Origin: Ruminiclostridium sp.
GTDB lineage: Bacteria; Bacillota; Clostridia; Oscillospirales; Ruminococcaceae
Assembly: GCA_017465545.1 (NCBI GenBank)
Contig: JAFTVY010000068.1
Coordinates: forward strand, 1-50,129
DNA: 50,129 bases
Direction of reading: 5' to 3'
The translations under genes were made by a program, and so were the position numbers. Of this stretch, positions 1 through 50,129 are shown one piece after another (positions within the stretch are counted from its first letter, which is position 1; the number at the start of each line of letters is the position of its first letter). The notes under the pieces are model-generated. The model saw only the letters and a program-made list of their open reading frames with translations, was not told the origin of the DNA and did not search any database.

Positions 1-137
1 CATTGAAGAGCTGAACGAATATATTTATTATTACAACAACGAAAGGATTTCTTCTAAACTAAAAATGAGCCCGGTGCAGTACCGAACTCATTTTCATGTT
101 ATTTAATTATTTTGTCTAAACTTTGGGGTTCACTTCA
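1..137 (+). mobile_element. Right end of an IS3-family (IS150-like) insertion sequence, truncated by the window edge
   Basis: The first 106 bases encode the C-terminal tail of an IS3-family transposase. About 30 bases later the sequence TTTGTCTAAACTTTGGGGTT, followed by CACTTCA ending near 137, resembles the terminal inverted repeat of IS150-type elements, which end in CA. The left end and most of the transposase lie outside the window, so target duplication and activity cannot be judged. The inferred boundary lies only 21 bp from the stop codon of the convergent reductase gene. Confidence 0.75.
2..106 (+). CDS. IS3-family transposase, C-terminal fragment (DDE recombinase)
   Basis: Reading from base 2, the 34 visible codons end at TAA (104-106). 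They contain YIYYYNNERIS and KMSPVQYRTHF, the characteristic tail of IS150/IS3 OrfB transposases, which is usually written as a tyrosine-rich Y-NNER motif followed by L-x-x-SPVQYR. This tail follows the DDE catalytic core, which is upstream of the window. The protein would cut and join the element ends during transposition. The fragment starts at the window edge, so neither the frameshift region nor the catalytic residues can be checked. Being in frame up to a normal stop suggests, but does not prove, an intact element. Confidence 0.85.
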   Translation: MEELNEYIYYYNNERISSKLKMSPVQYRTHFHVI

Positions 138-158
138 GAACGAATTCTGTGCTTTTTA

Positions 159-1271
159 TTATTCAAATTTTTCCGCTACTATTCCAAGGAATTTTGTTAT
201 ATCAATATGCTGAGGGCAATGCTCTTCGCATTGCTTACATCCGATACAGGAGGATGCCGCACCGTGATTTGTTATAAGCTCGTCATATTCCTTCTTTTTC
301 TGAATAGCAGTATCATCGTCGCCTCTCTGCTGTGCGTTGAGCAGAGCAAAATATTCGGGTATAGCAATTGTCATAGGGCAATCGTCTACACAATATCTGC
401 AGGCGGTACAAGGAACTGAAATCGTGGCATTGATTATATCCGCCACCTTAAAGCAAAGGTCAGTTTCTTCCTTTGTAAGAGGCTTGAAATCCTCCATATA
501 GCAGGTATTGTCGTTAAGCTGATCTATATTACTCATTCCGCTGAGAACCATAAACACCTTGTCGAGACTTGCCGCAAATCTTATCGCCCAGGATGCAACT
601 GACATCTGAGGTTCTCTTTCTTTTAAAAGCACCTCTGCCCTTTTAGGAACATCAGCAAGAGCGCCACCCTTGACGGGCTCCATTACAATTACGTCCTTGC
701 CGTGCTTTACAGCAACTTCGTAGCACTTGCGGGACTGTACCCAGTCATTTTCCCAGTCAAGATAATTTATCTGAAGCTGAACAAATTCCATTTCGGGATG
801 TGCGGTAAGTATCTCGTCAAGAAGCTCGGCGTTATCGTGATATGAAAAGCCTAATTTTTTTATTGCGCCTTCCCCTTTTTTCTCATTTACAAATTCAAAT
901 ACACCAAGTCTGTTGCAGATTTCGTAATTATCCTTTGTAAGGCAATGCAGAAGATAGTAATCAAAAAATTGAACGCCACACTTCTGAAGCTGTTCTGCAA
1001 AAATACGGGGAGAATCCTCCGTTTCCTTCAGCATCATTGTCGGTAGCTTTGTAGCAAGCTGAAAGCTGTCTCTCGGATATCTGTCAACAACAGCTTCCTT
1101 TACCATATTTTCGCTTGCGCCAGCATGATACATATATGCGGTATCAAAGTAGGTGAAGCCCTTTGACATATAGGTATCGACCATCTTGAAAATTTGTTCC
1201 TTATCAAAGCTTTTATGATCATTTCCGTCTAAAAGCGGTAATCTCATACAGCCAAAGCCTAATTTTTTCAT
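159..1271 (-). CDS. Aldo/keto reductase with C-terminal 4Fe-4S ferredoxin domain
   Basis: The 370-residue protein has an N-terminal aldo/keto reductase barrel: KKLGFGCMRLPLL at the start, DTAYMYHAG carrying the catalytic Asp/Tyr pair, then VMEPVKGGALAD. A ferredoxin-like tail follows with two cysteine clusters, CTACRYCVDDCP and CIGCKQCEEHCP, each able to hold a 4Fe-4S cluster. This fused architecture is common in anaerobic Clostridia, where the enzymes are thought to be NAD(P)H- or ferredoxin-linked reductases with unknown natural substrates. It is the last gene of a three-gene operon; its ATG overlaps the stop of the DUF1893 gene by 4 bp (ATGA). No convincing terminator lies between its stop and the IS end at 137, so the insertion may have removed one. 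The family call is secure, the substrate unknown. Confidence 0.9.
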   Translation of the reverse strand: MKKLGFGCMRLPLLDGNDHKSFDKEQIFKMVDTYMSKGFTYFDTAYMYHAGASENMVKEAVVDRYPRDSFQLATKLPTMMLKETEDSPRIFAEQLQKCGVQFFDYYLLHCLTKDNYEICNRLGVFEFVNEKKGEGAIKKLGFSYHDNAELLDEILTAHPEMEFVQLQINYLDWENDWVQSRKCYEVAVKHGKDVIVMEPVKGGALADVPKRAEVLLKEREPQMSVASWAIRFAASLDKVFMVLSGMSNIDQLNDNTCYMEDFKPLTKEETDLCFKVADIINATISVPCTACRYCVDDCPMTIAIPEYFALLNAQQRGDDDTAIQKKKEYDELITNHGAASSCIGCKQCEEHCPQHIDITKFLGIVAEKFE

Positions 1272-1693
1272 CGTTTTTCCTTTCGTAACTCTTTCAGCTT
1301 CTCTTTTATCAAAAGAAAAGCTTCTTTTTCATCACAAACGTTCATAACCAGAGTTTCCATGGGACAAAGTCCGTCTCCTGCTCTGTTTATTATTTTCTCG
1401 GTAAGGGTATTAAAGGACAGAGTTATTCCCTTTTGCTCAAGATACTGCTTTGCAGGGATACTGATTATATCGGTAAATATATCTTTTACACCAGCCATAG
1501 AGAAAAGCATCGCCGCCGCCTTTCCTATCACCTTATCAGCAACTGAAAAGCCGCTTACGTCGGTATTATTTTCTATAAGCTTCAGGATCGGCGCTACTCC
1601 CCGGTCAAAGGAAGTATATACCGTTTCTCCTTTACATAATACGCAGGTGTAATTATTATCCTTCAGTAGCTTTTTCGCCTTTTCTATATCCAT
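1268..1693 (-). CDS. DUF1893 family protein (deaminase-like fold)
   Basis: The 141-residue protein carries the pattern I recognise from DUF1893: a VLCKGETVYTS strand near the N-terminus, FSVADKVIGKAAA in the middle, and DGLCPMETLV near the C-terminus with a conserved Cys-Pro-Met-Glu. The Thermotoga member TM1506 has a cytidine-deaminase-like fold, but no enzymatic role is established and I do not assign one. The gene lies between the ECF S-component gene (1 bp gap) and the reductase (4 bp overlap), so it is translationally coupled to both. Start ATG at 1693. The conserved Cys and Glu could be active-site residues, which is inference only. Confidence 0.8.
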   Translation of the reverse strand: MDIEKAKKLLKDNNYTCVLCKGETVYTSFDRGVAPILKLIENNTDVSGFSVADKVIGKAAAMLFSMAGVKDIFTDIISIPAKQYLEQKGITLSFNTLTEKIINRAGDGLCPMETLVMNVCDEKEAFLLIKEKLKELRKEKR

Positions 1694-1694
1694 C

Positions 1695-2231
1695 TTACGC
1701 TTTCTTTCTGCTGATTACAAAAGGGATTACAATAAGCTGGATAAGTGTACCGATAACTCCTTCAACGATAAACATATATGCGGCTGTAATTGCCAGCTTT
1801 TCATTGCCGAATGCATAAATAGACGTAAGAACTGCTAAAGCTCTTGCAATTCTGCCTGAGAGTAAGACGATTGCCGTCTTTAATACAGCATTCATATTCT
1901 TCTTTGATAAAACACCTGCAACGAGACCGTAAACCGCAAGCTCGATTACCATGAAGGGTAATAATGCCGCAGAAGGCATACCTGATATAGCGAAGCTGAT
2001 TAAAGGACTGATAACTCCCGCTGTCGTTCCGACAACCGCTCCACCTAAAAAGCCTGCAAGAAGCACGGGTATATGCATAGGTAAGAGCATAGCGCCTAAA
2101 TTAGCTCCTGTACCTGTCAGAACTCCGATATAGTGGCATATCTGAGGAAGAGCAACAGCAGCTACAACTGATAAAAAGGCTATCAGAAGCTTTCTTAAAA
2201 TTTCATTTCTTGACTGTGAATAAGTATACAT
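1695..2231 (-). CDS. ECF transporter S component (substrate-binding membrane subunit), substrate unknown
   Basis: The 178-residue protein is very hydrophobic with about five or six membrane segments. It contains LLPMHIPVLLAGFLGG followed by a glycine-rich GTTAGVISPLISF stretch, typical of the vitamin-type S subunits of energy-coupling-factor transporters. These proteins bind a vitamin or cofactor precursor and work with a shared EcfA/EcfA'/EcfT module, which is not encoded in this window. It is the first gene of an operon with a DUF1893 protein and an Fe-S reductase, from a strong promoter (2264-2293). An AAAGGAG ribosome site precedes the ATG at 2231. Pyridoxine- or pantothenate-related S subunits look most similar by eye, but I cannot assign the ligand. 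Confidence 0.8.
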   Translation of the reverse strand: MYTYSQSRNEILRKLLIAFLSVVAAVALPQICHYIGVLTGTGANLGAMLLPMHIPVLLAGFLGGAVVGTTAGVISPLISFAISGMPSAALLPFMVIELAVYGLVAGVLSKKNMNAVLKTAIVLLSGRIARALAVLTSIYAFGNEKLAITAAYMFIVEGVIGTLIQLIVIPFVISRKKA

Positions 2232-2263
2232 AGATAAAACTCCTTTATTAAAGTTATAAATAT

Positions 2264-2293
2264 ATAATACACAAAAAATACTATAGTTGTCAA
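2264..2293 (-). promoter_or_regulatory. Sigma-A promoter of the ECF S component/DUF1893/reductase operon
   Basis: On the minus strand TTGACA (2288-2293) is followed after 18 bases by TATTAT (2264-2269), about 30 bp before the start codon at 2231. It lies just downstream of the terminator at 2301-2348, so this operon is insulated from thrS. Confidence 0.8.
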
Positions 2294-2300
2294 TAGAAAT

Positions 2301-2348
2301 GAGCGATAAAAAACAGGACTATTCTGACAACTTTAGCCAGAATAGTCC
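2301..2348 (-). terminator. Intrinsic terminator of the thrS-yjfB unit
   Basis: An 11-bp perfect stem (2316-2326 with 2338-2348, core GGACTATTCTG) is followed on the minus strand by a T-rich run TGTTTTTTATC. No comparable T-run follows on the plus strand, so it acts on transcription coming from thrS and the small gene. Confidence 0.85.
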
Positions 2349-2384
2349 CTTGAGGTTGATATTCTTATGAATATCGGTGCAGGA

Positions 2385-2582
2385 TTATACTCTTATGTTG
2401 AGTAAGTGTCCTTTCGCACCAGCCGGAGGTAATTCAGCGCTGTTTAACATATTAACCATGTTAGCGCCTTCTGTTTCGGCGGCATTAATAGTCTTTGAAA
2501 GCATTGCTGTTCCAACGCTGTTCATAAGATTACTATGTGCCATACTCATAGAAACATTTGCAATATACGAAGTAAGATCCAT
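2385..2582 (-). CDS. YjfB family small protein
   Basis: The 65-residue protein begins MDLTSYIANVSMSMAHSN and has a central helix with MLSKTINAAETEGANMV, ending in a short PPAGAKG-containing tail. This matches the YjfB family (putative motility protein), small helical proteins widespread in Firmicutes without a proven function. AAGGGAGGG lies 7-8 bases before the ATG, a strong ribosome site. The gene is 26 bp downstream of thrS and precedes the terminator at 2301-2348, so it is probably cotranscribed with thrS. No flagellar genes are in the window, so motility is not supported by context here. Confidence 0.75.
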   Translation of the reverse strand: MDLTSYIANVSMSMAHSNLMNSVGTAMLSKTINAAETEGANMVNMLNSAELPPAGAKGHLLNIRV

Positions 2583-2608
2583 ATACAGCCCTCCCTTTCC
2601 GAAGAAAA

Positions 2609-4528
2609 TTAATCAGTGATGATAGTCTTTTCTTCAATTTCTTTCTTAACCATTGCGCAGAATTCTTCAACCGACATAGTGCCGATATCGCCTCTCTTGC
2701 GGCAACGGATAGAAACGTTACCTGTTTCTACTTCCTTATCGCCGATAACCAGCATATAAGGAACCTTCTGAAGCTGAGCCTCACGAATCTTGAAGCCTAT
2801 CTTTTCGCTTCTACTATCTATATCGGCTCTGATACCGAATTTCTTAAGCTCTGCGGCAACTTTTTCTGTAAATTCGTTGTGTCTGTCAGCAATAGGCATA
2901 AGCTCTACCTGAACAGGAGATAACCACAGAGGGAATGCACCTGCAAAATGCTCCGTAAGAATACCGATAAATCTTTCGATAGATCCGAATACTACACGGT
3001 GAATCATTATAGGCTTGTGCTTTTCGCCGTCAGCACCTGTGTAGTCAATATCAAAACGAACGGGAAGCTGGAAGTCAAGCTGAATTGTACCACACTGCCA
3101 CGTTCTGCCAAGTGAGTCTTCAAGATGGAAGTCAATCTTGGGACCGTAGAATGCACCGTCGCCTTCGTTGATAACGTAAGGAAGGTTAAGCTCTTCGAGA
3201 GCGTTCTTGAGACCTTCTGTAGCGATATCCCAGTCTTCCTTACTACCCATACTGTCTTCAGGCTGTGTAGAAAGCTCAACGTGATACTTGAAGCCGAAGA
3301 GTGTGTAAACCTCGTCAATGAGCTTTACAACGCCCTTGATCTCGTCAATGATCTGATCCTGCATCATAAAGATGTGAGCATCGTCCTGTGTAAAGCATCT
3401 TACACGCATAAGTCCGTGTAATGCGCCTGACTTTTCGTGACGATGAACAAGACCGAGTTCACCCATTCTGATAGGAAGCTCTCTGTATGAACGGGGCTTG
3501 CTCTTATATACTAAAAGTCCGCCGGGGCAGTTCATAGGCTTGATAGCAAAATCAGTTTCGTCGATAACGGTTGTGTACATATTATCCTTATAGTGATACC
3601 AGTGACCTGAGGTTTCCCAGAGCTGACGATTGAGCATCATAGGTGATGAAATCTCAACGTAGCCGTCACGGGAATGAATCTGACGCCAGTAATCTATAAG
3701 AGTATTCTTTAAAATCATACCCTTGGGTAAGAAGAAGGGGAAGCCGGGACCTTCATCCATAATTGTGAATAATTCAAGCTCTTTACCAAGCTTTCTGTGG
3801 TCACGCTTCTTTGCTTCTTCGATCTTTGCGAGGTATTCTTCAAGCTCTTCCTTCTTGGGGAATGCCGTTGCATAAATACGGGAGAGCATCTTGTTCTTTT
3901 CACTGCCTCTCCAGTAAGCACCTGTACAGCTTGTGAGCTTGAATGCCTTTACGGAAGACGTAGACATAAGGTGAGGACCTGCACATAAATCTGTGAATTC
4001 GCCCTGCTTGTAGAAGGAAATAGGTTCACCGTTGCCTGCGTGTTCTTCGCAGAGCTCAACCTTATAGGGTTCGTCGGCATCCTTTAAGTACTGAATAGCT
4101 TCGTCGGGAGCCATTGTGTACTGTTCGAGCTTGATGCCTTCTTTAACAATCTTCTTCATTTCTGCTTCGATCTTTGTAAGATCTTCAGGTAAGAAGGGTG
4201 TTTCTTTATCAAAATCGTAATAGAAACCATTGTCAATAGCAGGACCGATAGCAAGCTTTACGTCGGGGTAAAGTCTTTTTACTGCCTGAGCTAAAATGTG
4301 GGATGCTGTGTGACGGAATGCTTTTCTGCCGTCTTCATCGTCAAAGGTGAGAATTTCAAGAGTACAATCGCTGTCAATGATTGTTCTTAAATCCTTTACT
4401 TCGCCGTTGATTTTTGCGGCACAAGCCGCCTTTGCCAGTCCCTGACTGATTTCTCTTGCAATATCAAATACCGAGCTTGCGCTTTCAATCTCCTTGATAC
4501 TGCCATCCTTGAGTGTAATTTTTATCAT
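2609..4528 (-). CDS. thrS: Threonyl-tRNA synthetase
   Basis: This 639-residue class II synthetase charges tRNA-Thr in the cytoplasm. The visible architecture is complete: an N-terminal TGS domain (residues 1-62), an editing domain with the HTASH and DLCAGPH zinc motifs, then the catalytic core. The core has motif 1 around FPFFLPKGM, the zinc cysteine in MNCPGG, motif 2 with VHRHEKSGALHG and the zinc histidine in DDAHIF, and motif 3 in HRVVFGSIERFIG. An anticodon-binding domain follows. Length is normal. The start ATG has GGAGGAGAAAACC upstream. It has its own consensus promoter (4598-4626) and a leader of only about 60 nt, too short for the T-box common in this gene in Firmicutes. Confidence 0.97.
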   Translation of the reverse strand: MIKITLKDGSIKEIESASSVFDIAREISQGLAKAACAAKINGEVKDLRTIIDSDCTLEILTFDDEDGRKAFRHTASHILAQAVKRLYPDVKLAIGPAIDNGFYYDFDKETPFLPEDLTKIEAEMKKIVKEGIKLEQYTMAPDEAIQYLKDADEPYKVELCEEHAGNGEPISFYKQGEFTDLCAGPHLMSTSSVKAFKLTSCTGAYWRGSEKNKMLSRIYATAFPKKEELEEYLAKIEEAKKRDHRKLGKELELFTIMDEGPGFPFFLPKGMILKNTLIDYWRQIHSRDGYVEISSPMMLNRQLWETSGHWYHYKDNMYTTVIDETDFAIKPMNCPGGLLVYKSKPRSYRELPIRMGELGLVHRHEKSGALHGLMRVRCFTQDDAHIFMMQDQIIDEIKGVVKLIDEVYTLFGFKYHVELSTQPEDSMGSKEDWDIATEGLKNALEELNLPYVINEGDGAFYGPKIDFHLEDSLGRTWQCGTIQLDFQLPVRFDIDYTGADGEKHKPIMIHRVVFGSIERFIGILTEHFAGAFPLWLSPVQVELMPIADRHNEFTEKVAAELKKFGIRADIDSRSEKIGFKIREAQLQKVPYMLVIGDKEVETGNVSIRCRKRGDIGTMSVEEFCAMVKKEIEEKTIITD

Positions 4529-4576
4529 TGGTTTTCTCCTCCGTTAAGCCGCCATACGAGAGCGGTCTTGAAATTA

Positions 4577-4590
4577 TGTACACTTGTACA
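4577..4590. promoter_or_regulatory. Candidate operator: paired TGTACA at the thrS transcription start
   Basis: TGTACACTTGTACA consists of two self-complementary TGTACA hexamers separated by CT. It lies directly at or after the predicted transcription start of thrS (-10 element at 4598-4603). The position suits a repressor site, but the binding protein is unknown. Confidence 0.35.
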
Positions 4591-4597
4591 CCTTAAT

Positions 4598-4626
4598 ATT
4601 ATAGCACTAAAACCGCTGTATGTCAA
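4598..4626 (-). promoter_or_regulatory. Sigma-A promoter of thrS
   Basis: Perfect consensus on the minus strand: TTGACA (4621-4626), 17-bp spacer, TATAAT (4598-4603). It is back to back with the promoter of the P-loop kinase gene; the -35 boxes are 27 bp apart. Confidence 0.9.
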
Positions 4627-4653
4627 CAAGAAAGCACTTATTTGTGATTTATA

Positions 4654-4682
4654 TTGACTGTATTTTATATCTGTGATATAAT
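4654..4682 (+). promoter_or_regulatory. Sigma-A promoter of the P-loop kinase gene
   Basis: TTGACT (4654-4659), 17-bp spacer, TATAAT (4677-4682), about 43 bp before the ATG at 4726. An AAAGGAG ribosome site follows at about 4714. Confidence 0.85.
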
Positions 4683-4725
4683 TCATTTATCCGAAAAACA
4701 CCTATAGCATAGCAAAGGAGCGACA

Positions 4726-5241
4726 ATGATAATTCTTATATCAGGGGCAAGTCACACGGGTAAAACCCTGCTTGCGCAAAAATTACTTGAAAAATATAAA
4801 TATCCTTATTTATCGATAGATCATCTAAAAATGGGACTTATCAGAAGCGGTAACACTTCCCTCACCCCTGAGGATGATGACAAGCTTACGGAATATCTGT
4901 GGCCGATTGTAAGCGAAATGATAAAGACAGCTATTGAAAACAATCAGAATATGATAGTAGAAGGCTGTTACGTGCCTTTTGACTGGAAAAAGAGCTTCAG
5001 CGATGAATATCTTGAACATATCAGATATATCTGTCTTGTTATGAGCGAAAGATATATAAGACAGCATTTTGCGGATATAAAGGCTCACGGAAGTGATATT
5101 GAAAACCGGTTATACGATGATGTTGATATTAACGTTCTTATAAGAGATAATGAATTGTATCTTGAAGGATGTAAGGCAAATGACAACAGATATCTTCTGA
5201 TTGACGATACGTACAACGTAGATATATCGATGATAATATAA
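4726..5241 (+). CDS. Small P-loop nucleotide/zeta-toxin-like kinase (AAA family)
   Basis: The 171-residue protein starts with a Walker A loop, LISGASHTGKTLLAQKL, followed by YLSIDHLKMGLIRSG (an Asp-containing strand) and NMIVEGCYVP, a Walker B-like strand. This is the layout of small phosphotransferases often annotated as adenylate kinase-like or AAA ATPases; the substrate cannot be read from sequence. The second half is acidic and ends DDTYNVD. It is a single-gene unit with its own promoter (4654-4682), AAAGGAG upstream of the ATG and a terminator (5246-5273). It is divergent from thrS, with no evident functional link. Confidence 0.7.
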   Translation: MIILISGASHTGKTLLAQKLLEKYKYPYLSIDHLKMGLIRSGNTSLTPEDDDKLTEYLWPIVSEMIKTAIENNQNMIVEGCYVPFDWKKSFSDEYLEHIRYICLVMSERYIRQHFADIKAHGSDIENRLYDDVDINVLIRDNELYLEGCKANDNRYLLIDDTYNVDISMII

Positions 5242-5245
5242 ATTT

Positions 5246-5273
5246 AAGGCTATGCATTTTGCGTAGCCTTTTT
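5246..5273 (+). terminator. Terminator between the P-loop kinase and the convergent araC-type gene
   Basis: AAGGCTATGC (5246-5255) pairs with GCGTAGCCTT (5261-5270) as a 10-bp stem with one G-U pair, followed by TTTTT. The last bases overlap the stop codon of the convergent regulator gene. Confidence 0.8.
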
Positions 5274-6060
5274 AAATTTCCGCTCTTATATCCGTCGGAG
5301 ACGTTCCGTAATATTCCCGTATTTTACGGCTCATATCGTTTGCACAACTGAATCCGCATACTGCGGATATAGCGGAAAATTTCATCGCTGTATGTTTTAT
5401 AAGCTCATAGGCTCTTGTGCATCGTATATGAGACAGATACTCCCTTGGCGACATACCTGTTTCTTCTTTGAATATATGCGTAAGATATCCGACGCTTATA
5501 TAGTTATCTTCCGCTATTGTTGATATTCTGATATTATCGGCATAGAACTTTTCTATATATTCACGTACTTTTTTTACAAGAATCTGTTTTGAATCCTCGA
5601 GTTTATCCGTCTTTTCGCTTTTTGTATGTCCGTAAAACAACGATACAAGCTTTAATGCAATACCAAGCTCATTATATAAATTCGTGCCGTTTTTAAAGCA
5701 ATAAGTCATTTCGGAAAAAAGCTCGTAGAGCTGATAAGCATTATTTACAATAACGATTCCCGACCTGCTTATATCTGTTAAAAGCGCAAACAAATCAGGT
5801 CGCACAAGCTGTTTTCTTAATTCCCAAGGGTTAATCATTGCAATATATCTGTGATAACCATCTGTAGATATCATCCTCACCTTATGATGCTGACGGCTTT
5901 TTATAAGTACAAGCGTATTTTCCTTAATATGATATACGGCGTCCTCTATTGTAATTTCAAGCTCTCCCTTAAGCACGTACATAATTTCGCAGGACGTGTG
6001 AGCGTGACTGACGTTCTGCAAATCTCCTTCGTAATAACCCGAATGCTCGATTATAGCCAT
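5272..6060 (-). CDS. AraC family transcriptional regulator
   Basis: The 262-residue protein has an N-terminal cupin-type sensor (HAHTSCEIMYVLKGELEITI and HHKVRMIS) and a C-terminal double helix-turn-helix. The latter shows STIAEDNYISVGYLTHIFKE, then GMSPREYLSHIRCTRAYELI, with the second HTH in FSAISAVCGFSCANDMSRKI. Such proteins usually activate sugar-use genes when bound to a carbohydrate. I chose the ATG at 6060 over a possible start at 6162: AGGTGG sits 8 bases upstream and homology begins there. The gene is divergent from the GH59 glycosidase, its likely target. Direct repeats in the shared region (6190-6219) are candidate binding sites. Confidence 0.88.
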   Translation of the reverse strand: MAIIEHSGYYEGDLQNVSHAHTSCEIMYVLKGELEITIEDAVYHIKENTLVLIKSRQHHKVRMISTDGYHRYIAMINPWELRKQLVRPDLFALLTDISRSGIVIVNNAYQLYELFSEMTYCFKNGTNLYNELGIALKLVSLFYGHTKSEKTDKLEDSKQILVKKVREYIEKFYADNIRISTIAEDNYISVGYLTHIFKEETGMSPREYLSHIRCTRAYELIKHTAMKFSAISAVCGFSCANDMSRKIREYYGTSPTDIRAEI

Positions 6061-6079
6061 ATTTTCACCACCTGATAAT

Positions 6080-6108
6080 ATAATAACATTAGCGGACGAT
6101 ACAGTCAA
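6080..6108 (-). promoter_or_regulatory. Possible promoter of the AraC-type regulator
   Basis: TTGACT (6103-6108), 17 bp, TATTAT (6080-6085) on the minus strand. It would leave a leader of only about 13 nt before the ATG at 6060, unusually short, so the assignment is tentative. Confidence 0.45.
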
Positions 6109-6189
6109 TACAATTACAGCAGATTTTTTATAATTATAGACAGATTTTTTATTGATTATCAAAGAAAAATCCCTTAAAATAAAGCTATA

Positions 6190-6219
6190 AGCTACAAATC
6201 ATAAAAAAGCTAAAAATCA
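6190..6219. repeat. Direct repeat upstream of the GH59 gene, candidate AraC-type binding site
   Basis: AGCTACAAATCA (6190-6201) and AGCTAAAAATCA (6208-6219) differ at one base and are offset by 18 bp, close to two helical turns. They lie just upstream of the AT-rich start region of the glycosidase gene, as AraC-family half-sites typically do. Confidence 0.5.
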
Positions 6220-6243
6220 GAAAATATATAATGAGGTAAAAAA

Positions 6244-8691
6244 TTGCTGTTACAACACGAAAAGAACCATAGTACTTATGATACTCAGGCGTACTACGTT
6301 ATAAAAATAGACGGAAATACAATCAATCAGAGTGAAAATACCGTTTTCAGGGGACTTGGTGCCATAAGCGGAAATAATTCTTCCCGTCTGCTTATGGATT
6401 ATAAAGTCAAGAATCCCGAAAGCTATTGGCGGATTATGAATCTTCTCTTTAAGCCTGACTACGGTGCAGGGCTTTCTCATATAAAAATCGAATTCGGTAG
6501 CGACGTAAACTCTTCGTCAGGCACCGAACCGTCTATAATGAGAACCGAAGACGAAAAAGCTGACGTTACAAGGGGTGCAGGCTTTACGATTGCCGCCGAT
6601 GCACTTTCTATAAATCCCGATATTACAATAGACCTTCTCCGCTGGAGTGAGCCTCTGTGGGTAACAAACGCCTTTAAAATCAGCAAGGAAGAAGGCTATA
6701 AAGCACGCTATAAGTGGTATAAAGCCGCAATAGACAATGCCTATGATATATACGGAATAAAATTCACGCATATCAGCGCTGATGCAAACGAAACCTCAGA
6801 GGCTGATGCCGACTGGATAATTTACTTTTCAAAAGCCTTGAAATCCGAAATTGACAGCCGATACGATTACAGTAAAATAAAAATTATAGCTTCAGACGAA
6901 ATCGGAAGCTGGACTGTTTCAAAGGCTATGATAGAAAACGAAGAACTGAGGAATTCAGTTGATATTATAGGCGGGCATTACAGCACGTGGACGGACGAAA
7001 ATACAAAGAAGCTGAATACGGTTTACGGTAAAGAAATATGGTATTCCGAAGGTATAGCATCAACAAATATTTCAAAGCTTGCCGTAAACAGTAACAAAAG
7101 CGGTATAAACGGCGTTAACGGAGCTCTTGACGTATGCAACCGAATAATAAACGGATACTACAACGGAAAAATGACAGCATATGAATATCAGCCTGCCGTT
7201 GCGGCTTATTATTCAGGGGTAAAGTATTTTCCGAAATCTCTTATAAATGCCCAGAATCCCTGGAGCGGATATTTTGAAGCAGACTGCGGAATATGGACCT
7301 CTGCGCATTTTACTTATTTTATAAAAAACGGCTGGAGATATATAGACAGCGCCTGCTTTGGTGATGGTAAAGAAAATCATTCCATTACAGACACTACAAA
7401 TAACTATATGACGGCTACTGATATCGATAGCGGAGATTATTCCGTAGTTATATGCAATGACAGCGATAAGCCGAGATATTACAGCTTTGTAGTTGAAAAT
7501 ATGAAAAAAGCGGCTTCTCCCGTTTACGTCTGGGAAACAAGGGGGCCTGACGATAATCAGGAATATGATGAGAATTACTTCAGAATTATCAATATGTTAA
7601 CGCCCGTTGCTATAAATGAACAATACCACTATTCCCTTTGTGTAAAGCCTTTTTCTATCATTACGGTCACCACACTTAAAAAGCAGGCTGATAAATACAT
7701 ACATAATTGCTCTTGTAAGGATATTCCCCTTGACATAAATTATTCTGACAGCTTTGGCTATTCCGATGAATTTCTTTCAGCAAGAGGTAACGCACCCCTT
7801 TATACAACCGATTACGGTGGAGCCTTCGAAGTAGAAAAGGTAAACAACAGCAAGGTGCTTATGCAAAAAATCACTGCAGATAACAAGCCTGTCGACTGGC
7901 GTTACAGAACAACTCCCTTCCCTATCACCTCTCTTGGTGACGACAGATGGTGCAATTATTCAGCGATGATAGATTTCAAGCTTGCAGATAGCGACGAAAG
8001 CAACTACGTATCTTTTGCGGTACGTTATCTTGTTGCTGAGGCTGACACTATACATTCAGATAATGGCTACACGTTCAGAATTCATCCGTCAGGAAAATGG
8101 CTACTTAATAAAAATACGTCTACAGTAGCAGAGGGTATTATAAAGGATTTTGACTATTCCATTTGGCATACAATAAAAATTACTGCAAACAAAAAGCTTA
8201 TCCACGTATATTCGGATGACGTTGCAATAACCGAATTTGCAGATGAAAAAGGGTATGCACATTCAGGTAGAGTAGCAATCGGTAGCGGATTATTCAATAA
8301 TATATTTGATAATCTCAGAATCTACCCTATCGAAAATGCTCAAGCGACCGTTACAAGGCTTGATGATCACGACTCAGCTATTTCTTACAAAGGTCGCTGG
8401 ACAAGAACAGTACCTGACAGCTACCTTAATTTCAATCGTACAACTTCCCGTTCCGAAGAGGAAGACGCTGAAATGGAGTTTAATTTTATCGGTAATCATT
8501 TTGCTATAATCGGTAAAACAGAAAATGCCGTTATTGAAGTTTTTATAGACGGCAATTTTTTTGAAACTATCAAGATAGAACCTACAGACGTAAGACAATG
8601 CAGTTACTCTGCAGATATAAGCTACGACAATCATTCTGTCTTAATTAAAGTAAAGAGCGGTAATTATACCGTTGACGCTATAGAATATTAA
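6244..8691 (+). CDS. GH59 family glycosidase (beta-galactocerebrosidase-like) with C-terminal accessory domains
   Basis: The 815-residue protein resembles animal galactocerebrosidase: FRGLGAISGNNSSRLL, LLFKPDYGAGLSHIKIE, SGTEPS and KIIASDEIGSW follow in the family order. The GH59 acid/base glutamate fits E183 in DANETSEAD and the nucleophile E269 in EIWYSEGIAST, so the enzyme should be active and remove terminal beta-galactose or a related sugar. After the catalytic barrel (about 30-330) comes a beta-sandwich, a LamG-like region (about 490-690) and a galactose-binding-like C-terminal domain (about 700-815). The start is TTG at 6244 with GAGGT upstream; no ATG precedes the conserved region. 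No signal peptide is visible, which is odd for such a domain set. A lipoprotein gene follows after 21 bp. Confidence 0.85.
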   Translation: MLLQHEKNHSTYDTQAYYVIKIDGNTINQSENTVFRGLGAISGNNSSRLLMDYKVKNPESYWRIMNLLFKPDYGAGLSHIKIEFGSDVNSSSGTEPSIMRTEDEKADVTRGAGFTIAADALSINPDITIDLLRWSEPLWVTNAFKISKEEGYKARYKWYKAAIDNAYDIYGIKFTHISADANETSEADADWIIYFSKALKSEIDSRYDYSKIKIIASDEIGSWTVSKAMIENEELRNSVDIIGGHYSTWTDENTKKLNTVYGKEIWYSEGIASTNISKLAVNSNKSGINGVNGALDVCNRIINGYYNGKMTAYEYQPAVAAYYSGVKYFPKSLINAQNPWSGYFEADCGIWTSAHFTYFIKNGWRYIDSACFGDGKENHSITDTTNNYMTATDIDSGDYSVVICNDSDKPRYYSFVVENMKKAASPVYVWETRGPDDNQEYDENYFRIINMLTPVAINEQYHYSLCVKPFSIITVTTLKKQADKYIHNCSCKDIPLDINYSDSFGYSDEFLSARGNAPLYTTDYGGAFEVEKVNNSKVLMQKITADNKPVDWRYRTTPFPITSLGDDRWCNYSAMIDFKLADSDESNYVSFAVRYLVAEADTIHSDNGYTFRIHPSGKWLLNKNTSTVAEGIIKDFDYSIWHTIKITANKKLIHVYSDDVAITEFADEKGYAHSGRVAIGSGLFNNIFDNLRIYPIENAQATVTRLDDHDSAISYKGRWTRTVPDSYLNFNRTTSRSEEEDAEMEFNFIGNHFAIIGKTENAVIEVFIDGNFFETIKIEPTDVRQCSYSADISYDNHSVLIKVKSGNYTVDAIEY

Positions 8692-8712
8692 TATCAGAAA
8701 GGATAAAACACA

Positions 8713-9615
8713 ATGAAAAAGATATCAATCTTTACAGCAATCGCAATCATTATTTCTGTACTTATTTCAGGCTGTGCGGGAACGTCTGAGACATCTTCGA
8801 CAGATAATTCGTCATCTGTCTCTGACAGCTCTTCAGAAGCTACAACGCCTGCAAGCAAGACAGAGACCGAGACACCCGAATCTTCGCTTGAAGAAAGCTC
8901 ATCTGATTCAGAAGAATCTTCAGAAGCTACCACAACACAGACAGAAAGTACCCCTGCACCCGAAACAACAACCACAGAAACAACTACGCCTGTACCCGAA
9001 ACTACTCCTGCTCCTGAGACTACTACAGCAGAAACCACTACTTCAGCACCCGTAACCGAAACCAAGGCTCCTGAAACAAACTCTGCAAAGCCTGATCCTA
9101 ACGCCGAATATTTCACAACGGTAATAGACGGTAATACAAGTATGGGTTGCTTTACCTACGAAGGTAAAAAGGGCGCATGGGCGCACCTTCTGAATCCATA
9201 TAATGCCGTATCGCTTTATTCACCCATATCACCCGGAAAAATGGCATCAGATACGGAAAATATCATAATATGCTTTAACGTAAGCGGGGTTACTGAAGAA
9301 ATTACAGCCTTCTGCGGTTTACTTGCCTACGGATGTGGAGAAGATGACGAGGAGCTTTCTGTATGGAACAATGACACCTATAATTCTCTTACAGGCGAAG
9401 ATTACGAATTCTCTATAACAACAGACGGCTATTATGAGATGGTTGTCCCCGTTTCAAAGCTCGCCGCAGGTCTTGACTACTGGGAGGGACTCAGCTACAC
9501 TTCTATTGTAGAAATTGCCTTCTACGGTGCAGAAGGAACCGATGACGCAGGCGAATATACGGGCGCTTTAAAGGATGGACTCTCCTTTGAATTCCTTGGT
9601 ATAATAGCTGAATAA
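8713..9615 (+). CDS. Lipoprotein with Ser/Thr/Pro/Glu-rich stalk and a C-terminal beta-rich domain
   Basis: The 300-residue protein has a lipoprotein signal peptide ending in LISGC (lipidated Cys about 20). A low-complexity stalk of about 110 residues rich in Ser, Thr, Glu and Pro (TTTETTTPVPETTPAPE type) follows. The final 150 residues, with TVIDGNTSMGCFTYEGKKGAWAH cut across two strands and EYEFS-like strands later, look like an all-beta domain that could bind carbohydrate; I do not recognise a named family. It follows the GH59 gene by 21 bp with AGAAAGGA upstream of the ATG, so it is probably in the same operon and displayed on the cell surface. It ends at a hairpin terminator (9626-9649). 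Confidence 0.75.
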   Translation: MKKISIFTAIAIIISVLISGCAGTSETSSTDNSSSVSDSSSEATTPASKTETETPESSLEESSSDSEESSEATTTQTESTPAPETTTTETTTPVPETTPAPETTTAETTTSAPVTETKAPETNSAKPDPNAEYFTTVIDGNTSMGCFTYEGKKGAWAHLLNPYNAVSLYSPISPGKMASDTENIIICFNVSGVTEEITAFCGLLAYGCGEDDEELSVWNNDTYNSLTGEDYEFSITTDGYYEMVVPVSKLAAGLDYWEGLSYTSIVEIAFYGAEGTDDAGEYTGALKDGLSFEFLGIIAE

Positions 9616-9625
9616 TATATAGAAT

Positions 9626-9649
9626 AAGCCTATGCATTTGCATAGGCTT
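9626..9649. terminator. Bidirectional hairpin between the lipoprotein gene and spoVM
   Basis: AAGCCTATGC (9626-9635) and GCATAGGCTT (9640-9649) form a perfect stem around ATTT. The T-tract is short on both sides. It separates the convergent carbohydrate locus from the end of the housekeeping operon. Confidence 0.7.
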
Positions 9650-9655
9650 TACTAT

Positions 9656-9739
9656 TTAGCTCTGCGTTTTTCTTATACCGAAAAACAATCTTAAAAATCC
9701 TGCTAACAATCTTGGTGTTTTATAAACTACGACCTTCAT
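9656..9739 (-). CDS. spoVM: Stage V sporulation protein SpoVM (27 residues)
   Basis: The peptide MKVVVYKTPRLLAGFLRLFF continues GIRKTQS. It aligns over its length with Bacillus SpoVM (26 residues): K-x-P-[KR]-x-L-[GA]-G-x-[VL]-R-x-[ML]-[LF]-G. SpoVM is an amphipathic helix that recognises the convex forespore membrane and anchors SpoIVA and the spore coat. Position supports the call: in Bacillus the order is prpC-prkC-rsgA-rpe-thiN-spoVM, and here it follows prpC-prkC-rsgA-thiN. GTGAGG lies about 9 bases before the ATG at 9739; the TAA is at 9656-9658. The key proline after K-T (position 9) is present. Too short for ordinary gene callers. Confidence 0.85.
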   Translation of the reverse strand: MKVVVYKTPRLLAGFLRLFFGIRKTQS

Positions 9740-9758
9740 ACTATGTAACCTCACTTTC

Positions 9759-9914
9759 TCAGCATATAAGAAGCCAGAGTCCGATTCCCATAAGCAGCAC
9801 AGCGAATAGAACCAGAAGCACCTCTGCAGAAAAGTGCGTAATACAGATAATTCCGCCTGCCACGGCGAGTATAAGAGCCGCTAATTTTCCGCAGTTGTTG
9901 TTATGACGCCTCAT
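9759..9914 (-). CDS. Small hydrophobic membrane protein (51 residues)
   Basis: The ATG at 9914 opens a 51-codon frame starting MRRHNNNCGKLAALILAVAG. It has a basic, asparagine-rich head and two hydrophobic segments (about 11-27 and 31-50), ending GIGLWLLIC. GGGAGG lies 7 bases upstream, a strong ribosome site, and the frame lies between thiN and spoVM in the same orientation, 19 bp before spoVM. It should be a small double-pass membrane protein; I know no function. Its ribosome site lies within the 3' arm of the hairpin at 9914-9967, so translation or transcription may be restrained by that structure. Confidence 0.65.
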   Translation of the reverse strand: MRRHNNNCGKLAALILAVAGGIICITHFSAEVLLVLFAVLLMGIGLWLLIC

Positions 9915-9967
9915 AGAAAAACCTCCCTGCCGCTTAAAGTTATTACACTTTATTCAGCAGAGAGGTT
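9914..9967 (-). terminator. Terminator/attenuator hairpin after thiN that also contains the next gene's ribosome site
   Basis: On the minus strand AACCTCTCTGCTG (9955-9967) pairs with CGGCAGGGAGGTT (9920-9932) as 13 bp with two G-U pairs. TTTTTCTATG follows. The GGGAGG in the 3' arm is the ribosome site of the 51-residue ORF, and the T-run is its spacer. The G-U pairs only work in the minus-strand RNA. Confidence 0.7.
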
Positions 9968-9977
9968 TTTTGTTACT

Positions 9978-10589
9978 TTATTTTTTTACAGTCAGAACAA
10001 ATACTGCGCCACTATGCACGGTTATAGTACAATCGGTATCGGTGAATTCGTTGCTGACGCCAATGGGAAAGGATTTTTTCATAGTAAAGTTCTCTACTTC
10101 ATATTCAGCGCCTTTTATGGAAACAACAGAGGAATCCGTATCAGAGAAAACCGATAAATATCTGCCGTTCTGAGGCTTTAAGGTAAGCTCAGACTCTTTT
10201 ACGTAATAAGCGCTACAGCTGTCCCCTGCTATCCGTGCTTTTATGCCCTGCTCCGACATATAACAAAGAGCTGAAAGATTCGCTATGCTGTGATCCATTC
10301 TTCCTGAAAAAGCCGAAAGAAGAGTTATATCCCTGTATCCTTCGGAAATAGCTGTCTTGATAGCAAGCATTGTGTCGGTATCATCCTTGTGTGTAGGAGC
10401 TTTTATAACCTTTACGCCAACGGGTACAGCTTCTATGCTGTCAAAATCCCCGATAACAAGCTGTGGTGTGACGCCTGCCGCCAAAGCCTTATCGTAACCG
10501 CTGTCAGCACATATGATATAGGAATCATCATCAATAGCTACGTCGTTAAAGGTTTCGGGGCCACCGCAGATAATATAACATTTTTTCAT
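9978..10589 (-). CDS. thiN: Thiamine diphosphokinase
   Basis: The 203-residue cytosolic enzyme transfers pyrophosphate from ATP to thiamine to make thiamine diphosphate. Recognisable motifs are IICADSGYDKAL, LVIGDFDSIE (metal-binding aspartates), HKDDTDTMLAIK and FSGRMDHSIANLSAL. The last third forms the beta-sandwich thiamine-binding domain. Length fits the bacterial family (about 205-215). It is 15 bp downstream of rsgA, as in the Bacillus prpC-prkC-rsgA-rpe-thiN order, but the rpe gene usually found between rsgA and thiN is absent here. ATG at 10589; a strong hairpin follows the stop. Confidence 0.93.
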   Translation of the reverse strand: MKKCYIICGGPETFNDVAIDDDSYIICADSGYDKALAAGVTPQLVIGDFDSIEAVPVGVKVIKAPTHKDDTDTMLAIKTAISEGYRDITLLSAFSGRMDHSIANLSALCYMSEQGIKARIAGDSCSAYYVKESELTLKPQNGRYLSVFSDTDSSVVSIKGAEYEVENFTMKKSFPIGVSNEFTDTDCTITVHSGAVFVLTVKK

Positions 10590-10604
10590 AAGCTACCCCT
10601 TTCT

Positions 10605-11504
10605 TTACTTGCTTTTAAATTCCCACTCATTGAGCTTGTCAGCTTCATCGTACATACGCTTATAGCTTTCATATCGGGAAATCTGTATTTTTCCTTCCTC
10701 TACGGCTTTGGTGATAAGACAGCCTTTTTCCTTCAGATGAACACAATCACGGAACTGGCATCCGCTCAGATACTCTTCGAATTCTCTGAAGGAATACTGT
10801 AGCTCATCCTTCGGGATAAATCCGTACTTGCTGACTTCCACCGTAGAAAAGCCGGGAGTATCCGCTATATACCCTCCATCGGGCAACGCATAAAACTCAA
10901 CCTGTCTTGTGGTATGTCTTCCTCTACCAAGCTTCTTGCTTATATCCCCCGTATCTGTTTTAAGGTCGGGAAATAATATATTCATAAGGCTCGATTTTCC
11001 TACACCCGAATTACCGATAAGTGCAGACGTTCTGCCCTTTATTTTTTTCTTTATGATTTCTATACCCTCGCCCGTGACGTTATCCATATAAATAACCTCA
11101 AAACCGCAGGAACGGTATATCTCAGCAAAGCTATCGCAATTTTCAAGGTCGGTTTTTGTAAGAATTATAACAGGTTCTATCCCTTTACTTTCAAAAATAG
11201 ATATAAGCTTATCCGTTATGAGCGTATTTGGTGCAGGATCGACTGCAGATGATACAATAAGTGCCATATCAAGATTTGCAATAGGCGGTCTGATAATGTA
11301 GTTTTTTCTTTCCTTGATTTCAGAAATAAGAGGAATATTATTCTCCTCTGTTGTAACAATTACGTTATCTCCTGCACTGGGAGAAATTTTGTTTTTTCTG
11401 AATATACCTCTGGCGTTACAAGTTAAAACGCCGTCGGTGGTAACTACTGTATAGTTACCTCCGACAGCTTTTGTTATAACGCCTTCAAAAAATTTCTTTT
11501 CCAA
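10605..11504 (-). CDS. rsgA: Ribosome small-subunit-dependent GTPase A
   Basis: The 299-residue protein is a circularly permuted GTPase: the G4 motif TKTD precedes G1 GNSGVGKSS and G3 DTPGFS. An N-terminal OB-fold (EGVITKAVGGNYTV) and a C-terminal zinc module (CQFRDCVHLKEKGC) complete the family layout. RsgA acts in late 30S maturation. The start is a TTG at 11504 with AGAGG inside the end of prkC; family similarity begins directly after it and no nearby ATG fits. It is 14 bp downstream of prkC, a conserved neighbour. Confidence 0.95.
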   Translation of the reverse strand: MEKKFFEGVITKAVGGNYTVVTTDGVLTCNARGIFRKNKISPSAGDNVIVTTEENNIPLISEIKERKNYIIRPPIANLDMALIVSSAVDPAPNTLITDKLISIFESKGIEPVIILTKTDLENCDSFAEIYRSCGFEVIYMDNVTGEGIEIIKKKIKGRTSALIGNSGVGKSSLMNILFPDLKTDTGDISKKLGRGRHTTRQVEFYALPDGGYIADTPGFSTVEVSKYGFIPKDELQYSFREFEEYLSGCQFRDCVHLKEKGCLITKAVEEGKIQISRYESYKRMYDEADKLNEWEFKSK

Positions 11505-11518
11505 AGACTTTGTACCTC

Positions 11519-13816
11519 TTATACAGATGCGGGAACGTCCTGCTGTTCGGGAGCGGGAGTATCCGTAGGCTCCGGAGCTGTGTCAGGAGTTGTATCGGGT
11601 GTAGTATCCGGAGTTGTGTCAGGTGTTGTATCGGGCGTAGTATCCGGAGTTGTGTCAGGTGTTGTATCGGGTGTAGTATCCGGAGTTGTGTCAGGTGTTG
11701 TATCGGGCGTTGTGTCCGGAGTTGTATCAGGTGTTGTATCGGGAGTTGTCGTTGTCTCAGGAGGCTCGGGAGTTGTTGTTTCAGGAGCCACGTAAACGAG
11801 CTTAGCGAAAAGCTCAGCCTTATATGAAAGGATATCCTGTTCGGGAGTTTCCTTTGTAAAGTCAACCTCTACTTCGAGAAGCTTACCGCTCAGAGTCTCA
11901 TCCTGAACGTTTGTAATCTTTACGATATACTTAATCTTTTCAGAACCCTTTACGTCGAAGGAAATGGTATCGCCTGCATTTACAGACATATCACGTTCTT
12001 CTTCCTTGAACTTTATGCCGTCCTTGAAATATTCAAATAAGAACGTGCCTGTATGCTCGATTCCTGAAGGAAGCTCAAACTCTATAGTTGTTTCGTTTAC
12101 TACAGCCTTACCATCACATACAGTAACCTCAATTTCAGTTTCCTGATTTACCATTGAGTTTTCATCAACGCTCTGCTTTATAATCTGTCCCTTTTCGTAT
12201 TCGTTGCTTGAACCGTAAATAACCTTTAAGATAAGCTTCTTCTCATCCGCAAGCGTCTGTGCTTCTTCTAAGGTCTTACCTACGAAATAGGGAACGTTGA
12301 CTACCTTTTCACCCTTACCAAGGCTGACGTAAACCTTGACCTCTGTACCCTGAGGTACCTTTGAGGTTGCACCGGGTTCGGTCTTGATTACGTATCCTTC
12401 GGGTATATCATCGCTTTCGGTCTTGATAAACTTAACCTTGAGATCCGATTTTTCAAGTTTTCGTTTAGCGTCCTCAGCATTCAGGTTGGTAAGGTTTTCG
12501 ATTTCAATCTGCCTGGGCCCGTTACTTACAATGATTGTGATTGTTGTAGACTTCTTGATGCTTCTGCCGGCAGGGGTGAGCTGCTCCATAACCTTGAATT
12601 CTTCAAATTCTGTGGACCATTCACGCTTTACCTCAAGCTTCATCCAGGGGTATTCAGCCTGTACCTGCTCGTAAGTCATATTGATAAGGTTAGGCATCGT
12701 CGTTTCATCAACGTTACCGCTGTCGGTAGGTATATTGTTCGTAACTATCTTGAAGATGAGCCATGCAGTCATAATAACGAAGACAGATGCAACAGCAAAA
12801 AGTATGGGAAGAAGCGGAGACTTTCTTTCTTCGATCTCATCATCCTCGTCGTCTTCGTATAAATCCTCGTCGTCTATTTCAGTAGCAAGTGCCGTAGTAG
12901 CCTTGTTGGTTTCTGTTTTGTCGGTCACCTTATCGAAATATTTTGTTGTGCCGTCTGTAGAGAAATACTTGTATTCAAAAACTATACTCGGATCCTTCTT
13001 GAATTCCTCGATATCGTTTATCATCTCGCCTGATGTCTGATAACGCTGTGAGGATTCCTTCTGCATAGCCTTGATAGTAATCTCTTCAAGACCTTCGGGA
13101 ATTGAAGGATTTATTTCTCTTGGCATTTTGGGTGGTGTCTGCATATGCTGAAGCGCAATAGCTACGGGTGTATCGCCATCGAAGGGCTTCTGTCCCGTGA
13201 GCATTTCGTAAAGCATTACGCCTACAGAATAGATATCGCTCTTTTCATCAGTTATTTCGCCTCTTGCCTGTTCAGGGCTGATGTAGTGAACGGAGCCGAT
13301 TGCCTTTTCGGAAAGAGTCTTGTCTGTTTCACGGTTAAAACGTGCAATACCGAAGTCCATGACCTTGATAGTGCCATCAGGGAGCATCATTACGTTCTGT
13401 GACTTAATGTCACGATGTACAATACCTCTGTCGTGAGCATGCTGTAACGCTCTTAAAATCTGTACAGTAAAATATACTGCATCCTTCCATTTAAGAACGC
13501 CCTGAAGCTTTATATACTCAGCAAGAGAAATACCATCTATGTATTCCATAACGATGAACTGTATCTGCTCACTGAATCCAACGTCAAATATCTTCACAAT
13601 GTTGGGGTGTGAAAGAAGGGCGATAGCCTTGGATTCGTTTCTGAATCTGCGTAAGAAGTCTTCGCTTCCTGCAAATTCGTTTTTCAGAATCTTTACCGCA
13701 ACGATTTTGTCTTCTGTAATGTCCTTGGCTTTGTAGATATCCGCCATTCCACCTGTACCGATAAGCTCTATCAGTTCATAGCGACCGTCAAGACGTTTAC
13801 CAATCATGTTATCCAT
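11519..13816 (-). CDS. prkC: PASTA-domain Ser/Thr protein kinase PrkC with an unusual DTTP-repeat tail
   Basis: The 765-residue protein has a cytoplasmic kinase domain (about 13-270): glycine loop GTGGMADIYK, Lys42, HRDIKSQN (134-141), DFG (154-156) and SPEQARGE. An acidic juxtamembrane stretch and one membrane helix (about 334-357) follow. Outside the cell are three PASTA repeats (about 372-577) that in this family bind muropeptides, a beta-rich region (about 580-685), and a tail of DTTP tetrapeptides encoded by 14 twelve-base units (11581-11748). PrkC/Stk1 kinases couple cell-wall state to growth and spore germination. It lies between prpC and rsgA, the conserved order. The DTTP tail is not part of the usual family architecture. 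Confidence 0.95.
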   Translation of the reverse strand: MDNMIGKRLDGRYELIELIGTGGMADIYKAKDITEDKIVAVKILKNEFAGSEDFLRRFRNESKAIALLSHPNIVKIFDVGFSEQIQFIVMEYIDGISLAEYIKLQGVLKWKDAVYFTVQILRALQHAHDRGIVHRDIKSQNVMMLPDGTIKVMDFGIARFNRETDKTLSEKAIGSVHYISPEQARGEITDEKSDIYSVGVMLYEMLTGQKPFDGDTPVAIALQHMQTPPKMPREINPSIPEGLEEITIKAMQKESSQRYQTSGEMINDIEEFKKDPSIVFEYKYFSTDGTTKYFDKVTDKTETNKATTALATEIDDEDLYEDDEDDEIEERKSPLLPILFAVASVFVIMTAWLIFKIVTNNIPTDSGNVDETTMPNLINMTYEQVQAEYPWMKLEVKREWSTEFEEFKVMEQLTPAGRSIKKSTTITIIVSNGPRQIEIENLTNLNAEDAKRKLEKSDLKVKFIKTESDDIPEGYVIKTEPGATSKVPQGTEVKVYVSLGKGEKVVNVPYFVGKTLEEAQTLADEKKLILKVIYGSSNEYEKGQIIKQSVDENSMVNQETEIEVTVCDGKAVVNETTIEFELPSGIEHTGTFLFEYFKDGIKFKEEERDMSVNAGDTISFDVKGSEKIKYIVKITNVQDETLSGKLLEVEVDFTKETPEQDILSYKAELFAKLVYVAPETTTPEPPETTTTPDTTPDTTPDTTPDTTPDTTPDTTPDTTPDTTPDTTPDTTPDTTPDTTPDTTPDTAPEPTDTPAPEQQDVPASV
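11581..11748 (-). repeat. 14 x 12-bp coding minisatellite in prkC, with a 36-bp higher-order period
   Basis: Fourteen consecutive 12-base units encode Asp-Thr-Thr-Pro repeats. Units alternate in a three-unit pattern (TGTCAGGTGTTG, TATCGGGYGTAG, TATCCGGAGTTG on the plus strand), giving a 36-bp higher-order repeat and suggesting expansion by slippage or unequal exchange. Unit length is a multiple of three, so copy changes keep the frame. Confidence 0.95.
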
Positions 13817-13858
13817 AAGATTTACCGTTCTCCTTTATATTTTTGTTTTTATCTTTAC

Positions 13859-14587
13859 TTATATTGAAACCACAGCAACAGTAACGTTATCTCTGCCGCC
13901 GTGTTTGTTGACGTAGTCAATAAGCTGATCACAGCATTTTGAAACTGCAGTATTGGCAACAATCTCCGCAATCTCGTTATCCTCAGCGTAGGAACTTAAT
14001 CCATCTGAGCAAAGAAGGAGCATATCCTCTTTTTTAACGTCAAGCTCAAAATAGTCGGGAGTAAGATACTCCATAACGCCTACTGCCTTGGTTATCTTGT
14101 TTCTGTCGGGATGCACCTTACTTTCTTCGTAGGTTATAATTCCCTTTTCAACAAGTCGTCTTATGTAAGTGTGATCCTTTGTAATCTGTTGCATATTGTC
14201 ATCAAAGAAAAAGTAGCATCTGCTGTCACCGACATTTATTATATAAGCTCTTTCATTATAAACGATTGCCGCAACGCAGGTAGTTCCCATACCCGCCTTG
14301 TTTGCATCTGCCAGAGCCATATCGTGTACGACGCTGTTTGCAGCCGTAACAGACGTAATCAGCAGATTTCTTATCTGATTTCTTGTTATGTCGGCACGAA
14401 AACCCTTTTCAAGTCTTTCCTTTACGAACTTTACCGTTGTAGCACTTGCCACGGCACCGGCGTTCTGACCGCCCATACCGTCACACAGAATAACCGCTAT
14501 AGCTCCGTCGGTAAGCTCTCCCGTCCAGACTGCATCCTGATTTTCCTGTCTGTAATTTCCTATATCCGTCTTTGAATAAACCTTCAT
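13859..14587 (-). CDS. prpC: PP2C-type Ser/Thr protein phosphatase (PrpC/Stp)
   Basis: The 242-residue protein shows the PP2C metal-binding motifs in order: TDIGNYRQENQDA, LCDGMGGQNAG, NVGDSRCYFF, LLCSDGLS and GGRDNVTVAV. These phosphatases reverse phosphorylation by the neighbouring PASTA kinase, encoded 42 bp downstream. Length is normal for the Stp1/PrpC family. The ATG at 14587 follows AGGGAGAACC. It is also close to rlmN (18 bp), forming the conserved rlmN-prpC-prkC-rsgA series in the middle of the large operon. Confidence 0.95.
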   Translation of the reverse strand: MKVYSKTDIGNYRQENQDAVWTGELTDGAIAVILCDGMGGQNAGAVASATTVKFVKERLEKGFRADITRNQIRNLLITSVTAANSVVHDMALADANKAGMGTTCVAAIVYNERAYIINVGDSRCYFFFDDNMQQITKDHTYIRRLVEKGIITYEESKVHPDRNKITKAVGVMEYLTPDYFELDVKKEDMLLLCSDGLSSYAEDNEIAEIVANTAVSKCCDQLIDYVNKHGGRDNVTVAVVSI

Positions 14588-14605
14588 AAATGATGGTTCT
14601 CCCTT

Positions 14606-15622
14606 TTACTCATTGTCTCGCCTTAATTGTCCGCAAGCGGCACTTATATCAGCTCCCAGCGTTCTTCTGACCGTTGCGTTCAGTCCACCATCGCAAAGCA
14701 TCTGTCTGAACTTTTCTACAGAATTGCTGCGCTTGAAAACGCCTTCCTTTATCTCGTTTACGGGGATAAGATTAACGTGACAGTTCTGCCCTTTCAAAAG
14801 CTTTATAAGAGCATCCGCCGTTTCCTTATTATCGTTTACACCATCAATAAGAGAAAACTCGTAGCTTATTCTTCTTCCCGTTTCCTTGAAATAATGTCTG
14901 CACGCCTTCATAAGCTCGCTGATATTATATTTGTTATTTATGGGCATTATCTCGCTTCTCAGCTCATCCGTAGGTGCATGGAGCGAAATTGATAACGTAA
15001 CTCCGAGCTTCAGCTTTGCAAGGTCGTATATTCTGTCTACAAGACCGCAGGTCGATAACGAAACGTGTCGCAGACTCATATCATCCTTAGACGAAATAAG
15101 CTGTAAGAACCTGATTACGTTATCATAATTGTCAAGCGGTTCGCCTATGCCCATAAGCACAACGTGATTTATCTTCTTACCGCTGTCACGCTCGCTTTCA
15201 TAAATCTGAAGCAGCATTTCCGACGGTTCAAGATTTCTCACAAAGCCTGCCTTGGTTGAGGCGCAGAATTTACATCCCATTTTACAGCCTACCTGAGTAG
15301 AGATGCAGATACTGTTGCCGTGCTTGTACTCCATGACGACAGATTCAACGTTCTCCCCATCATAAAGCCCATATAGATATTTTACAGTATTATCTATGTC
15401 AGATACAAGTCTTTTTTTGATTTTTAGTGAGTTTATCCAAAAAAAGTTTTCAAGCTTTTCTCTCAGTTGTGCAGAAAGATTAGTCATTTCGGAAAAATTT
15501 GTCACTTTTTTTATATGTAGCCAATCATAGATCTGCTTTGCCCTGAATTTCTGCTCACCTATTTCTGCTATTTTATTCTGAAGCTCTTCAAAGCTTAATG
15601 ATAATATATCAATTTTGTTCAT
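14606..15622 (-). CDS. rlmN: 23S rRNA (adenine2503-C2)-methyltransferase, radical SAM
   Basis: The 338-residue radical-SAM enzyme carries the cluster motif CKMGCKFCAST, preceded by CISTQVG, then GIGEPLDNYDNV, SLHAPTDELR and a C-terminal VRRTLGADISAACGQLR holding the second catalytic cysteine. RlmN methylates A2503 of 23S rRNA and A37 of some tRNAs. The N-terminal part (about 1-80) has the HhH-like region with FRAKQIYDWLH. ATG at 15622 with CAGGAG just upstream. It is 22 bp downstream of rsmB, another rRNA methyltransferase, in the same operon. Confidence 0.96.
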   Translation of the reverse strand: MNKIDILSLSFEELQNKIAEIGEQKFRAKQIYDWLHIKKVTNFSEMTNLSAQLREKLENFFWINSLKIKKRLVSDIDNTVKYLYGLYDGENVESVVMEYKHGNSICISTQVGCKMGCKFCASTKAGFVRNLEPSEMLLQIYESERDSGKKINHVVLMGIGEPLDNYDNVIRFLQLISSKDDMSLRHVSLSTCGLVDRIYDLAKLKLGVTLSISLHAPTDELRSEIMPINNKYNISELMKACRHYFKETGRRISYEFSLIDGVNDNKETADALIKLLKGQNCHVNLIPVNEIKEGVFKRSNSVEKFRQMLCDGGLNATVRRTLGADISAACGQLRRDNE

Positions 15623-15644
15623 AATTCTCCTGGTTTAAGAACGA

Positions 15645-16964
15645 TTATTTTATTCTGCGGAGCGTAGCCGCAAAGAAACCGTCTCCGCCTGTCTGGGACG
15701 GTAGCATAGTACGCATATAGCTGTCCTCAATTCCCTTTACAGCTATAGGTACGACCACCGGCACAAATTCCGGATGCTTCTGTAAAAAGGCTTCTACCAC
15801 GTCCTGATTTTCAGCCTTGCTTACGGTACAGGTTGAGTAGATAAGAGTTCCACCGACCTTTACGTAAGATGAGGCGTTTTCAAGTATTTCTGTCTGAACT
15901 ATGGATAAGCCCTCCAGACTTTTCATAGGCTTGTACTTGATTTCAGGCTTTCTTCTTATTACACCAAGTCCTGAACAAGGAACGTCGCATATCACCTTAT
16001 CTGCCATCGGAATATCGGGATTCGGCTTTGAAGCGTCGTTTTCAGCGGCACTGATTATATCGAGTCCGAGTCTTGCCGCACCATTTCTTATAACCGCAAC
16101 TTTTCCATCGTAAAGATCGTAGCTGAAAATCTTACCTCTGTTTGCCATTATTTCCGCACAGGTAAAGGTTTTTCCGCCGGGAGCGGAACACATATCGACA
16201 ACCGTTTCATTGAAAACGGGAGCTATTATCTTACAACAGATCTGTGATGATATATCCTGGATATGGAACATACCTTTTCTGAAAGCAAGACAGCTTTCAA
16301 TACCTCTTGAGTTGGAAAGCTCTATACAATTGTCTATAAGGCAGTTCTTTACCGCTTTTATCTTATCTTTAGCAAGACAGCTGATAACCTCGTCAACGCT
16401 GTATTTAAAGGAATTTACCCTTGCATAAAGCGGAGGTCTTCCGAAGGAGGACTGAAGTAATGAAATCGCCTTTTGTTCGCCAAGCTCGTTATTCCATTTC
16501 TTTATAAGCCATTTGGGGCAGGAATACATTATAGAAAGCTTTGCTTCGTCCTTTAAGTCCTTATAATCAATTTCCTTGCCATCTCTTATAAAGCTACGCA
16601 GGATTGCATTTACAAAGCCCTTGGCTTTTTCTGCACCTGCATAGTCCATCAGCATAACAGATTCGTTGACAGCCGCACTTTCAGGAACGGAATCCATATA
16701 TAAAAGCTGATAAAAGCCCATTCTTAAAATCTGAATCACCGATACTGAAATCTTATCAAATTCAATACTTGAATAGTAGCGTATCAGATAATCAAGCGTC
16801 ATTCTTCTTTCGAGAACTCCATAAAAAAGCATAGTAACAAAAGCCTTGTCACGAGTATTTGTTCTCTCGGCAGTAAACACGTTATCAAGTATGATATTTG
16901 AATATGCTCCTGATACGTCCATCTTTATCAGAAGGTCAAGTGCTATCTGTCTTGCTGTTTTCAT
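15645..16964 (-). CDS. rsmB: 16S rRNA (cytosine967-C5)-methyltransferase
   Basis: The 439-residue protein has an N-terminal NusB-like RNA-binding domain (ARQIALDLLIKMD; KAFVTMLFYGVLER) and a C-terminal SAM-dependent methyltransferase. The latter shows DMCSAPGGKTFTCAE for SAM, DVPCSGLGVIRRKPE (catalytic PC motif) and STCTVSKAENQ with the second cysteine. I chose the ATG at 16964, with GGAGG 5 bases upstream, over an upstream TTG that overlaps that ribosome site. It lies 19 bp after the zinc-peptidase gene. Length fits the family. Confidence 0.95.
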   Translation of the reverse strand: MKTARQIALDLLIKMDVSGAYSNIILDNVFTAERTNTRDKAFVTMLFYGVLERRMTLDYLIRYYSSIEFDKISVSVIQILRMGFYQLLYMDSVPESAAVNESVMLMDYAGAEKAKGFVNAILRSFIRDGKEIDYKDLKDEAKLSIMYSCPKWLIKKWNNELGEQKAISLLQSSFGRPPLYARVNSFKYSVDEVISCLAKDKIKAVKNCLIDNCIELSNSRGIESCLAFRKGMFHIQDISSQICCKIIAPVFNETVVDMCSAPGGKTFTCAEIMANRGKIFSYDLYDGKVAVIRNGAARLGLDIISAAENDASKPNPDIPMADKVICDVPCSGLGVIRRKPEIKYKPMKSLEGLSIVQTEILENASSYVKVGGTLIYSTCTVSKAENQDVVEAFLQKHPEFVPVVVPIAVKGIEDSYMRTMLPSQTGGDGFFAATLRRIK

Positions 16965-16983
16965 ACAATCCTCCAAAATTCTG

Positions 16984-17670
16984 TCATCTTCGTCTTGTTG
17001 CTGTGAGAAGTCTTAAAAGCTGTGTTATAGATACGGCAAGTGCCGCAACGTAAGTCATTGCCGCCGCCGTAAGCGTTTTTCTTGCGCCCTTTATCTCATC
17101 ACCGTAAAGTATCCCTTGCGCTTCAATAGTCTTTATAGCTCTGCTGCTTGCATTGAACTCTACCGGTAACGTGATAAGCTGGAAAAGTACGATTGCCGCA
17201 AAAAGTATTATTCCCGCATTCCTGAGTACGGGCATACTGAATAGAATGCCGAGCAGGAATATCCACAGCCATAGATGAGAGCCAAGCTGAGCCACAGGCA
17301 GGATGGTCATCCTGATTTTTATTGGAATATACCCTTTTGCATACTGTATTGCGTGTCCGACTTCGTGCGCCGCAACTCCTATAGCACCTACAGAAGTGCT
17401 GTCGTGCACAGTCGATGATAATGCTATAATTTTTCTTTTAGGATCATAATGGTCCGTCAGATTGCCATTCACGTGGACAACTGAAATATCATACAGTCCG
17501 TTACTGTCAAGTATCTGTCTTGCAATCTGAGCCGCCGTCTGCCCTCTTGAACTATAAATCTTGCTGTATTTTTTAAAGGTTGAATTTACGTTAAAGGATG
17601 CATAAAGTGAGAAAAGCATCGCAATAATCATAAGAATATACGTCGTGTAGTAATTAAACAAAAAATCCAT
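16984..17670 (-). CDS. Membrane zinc metallopeptidase of the YugP family
   Basis: The 228-residue membrane protein has an N-terminal helix (FLFNYYTTYILMIIAMLF), the zinc-binding HExxH motif in VAAHEVGHAIQYAKGY, and three further hydrophobic segments. This is the neutral zinc metallopeptidase 2 family (YugP-like), whose substrates are unknown. The ATG at 17670 with GAAGGAGG upstream is preferred to a TTG seven codons earlier. It lies between fmt and rsmB, a placement common in Clostridia, so it may be cotranscribed for convenience rather than shared function. Confidence 0.88.
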   Translation of the reverse strand: MDFLFNYYTTYILMIIAMLFSLYASFNVNSTFKKYSKIYSSRGQTAAQIARQILDSNGLYDISVVHVNGNLTDHYDPKRKIIALSSTVHDSTSVGAIGVAAHEVGHAIQYAKGYIPIKIRMTILPVAQLGSHLWLWIFLLGILFSMPVLRNAGIILFAAIVLFQLITLPVEFNASSRAIKTIEAQGILYGDEIKGARKTLTAAAMTYVAALAVSITQLLRLLTATRRR

Positions 17671-17699
17671 ATATCCTCCTTCAGAATACAAGGACGGTT

Positions 17700-18635
17700 T
17701 TAACCGAGCATAGTATCTTCAGCAAGCTTGTTGCCACGGAGAAAATCCACGGCATTCATACGCTTGCCGCCTTCTCCCTGCACCTGCGTGAGTCTTATAC
17801 AGTTATTATCTCCACATGCTACAATAAATTCATTGGTATCTATAACCATTCCGCAAGCTTTGTCAGATTTTAAATCACAAAGTTCAGCCATATACACTTT
17901 AAGACGCTTATCTGATATAAAGGTGTATGCACAAGGAGATGGAGACATACCTCTGATAAAGTTATATACTTCTCCTGCAGGCTTTGAAAAATCAATTCTA
18001 CACATATCCTTGCTTATCATAGAAGCGTAGCAGGAAAGACTGTCGTCCTGCTTTATGGGTGTCAGCGTTCCGTTTTCTGCGGCGCTTAGAGTTGAAAGTA
18101 TAAGCTCTGCACCCTTTTGTGCAAGTATATCGTGAAGCTCGCCCGCCGTCATTGTATCAGTTATATCCACTACGGCAGTCTGAAGCATATCACCTGTATC
18201 AAGTCCTTCAGCCATCATCATTGTAGTAACGCCCGTCTGCTTTTCACCATCTATGATGCACCACTGAATAGGTGCGGCACCTCTGTATTTAGGAAGAAGA
18301 GATGCGTGTATGTTTATACAGCCGTATTTCGGCAGGTCGAGTATCTCTTTAGGAAGGATCTGACCATAAGCGGCAACAACGATGCAATCAGGATTCAGGC
18401 TCTTCAGCGTTTCAAGAGACTGAACAGCGTCATCACCTCTTCTTAAAGAAAGAGGCTGATACACGGGAATGTCCAGTTCTACAGCCTTTTCCTTTACAGG
18501 AGGAAACTGCATTTTCTTGCCTCTGTTTTTCGGCTTGTCAGGCTGTGTAAATACTGCCAGAACGTTATGCTCTTCTGCCAGTGCACAAAGAGCTGATACC
18601 GCAAAATCAGGGGTACCCATAAATACTATATTCAT
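17700..18635 (-). CDS. fmt: Methionyl-tRNA formyltransferase
   Basis: The 311-residue enzyme formylates Met-tRNAfMet for initiation, using 10-formyl-tetrahydrofolate. Typical motifs are FMGTPDFAVSAL at the N-terminus, NIHASLLPKYRGAAPIQW with the catalytic Asn/His, GVTTMMMAEGLDTGDML, and a C-terminal OB-fold domain (about 210-311). Length is normal. The gene is 6 bp downstream of def, the deformylase that removes the same formyl group after translation starts; this pair is conserved in most bacteria. Confidence 0.96.
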   Translation of the reverse strand: MNIVFMGTPDFAVSALCALAEEHNVLAVFTQPDKPKNRGKKMQFPPVKEKAVELDIPVYQPLSLRRGDDAVQSLETLKSLNPDCIVVAAYGQILPKEILDLPKYGCINIHASLLPKYRGAAPIQWCIIDGEKQTGVTTMMMAEGLDTGDMLQTAVVDITDTMTAGELHDILAQKGAELILSTLSAAENGTLTPIKQDDSLSCYASMISKDMCRIDFSKPAGEVYNFIRGMSPSPCAYTFISDKRLKVYMAELCDLKSDKACGMVIDTNEFIVACGDNNCIRLTQVQGEGGKRMNAVDFLRGNKLAEDTMLG

Positions 18636-18641
18636 TTATTA

Positions 18642-19133
18642 TTACTTCCTTTTTGTTTTTCTATCCTCAAGCTGGTCACTTGACACGAATTCTTCTGCCT
18701 TATCAAGGAACATGATACCGCTTAAATGATCCACTTCGTGACAAAGCGCTCTTGCCAAAAGGCCTTCGCCCTCGATTTCAATTTCCTTGCCGGTTCTGTT
18801 CTGCGCTTTTACCTTTACCTTTTCAGGGCGGACAACGTAGCCCCAGATATCAGGCGCTGAAAGACAGCCCTCTAAATCTCTCTGCTTGCCCTTCATAGAT
18901 GTGATAACGGGATTCACAAGCTCTATTTTGCCGTTTTCATCGCCAACGTCTATTACTACAACACGACGGAGAATACCTACCTGAGGTGCGGCAAGTCCTA
19001 CACCGTTAGCTGCCTGCATTGTTTCATACATATCGTCAAGCAATGTCCACAGCTTGTCGTCAAATACAGTAACCTCTCTGCACTTCTTTCTTAAAACCTC
19101 GTCACCGTCTTTAACAATATTTCTCTTTGCCAT
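18642..19133 (-). CDS. def: Peptide deformylase
   Basis: The 163-residue metalloenzyme removes the N-formyl group from new proteins. All three family motifs are present: motif 1 [10 protein letters not shown], motif 2 EGCLSAPD with the metal-binding Cys, and motif 3 [10 protein letters not shown] with the HExxH metal ligands. The ATG at 19133 is chosen over a GTG at 19142 because AAAGG is adjacent to that GTG but well spaced from the ATG. It is a type 1-like enzyme, in operon with priA (upstream) and fmt (downstream). Confidence 0.96.
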
Positions 19134-19165
19134 CTCGGTCACCCTTTCTTATTAAATCTTTATAA

Positions 19166-21658
19166 TTATGTAATTTCGCCGTTCAGATCGGCATAAAAGC
19201 TCACCTTGTCAAGTGACGGAGACTTATACGCATCCTGAAGCGATTTGTACATCACTTCCCTGAACTGCTTATTATTTTTGCACTTTATTATAATTTTATA
19301 TCTGAATTTTCCGTTTATCCTTGCAACGGAGCATTTTGAAGGTCCGAGTATCCTTATCGGAATGCTGACGCCTTCAAGATTCTTTTTTATTATGGATAAA
19401 AAGGCATTTGCACCCTTTTCGCACGTTTTGTCATCGAATGCAGAAAATCCAACTACACACAAATCACAGTACGGCGGGAAAAGAAGTGTTTTTCTGATTT
19501 CTGTTTCCTGACGGTAGAATTCGTCAAAATTCTGCTCCGCCGCTAAATTAAGCACGTAGTGATCGGGAGTATAGGTCTGAAGATAAGCTCTACCCTTTTT
19601 ACTTCCTCTTCCACATCTGCCAACGACCTGAGTAATAAGGGAGAAGGTTTTTTCGTATCCGAGATAATCGCCTGCATAAAGGGATTTATCTATCATCAGT
19701 ACGCCGACAAGAGTAACGTTTTCAAAGTCAAGTCCCTTTGCAATCATCTGCGTACCGACCATTATATCATATTCGCCCTTTTTGAATTTATCAAAATTGA
19801 TTTCATAGGAGCTTTTGCTCATCGTTGTATCCGCATCCATACGAAGAATACGAGCATCAGGGAAAAGTGCCTCAAGCTCATCCTCTATACGCTGTGTACC
19901 CGTTCCTGAGCTATGTATGAATTTTGAACCGCAGGCTTTACAAGTTCCGCTGAAATGCTCTGTATAATCACAGTAATGACAAATAAGCGAATTATTGTAT
20001 TTATGATAGGTAAGCGGAATATTGCAGTTAGGACAGGAATATACCTCGCCGCACTTTATACAGTTCATATACGTATGATAGCCTCTTCTGTTAAGAAGAA
20101 GTATCGTCTGCTCACCCTTATTTAAGTTTTCGTTTATCTCGTCAATAAGCATTCTGCTGAAATTACTTCTGTTAAGAAGCTCGTTTTCAACCTTCATATC
20201 AACGATATATACTTCAGGTAAAACAGAACGGCTATAGCGGTTTTTCATTTCGAAGAGCTTATATTTACCTATTTCAGCGTTATATGCCGAATCAAGACTC
20301 GGTGTAGCGGATGCCAACAGAAGGGTTGCATTGTGGTAAAAGGCACGTTGCTTTGCTATGTTACGTGCGTGATATCGGGGAGATTTTTCGGATTTATAGG
20401 TATGCTCTCCCTCTTCGTCTATTACGATTACGCCGATATTCTGAAGCGGAGCAAATACGGCGCTTCTCGTACCTACCACAACGGTTGCCTCTCCGTCTCT
20501 TATACGCTTATACTCATCCATTCTTTGCCCAAGCGAAAGATTGCTGTGAATTACAGCTACCTTGTTTCCGAAAATATCGGTAAAATTTCTCACCATCTGA
20601 GGTGTAAGCGAAATTTCAGGAACAAGCATAAGAGCGGTCTTTCCTGATTTTAAAGCTTTATCGATAAGCTTAAGAAAAACAGTAGTCTTTCCGCTACCCG
20701 TAACGCCTTTTAATAAAGCGCATCTGGGAACCTGTTCATCCATAAGCTCTGATAAGCCGTTAAAAACGGTACTTTGCTCATCTGAAAGGATTATATCGTC
20801 AATGCTCTTTACCGCCTGCGCATCTGCAGTCAGAGAGCGGGATATTACGTTGTCAAAGGTTTCTGCAACTCCGATTTTTTCAAGATTTGAAATTACGGCT
20901 TTTGTAACCGTGCAGGAGTAAATAACCTCTTTTACAGAAGCAGTTACAGCGTCAGAAAGAAAGTCTGCAACCTTTTTCTGCTTTGTTGTCAGCGGCTTTC
21001 CGCCTTTTTCGGTATATTCGCCGCTGAGATAATAATCGGTAAGGCGGACGTTCTTTTCGGTTTCATCGCCGATTTTCTGCTTTATAACGTCCACAGCTAT
21101 AAGTACAGACTTTTCTGCAAGACTTGTTATAAATTTCTTTTTACCATCCTCAAATCCGTATTCGATAACGTCATTCAGCTCCTTGACGGTTTTACAAGCC
21201 ATAAGCATAGCGGCATAGCTTTTTTCCGTCTCAGAGAGTAGGAAGCTGTCAGGATTCTTTAAAAATTCTTCATTCAGCTGATATTTTTCACTTACGTTAA
21301 GTGCAAGTCCACCCGGAAGAATGGTTTTTACTGCATCAAAATAAGTGCAGAAGGTATTCTCTTTAAGCCAGCCTACAAGCGAAACCATTTCGTCATTCAG
21401 AATAATTCCGTCGCTGATAAGGCAAAAAACTTCCTTCAGACGATTATCGGGTACGTCTTTTCTTATAGCCGTTATAAGCCCTACCCTTTTTTTACCGCCC
21501 TTACCAAAAGGAACTACAACTCTTTGTCCTATTACGGCATTACAGTTATCAGGGAGCAGGTAATCAAAGGGCATATCAAAGCTGAATAAAGCTTTATCTA
21601 CAACAACCGAAGCTATTGTTCTTACGTTGTTGCTATCGTGAACGTTATATTCATTCAT
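19166..21658 (-). CDS. priA: Primosomal protein N' (replication restart helicase)
   Basis: The 830-residue superfamily 2 helicase restarts stalled forks by recognising branched DNA and loading the replicative helicase. An N-terminal 3'-end-binding domain (about 1-110) is followed by Walker A GVTGSGKTT, LVPEISLTPQMV, DEEGEHTYK (DEAH-box equivalent) and eight zinc cysteines (CIKC, CPNC, CHYC, CKAC). C-terminal motifs are VGTQMIAKGLDFENV and QVVGRCGRG. It is somewhat longer than many homologues. Its ATG overlaps the gmk stop (TGATG), so the two are translationally coupled. Confidence 0.96.
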   Translation of the reverse strand: MNEYNVHDSNNVRTIASVVVDKALFSFDMPFDYLLPDNCNAVIGQRVVVPFGKGGKKRVGLITAIRKDVPDNRLKEVFCLISDGIILNDEMVSLVGWLKENTFCTYFDAVKTILPGGLALNVSEKYQLNEEFLKNPDSFLLSETEKSYAAMLMACKTVKELNDVIEYGFEDGKKKFITSLAEKSVLIAVDVIKQKIGDETEKNVRLTDYYLSGEYTEKGGKPLTTKQKKVADFLSDAVTASVKEVIYSCTVTKAVISNLEKIGVAETFDNVISRSLTADAQAVKSIDDIILSDEQSTVFNGLSELMDEQVPRCALLKGVTGSGKTTVFLKLIDKALKSGKTALMLVPEISLTPQMVRNFTDIFGNKVAVIHSNLSLGQRMDEYKRIRDGEATVVVGTRSAVFAPLQNIGVIVIDEEGEHTYKSEKSPRYHARNIAKQRAFYHNATLLLASATPSLDSAYNAEIGKYKLFEMKNRYSRSVLPEVYIVDMKVENELLNRSNFSRMLIDEINENLNKGEQTILLLNRRGYHTYMNCIKCGEVYSCPNCNIPLTYHKYNNSLICHYCDYTEHFSGTCKACGSKFIHSSGTGTQRIEDELEALFPDARILRMDADTTMSKSSYEINFDKFKKGEYDIMVGTQMIAKGLDFENVTLVGVLMIDKSLYAGDYLGYEKTFSLITQVVGRCGRGSKKGRAYLQTYTPDHYVLNLAAEQNFDEFYRQETEIRKTLLFPPYCDLCVVGFSAFDDKTCEKGANAFLSIIKKNLEGVSIPIRILGPSKCSVARINGKFRYKIIIKCKNNKQFREVMYKSLQDAYKSPSLDKVSFYADLNGEIT

Positions 21659-22272
21659 CAGGAATTTTTAATTTCCTCTAAAAGGCTGAGATTTCTCTGT
21701 GAAGCCATTTTTTCTGATAAAATAACCGTGTTTACGTCGTTTACAGCCTTTGCTAAATCACCGTTTACAACGAGAAAATCAAACTTATCAGCAAATAAAA
21801 GCTCGTTTTTAGCCTGAGCGATTCTTGCGGCAATGGTTTCCTCTGTTTCGGTTCCTCTTTTGCGCAGTCTTCTGTCAAGCTCACCTATAGAAGGAGGAAG
21901 AATGAAGATCATAACGCATTCAGGGAAAATCTTCTTTATGTTCATAGCGCCTTCTACTTCTATCTTCAGTATAACGTCCTTGCCCTCTTCAAGCATATCA
22001 AGAACCGCTTTTTTAGGTGTACCGTAGTAGTTACCGCAGTATTCCGTATATTCAAGCACTTCGCCGTCTGCAATCATTTTCTCGAAGCTTTCACGGGTGT
22101 GGAAGTGATAACTAACTCCATCAACCTCTCCTTCTCTGATTGCTCTTGTAGTAGCAGAAACGGAATATGCAAGATTGTCATTGATTTTGAAAAGCTCTGC
22201 CAATATCGTATCCTTTCCGCATCCTGACGGAGCAGATACTACTATAGGAATACCTCTGTTCTTTGCACTCAT
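21658..22272 (-). CDS. gmk: Guanylate kinase
   Basis: The 204-residue enzyme phosphorylates GMP to GDP. It has the P-loop SAPSGCGKDT, the GMP-binding SVSATTRAIREGEVDGVSYH with the conserved tyrosine and arginines, EYTEYCGNYYGTPK, and the lid RKRGTETEETI. Length is normal. GGAGGAAATTAAA precedes the ATG at 22272. It is 18 bp downstream of remA and overlaps priA by one base; remA-gmk is a conserved pair in Firmicutes. Confidence 0.96.
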   Translation of the reverse strand: MSAKNRGIPIVVSAPSGCGKDTILAELFKINDNLAYSVSATTRAIREGEVDGVSYHFHTRESFEKMIADGEVLEYTEYCGNYYGTPKKAVLDMLEEGKDVILKIEVEGAMNIKKIFPECVMIFILPPSIGELDRRLRKRGTETEETIAARIAQAKNELLFADKFDFLVVNGDLAKAVNDVNTVILSEKMASQRNLSLLEEIKNS

Positions 22273-22290
22273 TTTAATTTCCTCCCCGTA

Positions 22291-22542
22291 TCAGTTGTTT
22301 TTATCTTTCTGTTCATCTGATATACCCGTAAAATGAGATATATCGAGAGCAGACATAACTACGTGATTGCTGTCGGTTATAATTACCGTCTTTGTCTTTT
22401 TTCCGCAGGTGGCGTCAACAGCTGTGTTATTGTCCTTTGCCGAGGAAATAATACGCTTTACCGGTGCGGCATCCGCACTTACCACCGCTATCACTCTGTC
22501 GGAGTTTACTGTATTTCCGTAACCTATATCTATCAGTTTCAT
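22291..22542 (-). CDS. remA: Extracellular matrix regulatory protein RemA (DUF370)
   Basis: The 83-residue protein matches the RemA/DUF370 family closely: KLIDIGYGNTVNSDRVIAVV, APVKRIIS, VDATCGKKTKTVIITDSNHV. RemA forms ring-shaped oligomers that bind DNA like a small chromatin protein and activate biofilm-matrix and osmoprotection genes in Bacillus. It is the first gene of the large operon and has its own promoter (22577-22605). AGGTGATAAT lies before the ATG. No eps or tapA-type matrix genes occur in this window, so its local targets are unknown. Confidence 0.92.
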   Translation of the reverse strand: MKLIDIGYGNTVNSDRVIAVVSADAAPVKRIISSAKDNNTAVDATCGKKTKTVIITDSNHVVMSALDISHFTGISDEQKDKNN

Positions 22543-22576
22543 ATTATCACCTGTTATTTTTTCAGACTATTCTTTT

Positions 22577-22605
22577 ATTGTAGCATATATACGTGAAATT
22601 TGCAA
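22577..22605 (-). promoter_or_regulatory. Promoter of the remA-gmk-priA...spoVM operon
   Basis: Minus strand TTGCAA (22600-22605), 17 bp, TACAAT (22577-22582), 35 bp before the remA ATG. No terminator is visible between tgt and this promoter, so read-through from the queuosine genes is possible. Confidence 0.75.
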
Positions 22606-22630
22606 GAAATCCACATTAAAGTCCTATGAC

Positions 22631-23776
<1,146 letters not shown>

Positions 23777-24859
23777 TTAAATACATTCCTTCGGTATCAT
23801 TCCGACCTGACCATTTTCACAAAGTCCGATATAGAATTCCCCGAATTCTCCGTATATATAGTACTTATCTCCCTTGTTCACCTTTACAAAGCTGTCAAGA
23901 TTTATCCAGCCGTGAAGTCTGTCGTTCCAGTAACCCGTACAGCATTCCGGTATTCTGCCGGTTGTTCCGTCTGCTTTGTTTCTGACGTCGATAAAAACGC
24001 CGTCTTTTCCGATTATTTCAAGATTGCTCTCTTCATAATCAAGATATTTATAGCTTCTGCCGGGATTATAGTCTCTTGTAACTACACTTTCAGGCACAAG
24101 AGGAAGAAATCTCGTTTCGTAGCTGTAATTTTCACCGTCTTTATTTATTATAAAGCCGTTGAGCTGCCCTACCCATTTTACACTACAACCGCCGTCTATA
24201 TCGATAATGCACTTTTCTTCGTCTATTATAGGAAGATTCGTATTGCCTGAACGGGAAAAGTTATAACAAGGAAAATGTCCTACCACAACGGTTTTTGAAA
24301 GCGGATGTTCTTTTCTGAGCCACCAATAAACGTTCTGGATAACTACCTCGGCACTGTTCTCCCAGTCCTGACGGTTTTCTATTCCCGCATGGACAAATAT
24401 ATAATCCTTTGTATCTATCGCAAAAGGCAGATCTCTTATAAATTCGAGCTCTTCCTTAAAGCTTTCGTTTACTCTTTCTCTTTTTGCATCAAAATCTTCC
24501 GAAAAGTCTGTTATACCGATTTCCTTAGCCATATCCATATACGTGTTCTGCGGACGTGACAGGAGTCTTGACAGAAACTTTTCCTTATCGTCTCTATACG
24601 CCATACGCTCACACATAGTATCGTTGTTGCCCTGGATGCAGATTGCTTTTTCATTCCGGCACAGCTTTTTCACAAGACGGATCATTTTAATATTCTGGGT
24701 TCCCTTTTCCAGTATATCACCGAGTATAAACAGAAAATCCTTGTCGGCATCATATTCACATTTGTCAAGTAATTTTTCAAAATCATCAGCGTGTCCGTGG
24801 ATATCGCTGATGCAGATTATTCTGCATTTTTCAGGTAATGCTACCTTTTCTATTTTCAT
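23777..24859 (-). CDS. Calcineurin-like metallophosphoesterase with C-terminal SH3-like repeats
   Basis: The 360-residue protein has all metallophosphoesterase motifs: SDIHGHADD, LGDILEKG, QGNNDT, VHAGIE and VVGHFPCY, forming a two-metal phosphatase core (about 1-245). The C-terminal 100 residues contain a pattern like bacterial SH3 domains (GVFIDVRNKADG; HGWINLDSFVKV; GMIPKECI), which usually bind cell-wall peptides or proteins, yet no signal peptide is present. It lies between queA and tgt in one operon. PP2A-like or diadenosine-tetraphosphatase-like activity is possible; the substrate is not evident. Confidence 0.82.
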   Translation of the reverse strand: MKIEKVALPEKCRIICISDIHGHADDFEKLLDKCEYDADKDFLFILGDILEKGTQNIKMIRLVKKLCRNEKAICIQGNNDTMCERMAYRDDKEKFLSRLLSRPQNTYMDMAKEIGITDFSEDFDAKRERVNESFKEELEFIRDLPFAIDTKDYIFVHAGIENRQDWENSAEVVIQNVYWWLRKEHPLSKTVVVGHFPCYNFSRSGNTNLPIIDEEKCIIDIDGGCSVKWVGQLNGFIINKDGENYSYETRFLPLVPESVVTRDYNPGRSYKYLDYEESNLEIIGKDGVFIDVRNKADGTTGRIPECCTGYWNDRLHGWINLDSFVKVNKGDKYYIYGEFGEFYIGLCENGQVGMIPKECI

Positions 24860-24873
24860 TTTTCTGTCCTTTA

Positions 24874-25902
24874 TCAGATTATTATCATACTGTCGCCAAA
24901 GCTGAAGAATCTGTATCGCTCATCAATAGCGGTCTGATATGCGCTGAGAGTCTTTTCTCTGCCTAAAAAAGCACTTACAAGCATTATAAGAGTACTTTCA
25001 GGCAGATGGAAATTGGTGATAAGTCCGTCTATAACCTTGAACTGATATCCGGGATAGATGAAAATTCCGGTATCCCTTGAACAGGCGGTGATTTCGTTAT
25101 TATCATTCAGCGAAGCGGCTGATTCAAGAGTACGACAGCTTGTGGTACCTACCGCGATAACTCTGCCGCCCCTTGCCTTGCATTCCTTTATCTTCTGTGC
25201 AGTTTCTTCAGGGATAGAGTAATGTTCTATATGCATCTTATGATCTAAAATATTATCCTCTTTTACGGGACGGAAGGTGCCAAGTCCCACGTGAAGCGTA
25301 ACAAAAGCGGTATCGACGCCCTTTTCCTTAAGCGAAGCAAATACGTTTTCGGTAAAATGAAGTCCCGCTGTGGGAGCCGCAGCAGAGCCTACTTCGTTTG
25401 AGTAGATGGTATTGTATCTGTTCTTGTTTTCAAGCTTTGCCGTAATATACGGTGGCAGGGGCATCTGACCGATTTTATCAAGAACGTCAAATATATTGCC
25501 ATCAAAGGTGAATTCTGCAATTCTGTTTCCGCCCTCTGCTATGTCAACGATTTCTGCAGTCATAAGTCCTGAAAAATCTACCTTTGTGCCTATTTTGAGT
25601 CGCTTACCGGGTTTTACCATTACTTCCCATCTTGTCTGCGATATCTGGTCGAGCAGTAAGAACTGCACCGCCGCACCTGTTTCCTGCTTTGTACCGAAAA
25701 TACGGGCAGGAAAAACCTTTGAATCGTTCATGACAAGTAAATCACCTTTTTTCAGGTAATCGCATATATTATAAAATCTATCGTGTACTATTCCGCCTGT
25801 TTCTCTGTCAATTTTCATCAGTCTGGAGCTGTCTCTGGGTTCCAGTGGCGTCTGTGCTATAAGCTCCTCGGGAAGCTCATAATTAAAGTCGGATTTAAGC
25901 AT
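24874..25902 (-). CDS. queA: tRNA preQ1(34) S-adenosylmethionine ribosyltransferase-isomerase
   Basis: The 342-residue enzyme converts preQ1 in tRNA to epoxyqueuosine by transferring the ribose of SAM. It starts SDFNYELPEELIAQTPLEPR and contains PPYITAKLENKNRYNTIYS, AAPTAGLHFTE and HVGLGTFRPVKEDN, all hallmarks of QueA. Length is normal. It begins the minus-strand queA-phosphoesterase-tgt unit, divergent from the lysine riboswitch operon across about 90 bp of AT-rich DNA. I see no clear consensus promoter for it there, only weak TTGATT/TATGAT-like elements. Confidence 0.96.
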   Translation of the reverse strand: MLKSDFNYELPEELIAQTPLEPRDSSRLMKIDRETGGIVHDRFYNICDYLKKGDLLVMNDSKVFPARIFGTKQETGAAVQFLLLDQISQTRWEVMVKPGKRLKIGTKVDFSGLMTAEIVDIAEGGNRIAEFTFDGNIFDVLDKIGQMPLPPYITAKLENKNRYNTIYSNEVGSAAAPTAGLHFTENVFASLKEKGVDTAFVTLHVGLGTFRPVKEDNILDHKMHIEHYSIPEETAQKIKECKARGGRVIAVGTTSCRTLESAASLNDNNEITACSRDTGIFIYPGYQFKVIDGLITNFHLPESTLIMLVSAFLGREKTLSAYQTAIDERYRFFSFGDSMIII

Positions 25903-25995
25903 AAAAATATAAATAACCTCACATAAAAATAATGTATCATCTTATCATAACATAAAATTACGAAAAAATCAATCAAAAATTTTAACAATTTGCCA

Positions 25996-26024
25996 TTGAC
26001 AAAAGAATACTGATGTGGTATATT
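25996..26024 (+). promoter_or_regulatory. Promoter of the lysine riboswitch operon
   Basis: TTGACA (25996-26001), 17 bp, TATATT (26019-26024); the transcript should start near 26031, immediately before the riboswitch. Confidence 0.85.
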
Positions 26025-26030
26025 AATAGA

Positions 26031-26209
26031 AGCAGGTAGAGGTGCGGTGATGAAAAGTACCCGTTGTGCCAATTCCCGACGGATTGCAACGGTGAAAGGA
26101 TAAACCGCCGAAGGACGTAAACGTGTCGGAGTTTGCGTATCTGGTTCTGTATCGAACAGGTTCAGAATTGTCATCGGGCGGTAAGCATCGGATGGAGAGC
26201 TATCGACAA
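26031..26209 (+). promoter_or_regulatory. Lysine riboswitch (L-box)
   Basis: The leader contains the L-box signatures in order: GGTAGAGGTGCGG, GGTGAAAGGATAA, CCGCCGAAGG, ATCTGGTTCTGTATCGAACAGG, ATTGTCATCGGG and GGATGGAGAGCTATC. These closely parallel the Bacillus lysC leader (AGAGGUGCG, GGCUGAAAGG, CGCCGAAGC, GGCUAUCUC). The P1 helix pairs GGTAG (26035-26039) with CTATC (26200-26204). A terminator follows at 26260-26288, and asd-dapA-dapB lie downstream, so bound lysine should stop transcription. Confidence 0.95.
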
Positions 26210-26259
26210 TATAATCGGATTATAATGTCAATACGTTATCATATATACGTGCTTATTAT

Positions 26260-26288
26260 GTCGCCTGCATCAGCAAGCGGCTTTTTTT
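26260..26288 (+). terminator. Riboswitch-controlled terminator ahead of asd
   Basis: GTCGC (26260-26264) pairs with GCGGC, with an inner CTG/CAG helix and a CAA bulge, followed by TTTTTTT (26282-26288). It is the expression platform of the lysine riboswitch. An upstream near-perfect hairpin (about 26204-26228, GACAATATAATC with GATTATAATGTC) may take part in the switching. Confidence 0.75.
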
Positions 26289-26326
26289 ATAAAAACAAAA
26301 CAAACAAAAGGAAAAGGTGAAAAACT

Positions 26327-27406
26327 ATGAAAAACTACAAGGTAGGTATCATCGGCGCAACAGGTATGGTAGGTCAGCGTTTTGCTGTACTTCTTGAGAA
26401 TCATCCCTGGTTCACAGTAACAACGTTAGCGGCTTCTCCCCGCTCTGCAGGTAAGACTTACAAGGAAGCCGTAGGCTCAAGATGGCTTATTGAAAAGCCC
26501 ATGCCCAAGGCTATGGAGGATATTGTTGTAATGGATGCAACAGCAGACATTGACAAGATCGCATCTTCCGTTGACTTCGTATTCTGCGCAGTAGATATGA
26601 AAAAGGATGAAATCAAGGCTCTCGAAGAAGCATATGCAAAGCACGAATGCCCCGTTATGTCAAATAACTCCGCACACCGCTTCACAGACGACGTTCCTAT
26701 GATTATCCCTGAAATCAACGACGAGCATATGGCTATCGTAGAAGCACAGAAGAAGCGTCTTGGCACAAAGAGAGGCTTTATCTCCGTTAAGTCAAACTGC
26801 TCTATCCAGAGCTACGTTCCCGCTCTCAATCCCTTAAGAAAGTTCGGCATCAAGAACGTTCTCGCTTGTACATATCAGGCTATTTCCGGCGCAGGTAAGA
26901 CTTTTGATACGTGGCCTGAAATGGTAGATAACCTTATCCCCTACATTGGTGGCGAAGAAGAAAAGTCCGAGCAGGAGCCTTTAAAGGTTTGGGGTACAAT
27001 CGAAGGCGACAAGATCGTTAAGGCTCAGTCTCCCTCCATCACAACACAGTGCCTCAGAGTACCTGTTTCAAACGGTCACTTTGCCGCAGTATTCGTAAGC
27101 TTTGAAACAAAGCCTACAAAGGAAGAAATCCTTCAGATATGGAAGGAATACAAGGGTGTTCCCCAGGATTTAGAGCTTCCCTCTGCTCCTAAGCAGTTCT
27201 TAAACTATTTTGAAGAAGATAATATGCCCCAGGCAAAGCTTCACAGAAATCTTGAAAACGGTATGGCTGTATCCATCGGTCGTTTAAGAGAAGATACACA
27301 GTACGATTACAAGTTTGTTTGCCTTTCACACAACACGTTAAGAGGTGCCGCAGGTGGTGCCGTTGAAATGGCTGAGCTTTATGCCGCAAAGGGATATTTT
27401 GACTGA
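26327..27406 (+). CDS. asd: Aspartate-semialdehyde dehydrogenase
   Basis: The 359-residue enzyme reduces aspartyl phosphate to aspartate semialdehyde, the branch point to lysine/diaminopimelate and threonine/methionine. It has the NADP-binding GIIGATGMVGQRFAVLL, the catalytic cysteine in KSNCSIQS (about C158), SGAGKTFDTWPEM and the VSNGHFA histidine. The sequence fits the archaeal/fungal-like ASADH branch, slightly longer than the E. coli type. Ribosome site AAAAGGTG before the ATG at 26327. First gene after the lysine riboswitch, so it should be repressed by lysine. Confidence 0.95.
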   Translation: MKNYKVGIIGATGMVGQRFAVLLENHPWFTVTTLAASPRSAGKTYKEAVGSRWLIEKPMPKAMEDIVVMDATADIDKIASSVDFVFCAVDMKKDEIKALEEAYAKHECPVMSNNSAHRFTDDVPMIIPEINDEHMAIVEAQKKRLGTKRGFISVKSNCSIQSYVPALNPLRKFGIKNVLACTYQAISGAGKTFDTWPEMVDNLIPYIGGEEEKSEQEPLKVWGTIEGDKIVKAQSPSITTQCLRVPVSNGHFAAVFVSFETKPTKEEILQIWKEYKGVPQDLELPSAPKQFLNYFEEDNMPQAKLHRNLENGMAVSIGRLREDTQYDYKFVCLSHNTLRGAAGGAVEMAELYAAKGYFD

Positions 27407-27434
27407 TAATCACTTTAACAAAGGATAAACTATT

Positions 27435-28319
27435 ATGAAGAACACAATTTTTACAGGTTCAGCAGTTGCCATTGTTACACCTATGTTTGAGGATGGCTCT
27501 ATAAACTATGACAGATTTGCTGAAATTATTGAAGAACAGATTGAAGGCGGCACCGATGCTATCGTAGTATGCGGTACTACCGGTGAATCTGCTGTAATGA
27601 CCGACGAAGAGCACGTTGAATGCATCCGCTTCTGTGTAGAAAAGGTTGCAAAGCGTGTTCCTGTAATCGCAGGTACAGGCAGTAACGACACAGCATATGC
27701 GATAGATTTATCAATCGAAGCTGAAAAGCTTGGTGCAGACGCTCTGCTTCTCGTTACTCCCTACTATAACAAGACGTCACAGAAGGGACTTATCGCTCAC
27801 TTTACAGCTATCGCTGACAGCGTAAATATCCCCATAATTCTTTACAATGTTCCCAGCAGAACGGGTGTAAATATCACAATCGATACATATAAGAAGCTTG
27901 CACAGCACAAGAATATCGTAGCAGCTAAGGAAGCAAGCGGAAACATCAGTGCAGTAGCACAGCTTGCGGCTGAAACAGATCTTGATATCTATTCAGGTAA
28001 CGACGATCAGATCGTACCTATTATGTCACTTGGCGGAAAGGGTGTAATCTCCGTTCTTGCTAACTGCTGTCCCAAGGAAACTCACGATATGGCACAGTAC
28101 TGCCTTGACGGCAACTACAAGGCTGCCGCAGAGCTTCAGCTGAAGTATCTTGAATTTACAAACAACCTGTTCATAGACGTAAACCCCATTCCCGTAAAGG
28201 AAGCTATGAACATTATGGGCAAGGACGTAGGCGAATGCAGACTCCCCCTTGTGAGAATGGAAGTTGAAAAGACCGCAAAGCTCTTCGCTTCTATGGAAAG
28301 ACTTGGTCTTACAAAGTAA
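27435..28319 (+). CDS. dapA: 4-hydroxy-tetrahydrodipicolinate synthase
   Basis: The 294-residue enzyme condenses pyruvate with aspartate semialdehyde. It shows GTTGESAVMTDEEH, the catalytic tyrosine in YNVPSRTGVNI (Y137), and the Schiff-base lysine in AAKEASGN (K165). Length is typical. AAAGGATAAACTATT lies before the ATG, 28 bp after asd. Its product feeds dapB, 23 bp downstream. The operon therefore encodes three consecutive steps from aspartyl phosphate to tetrahydrodipicolinate, used for both lysine and peptidoglycan. Confidence 0.96.
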   Translation: MKNTIFTGSAVAIVTPMFEDGSINYDRFAEIIEEQIEGGTDAIVVCGTTGESAVMTDEEHVECIRFCVEKVAKRVPVIAGTGSNDTAYAIDLSIEAEKLGADALLLVTPYYNKTSQKGLIAHFTAIADSVNIPIILYNVPSRTGVNITIDTYKKLAQHKNIVAAKEASGNISAVAQLAAETDLDIYSGNDDQIVPIMSLGGKGVISVLANCCPKETHDMAQYCLDGNYKAAAELQLKYLEFTNNLFIDVNPIPVKEAMNIMGKDVGECRLPLVRMEVEKTAKLFASMERLGLTK

Positions 28320-28342
28320 AACGTCTTGAGAGGAATTTTAAA

Positions 28343-29110
28343 ATGGTAAATATCGCTTTAACAGGCGCCTGCGGAAAAATGGGCAGAGTAATTGCCGATA
28401 TAATTTCCGGCAGAGACGACTGCAGAGTATGTGCAGGTATAGATCTTGTAACTGAACAGTACAGCGACTTCCCCGTTGTAAAATCCATTTATGATCTTAC
28501 AGAAAAGCCTGACGTAATAATCGACTTTTCGCATCCTTCAGCATTGTTCGAATATTCTATACTCGACTACTGCAAAATAAATAACGTTCCTATCGTTGTT
28601 GCAACTACAGGCTATACGGATGAACAGATTGCACAGATAAAAGCATCTGCAGAACAGATTCCCGTTTTCTTTACCTTCAATATGTCACTTGGCATCAACC
28701 TCCTTGTAGATTTAGCAAAGAGAGCTACAAAGGTGCTTGGTGACCAGTTTGACATTGAAATCGTGGAAAAGCACCACAATCTGAAAAAGGACGCTCCTTC
28801 AGGTACCGCTATTATGATTGCCGAAGCAATCAACGAAGAGCTTGACAACAAGATGAATTACGTCTATGACCGTCACTCTGTAAGAAAAGCCCGTGATAAG
28901 AACGAAATCGGCATGCACGCTATCAGAGGCGGAACCATTGTAGGTGAACACGACGTTATTTTTGCAGGCAGAGACGAGGTTATTACCCTTTCTCACAGTG
29001 CAGGCTCAAAGCAGGTGTTTGCCGTAGGCTCAGTAAATGCCGCAGTATTTTTAAGCAAGTGCGAAAAGGGACTTTATCAGATGTCAGATTTATTGTCTGA
29101 CGCACAGTAA
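28343..29110 (+). CDS. dapB: 4-hydroxy-tetrahydrodipicolinate reductase
   Basis: The 255-residue reductase has the nucleotide-binding GACGKMGRVIADII, ATTGYTDEQ and the active-site helix EKHHNLKKDAPSGTA with the conserved histidines and Lys. GEHDVIFAGRDEVITLSHSA marks the C-terminal domain. Length is normal. GAGAGGAATTTTAAA precedes the ATG. It is third in the lysine-riboswitch operon. No dapH/dapL or other later steps occur in the window. Confidence 0.96.
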   Translation: MVNIALTGACGKMGRVIADIISGRDDCRVCAGIDLVTEQYSDFPVVKSIYDLTEKPDVIIDFSHPSALFEYSILDYCKINNVPIVVATTGYTDEQIAQIKASAEQIPVFFTFNMSLGINLLVDLAKRATKVLGDQFDIEIVEKHHNLKKDAPSGTAIMIAEAINEELDNKMNYVYDRHSVRKARDKNEIGMHAIRGGTIVGEHDVIFAGRDEVITLSHSAGSKQVFAVGSVNAAVFLSKCEKGLYQMSDLLSDAQ

Positions 29111-29134
29111 AATACAGAAAGGAAGCTGAATCCA

Positions 29135-29581
29135 ATGACACAGGTAACTCGTTACGAGAACGTATCCGCCGTGACCTTTTCAGAAGTCAAAGCCGGAAAC
29201 ACGTTCATTTCTGAAGTTCTTCACGCAGTAGCAGAAGCAGGAATCAATATAGATATGATTTCCAGCACGCCCCCGAAATCCGAAAGATTTTCCTTTGCCT
29301 TCAGCTTCAGCGATGATGATATACCTTCCCTGCTCACCGTTATGAGCAAAATCACAGCTGTTCATAATATCACACCTTTTGTGAACAGCGGCAACGTAAA
29401 GCTCGTTATAAAGAACAAGGAGATGGAGATTCACGCAGGCTTTGCAGCCCGTGTACTTGAAATCACGGGAAAAATTGGTGCAGACGTTCTGCTCATTACA
29501 ACGAGCGCCGATGAAATAAGCCTTCTTGTTCCCGAAAGCTATGCAGATGAGCTTACAGAAGGATTCAAAACTTTAAACTAA
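29135..29581 (+). CDS. Stand-alone tandem ACT-domain protein (aspartokinase regulatory domain-like)
   Basis: The 148-residue protein consists of two ACT-like halves: VSAVTFSEVKAGNTFISEVL to about residue 75, then KLVIKNKEMEIHAGFAARVL to the end. The layout is like the C-terminal regulatory part of aspartokinase, without a kinase domain. ACT domains bind amino acids. As the last gene of the lysine-controlled operon it could sense lysine or threonine and modulate an aspartokinase encoded elsewhere; this is inference. AGAAAGGAAGC lies before the ATG at 29135. It is followed by a strong terminator (29588-29620). Confidence 0.75.
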   Translation: MTQVTRYENVSAVTFSEVKAGNTFISEVLHAVAEAGINIDMISSTPPKSERFSFAFSFSDDDIPSLLTVMSKITAVHNITPFVNSGNVKLVIKNKEMEIHAGFAARVLEITGKIGADVLLITTSADEISLLVPESYADELTEGFKTLN

Positions 29582-29587
29582 ATTTAT

Positions 29588-29620
29588 AATGACATCGGCA
29601 TTCCCTGCCGATGTCATTTT
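29588..29620 (+). terminator. Terminator of the lysine operon
   Basis: A 13-bp perfect stem (AATGACATCGGCA, 29588-29600, with 29606-29618) around TTCCC, ending in TTTT. Confidence 0.92.
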
Positions 29621-29632
29621 GGTGATTACAGA

Positions 29633-31387
29633 ATGTTAAAACTTACAAAATATCTGAAAAAATTCAGAATGCAGGTAATTTTAGGTCCTGCCTTCAAGCT
29701 TATTGAAGCAATTTTTGAGCTCATCGTTCCTCTTGTAATGGCTCAGATGATAGATGTCGGCATCAAAAATAACGATACCGGATACGTGTTGAAAATGGGA
29801 ATCATACTCGTTTTACTCGGCGTTTTCGGGCTTGGCTTCACTCTCATATGTCAGTATATGGCGTCCAAGGCTTCTCAGGGCTTCGGAACCATACTCAGAA
29901 GAGAGCTTTTTCATCATATAAACACTCTTTCGCATTCAGAACTTGATGAGCTTGGTACGTCATCACTCATTACAAGACTCACATCCGACGTAAATCAGCT
30001 TCAGGTTGCAGTTGCAATGCTGATACGCCTTGTCGTAAGAGCGCCTTTCCTGGTAATCGGTGCTACGATAATGGCGTTCACCATAGACGTAAAGCTTGCT
30101 CTGATATTCGTTATCGTTATACCGCTGGTAGCACTTGTTATGTGGCTTGTTACAACAAAGACAATCCCCTTTTATAAGAACATACAGAAAAAGCTTGATA
30201 AGACTTCGCTCATAACAAGAGAAAATCTTGGCGGTGCAAGAGCAGTAAGAGCCTTTGCAAAGCAGGATTATGAGCAGAAGCGTTTTGCTGACAACGCTGA
30301 CGATATAGAAAAAACCGCGGTAAGAGCGGGTAAAATATCAGCGCTTTTAAGTCCGCTTAATGCGGTTATACTGAACCTTGCAATCGTTGCGATTATATGG
30401 TTCGGTGGCTTTTCCGTAAATGTCGGCAATCTTACACAGGGCGAAGTAATTGCTCTTGTAAACTACCTCAATCAGATTCTGCTTGCGCTTGTAGTCGTAG
30501 CAAATCTTGTGGTAATCTTTACAAAATCCGCCGCATCAGCAGCAAGAGTAAACGAAGTACTTGAGACAAAGCCTTCTGTAACAGAAGCCGAAGCGGAAGA
30601 AATCACTTCAAACGAGAATGCTCCCGCAGTAAAATTTGATAACGTTTTTCTCAGCTATCACGAAAACAGCGATTATGCGCTTGAGGACGTTTCTTTTACA
30701 GTAAAAAAGGGGCAGACTATAGGTATCATCGGTGGTACGGGTAGCGGTAAATCTTCGCTTATAAATCTGATTCCCCGTTTTTACGACGCCACAAAGGGTA
30801 GCGTAGAAATAAACGGCATAGATATAAAGAAATATCCGCTTAACGAACTCCGTAAAACGATAGGAATAGTTCCCCAGAAGGCGGTTCTTTTCAGCGGTAC
30901 GCTTCGTGACAATATGAAATTCGGTGGAGAGGATATTTCTGACGAGGAAATACACAAGGCTCTCGAAATAGCTCAAGCTACCGATTTTGCAGACAAGCTT
31001 CCCGACGGACTTGACAGTATTATACTTCAGGGCGGTAAAAACCTTTCAGGCGGTCAGAAGCAGAGACTTACCATAGCGAGAGCACTTGCCTGCTCTCCTT
31101 CCATACTGATTCTTGACGACAGCGCCAGCGCTCTTGACTTTGCTACGGATTCAAAGCTCAGAACCGCTATAAAAGAAAACTGCGCAGATATGACTGTATT
31201 TATAATCTCCCAAAGAGCAAATACCGTAAAAGATGCCGATAATATCGTGGTACTCAACGACGGACGAATTGAAGGCATCGGCACACACAAGGAGCTTTTA
31301 AGAAGCTGTGAGGAATACTGTCAGATTTGTTTATCACAATTCAGTGCAGAAGAACTTGAAAAGGAGATAAACGAAGATGAGCAATAA
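29633..31387 (+). CDS. ABC exporter half-transporter with degenerate ATPase site (heterodimer subunit 1)
   Basis: The 584-residue protein has an N-terminal six-helix exporter domain (about 1-310) and an ATPase domain with Walker A GGTGSGKSS and signature LSGGQKQR. Its Walker B is ILDDSASALD, where the catalytic glutamate is replaced by Asp, and the switch histidine is replaced by Gln (ISQRANTV). Those changes mark the non-catalytic member of heterodimeric exporters such as BmrC/D, LmrC/D and TM287/288. The next gene encodes the partner and overlaps it by 11 bp. Substrates of such exporters are typically drugs or lipids; none can be assigned here. Confidence 0.92.
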   Translation: MLKLTKYLKKFRMQVILGPAFKLIEAIFELIVPLVMAQMIDVGIKNNDTGYVLKMGIILVLLGVFGLGFTLICQYMASKASQGFGTILRRELFHHINTLSHSELDELGTSSLITRLTSDVNQLQVAVAMLIRLVVRAPFLVIGATIMAFTIDVKLALIFVIVIPLVALVMWLVTTKTIPFYKNIQKKLDKTSLITRENLGGARAVRAFAKQDYEQKRFADNADDIEKTAVRAGKISALLSPLNAVILNLAIVAIIWFGGFSVNVGNLTQGEVIALVNYLNQILLALVVVANLVVIFTKSAASAARVNEVLETKPSVTEAEAEEITSNENAPAVKFDNVFLSYHENSDYALEDVSFTVKKGQTIGIIGGTGSGKSSLINLIPRFYDATKGSVEINGIDIKKYPLNELRKTIGIVPQKAVLFSGTLRDNMKFGGEDISDEEIHKALEIAQATDFADKLPDGLDSIILQGGKNLSGGQKQRLTIARALACSPSILILDDSASALDFATDSKLRTAIKENCADMTVFIISQRANTVKDADNIVVLNDGRIEGIGTHKELLRSCEEYCQICLSQFSAEELEKEINEDEQ

Positions 31388-33131
31388 AAGAAAAGAAGTT
31401 AGTAGCTTTGGCATTTTAAAGAGAATTCTGACGTATACAAAACCATATACCTTCCATCTGACGTTCACTCTTATCAGCGCAGTAATAAGCGCCTGCGCTA
31501 CTCTGTACGCTCCCGTGCTTATAGGTAACGCCATCGACTGTATTATAAACAAAGGAAACGTTGACTTTGACAAAATACTACCCATAATAATTCAGCTTAT
31601 TGTGGTTGTTCTTGTGGGAGCTTTGTTTCAATGGTTTATGGGCTATTGCACCAATATTCTGACTCAGGGTACCGTAAGAGATTTAAGAGTAGCCGCCTTC
31701 AACAAGCTTGAAAGCGTTACTCTTAAATATATAGATACAACTCCTCACGGCGATATAATCGGAAGAGTTGTAGCAGATATAGACACCATTTCAGACGGCT
31801 TATTACAAGGCTTTCAGCAGTTATTCACCGGAGTTGTAACTATTGTCGGAACACTTTGCTTTATGCTTTCCATAAACGTTTCAATTGCACTTGTAGTTAT
31901 TGTGATTACACCCGTTTCCCTGCTTGTAGCCTCCACAATCGCAAGACTCTGCTCAAAGAAATTCAAGGAGCAGGCGGCTTTAAGAGGTAAAATCACAGCT
32001 CTTGCCGAGGAATATATAGGCAATCAGAAGGTTGTAAAAGCGTTCTGCTACGAAAAAAACTCCGAAGCGGAATTTGAAAAGCTGAACGCAGAGCTTAACA
32101 AGGTAGGCACAAGAGCACAGTTCTATTCCGCCCTCACAAACCCCTGTACAAGATTCGTAAACGGTCTTGTATATGCGGGCGTAGGCATATTCGGTGCGTT
32201 AAACGCCATCGGTGGCGGTATATCGGTAGGTCAGCTCTCCTGCTTTTTATCCTATGCGAACCAGTACACAAAGCCCTTTAATGAAATTTCAGGCGTTGTT
32301 ACAGAGCTTCAGTCAGCGTTTGCATCCGCAAGAAGAATTTTCTCAATGCTGGACAGCGAGAATGAAATCAGCGACAAGAATAACAAGGTTCTGACAAATG
32401 CCGAAGGAAACGTAAGTCTTAAAGACGTGGAATTTTCATATACTCCTGACAGAGAGCTTATCAAAAATCTCAGTCTTGACGTAAAAAAGGGTGAGCAGAT
32501 AGCTATAGTCGGCCCTACCGGATGCGGAAAAACAACTATTATAAATCTGCTTATGAGATTCTACGACGTTACAGATGGTAGTATTTCCGTTGACGATAAC
32601 AACGTAAAGGATCTCACCAGAGATTCCTTACGTCTGAATTACGGAATGGTGCTTCAGGAAACCTGGATCTTCAAAGGTACGGTGAAGGAAAATATTGCTT
32701 ACGGAAAGCCTGATGCAACCGATGAAGAGATAATAGAAGCTGCAAAGGCGGCTCATTGTCACAGCTTTATAAAAAGGCTTAAAAACGGCTATGATACCGT
32801 TATCAGCGACTCTTCAGGCTTATCTCAGGGACAAAAACAGCTTTTATGTATTGCAAGAGTTATGCTAATACAGCCTCCGATGCTCATTCTTGACGAGGCA
32901 ACGAGTAGTATCGATACAAGAACCGAGCTAAAGATTCAGAATGCATTTGCAAGAATGACCAAAGGAAAAACCAATTTTATCGTAGCACACAGACTATCTA
33001 CCATCAAAAACGCAGATTCTATTCTCGTTATGGATAAAGGAAAGATAATTGAAATCGGAAATCACGAAGAGCTTTTATCAAAGAAGGGCTTCTATTTCAA
33101 TCTTTACAACAGTCAGTTCAAGAAATCATAA
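31377..33131 (+). CDS. ABC exporter half-transporter with catalytic ATPase site (heterodimer subunit 2)
   Basis: The 584-residue partner has six membrane helices, Walker A GPTGCGKTT, the canonical Walker B ILDEATSSID with glutamate and switch histidine VAHRLSTI. Its signature is altered to LSQGQKQL. The pairing is complementary: the good site combines this subunit's Walker motifs with the LSGGQ of the first subunit; the degenerate site combines the rest. The ATG at 31377 lies inside the end of the first gene, indicating translational coupling and 1:1 production. Ends at a hairpin terminator (33147-33175). Confidence 0.93.
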   Translation: MSNKRKEVSSFGILKRILTYTKPYTFHLTFTLISAVISACATLYAPVLIGNAIDCIINKGNVDFDKILPIIIQLIVVVLVGALFQWFMGYCTNILTQGTVRDLRVAAFNKLESVTLKYIDTTPHGDIIGRVVADIDTISDGLLQGFQQLFTGVVTIVGTLCFMLSINVSIALVVIVITPVSLLVASTIARLCSKKFKEQAALRGKITALAEEYIGNQKVVKAFCYEKNSEAEFEKLNAELNKVGTRAQFYSALTNPCTRFVNGLVYAGVGIFGALNAIGGGISVGQLSCFLSYANQYTKPFNEISGVVTELQSAFASARRIFSMLDSENEISDKNNKVLTNAEGNVSLKDVEFSYTPDRELIKNLSLDVKKGEQIAIVGPTGCGKTTIINLLMRFYDVTDGSISVDDNNVKDLTRDSLRLNYGMVLQETWIFKGTVKENIAYGKPDATDEEIIEAAKAAHCHSFIKRLKNGYDTVISDSSGLSQGQKQLLCIARVMLIQPPMLILDEATSSIDTRTELKIQNAFARMTKGKTNFIVAHRLSTIKNADSILVMDKGKIIEIGNHEELLSKKGFYFNLYNSQFKKS

Positions 33132-33146
33132 ACAAAATTAACTTTT

Positions 33147-33175
33147 AACCCGCCAAATTTGAAAATGGCGGGTTT
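33147..33175 (+). terminator. Terminator after the ABC exporter pair
   Basis: AACCCGCCA (33147-33155) pairs with TGGCGGGTT (33166-33174), followed by a short T/A-rich tail. The T-run is weak. Confidence 0.7.
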
Positions 33176-33182
33176 AAAATTA

Positions 33183-33211
33183 TTGACATTTCGACAATAA
33201 TATAGTATAAT
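33183..33211 (+). promoter_or_regulatory. Promoter of the TIM44-like/SPFH operon
   Basis: Exact consensus TTGACA (33183-33188), 17 bp, TATAAT (33206-33211), 43 bp before the ATG at 33255. Confidence 0.9.
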
Positions 33212-33254
33212 GATTCTGTAAAGCGTTTACAAATACATACAATAGGGGTAATAT

Positions 33255-34178
33255 ATGAAAAAGATAGTACCGGCTTTGCTGATATTCGCACTTCTGGCTT
33301 CCCTTCTGTGCGGAACAGCCTTCGCATTCGACGGAAACGACTACGATTACGATTATGATTTTGATGGTGGCGGAAGCAGCGATGGTGGTAGCGCACTCGG
33401 CATCATAAATCTGATTTTACATCTTGTCAATATGGGACCGGTCGGTATAGTAATCGCCGTTATTTTAATCATCATAATAATAATATCCTTCAGTAAGAAG
33501 AAAAGCAACAAGAACTCAAACGTCGGCAAGGTTATTCCTTCAACTCAGGGCAGATTTGTTGTAATCCCCAACAGAACTGAGCTGATTGAAAATATGATGA
33601 AGAAGCACGACAAAAACTTCTCTGCTTCAGATTTCGTAACGTTTGCAAAGAACGTATACATGGATATACAGACTGCCTGGTGCAAGCGTGATTTATCTAC
33701 AGTAAGACCTGTAATGCACGAGAATCTTTACAACACTACCGCAAGACAGGTTCAGAGCAAGATTGATCAGGGTGTAGTTTACCACTATGAAAGCATCGCT
33801 ATAAACACAGCTTATCTTACTTCATACGCAAGAGATGAGCAGTTTGAATACTTAACCTGCTACCTCAATGCAAGAATGATCGACTATCAGGTAGACGAAA
33901 AGACAGGCAACATCATCCGTGGCGACAAGACAACCCGCTGGGATATGAGATACAAGATGAAGTTCGTACGTTCTGTAGGAGTTCTTACAAAGGATGAAAC
34001 TGCAAAGCACGACGGTCACAACTGTCCTAACTGTGGCGCACCTATGGAGATTTCTTCTTCAGGCGTTTGCGATTACTGTGGTTCAATCGTTACTACAGGT
34101 CAGTATTCATGGGTACTTACAGAATTTACAACAGTCCGCAACGATACTGTTGACGAGGGTATTAAAGGAGTTCAGTAA
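33255..34178 (+). CDS. TIM44-like domain membrane protein with zinc ribbon (YdjG/H-like)
   Basis: The 307-residue protein has a signal peptide ending ...GTAFA, a short extracytoplasmic segment rich in Asp, Tyr and Gly (YDYDYDFDGGG), and a membrane helix (about 56-77, VIAVILIIIIIISF). A cytoplasmic Tim44-like domain (about 110-265) and a zinc ribbon, CPNCGAP...CDYCGS, follow. Tim44-like domains bind membranes or proteins. Its neighbours are a paralogue and an SPFH zinc-ribbon protein, an arrangement that recalls Bacillus ydjG-ydjH-ydjI, partners of the membrane-stress protein PspA. No pspA is in this window. ATG at 33255; consensus promoter upstream. The family call is by pattern, the role inferred. 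Confidence 0.72.
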   Translation: MKKIVPALLIFALLASLLCGTAFAFDGNDYDYDYDFDGGGSSDGGSALGIINLILHLVNMGPVGIVIAVILIIIIIISFSKKKSNKNSNVGKVIPSTQGRFVVIPNRTELIENMMKKHDKNFSASDFVTFAKNVYMDIQTAWCKRDLSTVRPVMHENLYNTTARQVQSKIDQGVVYHYESIAINTAYLTSYARDEQFEYLTCYLNARMIDYQVDEKTGNIIRGDKTTRWDMRYKMKFVRSVGVLTKDETAKHDGHNCPNCGAPMEISSSGVCDYCGSIVTTGQYSWVLTEFTTVRNDTVDEGIKGVQ

Positions 34179-34949
34179 TTGGAAATTATAAGCGTAATTG
34201 TTCCGATAATCTTTTCATTACTACCAATCGTAGTAATAGCAATAGCAGTAATCAGCATTGTTTCAAAGACACGTAAGCTCACGCAGAACTATCTCGGTAT
34301 GTCACCGACACAGACGATGGATCTTATAAGCAAAGGCATAAGAGAAGAGGTTACGACCCCGAAGGCTATAACCGAATTATCAGCCGTTTATACACCCAAG
34401 ATTCAGCGTGACTTCCCTGAAATGGGTTATGCCGGTATGGAAGCACTTGCAAGAAACGCTCTTATCGCTTCATTTAACGCTATTGAAAAGAAAAGCACAG
34501 AGGGTTTACTTGAAATTTCATGTTCAAGCGCTCTTGTGAACAAGGTAACAAATATCATCAACGACCTCGGAAGCAAAGGTGAAGAAGAGGTTTATGATAA
34601 CGTAAAGATTCACAGATGCGGTATCTGTTCGTATCTGAAGAAGCAGGACGAGGCGATAGTAGCCTTTGAGTACTCCCTTCAGTATGAATATAAAAAATAT
34701 AAACTCGGTAAGCTTGTAAGCAGAACAGAACATAACGGTCTTGTTCAGGCGGCATACAGGGTTACACTTACATACAATCAGAAGGCTTACGAGCAGACCA
34801 ATAATATGGTCTACACAAGCAACTGCCCCAACTGTGGTGCTCCTGTTGACGTAGGTGACAAAACAAGGGAATGTCCATACTGCGGTAGCGGTTTTTCCGT
34901 TATCAACGACAGAGTATGGCAGGTATCAGATTTTAATTTACTAAAATAA
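34179..34949 (+). CDS. Second TIM44-like membrane protein with zinc ribbon (YdjG/H-like)
   Basis: The 256-residue protein starts with a membrane helix (about 6-28) without a separate signal peptide. A cytoplasmic region follows with LSAVYTPKIQRDFPEMGYAG and a CSYLKKQDEAIVAFEYSLQYE stretch similar in layout to the upstream gene. A C-terminal zinc ribbon, CPNCGAPVDVGDKTRECPYCGS, closes it. The start is a TTG directly after the upstream stop (TAATTG), with AAAGGAG 8 bases before it. Paired with the upstream paralogue it may form a membrane complex with the SPFH protein encoded next. Confidence 0.7.
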   Translation: MEIISVIVPIIFSLLPIVVIAIAVISIVSKTRKLTQNYLGMSPTQTMDLISKGIREEVTTPKAITELSAVYTPKIQRDFPEMGYAGMEALARNALIASFNAIEKKSTEGLLEISCSSALVNKVTNIINDLGSKGEEEVYDNVKIHRCGICSYLKKQDEAIVAFEYSLQYEYKKYKLGKLVSRTEHNGLVQAAYRVTLTYNQKAYEQTNNMVYTSNCPNCGAPVDVGDKTRECPYCGSGFSVINDRVWQVSDFNLLK

Positions 34950-34981
34950 ATTAAAAATTCACAACGAAAGGAAATAAAACT

Positions 34982-36379
34982 ATGGGACTTATTAAAGCCG
35001 CAATCGGTTCACTCTCAGGTACTCTTGGCGATACCTGGAAGGAAGCCATCCACTGCCCTGTTATGGGCAATGACACAGTTGCAGTAAACGGTGAAAAAAT
35101 GCACGACGGTTCTGCACGTTCAAGCAATACAAAGGGTTCTGACAACATGATCAGCAACGGTTCTGCTATCATGGTAGAAGAAAACACCTGTATGCTTACT
35201 CTTGACAACGGTAAGATTACAAACGTTGTTACAGAACCCGGTCGCTATATCCTTGACAACTCCTCTGCACCTTCTATTTTCGCAGGTCAGATCAAGGATT
35301 CTGCAAAGGAACTCATTTCCCGTTTCACCTTTGGTGGTACACCCTCAACACAGCAGAAGGTTATCTACATCAACCTTCAGAGACTGCCCGGTATCCCCTT
35401 TGGTACAGGAACACCCGTTCCCTACCCCGATCCCAGATACAATACAACAGTAGATCTTCGTTTCTACGGTACGTTCGAAATTCAGATTCCTGACGCTGAA
35501 AACGCTGTTAAATTCTACAGCGAAGTACTCTCAAAGGGTATTGCTTCAGGCAACGTTTCTGTAAAGTCTGTATTCCAGAACGATCAGTACAAGAACGAAT
35601 TCATGCAGGCTATGATGGAAGCTCTCAATATGCTTTCTGCTGAAGGCTACAGCTACAACCAGATCACAAGCCAGCTTTCTAACCTCACAAACAAGACAAA
35701 GACTCAGACAGCTATCAACTGGGCTGACAGAGGCTTCTCCCTCACATACATCGGTCTTGGTCCTATCACACTCTCCGACGAATCCAAAGAACTCCTCAAG
35801 GATCGTCTGCATGCAGATACAATGCTTGGTGCTGATACACAGCGTGCTATGATGACAACAAGCATTGCAAAGGGCCTTGAAGCAGCAGGCTCCAACGAAG
35901 GCGGCGCTATGATGGGCTTTATGGGTATGAATATGGGTATGAATGCCGGTGCTAACATTTTAGGCGGTATGCCTGCGGCACCTCAGCAGACAACTCCCGT
36001 ACCTCCCAACCCTGCAGCAAACGGTTGGAAGTGCTCTTGCGGTGCAACTAACACAGGTGCATTCTGTGCATCCTGCGGCACAAAGAAGCCTGAACCCTGG
36101 ACTTGCTCCTGCGGTGCTCAGAATTTAACAAAGTTCTGCGCTAACTGTGGCGCAAGCAAGGAAGCTCCTGCGGCTCCCGCTACAGTATCCACAAGCTGGA
36201 CTTGCTCCTGCGGTGCTACTAACGAAGGTAAGTTCTGCCCTAACTGTGGCAACGCTAAGCCTGCGGCACCCAAGAAGTACAAGTGCGACAAGTGCGGCTG
36301 GACTCCTGCTGATGCTGAAAATCCTCCTAAGTTCTGTCCCGAATGCGGCGACCCCTTCAACGAGGATGATTTAGTATAA
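34982..36379 (+). CDS. SPFH/Band 7 domain protein with four C-terminal zinc ribbons (YdjI-like)
   Basis: The 465-residue soluble protein has an SPFH (virion-core type) domain over about 1-290: CPVMGNDTVAVNG, ISNGSAIMVEENTCM, VTEPGRYILDN, then YNTTVDLRFYGTFEIQI. A methionine/glycine-rich linker (MMGFMGMNMGMNAGAN) follows, then four CxC/CxxC zinc ribbons (KCSCGATNTGAFCASCG, TCSCGAQNLTKFCANCG, TCSCGATNEGKFCPNCG, and a final KCDKCGW...CPECG). In Bacillus the YdjI SPFH protein recruits PspA to stressed membranes via YdjG/YdjH. A similar scaffold role is plausible. Codon usage and the strong ribosome site (AACGAAAGGAAATAA) suggest high expression. Confidence 0.82.
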   Translation: MGLIKAAIGSLSGTLGDTWKEAIHCPVMGNDTVAVNGEKMHDGSARSSNTKGSDNMISNGSAIMVEENTCMLTLDNGKITNVVTEPGRYILDNSSAPSIFAGQIKDSAKELISRFTFGGTPSTQQKVIYINLQRLPGIPFGTGTPVPYPDPRYNTTVDLRFYGTFEIQIPDAENAVKFYSEVLSKGIASGNVSVKSVFQNDQYKNEFMQAMMEALNMLSAEGYSYNQITSQLSNLTNKTKTQTAINWADRGFSLTYIGLGPITLSDESKELLKDRLHADTMLGADTQRAMMTTSIAKGLEAAGSNEGGAMMGFMGMNMGMNAGANILGGMPAAPQQTTPVPPNPAANGWKCSCGATNTGAFCASCGTKKPEPWTCSCGAQNLTKFCANCGASKEAPAAPATVSTSWTCSCGATNEGKFCPNCGNAKPAAPKKYKCDKCGWTPADAENPPKFCPECGDPFNEDDLV

Positions 36380-36405
36380 TCTTTACGATTATTGATTCAC
36401 AAACA

Positions 36406-36433
36406 AACACCGTACTCGAAAGAGTGCGGTGTT
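36406..36433 (+). terminator. Hairpin after the SPFH gene
   Basis: A 12-bp stem (36406-36417 with 36422-36433; one G-U) capped by a GAAA loop, with only a weak T-tail. It probably ends the three-gene operon. Confidence 0.7.
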
Positions 36434-36500
36434 GTATTGTGTAAAATACATACAGATATAAAAAAGAAAAGAACAACACAAAAACCGGAGAAACTAAAGA

Positions 36501-37604
36501 ATGAAACGAATACTTGGATTCAGCAAAAAGAATGCAGTTTTGCTGATAGCTTTTTTTGCGGCTATGATAACCACTATTATAGTGCCGCCTGACAGTCAGT
36601 ATTTAGGATACTTTGACTATAAAACGCTCACCTGCCTTTTCTGTGTACTTGCAGTAGTGTGTGCGTTAAAAAACATAAACTTCTTCTATATTTTAGCGTG
36701 TAAGATAGTACGCTCCTTTAAAAATGCGAGAATGTGTATTCTGGTGCTGGTGTGGGTAACCTTTATCGGTTCAATGCTTATTGCAAACGATATGGCGCTT
36801 CTCACCTTCCTGCCGCTGGGCTATTTTGTTCTGCACACAACTAATAAAGAAAAATATATGGCTTTTGCCTTTATAATGCAGAATATAGCCGCAAATCTCG
36901 GTGGAATGCTGACACCCTTCGGAAACCCCCAGAATCTTTATTTATATTCAAAATTCAATATCCCGATAGATGAATTTACTATGATAATGCTCCCTCCCTT
37001 CTTATTCGCTGTAATGCTCATTTCTCTTTGCTGTATGATATTCATAAAGCCTGAACCTATGAGCTTTAAAGATGAGAAGGTTGAGCTGAACAAATCAAGA
37101 GCTGTTTTCCTGCTTATCCTCTTCGCATATTCTATTGTAATTGTGTTCAATATAATTCCCTACTGGACAGGACTTATCATAATTCCTGCGGCGCTTCTGA
37201 TTACAGACAGAAAAGCGCTTAAATCAGTAGATTACGGTTTACTGCTCACCTTTGTATGCTTCTTTATCTTTGCCGGAAATATGGCAAGAATCGATGTAGT
37301 AAAGGAGCTTATCGGCGGAATGCTGGAAATGAACACTCTGCTTGTAAGTGCTCTTTCCTGCCAGGTTATAAGCAATGTACCCTCCGCTATTCTGTTGTCA
37401 CAGTTTACTGATGACTACAGAAATCTCCTGCTTGGCGTGAATATCGGTGGCGTAGGCACGCTTATAGCTTCCCTTGCAAGTCTCATCACGTTAAAGCAAT
37501 ATACATCCTTATGTCCCGGTAAAACAAAGAAATACATTGCAGAGTTCTCTTTATTCAATTTCGGATTTTTATTCCTGCTGAATGGATTTTGTATGGTGTT
37601 CTGA
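36501..37604 (+). CDS. SLC13/CitMHS-type anion permease
   Basis: The 367-residue protein is almost entirely membrane-embedded, with about ten segments. It has the two hallmark loops of the divalent-anion/arsenite-like permease superfamily: LTPFGNPQNLYLYS and QVISNVPSAILLSQF. This family moves citrate, dicarboxylates, sulfate or arsenite; the substrate is not readable here. It is somewhat shorter than most members (often 400-450). It stands alone between two terminators, with GGAGAAACTAAAG before the ATG; I see no convincing promoter close upstream. Confidence 0.8.
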   Translation: MKRILGFSKKNAVLLIAFFAAMITTIIVPPDSQYLGYFDYKTLTCLFCVLAVVCALKNINFFYILACKIVRSFKNARMCILVLVWVTFIGSMLIANDMALLTFLPLGYFVLHTTNKEKYMAFAFIMQNIAANLGGMLTPFGNPQNLYLYSKFNIPIDEFTMIMLPPFLFAVMLISLCCMIFIKPEPMSFKDEKVELNKSRAVFLLILFAYSIVIVFNIIPYWTGLIIIPAALLITDRKALKSVDYGLLLTFVCFFIFAGNMARIDVVKELIGGMLEMNTLLVSALSCQVISNVPSAILLSQFTDDYRNLLLGVNIGGVGTLIASLASLITLKQYTSLCPGKTKKYIAEFSLFNFGFLFLLNGFCMVF

Positions 37605-37612
37605 TAATACCC

Positions 37613-37649
37613 AAAGCTGATACAACGCAAAACGTTGTATCAGCTTTTT
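37613..37649 (+). terminator. Terminator of the permease gene
   Basis: A perfect 14-bp stem (AAGCTGATACAACG, 37614-37627, with 37633-37646) around CAAAA, followed by TTTTT. The next promoter starts only 2 bp after it. Confidence 0.93.
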
Positions 37650-37650
37650 A

Positions 37651-37679
37651 TTGACATATTTTGTTCCTTATGCTATAAT
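37651..37679 (+). promoter_or_regulatory. Promoter of the structured leader RNA
   Basis: Exact consensus TTGACA (37651-37656), 17 bp, TATAAT (37674-37679). The start should be near 37686, at the first strand of the closing helix of the leader RNA. Confidence 0.92.
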
Positions 37680-37680
37680 T

Positions 37681-37847
37681 AAGGTGCGACACAACCGAAT
37701 ATTGCCATATACACAAGTATGTATTTTTACTTTCATGGTAAAAGTGCATGCTCTACTTTCGCATACTTGGTTTATGGCAGAAAGGTTGTGTCGCAGCAAT
37801 CGGAGCTTTGCATTTTTCGGTGCGTAGCTTCGGCTGCGCACTTTTTT
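37681..37847 (+). ncRNA. Unidentified structured leader RNA (candidate riboswitch/attenuator or small RNA)
   Basis: About 165 nt between a consensus promoter and a lipoprotein gene fold as nested helices. P1 is 12 bp (TGCGACACAACC 37685-37696 with 37784-37795), P2 7 bp (37703-37709 with 37773-37779), P3 8 bp (37714-37721 with 37762-37769), and an apical hairpin pairs TTTTAC with GTAAAA (37725-37730/37738-37743). A UUCG-capped terminator follows at 37820-37847. A competing pairing, GCAG...TCGGAGC (37793-37806) with GCTTCGGCTGC (37827-37837), would break both P1's last pairs and the terminator, as an antiterminator does. I do not recognise it as a known class (not T-box, SAM, lysine, TPP, cobalamin or c-di-GMP by motif). 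Confidence 0.65.
37820..37847 (+). terminator. Intrinsic terminator within the leader of the C39-like lipoprotein gene
   Basis: GTGCGTAGC (37820-37828), TTCG loop, GCTGCGCAC (37833-37841), then six T. The 9-bp stem with a stable cUUCGg loop should terminate efficiently, 21 bp before the gene's start codon. Confidence 0.9.
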
Positions 37848-37868
37848 ATTGTGAAAGGAAAATGAAAA

Positions 37869-38807
37869 ATGAAGAACCAGTTACTTAAAGCCATAAGTCT
37901 TATTATGGCAGTTTCTCTGCTTTGCTCCTGTGCAGAACAGAACGTCGCTTCATCATCTGTTTCTGAAACGGAAAGTAAGTCAGAAAACTCAATAATAGAA
38001 ACGACCGATAGCGAGGAAACAAGTAAAATCGAAACGTCAGGTACAACTATAGATAGCACGACGACAAGTGCACCTGAAACAGATACAACATCAATGATTG
38101 AAACTGCAACAACGACAAAAGTTCCTGAAACTGAGGCAACTACAGAAGCTACTGTAAAACCAGAAGGAATTGAAACTTCAACCGAAAGTGTTGCTGAAAT
38201 ACCTGATACTCAATTAAATGAAGTAATTGAACTCGATATAGAAGGAGTTAATGCATACAGTAAATTCCCATCAGGTTCAGGTCTATCGGCTGTAGCAACT
38301 GTTCTTGGATATTACGGAATTGAAGTAACTATGGAAGAGTTGTATAATGCCGCTGATATATACGCCGATCTTTCTATTGTCGACGGGTTGACACCATCGC
38401 CGTGGGAAAAAATCGTGTGCTCTCCGGCAACTAAATCATCCGTGTATTTTGCACCTCCTATCGTAAATATGGCTAATAAATATTTAAATAGTATAGAGAG
38501 TACGCTTATCGCTAAAGACGTTTCGGGAAAATCCGTTGATGAATTACTCTCGTATGTTGCTAATGATAAACCTGTAATTATATGGGCAACCCGAACAGGT
38601 AAAGCGGCGCCTGATGGACTTTCTTGGATTGCAGATAACGGCAAGGAAGTGTTAACAAAAGCAAAAGTGCTTATATATGTCATAGCGGGATATGATACAG
38701 AAAATGTATACATGTTGAATAACACTGGAAGAATTTTTTACGATGCTAAATCAAGCGTAGAAGAAATGTACCAATCCGTCTATTCCCAGGCAATAATAAT
38801 CGAATAA
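37869..38807 (+). CDS. Lipoprotein with Ser/Thr-rich stalk and a catalytically degenerate C39-like domain
   Basis: The 312-residue protein has a lipoprotein signal ending LLCSC, then a low-complexity Ser/Thr/Glu stalk (about 25-120). The C-terminal domain is patterned like Peptidase_C39_2: YSKFPSGSGLSAVATVLGYY corresponds to the usual P-T-G-C-E-S-V-S start, KPVIIWATRTG is the middle strand, and LIYVIAGYDTENVYMLN matches the usual H-x-V-V-x-x-GYD. The catalytic Cys is Ser here and the catalytic His position is Leu, so it is probably a non-enzymatic binding domain. AAAGGA lies 10 bases before the ATG. Its mRNA starts with the structured leader at 37681-37847. Confidence 0.75.
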   Translation: MKNQLLKAISLIMAVSLLCSCAEQNVASSSVSETESKSENSIIETTDSEETSKIETSGTTIDSTTTSAPETDTTSMIETATTTKVPETEATTEATVKPEGIETSTESVAEIPDTQLNEVIELDIEGVNAYSKFPSGSGLSAVATVLGYYGIEVTMEELYNAADIYADLSIVDGLTPSPWEKIVCSPATKSSVYFAPPIVNMANKYLNSIESTLIAKDVSGKSVDELLSYVANDKPVIIWATRTGKAAPDGLSWIADNGKEVLTKAKVLIYVIAGYDTENVYMLNNTGRIFYDAKSSVEEMYQSVYSQAIIIE

Positions 38808-38811
38808 GTGT

Positions 38812-38843
38812 ATCCCCACAACTCTGCGTTGTGGGGATATTTC
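38812..38843 (+). terminator. Terminator after the C39-like lipoprotein gene
   Basis: An 11-bp perfect stem TATCCCCACAA (38812-38822) with TTGTGGGGATA (38830-38840) followed by TTT. Confidence 0.85.
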
Positions 38844-38852
38844 GATACACAA

Positions 38853-38880
38853 AAAGGCAGACGTTTCCGTCTGCCTTTTC
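38853..38880 (-). terminator. Terminator of fba
   Basis: AAAAGGCAGACG (38853-38864) pairs with CGTCTGCCTTTT (38869-38880) around TTTC. On the minus strand it is followed by TTTTTG. It also works in the opposite direction. Confidence 0.9.
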
Positions 38881-38896
38881 ATATTCAATATTGAAC

Positions 38897-39760
38897 TTAC
38901 GCCTTGTTAACAGAACCGAAAAGTTCCATCTTTTCCTTAACTGTAGCCTTGATAGCTTCAAAGCCGGGTGCGAGAAGCTTTCTGGGGTCGAAGCCCTTGC
39001 CCTGAAGATCCTTACCTGCTTCTACGTAGCCTCTTGTAGCAGCCTGGAATGCGAGCTGGCATTCTGTATTAACATTGATCTTAGCAACGCCAAGAGAAAT
39101 TGCCTTCTTGATCATATCCTCGGGGATACCTGTACCACCGTGGAGTACGAGAGGCATATCGCCTACCTTATCCTTGATAGCAGCGAGTGTATCGAAGGAA
39201 AGACCTGCCCAGTTTTCGGGGTACTTGCCGTGGATGTTACCGATACCTGCAGCGAGCATTGTTACGCCGAGATCAGCAACCATCTTGCATTCGTCGGGAT
39301 CTGCACATTCACCTGCACCTACAACGCCGTCTTCTTCGCCGCCGATAGAGCCAACTTCTGCTTCAAGAGAAATACCGAGAACGTCGCAAGCGTTAACGAG
39401 AGCTGTTGTCTTTGCAATGTTTTCTTCGATAGGATAGTGTGAACCATCGAACATTACGGAAGAGAAGCCTGCGTTGATGCAAGCCTTTGCACCTTCAAAT
39501 GAGCCGTGGTCGAGGTGAAGAGCAACGGGAACTGTGATACCGAGTTCTTCGATCATACCCTTAACCATGCCAACGATGGTCTTGTAACCGCACATATACT
39601 TGCCTGCGCCTTCAGAAACACCTAAAATAACAGGTGAATTGCACTCCTGTGCTGTGAGAAGGATTGCCTTTGTCCATTCGAGATTGTTGATGTTAAACTG
39701 ACCTACAGCGTACTTGCCTTCACGAGCCTTGTTTAACATTTCCTTAGCTGATACTAACAT
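38897..39760 (-). CDS. fba: Class II fructose-1,6-bisphosphate aldolase
   Basis: The 287-residue zinc enzyme cleaves fructose-1,6-bisphosphate in glycolysis. It carries LHLDHGSFEGAKACINAGF with the metal-binding histidines (about H82, H85), FDGSHYPIEENI, EAEVGSIGGEEDG and LHGGTGIPEDMIKKAISLG followed by KINVNTE. Length and motifs fit the class II Fba family of Firmicutes. It is a single-gene unit with its own promoter (39810-39838). A perfect inverted repeat lies in its leader (39786-39798), and a strong terminator follows. Codons look highly biased, as expected for an abundant protein. Confidence 0.95.
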   Translation of the reverse strand: MLVSAKEMLNKAREGKYAVGQFNINNLEWTKAILLTAQECNSPVILGVSEGAGKYMCGYKTIVGMVKGMIEELGITVPVALHLDHGSFEGAKACINAGFSSVMFDGSHYPIEENIAKTTALVNACDVLGISLEAEVGSIGGEEDGVVGAGECADPDECKMVADLGVTMLAAGIGNIHGKYPENWAGLSFDTLAAIKDKVGDMPLVLHGGTGIPEDMIKKAISLGVAKINVNTECQLAFQAATRGYVEAGKDLQGKGFDPRKLLAPGFEAIKATVKEKMELFGSVNKA

Positions 39761-39785
39761 TTAAATTCTCCTTTGATTTTAAATT

Positions 39786-39798
39786 GCGGACTGTCCGC
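39786..39798. promoter_or_regulatory. Perfect inverted repeat in the fba leader, candidate operator
   Basis: GCGGACTGTCCGC, a 6+1+6 palindrome, about 5-17 nt after the predicted fba transcription start. Position suits a repressor operator or a 5' stem-loop; the regulator is unknown. Confidence 0.45.
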
Positions 39799-39809
39799 TT
39801 ATCATATCT

Positions 39810-39838
39810 ATTATACTACATTTAAACTATAAATGCAA
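39810..39838 (-). promoter_or_regulatory. Promoter of fba
   Basis: Minus strand TTGCAT (39833-39838), 17 bp, TATAAT (39810-39815). Confidence 0.82.
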
Positions 39839-39850
39839 TAGTAAAACGTT

Positions 39851-39881
39851 AAAAAATTAACCGCTGTTTAAAACAGCGGTT
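39851..39881 (-). terminator. Terminator of the abrB-like gene
   Basis: AACCGCTGTTT (39859-39869) and AAACAGCGGTT (39871-39881) form an 11-bp perfect stem; the minus strand continues AATTTTTT. Confidence 0.88.
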
Positions 39882-39898
39882 ATGTATTTTGTTGTGGA

Positions 39899-40141
39899 TT
39901 ACATTTTTCCGAGTTCCTTGAGGCAATCCTTACAGATATTCTTGCCCTTGAACTGCTTGATATCACTTGCATTGTTGCAGAATGAGCATGCAGGTGAATA
40001 CTTTTTGAGAATAATCTGATCGTTATCAACATAGATTTCAAGTGAATCCTTAATGCCGATGTCGAGAGTTCTTCTCAGCTCGATGGGAATAACGATTCTT
40101 CCGAGCTCGTCAACTTTTCTTACGATTCCAGTAGATTTCAT
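39899..40141 (-). CDS. AbrB-family transition-state regulator with zinc-finger-like tail
   Basis: The 80-residue protein has the swapped-hairpin AbrB DNA-binding domain (STGIVRKVDELGRIVIPIEL through LEIYVDNDQIILKKY, about 1-48). A short Cys4 tail, CSFCNN then NICKDCLKEL, probably binds zinc. AbrB proteins repress stationary-phase and sporulation genes. GGAGTAAAGAAAA precedes the ATG at 40141. Its own promoter (40209-40237) and a 5' stem-loop lie upstream, in an intergenic region with several palindromes, so autoregulation and control of the divergent spmAB genes are plausible. Confidence 0.88.
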   Translation of the reverse strand: MKSTGIVRKVDELGRIVIPIELRRTLDIGIKDSLEIYVDNDQIILKKYSPACSFCNNASDIKQFKGKNICKDCLKELGKM

Positions 40142-40488
40142 TTTTCTTTACTCCTTTTTTACTTTTCTTTCCGTTTTTTGTGGGAGTCCGTCATCTCCCA
40201 CATACTGTATTTTACCAAAAACTAACGATTTTGTCAAATCAGCTTATTTTATCGTTTTATACATCATATAATGTATATTTATGTATATTATACAATCCGA
40301 TATGTTTATTCTTGTAAATAATCGTATTTAAGAACTGTATATTTTATTATACAATTTGTATAACAGCATTTTATTTTTATCCGTTGTATAACCGTCTGTA
40401 ATATTTCTACTTTTTTCACAATATCGCATTAATGTGGAAATGTTTTTAGTGCAAATTGCACAACGCATTGTTTTGAAAGGAGCATATT
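40142..40488. other. Long AT-rich intergenic region between the abrB-like gene and spmA, rich in palindromes
   Basis: This 347-bp stretch holds no gene. It contains the abrB promoter (40209-40237) and a stem-loop at the start of that transcript (TGTGGGAG 40180-40187 with CTCCCACA 40196-40203). It also has inverted repeats ATACAT-6-ATGTAT (40259-40276), TGTATATTATACA (40282-40294), TTATACAATTTGTATAA (40347-40363), a TTGTATAA half-site (40384-40391) and GTGCAAATTGCAC (40449-40461). The first three share a TATAC/GTATA core and look like an operator array. Confidence 0.6.
40209..40237 (-). promoter_or_regulatory. Promoter of the abrB-like gene
   Basis: Minus strand TTGACA (40232-40237), 17 bp, TAAAAT (40209-40214). 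The transcript would begin about 40202 with an 8-bp stem-loop (TGTGGGAG/CTCCCACA) at its 5' end. Confidence 0.82.
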
Positions 40489-41079
40489 ATGTGCTATCTG
40501 ATAGGAGTATTAGTAATTTTTACATATTTAATAGCCGTTTTTAATAATAAGATGTCAGAATTATCGTTAGCTATAATAACACAATGTGGCGAAGCGGTGA
40601 CCTTATCAATATCTCTTTGCGGGAGCATATGTCTGTGGAGCGGACTTATGAATATAGCGGAAAAATCAGGTATAGTAAATCGTCTGTCAACCATTTTCTC
40701 ACCTTTAATGAGATTTCTCTTCCCGAATGTCGACAGATATTCAAAAGCTATGGGGTATATTACACTCAATTTCATCTCAAATCTATTGGGACTCGGAAAC
40801 GCCTCCACTCCCCTTGGAATCAAGGCAATGGAAGAGCTTAAAACAATTGACAATGCCACCGATTCGGCATCTGACAATATGATAATGCTTACTGTCCTTA
40901 ATACTGCCGCATTACAGCTGTTCCCTGCCACTATCATAACTTTACGGGCAAACCAGGGAAGTAATACGCCTGCGGATATAATTCCGGCGGTATGGGTTGT
41001 ATCGATTATAACCTTAACTCTGACTGTACTTGCAGTTAAGCTGTTTTCAAAAATATCTGAAAAGAAGGTAAAAAGATGA
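40489..41079 (+). CDS. spmA: Spore maturation protein A
   Basis: The 196-residue membrane protein carries the nucleoside-recognition (Gate) domain features of SpmA: LCGSICLWSGLMNIAEKSG and NLLGLGNASTPLGIKAMEEL, with about five membrane segments. SpmA and SpmB are needed for spore core dehydration and heat resistance in Bacillus and Clostridium. GAAAGGAGCATATT precedes the ATG, and the stop overlaps the spmB start by 4 bp. No sigma-A promoter is apparent close by; sporulation sigma control is expected but I could not identify a clear element. Confidence 0.92.
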   Translation: MCYLIGVLVIFTYLIAVFNNKMSELSLAIITQCGEAVTLSISLCGSICLWSGLMNIAEKSGIVNRLSTIFSPLMRFLFPNVDRYSKAMGYITLNFISNLLGLGNASTPLGIKAMEELKTIDNATDSASDNMIMLTVLNTAALQLFPATIITLRANQGSNTPADIIPAVWVVSIITLTLTVLAVKLFSKISEKKVKR

Positions 41080-41591
41080 CTTTTACTGACTATTTTATAC
41101 CTACGATTTTTCTTTTGATAATCGTCTTCGGGTTAATTAAAAGGGTCGATATTTTCGATTTATTCATAGAAGGAGCAAAAGAGGGTATATCAACAAGTCT
41201 TGATATACTCCCCTCTCTGATATGTCTTATGACCTGTATCGGTATCTTTAAAAGCGTAGGCGGATTCGGTATTTTATCATCTTTCGTTCAGCCGGTTACA
41301 GATTTTTTCAGCTTTCCATCTGAATGTACTCCGCTTATATTCATCCGTCCTATGTCAGGTAGCGGTGCATTGTCGGTATATAACGGGATTATCTCTGACT
41401 ATGGTGCGGATTCCTTCATAGGTAAAGTAGCTTCGGTTATGATGGGATCTACCGAAACAACCTTCTATACTGTAGCCGTTTATTTCGGTGCAGTAAGAAT
41501 CAAAAATTCAAGGTACGCAATCCCTGCGGCTCTTATGGGCGATTTAACGGGATGGATAATAAGCGTAGCAGCGGTAAGAATGATGTTTTAG
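41076..41591 (+). CDS. spmB: Spore maturation protein B
   Basis: The 171-residue membrane protein begins with FIPTIFLLIIVFGLIKRVDIFDLFIEGAKEG. It contains RPMSGSGALSVY and MMGSTETTFYTVAVYFGAV, the SpmB form of the nucleoside-recognition domain. It works with SpmA in spore maturation. ATGA overlap with spmA indicates translational coupling. Its stop overlaps by 4 bp the stop of the convergent ABC ATPase gene, with no terminator between the two units. Confidence 0.93.
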   Translation: MTFTDYFIPTIFLLIIVFGLIKRVDIFDLFIEGAKEGISTSLDILPSLICLMTCIGIFKSVGGFGILSSFVQPVTDFFSFPSECTPLIFIRPMSGSGALSVYNGIISDYGADSFIGKVASVMMGSTETTFYTVAVYFGAVRIKNSRYAIPAALMGDLTGWIISVAAVRMMF

Positions 41592-42217
41592 ATTATTCTA
41601 CCCTTATCCATCTCCTGCACAGTATCGCACAGTACGGAGATATCCTCGCTGTTGTGGGAAGCTATGAGGATAGTCTTTCCCTGCTCTTTCAAATCAAGAA
41701 GATACGTTCTCATATCCTTTACACCGTCCTTGTCAAGTCCGTTGAATGGCTCGTCAAGGATAAGTATTTCAGGATCTTCCATAATAGCCTGAGCAAGCCC
41801 GAGGCGTTGGCGCATACCAAGGGAATATTTGCGGACGTGTCGCTTTAAATCGGGATCAAGCCCGACTTTTTTCATTGTTTCTCTTATTTTGTCTTTATCT
41901 GCTTTTTTATTAAGATCTGCCAGTAATTTAAGATTTTTATATCCGCTGTAATAGGGGATAAATCCCGGTGTTTCAATGATTATCCCCATATTCTTAGGAA
42001 AATCACAATCCTTGCCGACCATCTCACCGTTTACTTTTATTTCACCGCTTGTGGGCTTTACAAAGCCGCAGATGCATTTCATAAGCATTGTCTTACCGCT
42101 ACCGTTTCTGCCGATGAGTCCGTGAATCTCACCTTTCTCAAAGGTGAGGTTTATGTTTTTAAGTATTTCGGTTTTGGTGAGGGTTAGGTTTAAAGAGGTT
42201 ATTTCTATTACGTTCAT
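41588..42217 (-). CDS. ABC transporter ATP-binding protein (ABC-2 type export system)
   Basis: The 209-residue ATPase has Walker A GRNGSGKT, signature YSLGMRQRLG, Walker B LILDEPFNGLD and switch histidine IASHN. It lacks the roughly 100-residue C-terminal extension often present in antibiotic-export ATPases. It is last in the operon of two ABC-2 permeases and a lipoprotein, 2 bp after the first permease gene. This is the only ATPase in the 41588-50129 region, so it may also serve the second permease pair. The arrangement of one ATPase, two distinct permeases and a lipoprotein resembles LanFEG/LanI peptide-immunity systems. Confidence 0.9.
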   Translation of the reverse strand: MNVIEITSLNLTLTKTEILKNINLTFEKGEIHGLIGRNGSGKTMLMKCICGFVKPTSGEIKVNGEMVGKDCDFPKNMGIIIETPGFIPYYSGYKNLKLLADLNKKADKDKIRETMKKVGLDPDLKRHVRKYSLGMRQRLGLAQAIMEDPEILILDEPFNGLDKDGVKDMRTYLLDLKEQGKTILIASHNSEDISVLCDTVQEMDKGRII

Positions 42218-42219
42218 AA

Positions 42220-43077
42220 TTACTCCTGTTCTCCGTAAATGAAAGAGGATTTTTTTATACTGATAAAGGTCACAATAATCAATAATACTATAATCACAGG
42301 GAAATAAAGCTGACTAAATAAAAGCGGGAATTTTTCTTCTCTTAAAAATTTAGCATAATGTAAATGCATCATAGTATTTGACATAGGGAAAAGCCACTTC
42401 AGTAAGCCTCCTGTAAGATATGTTGCAAAGCCTGAACCTATAAGTAACGCTGATAAAAAAATTCCGAGAAAGCTGAAATTTTTCAGCTTACATATAATCA
42501 TAGCAAGTCCCATTATCATAAAGTAGCCTACGTACGTCAGCGTAGAAAAAGCTACAGTTTCAAAGGGATAAACGTGATTATATATTCTGTCAGGTATCAG
42601 CATTGCCATTTCGCTGAGAGTAAGTTCAGGAAATTCGTTGCAGAAATTAAGCGTCACCATACTCCAGCCGTTTGCAAAATAAGACCTTGCTATCATCGGT
42701 AAGGTAGCGACAAGGAACATAGCTATAATAAAGGTAATCGCAGACGCAAGAAAGAACAAAATCTGTGATGCAAGCCATTTGTACCGCCCTATCCGATATA
42801 TAACGAAAAGCGTATTCGGGCGCACTCTTGGAAAGTCCGACATAAGCATCAGATAACATATCGGCATAATAAGTACAGTAAAAGGCGAATTTAACACTGC
42901 AATGAACGGCTCAAAGAAATTTATCAGCTGTCCGTTCATCATATCTGATTTTTGAATAAACTTCTCTACAACAAACACGTAAACAAAGAAGAGAGAGCCA
43001 ATCAGTAAAAACATTCTCGGATTTGTTATCCATCCTACGTATTCGGTCTTTGCAGAATACCATATCTGTTTTATCAA
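42220..43077 (-). CDS. ABC-2 type permease (paralogue of the gene at 45139-46002)
   Basis: The 285-residue membrane protein has about six helices and begins with IKQIWYSAKTEYVGWITNPR, matching the second permease at 45139 (FSVAMTEYVKWITNPR). I place the start at TTG 43077, with GGGGG 6 bases upstream; an upstream frame to 43128 would overlap the previous gene and lacks similarity. Shared later patterns include YLTGGLLKWLFPMSNTMMHLHY, like the paralogue's LNIPIMWAFPMANTIIWLHY. It probably forms an exporter with the next permease and the ATPase. Confidence 0.82.
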   Translation of the reverse strand: MIKQIWYSAKTEYVGWITNPRMFLLIGSLFFVYVFVVEKFIQKSDMMNGQLINFFEPFIAVLNSPFTVLIMPICYLMLMSDFPRVRPNTLFVIYRIGRYKWLASQILFFLASAITFIIAMFLVATLPMIARSYFANGWSMVTLNFCNEFPELTLSEMAMLIPDRIYNHVYPFETVAFSTLTYVGYFMIMGLAMIICKLKNFSFLGIFLSALLIGSGFATYLTGGLLKWLFPMSNTMMHLHYAKFLREEKFPLLFSQLYFPVIIVLLIIVTFISIKKSSFIYGEQE

Positions 43078-43088
43078 TGCTATCCCCC

Positions 43089-43886
43089 CTATCTCGTTAT
43101 ACACCTTCTGCCGCTTATATAAAGGCAAGCAAAGGATATTACGCTTATAATCAGTATTACGGCGCCTGGTATAACAAACTTCAGAATAACTGGTATTCCG
43201 CTACTGTACAGATTAAGATAATTAAAAGGGTTTAAAAGCTCAAGCACGTAAGCTTTTTCTCCTATTCCTTCAGATGAGATAACAGATATAACTATGCTGT
43301 CTGTGATTCCACGAAGCAGATACAATAAAAACATCGGCACAAAAAGTGCAAAATATTTATTAGACACTATGGTAGCACAGATAAGAGAAAGCAGATTACC
43401 GACAAGCATCACGATACTTAAAAGAATTGCCGAAATAAATAACTGTGATATTTCTAAATGCTTTATCGGGAAAACCGATATAATAGTGATAGCGTAACCG
43501 ATATAGGCAAGAACGGAACAAATCACCATTGCGATAAATGACGTTGAAAGCTCGTATAAGGCAATTACCGCACTTCCCTTTCTTATATTTACAAAAAGAG
43601 AGTATTTATAGGCACGCTTATCGCAGAATAGCGCCACCGTTGCGAATCCTGCTACAAGCGGATAAATTACAGATAAAATCTGACTATTAAAGCTGAAAAG
43701 CACGTATTCAAGGCCGATATTAAACCCTGAAAATGCAGTTCTGTCAGAAAATATATATTCAACTACGGTTATAGTAGATCCGTCGGACAAGGTACCTGCC
43801 GTAGAGGTGATAAGGCAAAGATATAATCCGATTACTGAACACCACAGAAATTTAGACCGCACAAGTTCGTAAATATATGATCTCAT
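43089..43886 (-). CDS. ABC-2 type permease (second membrane subunit)
   Basis: The 265-residue protein starts MRSYIYELVRSKFLWCSVIG and has about six hydrophobic helices. A cytoplasmic loop, FCDKRAYKYSLFVNIRKGS, resembles EERQSKYIRYSIFRMSKNT in the permease at 45992. It starts at the ATG overlapping the lipoprotein stop (TAATG). The two permeases of this operon are different from each other, as in LanE/LanG pairs. No substrate can be deduced. Confidence 0.8.
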   Translation of the reverse strand: MRSYIYELVRSKFLWCSVIGLYLCLITSTAGTLSDGSTITVVEYIFSDRTAFSGFNIGLEYVLFSFNSQILSVIYPLVAGFATVALFCDKRAYKYSLFVNIRKGSAVIALYELSTSFIAMVICSVLAYIGYAITIISVFPIKHLEISQLFISAILLSIVMLVGNLLSLICATIVSNKYFALFVPMFLLYLLRGITDSIVISVISSEGIGEKAYVLELLNPFNYLNLYSSGIPVILKFVIPGAVILIISVISFACLYISGRRCITR

Positions 43887-45037
43887 TATTCTTCTCTTAA
43901 CTCCGTATACGTACTCACTTCACCGCTCAGCGCATCCACAAGAAAGCAGGATTTTCCATCATGCGCTGTAACCATAGCACTATCCTCTGTCGTTGTAAAC
44001 GCCCAGTACAGATGATAAGAAAACACAGGATTTTCATCTATCGGAGACATTTTCCCTCTTTCGTTTACAGCAAACTCCTTCGTTTCACCTACGTACACAA
44101 GCTCTATTTTATCTAATTTTATCATCACCTTGTCGGCAAGCTTTAACGAAACAAGCGACAATGCAGACGTCAGAGAACAGATTTTGTCATATTCCTTTAA
44201 ATTCGTCGGTTTTTCCATAGCTGTAACGCCAAACGTTCCGATATGCTTTTTGTCAACAAAAGAAATCTGATTAGTTTTACCAAGAGCGTCACGATACAGA
44301 TCAGACGGTGCGTCAAGGTAATTTACGCTATTAGCAAAACGATGTCTGTTCAAAGGGATTTTCCCATAAGTGACGTCAATATCAAAATAGTCTATCTCAG
44401 AATTATCTACGCTGTTTGTACCATACTCACAGAGTCTGTATTCATACCCGTTGAAATCTATACCTGATATTATAGAATTAAATCTGTCGGTGTAGCTTTT
44501 TATCAGATTTACCATTTCTTCGTCTTTGATATTAAGAGTGTGGGATTTTTCGGCAGCGTTCCGTTCTGCGTTTTGAAGCTCAACGCTTTCAATATGATTC
44601 AGAGCCTTCAAAGAGCCTTCTCCTGAATATATATAAATTATTTCTTCACTATCATTCTTTTTAAAATCAGCGGGTGCATTTATACAAGTATATACGCTTC
44701 CGTCGTTAGCAACACCTGTAACTCTTTCAAAAAACGTGTTTAAATCACATAATTCGTTGGTAGCTTTCTTTGTCTCAAAAGAGCAAAATACAGCATCCTT
44801 ATCAAGAAAGATTCTTTCGGGAATAACAATCTGATTGTAGGTTGTTCCCTTCAATGTCTCTATTTCGGCAAGTATTTCCGATAAAGTCAGCATCTCAATC
44901 TGCAAAAGCTCCTCCGACGTACTTTCCATACTGTTTTGATTATCAATAACGCTCCGTACGTCATCAGGTACGTCATTGCATGCCGATAATAACAAGGATA
45001 CAGACAAAAGCAATGCTATAAATACTATCTTTTTCAT
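43886..45037 (-). CDS. Lipoprotein LP1 with PepSY-like tail, first gene of an ABC-2 operon
   Basis: The 383-residue protein has a lipoprotein signal with box LLSAC. Its C-terminal half contains VMIKLDKIELVYVGE and a final DALSGEVSTYTE, patterns that also end the lipoproteins at 46862, 48314 and 49797. These look like PepSY-type repeats, which often sense or bind extracellular ligands. I chose ATG 45037 (AAAGGA 8 bases upstream) over a GTG two codons earlier. It is preceded by the ECF-type promoter at 45095-45120 and followed without a gap by two permeases and an ATPase. A surface sensor or immunity protein is inferred. Confidence 0.75.
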   Translation of the reverse strand: MKKIVFIALLLSVSLLLSACNDVPDDVRSVIDNQNSMESTSEELLQIEMLTLSEILAEIETLKGTTYNQIVIPERIFLDKDAVFCSFETKKATNELCDLNTFFERVTGVANDGSVYTCINAPADFKKNDSEEIIYIYSGEGSLKALNHIESVELQNAERNAAEKSHTLNIKDEEMVNLIKSYTDRFNSIISGIDFNGYEYRLCEYGTNSVDNSEIDYFDIDVTYGKIPLNRHRFANSVNYLDAPSDLYRDALGKTNQISFVDKKHIGTFGVTAMEKPTNLKEYDKICSLTSALSLVSLKLADKVMIKLDKIELVYVGETKEFAVNERGKMSPIDENPVFSYHLYWAFTTTEDSAMVTAHDGKSCFLVDALSGEVSTYTELREE

Positions 45038-45094
45038 AAACACAGTCCTTTCGGTATAATTTTAAAAGCATAAATTCCGCTCTTTACCTGATAA

Positions 45095-45120
45095 GACTAT
45101 TTTTTCTGAAAAACGTTACA
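45095..45120 (-). promoter_or_regulatory. ECF sigma-type promoter of the LP1-permease-permease-ATPase operon
   Basis: Minus strand TGTAAC (45115-45120), 16 bp, AGTC (45095-45098), matching the TGTAAC-16/17-CG[TA]C form used by sigma-X/M/V-type ECF factors except for the first base of the -10. The same element, with CGTC, stands at 49736-49761. The flanking leader is also conserved between the two copies. Confidence 0.7.
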
Positions 45121-45138
45121 TATAAATCAAAAAAATTT

Positions 45139-46002
45139 TCATTCCTCCTCCGGATCTGTATTACTTAAGCTCATTTTTCTTGCGACAATGATATTGACTA
45201 CTGTTATAGCGGTACATAAAACCCCGAAATAAAGATAGGTGCACCAAATTGGATAGATAGGCTCTCTTAAAATTTCGGTGTAATGTAGCCAGATTATAGT
45301 ATTCGCCATAGGAAATGCCCACATAATAGGAATGTTCAGCGAGCAGGTTGCCGTACCTATTGCAATTACCGAAACAGCCGTATAAAGTCCCGCTGAGCGT
45401 AGATGTAACATCTTAAAAAGATAGATTATCATAACGATAAGATAAAGATACAACGCAAGAAGAACTGTTGTATGAAAAAGTGCAGACGTCATCGGTATCT
45501 GATTATAGAGATTCGACGGCAGAAGCTGTGAGGTGAAATTCCCTGCTTCTGCAGGAAATACACTTTCGTACTTTGTAACAACGTCACTCCATTCTGCTGA
45601 TATAGCTCCACCCGTTATTATGCAGGAGAACAGAAGAAGAACACCTAAATACGTAACAATAGTCATAGCTATAAATATAAGATGTCCGATAAAGAACGGA
45701 GCTCTTCCCGTTCTGCTTATAATAAGCATTGTATTACGGCTGATAACGGGATAGTCGCTGAGCAGTATAAGATATACAGAAGGTATAAGCATAACTAAAA
45801 TACCCGAATTACCCGTTGCTATAAAAGGCTCGAAAATATTAAGGTTTTCGCCATAGTTTAAAGCTCTTTCCTGCAAGGGGGATATTGCAAGAGTCCAGAT
45901 AAAAATGAGCAGGATTCCGACTATGATAATTCGGGGATTGGTTATCCATTTTACATATTCGGTCATTGCTACCGAAAAAGCTGATCTTATTTTAGCAACC
46001 AC
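45139..46002 (-). CDS. ABC-2 type permease (second module)
   Basis: The 287-residue membrane protein is a paralogue of the permease at 42220: both open with a TEY-x-WITNPR motif and share the FPM[AS]NT region. It has about six helices. The start is GTG 46002, with AGGAGG 7 bases upstream; it overlaps the upstream permease by 11 bp. This module has no ATPase gene of its own; the gene is followed by the ECF promoter of the first module, so it may share the ATPase at 41588. Confidence 0.82.
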   Translation of the reverse strand: MVAKIRSAFSVAMTEYVKWITNPRIIIVGILLIFIWTLAISPLQERALNYGENLNIFEPFIATGNSGILVMLIPSVYLILLSDYPVISRNTMLIISRTGRAPFFIGHLIFIAMTIVTYLGVLLLFSCIITGGAISAEWSDVVTKYESVFPAEAGNFTSQLLPSNLYNQIPMTSALFHTTVLLALYLYLIVMIIYLFKMLHLRSAGLYTAVSVIAIGTATCSLNIPIMWAFPMANTIIWLHYTEILREPIYPIWCTYLYFGVLCTAITVVNIIVARKMSLSNTDPEEE

Positions 46003-46858
46003 AATCTGTCCTCCTTCTCATAAACGCAAAATAAAGAATAAATCCGAGGATGAAAAGAATTGCAGAATATATAAGTACTCCCGCCAGATTTCCATAATAG
46101 AAAACAGTCAGCAGATTATCAGGGAAAATTATACCACAGATATTGAGCAGATCGTTATTCGGTTGAGGACTTAGCGCCTCATTGAGATTGATTTTAGTGA
46201 TAGTCTGTGTAAGAGCGTATTTGAGGAAAAACGGGATACAGATAATAAGATATCTGTTTTTTATCATAGAGAAAAACATAAGCGAAGGCACGGCGTAAAG
46301 CATCCCGAAAATAAATACTGAAAGAATTTTCAGTAACACTCCGCCAAAAACACCACTACCAAAATATATAGCCGCCATATTCTGCAGATAATCAGGATAT
46401 TCGTCAAAGTGCGGGAATAAAATATAAACAAGTGAAGAAAATAGAATGAATCCCGCAGTTATCGCTATACCTGATGACAGTACCGAGGACAGAAATTTTC
46501 CGCAGTAATAGGTATTTTTCGACATTCTGAAAATGCTGTATCTTATGTACTTGCTCTGCCTTTCCTCAGAAAAGACAGGGATAAACACAAAGGCAGAAAG
46601 TATCGGTACAAACATAGTAAAAAATCCCTGCACAAAGCCTGCAATTATGTTTTCAGCACAGAAGGTTATATCTTTAAGCATAAAATCTCTGTCAAACTCA
46701 AAAATGCACTGAATAACGCTGTACTGATTTTTTGCAGAGCTGTCATAATACAGATTTGCAGTAAAGCAAAGTAAGGCTGTCAGTAAAAGACAGCCTGAAA
46801 AGCCTTTGCTTGTTATGTTTTGTTTAAGGTCAGATAAGATAAGACGTAATAATTTCAT
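45992..46858 (-). CDS. ABC-2 type permease (second module, second subunit)
   Basis: The 288-residue protein has a cytoplasmic start MKLLRLILSDLKQNITSKGF, then about six hydrophobic segments and a loop VFSEERQSKYIRYSIFRMSK, typical of ABC-2 permeases. It ends FAFMRRRTDCGC. It starts 3 bp after LP2, so the lipoprotein and permeases are coupled. It is only distantly like the permease at 43089, occupying the same position in a duplicated module. Confidence 0.8.
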   Translation of the reverse strand: MKLLRLILSDLKQNITSKGFSGCLLLTALLCFTANLYYDSSAKNQYSVIQCIFEFDRDFMLKDITFCAENIIAGFVQGFFTMFVPILSAFVFIPVFSEERQSKYIRYSIFRMSKNTYYCGKFLSSVLSSGIAITAGFILFSSLVYILFPHFDEYPDYLQNMAAIYFGSGVFGGVLLKILSVFIFGMLYAVPSLMFFSMIKNRYLIICIPFFLKYALTQTITKINLNEALSPQPNNDLLNICGIIFPDNLLTVFYYGNLAGVLIYSAILFILGFILYFAFMRRRTDCGC

Positions 46859-46861
46859 AGT

Positions 46862-48163
46862 TTACCCTTCAGTATATGTGAAATAGTCAAACTGTCCATT
46901 TGCCGCATTAACATAAGCAAAAAGATATTTGTTGTCATTCGGATTGAAGAAATTGAAACGCCAATGAGGGCATAATGTAGTCTCTCCATCAATCGGAGTA
47001 TCAAGCTGTACCTTTGAATATATAAGATCCGCTTCGCACAAAGTGAAAACCGTTCCTTCTGACAACTTTTCGCTTGCTATATTCATGGCTTTTTCAAAAG
47101 GAATCAGCTTAGTAAGTTCGATGGTGTTATTTGTTATAGGATATGCTATTTGATTGGAAATTACATCTACATTATCTTTTCCAAGCATTAGTGTCTGACC
47201 CATTTTTTTTAGCTTATCTGACGAGGATATAGTACCTCCGTAAATTATAAGCCTGGACATATGCGGTTCTATTGGTATTCCTTTGTAACTTAAGGTGGTG
47301 TTAAACGAGAAAAATTGCTTTTCTTCGTCTATATCACCTACAGTAGTTTTCCACACATAAAGGGAATAGTACTCAGCTGATTCTTTAAGAAGAATCTTGC
47401 TATACTCATTTTCCAGATAATCTACTGCTTCTTTTATAGTGGACTTACCGCTTGTGAGATTATATACTTTCCCATCATCCTTACCATTATAATGCTTAAT
47501 TACTTTATCATCGGGGAGCAAAGACGAGGGAATAAGACATTGAGCATTTTTGTTGGTTTCAATACCTGTCTCAAATATTTCTCCATCAACTATCCAATGT
47601 GGTGATACATTCTTTGTATTCCACCACATATATTTATTATTTTCGTTGTTTACGTACTGGAAAATATAGATATCTTTTTCCGATGATTTGACAAGTTCCT
47701 TATGCTCTGTAGCTTTGATCGACATTTCAAATTCGTTCGGAGCAAGGTTTTTGTTAAAGGATGTGAGATAGATGCTTTCTTCTTCACACTCGCCCAGATA
47801 CTCGTTGCACAGTTCCTTGAATTTATCATAGGCCTCATTATTGGTTAAATGTAACGGTATATACTTCGTATCAAGACAAAGCTTGTAGCATTGCTTAAAG
47901 CTTGGTGCTCTGAAGGACGAATCCGAAAAATCAATATTATCATAACCTTTATTTTTAGCATCTTCAAACTCTCTTACGGCATTATCACATACTGATTTTA
48001 TATCTTTAGCATAATCGGCGTATATAGAGTCTGTGATTTCCTCGGGCGATGATTCTTCTTCAGATATTGATGATGATATTCCTGAAGAATTATTTTCGTT
48101 GCTCCCTACAGCACAACCTGTAAGCATTGCTGAAAGTATAAGTATTGCGATAAGTTTTTTCAT
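46862..48163 (-). CDS. Lipoprotein LP2 with PepSY-like tail
   Basis: The 433-residue protein has lipobox LTGC and a short Ser/Glu-rich spacer. A large extracellular region contains SGKSTIKEAVDYLENEYSK, GKDNVDVISNQIAYPITN, ASEKLSEG and a C-terminal WRFNFFNPNDNKYLFAYV then FDYFTYTE. That ending is nearly the same in LP3 and LP4. The ATG at 48163 has AAGGAG 5 bases upstream. It lies between LP3 and the second permease pair. It may be cotranscribed with LP3; the 150-bp gap upstream shows no strong promoter. Confidence 0.72.
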   Translation of the reverse strand: MKKLIAILILSAMLTGCAVGSNENNSSGISSSISEEESSPEEITDSIYADYAKDIKSVCDNAVREFEDAKNKGYDNIDFSDSSFRAPSFKQCYKLCLDTKYIPLHLTNNEAYDKFKELCNEYLGECEEESIYLTSFNKNLAPNEFEMSIKATEHKELVKSSEKDIYIFQYVNNENNKYMWWNTKNVSPHWIVDGEIFETGIETNKNAQCLIPSSLLPDDKVIKHYNGKDDGKVYNLTSGKSTIKEAVDYLENEYSKILLKESAEYYSLYVWKTTVGDIDEEKQFFSFNTTLSYKGIPIEPHMSRLIIYGGTISSSDKLKKMGQTLMLGKDNVDVISNQIAYPITNNTIELTKLIPFEKAMNIASEKLSEGTVFTLCEADLIYSKVQLDTPIDGETTLCPHWRFNFFNPNDNKYLFAYVNAANGQFDYFTYTEG

Positions 48164-48313
48164 AGCTACTCCTTGTGTCAAGTTTAATTGTTAATACGAT
48201 ATCCTTCCTGTAACGTAGAAAGAACCATAACCGGTAATATTTGATCGAGTTGATAAGCGCAATCAACATTATTACATGTACATTTACCTAAGCCAGACAG
48301 GATAGTTACAAAT

Positions 48314-49678
48314 TTACACTTCAGTATATGTGAAATAGTCAAGTTCTCCGCTTTCAGCATAGACATAGGTTGCATAATATTTATTATCGTTGGAATTAAA
48401 AAGGGTGAATTTCCATGCCGGTACAGCCTCATAGGGCGCACCGTTATCAACGTCTATATAGCCTTCATCGGTTGTAATATACTTCTGACGATACAAAAAT
48501 TCAATCTTTTCCACATCAAATTTAACAAGCTCCGTCATTTCCTCGCTGACAGTTTTAAGAGCAGTTTCAAAAGATACTATTTTATCAATAGTTTTTACGT
48601 TTCCATTGTCAATGCCTTCTATTCGGTGATAACCACTCATATAGTCGATATCATCACATTCAACCATCAAAGCTTTTGTTGAAAGCATATCATAGCTTCC
48701 TTTAAAAGAATGGGAATAACTTGTCGGCATAGTCTCTGTTATAACGTTATCAAGCTTGCGTGAAATGTAAAAATGATAGCAATAATGCTCATTATCAAAC
48801 TGCAGAACTTCAACATCCGTTACAGCTGTAGTTATATTGGCATTTTCAGGGGTGGGAAGCTTGTTATTGACAAAATCCTCAAAATAGTCCACACAGCTTT
48901 TTATCGTGGCTTCACCATTTAAAAGCATAAAGCTTTTTTCACTTTCCGGAGAATATCTGCCTACAGGTGCAAGATATTTTTCAGGCTGACAGCCAACAAG
49001 CTGAAGATAAGAATTCGGCGTTTCGGGATTATAATCAAAATCTCCTAATCCTATTTTTTCTACTGCTTTTCCTTTGTTCATATAAAGCAGTCCATATCCA
49101 ATCCCCCACGCAGTTGAAAATGCTGCTTCTCCGTTATATTTTGATAAACCGTCTATGTCTTCTCTATAAGCGGGAGAAACCGCTGTATATTTTCCGGATA
49201 CAAGGTCGTCATAATTTTCGTGTATAAGTTTTCTGTCAGAAAGATATACTTCCTCCGGAGAGCTTGTAAAAAACAGATACTCATCCTTCATTTCTTTGTC
49301 AGGAAAAAAGGCTTTAAAATATCCTTTATATTCCTCAAAAAATTTTTCGAAATTCTGAGGCATCTGTTCAGGCAATGGGCTTCTTGCAGTATAACTATAG
49401 ACTGATGATTTTTCAGGTGCATTTACATACATATTTTCTGTAGCATTAAGATTAGAATAACTATTTACCGCTTCCTTTGCGTCTGAAAGCTCCATATCGA
49501 AAATTGCAATAGGTGATTTTTCCATCTCGACTTTTACCAGCGGGTGCATATCAGTATCCGAATTACTTTCCGTGATAGAAACACTATTTTCTTCTGAATG
49601 CGGATTGTTTTCAGCGCAACTACAGAACGTTGTAACAACAAGCGATATACCTAAACAAGCAGAAATAAATTTTTTCAT
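48314..49678 (-). CDS. Lipoprotein LP3 with PepSY-like tail
   Basis: The 454-residue protein has a lipoprotein signal ending FCSC. Its extracellular region has LLNGEATIKSCVDYFEDFV and FETALKTVSEEMTELVKF (an aligned counterpart of LP1 and LP2), ending WKFTLFNSNDNKYYATYV and LDYFTYTE. The ATG at 49678 is preceded by GAGAGG. It has its own ECF-type promoter (49736-49761) with the same leader as LP1. The 24 plus-strand bases around 48316-48340 that encode its last residues match those of LP2, showing recent duplication. Confidence 0.72.
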   Translation of the reverse strand: MKKFISACLGISLVVTTFCSCAENNPHSEENSVSITESNSDTDMHPLVKVEMEKSPIAIFDMELSDAKEAVNSYSNLNATENMYVNAPEKSSVYSYTARSPLPEQMPQNFEKFFEEYKGYFKAFFPDKEMKDEYLFFTSSPEEVYLSDRKLIHENYDDLVSGKYTAVSPAYREDIDGLSKYNGEAAFSTAWGIGYGLLYMNKGKAVEKIGLGDFDYNPETPNSYLQLVGCQPEKYLAPVGRYSPESEKSFMLLNGEATIKSCVDYFEDFVNNKLPTPENANITTAVTDVEVLQFDNEHYCYHFYISRKLDNVITETMPTSYSHSFKGSYDMLSTKALMVECDDIDYMSGYHRIEGIDNGNVKTIDKIVSFETALKTVSEEMTELVKFDVEKIEFLYRQKYITTDEGYIDVDNGAPYEAVPAWKFTLFNSNDNKYYATYVYAESGELDYFTYTEV

Positions 49679-49735
49679 AAAAACAGTCCTCTCAATTTCA
49701 ATCAAAGAGCAGAAATTCCTCTCTTCATCTAATAA

Positions 49736-49761
49736 GACGATGGTTTCTAAAAAACGTTACA
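49736..49761 (-). promoter_or_regulatory. ECF sigma-type promoter upstream of LP3
   Basis: Minus strand TGTAAC (49756-49761), 16 bp, CGTC (49736-49739), a full match to the sigma-M/X/V-type ECF consensus. Downstream leader bases (GTCTTAT, AAGAG, GGAATTT, AGGACTGT) parallel those at 45095-45120. Confidence 0.78.
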
Positions 49762-49796
49762 TATTTTTATAAAAATTTTTTGAAGCACTCACTTTA

Positions 49797-50129
49797 CTAT
49801 TTTGTATAAGAAAAATATTCAAATTCTCCACTTACAGCATCAACGTAGGTTGCATAGAACTTGCTGTCATTAGGATTGAAAAGGGTGAATTTCCATTTTG
49901 GAGAAAGAGATGCAGTTAACAATTCTGTATTTCGATCGCCTGCATATATAAGCTCTGCTTTATTTACATCAAACCCAACTTTATCAGAAAGCTTCTCTGA
50001 CGCAATCTGTACAGCATCATAAAGTGATATAATTCCTTCAACCAGATTTGTCTCAGTTACAGGGAGTAATATCATATTGGTGACTATATCCACATTGTCA
50101 GTGCCGAGCATAACGGCTTCGCCTGAAAG
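49797..50129 (-). CDS. Lipoprotein LP4, C-terminal part only (runs off the window)
   Basis: The last 110 codons of a fourth family member are visible. They begin LSGEAVMLGTDNVDIVTNMI and end WKFTLFNPNDSKFYATYV, FEYFSYTK. They align with LP2 and LP3 over this length (MLG-x-DNVD; ASEKLS; W-x-F-x-x-FNPND). The start lies to the right of the window. Its presence shows that at least four copies of this lipoprotein family lie in a row. Confidence 0.8.
   Translation of the reverse strand, partial: LSGEAVMLGTDNVDIVTNMILLPVTETNLVEGIISLYDAVQIASEKLSDKVGFDVNKAELIYAGDRNTELLTASLSPKWKFTLFNPNDSKFYATYVDAVSGEFEYFSYTK

What the first reader, a model, noticed from the sequence alone, without database searches (positions are those of the whole stretch)
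37681..37868. Unidentified structured leader RNA with switch-like architecture ahead of a lipoprotein gene
A perfect-consensus promoter drives an approximately 165-nt leader that folds into a 12-bp closing helix, two further long-range helices and an apical hairpin, then a UUCG-capped intrinsic terminator 21 bp before the gene. A competing pairing (37793-37806 with 37827-37837) would disrupt both the closing helix edge and the terminator. AAGTATG (37715-37721) can also pair either long range with CATACTT or locally with CATGCT. That is the logic of a riboswitch or attenuator. It carries no known aptamer motif I recognise.
Basis: partly seen in the sequence, partly recalled or inferred. Interest (0 to 1): 0.78.

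Follow-up and report, generated by a model that had tools for sequence, protein, structure and literature searches.

The report
Class-wide RNA switch before surface-protein genes
A 165-letter RNA segment that can fold in competing ways sits just ahead of a lipoprotein gene; the same switch-like segment, unnamed in the RNA family library searched, recurs ahead of many surface and secreted protein genes in related bacteria, so it looks like a widespread on/off control whose trigger is still unknown.

Summary
The leader (37684-37847) has a perfect promoter, a 12-bp closing helix, an apical hairpin and an intrinsic terminator 21 nt before the lipoprotein start codon. It matches no Rfam 15 family. 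A covariance model built here found it in 35 of 71 genomes of the genus, 101 of 295 drawn from the order, 78 of 291 from the class, and only its own genome in a phylum draw of 299. Up to 10 copies per genome were found. An ORF of 100 aa or more starts within 60 nt of 137 of 204 copies, against 61 of 769 random points. Downstream ORFs are enriched for signal peptides; BspA-type leucine-rich-repeat proteins are commonest. Hairpin and pseudoknot share a strand, as do pseudoknot and antiterminator, and antiterminator and terminator. Best reading: a cis-acting transcription attenuator, probably an orphan riboswitch class; ligand and direction of control are inferred. c-di-GMP is unlikely as general ligand: 25 of 78 RNA-bearing class genomes lack a detected GGDEF domain.

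The parts
37651..37679 (+). Promoter, TTGACA-17-TATAAT with TG before the -10
   Evidence: 12 of 12. Among copies of 45 bits or more a -10-like hexamer (at least 4 of 6, A2, T6) lies 2-8 nt before the RNA in 214 of 220 with enough upstream sequence
37684..37847 (+). Whole structured leader (covariance model R1 match, 157.6 bits; it is one of the 26 sequences of the model)
37685..37696 (+). P1 5' strand, pairs with 37784-37795
   Evidence: fold; covariation: 4 P1 pairs at E=0.000 under a tree-based null; 58 better, 1 worse, 2 ties of 61 sister pairs
37784..37795 (+). P1 3' strand
   Evidence: as above
37697..37702 (+). J1/2 internal-loop strand; an AATA motif is frequent here in homologues (aptamer-like candidate, inferred)
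   Evidence: AATA in nt 11-25 in 127 of 182 copies, 52 of 182 after one shuffle of each
37703..37709 (+). P2 5' strand, pairs with 37773-37779; sequence and length vary between copies
   Evidence: fold; variation seen; P2 was not tested on its own
37773..37779 (+). P2 3' strand
   Evidence: fold
37714..37721 (+). P2b 5' strand CAAGTATG, pairs with 37762-37769; 37716-37721 can instead extend P3 with 37747-37752
   Evidence: sequence by eye, partly in the fold; not tested on its own for covariation
37762..37769 (+). P2b 3' strand
   Evidence: as above
37721..37730 (+). H5: P3 (apical hairpin) 5' strand, pairs with 37738-37747
   Evidence: 56 better, 15 worse, 6 ties of 77 sister pairs
37738..37754 (+). 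X: shared strand GTAAAAGTGCATGCTCT; pairs with H5 (P3) or with Y (pseudoknot)
   Evidence: matched against mismatched duplex tests
37802..37818 (+). Y: pseudoknot 3' strand GGAGCTTTGCATTTTTC, pairs with X
   Evidence: at least 9 bp in 104 of 106 copies; 40 better, 20 worse, 12 ties of 72 sister pairs, Wilcoxon 1.4e-4
37793..37806 (+). A: antiterminator 5' strand, overlaps the end of P1 and the start of Y
   Evidence: with B 48 better, 13 worse, 10 ties of 71 sister pairs
37827..37837 (+). B: antiterminator 3' strand = terminator loop and part of its 3' stem
   Evidence: as above
37819..37847 (+). Intrinsic terminator with T tract
   Evidence: a run of 5 or more T near the end in 181 of 182 parsed copies
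37853..37860 (+). Ribosome-binding site GAAAGGAA
   Evidence: by eye
37869..38807 (+). Lipoprotein gene, 312 aa, Ser/Thr/Glu-rich linker (by eye), C39-like peptidase domain (PF13529)
37649..37930 (+). Cassette shared with the second genomic copy: promoter, leader, terminator, RBS and signal-peptide coding start
   Evidence: 77.9% identity over 285 columns

Best explanation
A cis-acting transcription attenuator that works by strand exchange, most likely an orphan riboswitch class. Supported by sequence and covariation: the apical strand X can pair either with the 5' strand of its own hairpin (P3) or with Y just before the terminator (pseudoknot); the first part of Y (GGAGC, within A) can pair either with X or with the terminator loop, as the antiterminator. 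So P3 plus antiterminator is one compatible set (read-through, ON) and pseudoknot plus terminator the other (OFF). Inferred: a small molecule bound by the P1/J1-2/P2/apical domain stabilises the pseudoknot set, frees the terminator and turns the gene off; without it part of the transcripts read through. Also inferred is that the regulon is the cell surface: the RNA, with its own promoter, sits ahead of lipoprotein, leucine-rich-repeat and Ig-like protein genes.
For: Cis position: an ORF of at least 100 aa starts within 60 nt of the model end in 137 of 204 copies, against 61 of 769 random points and 5 of 201 on the divergent side; so close that there is little room for another promoter. Four covarying helices with mutually exclusive strands, better:worse P1 58:1, P3 56:15, pseudoknot 40:20, antiterminator 48:13 in sister pairs (182 parsed of 221 copies); controls X:B 20:30, H5:Y 41:30, H5:B 35:34. 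In 59 copies under 70% identity none of 2000 permutations reaches the matched mean for any of the four. Found across genus, family, order and class draws, and in a phylum draw only in its own genome. Downstream ORFs of 150 aa or more: N-terminal signal/TM segment in 111 of 144 against 48 of 182 neighbouring ORFs, lipobox 47 of 144 against 14 of 182.
Against: No ligand, no expression data. The terminator is far more stable than the antiterminator (-15.3 against -5.7 kcal/mol; 37 of 106 antiterminators at -6 or better), so read-through needs kinetics or a stabiliser. With 106 copies the pseudoknot was not significant in sister pairs (14:13, p=0.5), and its GCUC:GAGC part still is not with 182 (32:27, p=0.3). 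In the tree-based single-pair test, of the proposed pairs only P1 pairs were significant; the best terminator pair had E 0.9, the best antiterminator and P3 pairs about 7, no pseudoknot pair stood out, and several top pairs were alignment artefacts. Tandem copies seem each to have their own promoter (by eye), odd for a tandem riboswitch. 14 of 214 evaluable copies have no ORF by the rule. The control A:X1 was 27:15 (p=0.044, uncorrected).
Confidence: 0.72

Rival explanations
1. The same leader is a protein-controlled attenuator: an RNA-binding antiterminator or terminator protein, not a metabolite, chooses between the two pairing sets (as BglG/LicT, HutP, TRAP or LoaP do; recalled).
For: The terminator is the thermodynamic default, so a stabiliser of the weaker set is needed; a regulon of many unrelated genes fits a global protein (inference).
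Against: No effector gene was identified; none was searched for apart from GGDEF. The RNA is much longer than the small hairpins such proteins bind (recalled).
Confidence: 0.17
2. It is a family of stand-alone small RNA genes (promoter, about 165 nt, terminator) acting in trans; the nearby gene is incidental or merely receives read-through.
For: A promoter-like -10 precedes 214 of 220 copies and the terminator is strong; tandem rows of up to four copies (L140), and in the six tandem loci L199, L222, L231, L232, L237, L238 each copy seems to have its own promoter (by eye).
Against: ORF start within 60 nt and 100 aa or more in 137 of 204 copies against 61 of 769 random points, and the strong bias to exported proteins; the antiterminator covariation has no obvious purpose in a plain small RNA.
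Confidence: 0.1
3. Leader peptide (uORF) attenuation.
For: In the window an ATG at 37735 opens a frame through the conserved 3' part (by eye).
Against: The ATG at that place is present in 37 of 106 copies; the spacing between P1 and the Y core varies from 5 to 14 nt and keeps no frame (43, 33 and 30 copies with remainder 1, 2 and 0); no ribosome-binding site by eye in the window.
Confidence: 0.01

Closest known systems
SLH riboswitch candidate (PMC6429828; passages seen)
   Same: A structured leader ahead of surface-protein genes, found in part in Clostridia, with a signalling ligand considered by its authors
   Different: 80 unique examples in that paper, 60% before S-layer-homology proteins. 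Here leucine-rich-repeat proteins are the commonest and no SLH domain is among the 25 families shown (of 56 and 68)
c-di-GMP-I riboswitch (RF01051)
   Same: Many copies per genome ahead of surface-protein genes (recalled)
   Different: No Rfam match in the leader; 25 of 78 RNA-bearing class genomes lack a detected GGDEF
Transcriptional riboswitches with terminator/antiterminator platforms (fluoride, ZTP, lysine, TPP)
   Same: Competing aptamer, antiterminator and terminator pairings
   Different: Expression platforms have large sequence diversity (abstract of PMC13273304); here terminator, antiterminator and promoter are conserved along with the rest
6S RNA (RF00013)
   Same: Long hairpin of similar size with a strong promoter
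   Different: The genome has a separate 6S match at C37:21201-21391; the leader did not match RF00013

Membership tests
Any Rfam 15 family | Score at or above a family's gathering threshold | tested here: not met
   Window, leader at E<=10, 20 of the 52 order- and class-level loci: no match at the motif
Riboswitch (transcriptional) | Position in the 5' leader of an mRNA | tested here: met
   By position only: 137 of 204 copies against 61 of 769 random points; no transcript data
Riboswitch (transcriptional) | Conserved structure with mutually exclusive terminator and antiterminator | tested here: met
   Covariation at helix level, not at single-pair level; terminator scan
Riboswitch (transcriptional) | Direct ligand binding that changes termination | not testable with these tools
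   Needs in-line probing and in vitro transcription
c-di-GMP riboswitch | Occurs in genomes able to make c-di-GMP | tested here: not met
   53 of 78 RNA-bearing class genomes have GGDEF, 25 do not; some of these genomes are incomplete.
6S RNA | RF00013 match | tested here: not met
SLH motif | Its consensus sequence and structure | not testable with these tools
   Consensus not held as text; only passages of PMC6429828 seen
Trans-acting small RNA | Regulates distant mRNAs by base pairing | not tested
   No target search was made

The most novel reading that the evidence does not exclude
An undescribed riboswitch class, spread through one bacterial class at ten or more copies in some genomes, senses a so far unknown intracellular signal and switches the cell-surface proteome; unusually, the whole device from promoter to terminator is conserved and can be duplicated as a cassette together with the signal-peptide start of the gene.
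Probability: 0.45. Interest if true: 0.88.

Novelty: new variant of a known kind. Interest (0 to 1): 0.78.

Why it matters
A structured leader found in 78 of 291 sampled genomes of a whole class, ahead of adhesin-like and lipoprotein genes, and absent from Rfam 15, would be a large gap in the catalogue of bacterial regulatory RNAs. It would give a handle on how these bacteria decide which surface proteins to show, and finding its ligand could reveal a signalling molecule. The strand exchange also makes the switching mechanism directly testable by compensatory mutations.

Tried and rejected
Protein-based search for homologues of the lipoprotein in genome contigs gave one irrelevant locus, so no named genomes with the RNA were obtained. 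c-di-GMP as ligand: suggested by the many-copy surface-protein pattern and by GGDEF counts within the genus, rejected as general ligand by 25 RNA-bearing genomes without detected GGDEF; the known c-di-GMP-I riboswitch is in 1 of 71 genus genomes (stricter filters). 6S RNA: rejected. uORF: rejected. Mobile phage or plasmid element: no plasmid match for two query copies, 2 faecal phage records, 0 and 1 viral contigs for two exact patterns. Direct pairing of X with the terminator 3' strand as antiterminator, tried as X:B: weak in the redundant set (2 of 2000 permutations reach the observed value), absent in 59 non-redundant copies (254 of 2000) and in sister pairs (20:30). A:X was 0 of 2000, but A contains part of Y, so it is no proper control; A:X1 gave sign p=0.044, uncorrected. 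My first background for exported proteins (54 of 273 signal, 11 of 273 lipobox, mechanical ORFs) was too lenient to spurious ORFs and was replaced by 48 and 14 of 182; the enrichment shrinks but stays. Literature: the listings showed no description of this RNA (titles and abstract starts only; 48, 49 and 72 listed 15 of 20, 26 and 30 papers); passages were seen from PMC8040213, PMC2965389, PMC6429828 and PMC8632094, and the outline with abstract of PMC13273304; supplements could not be read, so an anonymous entry in published candidate lists is not excluded.

Full report
The promoter 37651-37679 is TTGACA-17-TATAAT with TG before the -10. The leader folds far better than shuffled sequence (-74.7 against -44.3 +/- 3.9 kcal/mol, z = -7.8, 0 of 200). 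P1 is 37685-37696:37784-37795, the apical hairpin P3 37721-37730:37738-37747, the terminator 37819-37842 with a T tract to 37847, and the lipoprotein starts at 37869. Rfam 15 has no match in the leader at gathering score; over 37500-38000 at E<=10 it gives 12 weak hits, all below gathering score. The window's only Rfam hit is a lysine riboswitch at 26029-26210.

The leader is one copy of a family. A DNA search found a second copy in the same genome at 80% identity, also right before a lipoprotein gene, and matches in 35 of 71 genomes of the genus. A covariance model R1 (165 positions, 28 pairs, 26 sequences) found it in 35 of 71 genus genomes, 22 of 197 drawn from the family, 101 of 295 from the order and 78 of 291 from the class, all at E<=0.001. 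A phylum-wide draw of 299 at E<=0.0001 gave only the own genome; at least nine of those 299 are of the same order or class. The draws overlap. In one genome 9 (order, class, phylum), 14 (family) or 40 (genus) candidates were scored, so copy numbers, up to 10, are lower bounds. No Rfam family matched at the motif in 20 of the 52 order- and class-level loci.

The RNA is placed as a leader. Among 221 copies of 45 bits or more, 214 could be evaluated and 200 have an ORF downstream on the same strand (at least 45 aa, RBS-like motif, start within 350 nt), at a median of 35 nt from the model end, 163 of 200 within 60 nt. Because that rule is lenient I added controls: any such ORF within 350 nt follows 190 of 204 copies, 112 of 201 on the divergent side and 383 of 769 random points; but an ORF of 100 aa or more starting within 60 nt follows 137 of 204 copies, 5 of 201 divergent sides and 61 of 769 random points. 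That leaves little room for another promoter. A -10-like hexamer lies 2-8 nt before the RNA in 214 of 220 copies; an earlier, stricter count gave 139 of 166 against 4.6% of 3,140 background positions. 181 of 182 parsed copies end in 5 or more T.

The downstream genes share a theme, not a family. Of 144 downstream ORFs of 150 aa or more, 111 have an N-terminal signal or membrane segment and 47 a lipobox, against 48 and 14 of 182 neighbouring non-overlapping ORFs, by a simple heuristic of mine (first count: 119 and 50 of 168 against 54 and 11 of 273). Pfam LRR_5 (BspA-type leucine-rich repeats) is the commonest domain, in 16 of 72 and 12 of 77 proteins scanned; outside the leucine-rich-repeat models, Big_2 (6 and 4) and fn3 (2 and 5) come next. 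Some downstream genes do not look exported: two with AMP-binding (acyl-CoA ligase-like) and two with HTH_3 domains, and small proteins of unknown kind.

The structure is a switch whose alternatives covary. I cut each parsed copy into segments and asked whether the segments of one copy pair better with each other than with those of other copies. In 59 copies under 70% identity no permutation of 2000 reached the matched mean for any of the four proposed helices: P1 -16.8 against -9.1 kcal/mol, P3 -13.5 against -9.6, pseudoknot -16.2 against -12.5, antiterminator -10.8 against -8.1; for the controls H5:Y and X:B 1066 and 254 of 2000 did. In sister pairs chosen on a tree of the copies so as to be independent, the matched combination was better:worse 58:1 of 61 (P1), 56:15 of 77 (P3), 40:20 of 72 (pseudoknot, sign p = 0.0067, Wilcoxon 1.4e-4) and 48:13 of 71 (antiterminator, p = 4e-6); the rest are ties. 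Controls: X:B 20:30 of 71, H5:Y 41:30 of 78, H5:B 35:34 of 79, A:X1 27:15 of 61 (p = 0.044, uncorrected). The pseudoknot signal lies in GUAAAAGUGC:GCAUUUUUAC (28:7 of 46); its GCUC:GAGC half is not significant (32:27 of 69). With only 106 genus- and family-level copies the pseudoknot was not significant in this test (14:13 of 41), though 104 of 106 can form at least 9 bp. In that larger, redundant set the control X:B was not clean (2 of 2000 permutations).

A stricter single-pair test with a tree-based null gave E = 0.000 for four P1 pairs, 0.9 for the best terminator pair and about 7 for the best antiterminator and P3 pairs; no pseudoknot pair stood out, and several high-scoring pairs around the Y core were alignment shifts, not pairs (the realigned blocks were not put through it). 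So P1 is firmly shown, P3 and antiterminator are supported at helix level, and the pseudoknot is the least secure of the four.

How it probably works. X has two partners, H5 and Y; GGAGC at the start of Y has two partners, X and the terminator loop; and the terminator 3' stem has two partners, its own 5' stem and A. P3 with antiterminator, or pseudoknot with terminator, are therefore the two self-consistent sets (shown as pairing potential). That the first is ON and the second OFF follows from the terminator's position. That a ligand stabilises the second set is inference. The terminator is much the more stable on paper (-15.3 against -5.7 kcal/mol on average in 106 copies; 37 of 106 antiterminators reach -6), so the device should terminate by default unless folding order or a bound factor favours read-through.

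Ligand. The pattern recalls c-di-GMP riboswitches, and within the genus RNA-bearing genomes have more GGDEF domains (median 22 against 10.5; they are also larger, 2.6 against 2.1 Mb), all 71 having some and 1 of 71 the c-di-GMP-I riboswitch. But 25 of 78 RNA-bearing class genomes have no detected GGDEF, which speaks against c-di-GMP as the general ligand. No other candidate was tested.

Copies in a row occur: four in L140 and two in L078, L080 and L093, and pairs in L199, L222, L231, L232, L237 and L238, where each copy appears by eye to have its own promoter. In L241 and L242 two successive leader-plus-gene units follow each other. This fits duplication of a whole promoter-to-terminator cassette. 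In the window's genome the two copies share DNA from the -35 box to about the end of the signal-peptide region (37649-37930, 77.9% over 285 columns), while beyond residue 120 the two proteins show no meaningful similarity (best local match 11 residues). In a near relative a third leader-bearing protein is related to the window's (34% over 164 residues).

Novelty. It is not in Rfam 15, and the searches listed no description of it; supplements could not be read. The nearest published analogue I saw is the SLH riboswitch candidate (passages of PMC6429828), also before surface-protein genes; I could not compare sequences. As a kind it is a leader attenuator, hence known; as an RNA class it appears new, and the conservation of the whole device including promoter and terminator is unusual.

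Noticed in passing
26029-26210 (+): Lysine riboswitch (RF00168, 88.7 bits), the window's only Rfam match.
   Followed up: no
37613-37649 (+): Perfect inverted repeat (37613-37627 with 37633-37647) followed by T, probably the terminator of the preceding citrate-transporter-like gene; it ends one base before the -35 box of the leader promoter (by eye).
   Followed up: no
37649-37930, and L002 1501-1781: Promoter, leader, terminator and signal-peptide start are shared by two loci of the genome whose proteins differ beyond residue 120, like an export cassette.
   Followed up: partly
L140 153-1074 (-): Four copies of the RNA in a row at about 250-nt spacing.
   Followed up: partly
L027 1501-1752 (-), L030 1501-1750 (-): Longer variants of the RNA, about 250 nt, with an extra hairpin-like insert (GGGCUGAAUU..GUUCGCCC followed by U) in the middle.
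   Followed up: no
L188, L239, L241 1211-1456 (+), L242 1753-1974 (-): The RNA precedes small Cys-rich ORFs of one apparent kind (PGN.GKDC.GNG...CCCDEC) in several genomes; family not identified.
   Followed up: no
39899-40141 (-): Small AbrB/MazE-like DNA-binding protein gene (PF04014).
   Followed up: no
G000:C37:21201-21391: Probable 6S RNA gene just at Rfam's cut-off (46.4 bits).
   Followed up: no
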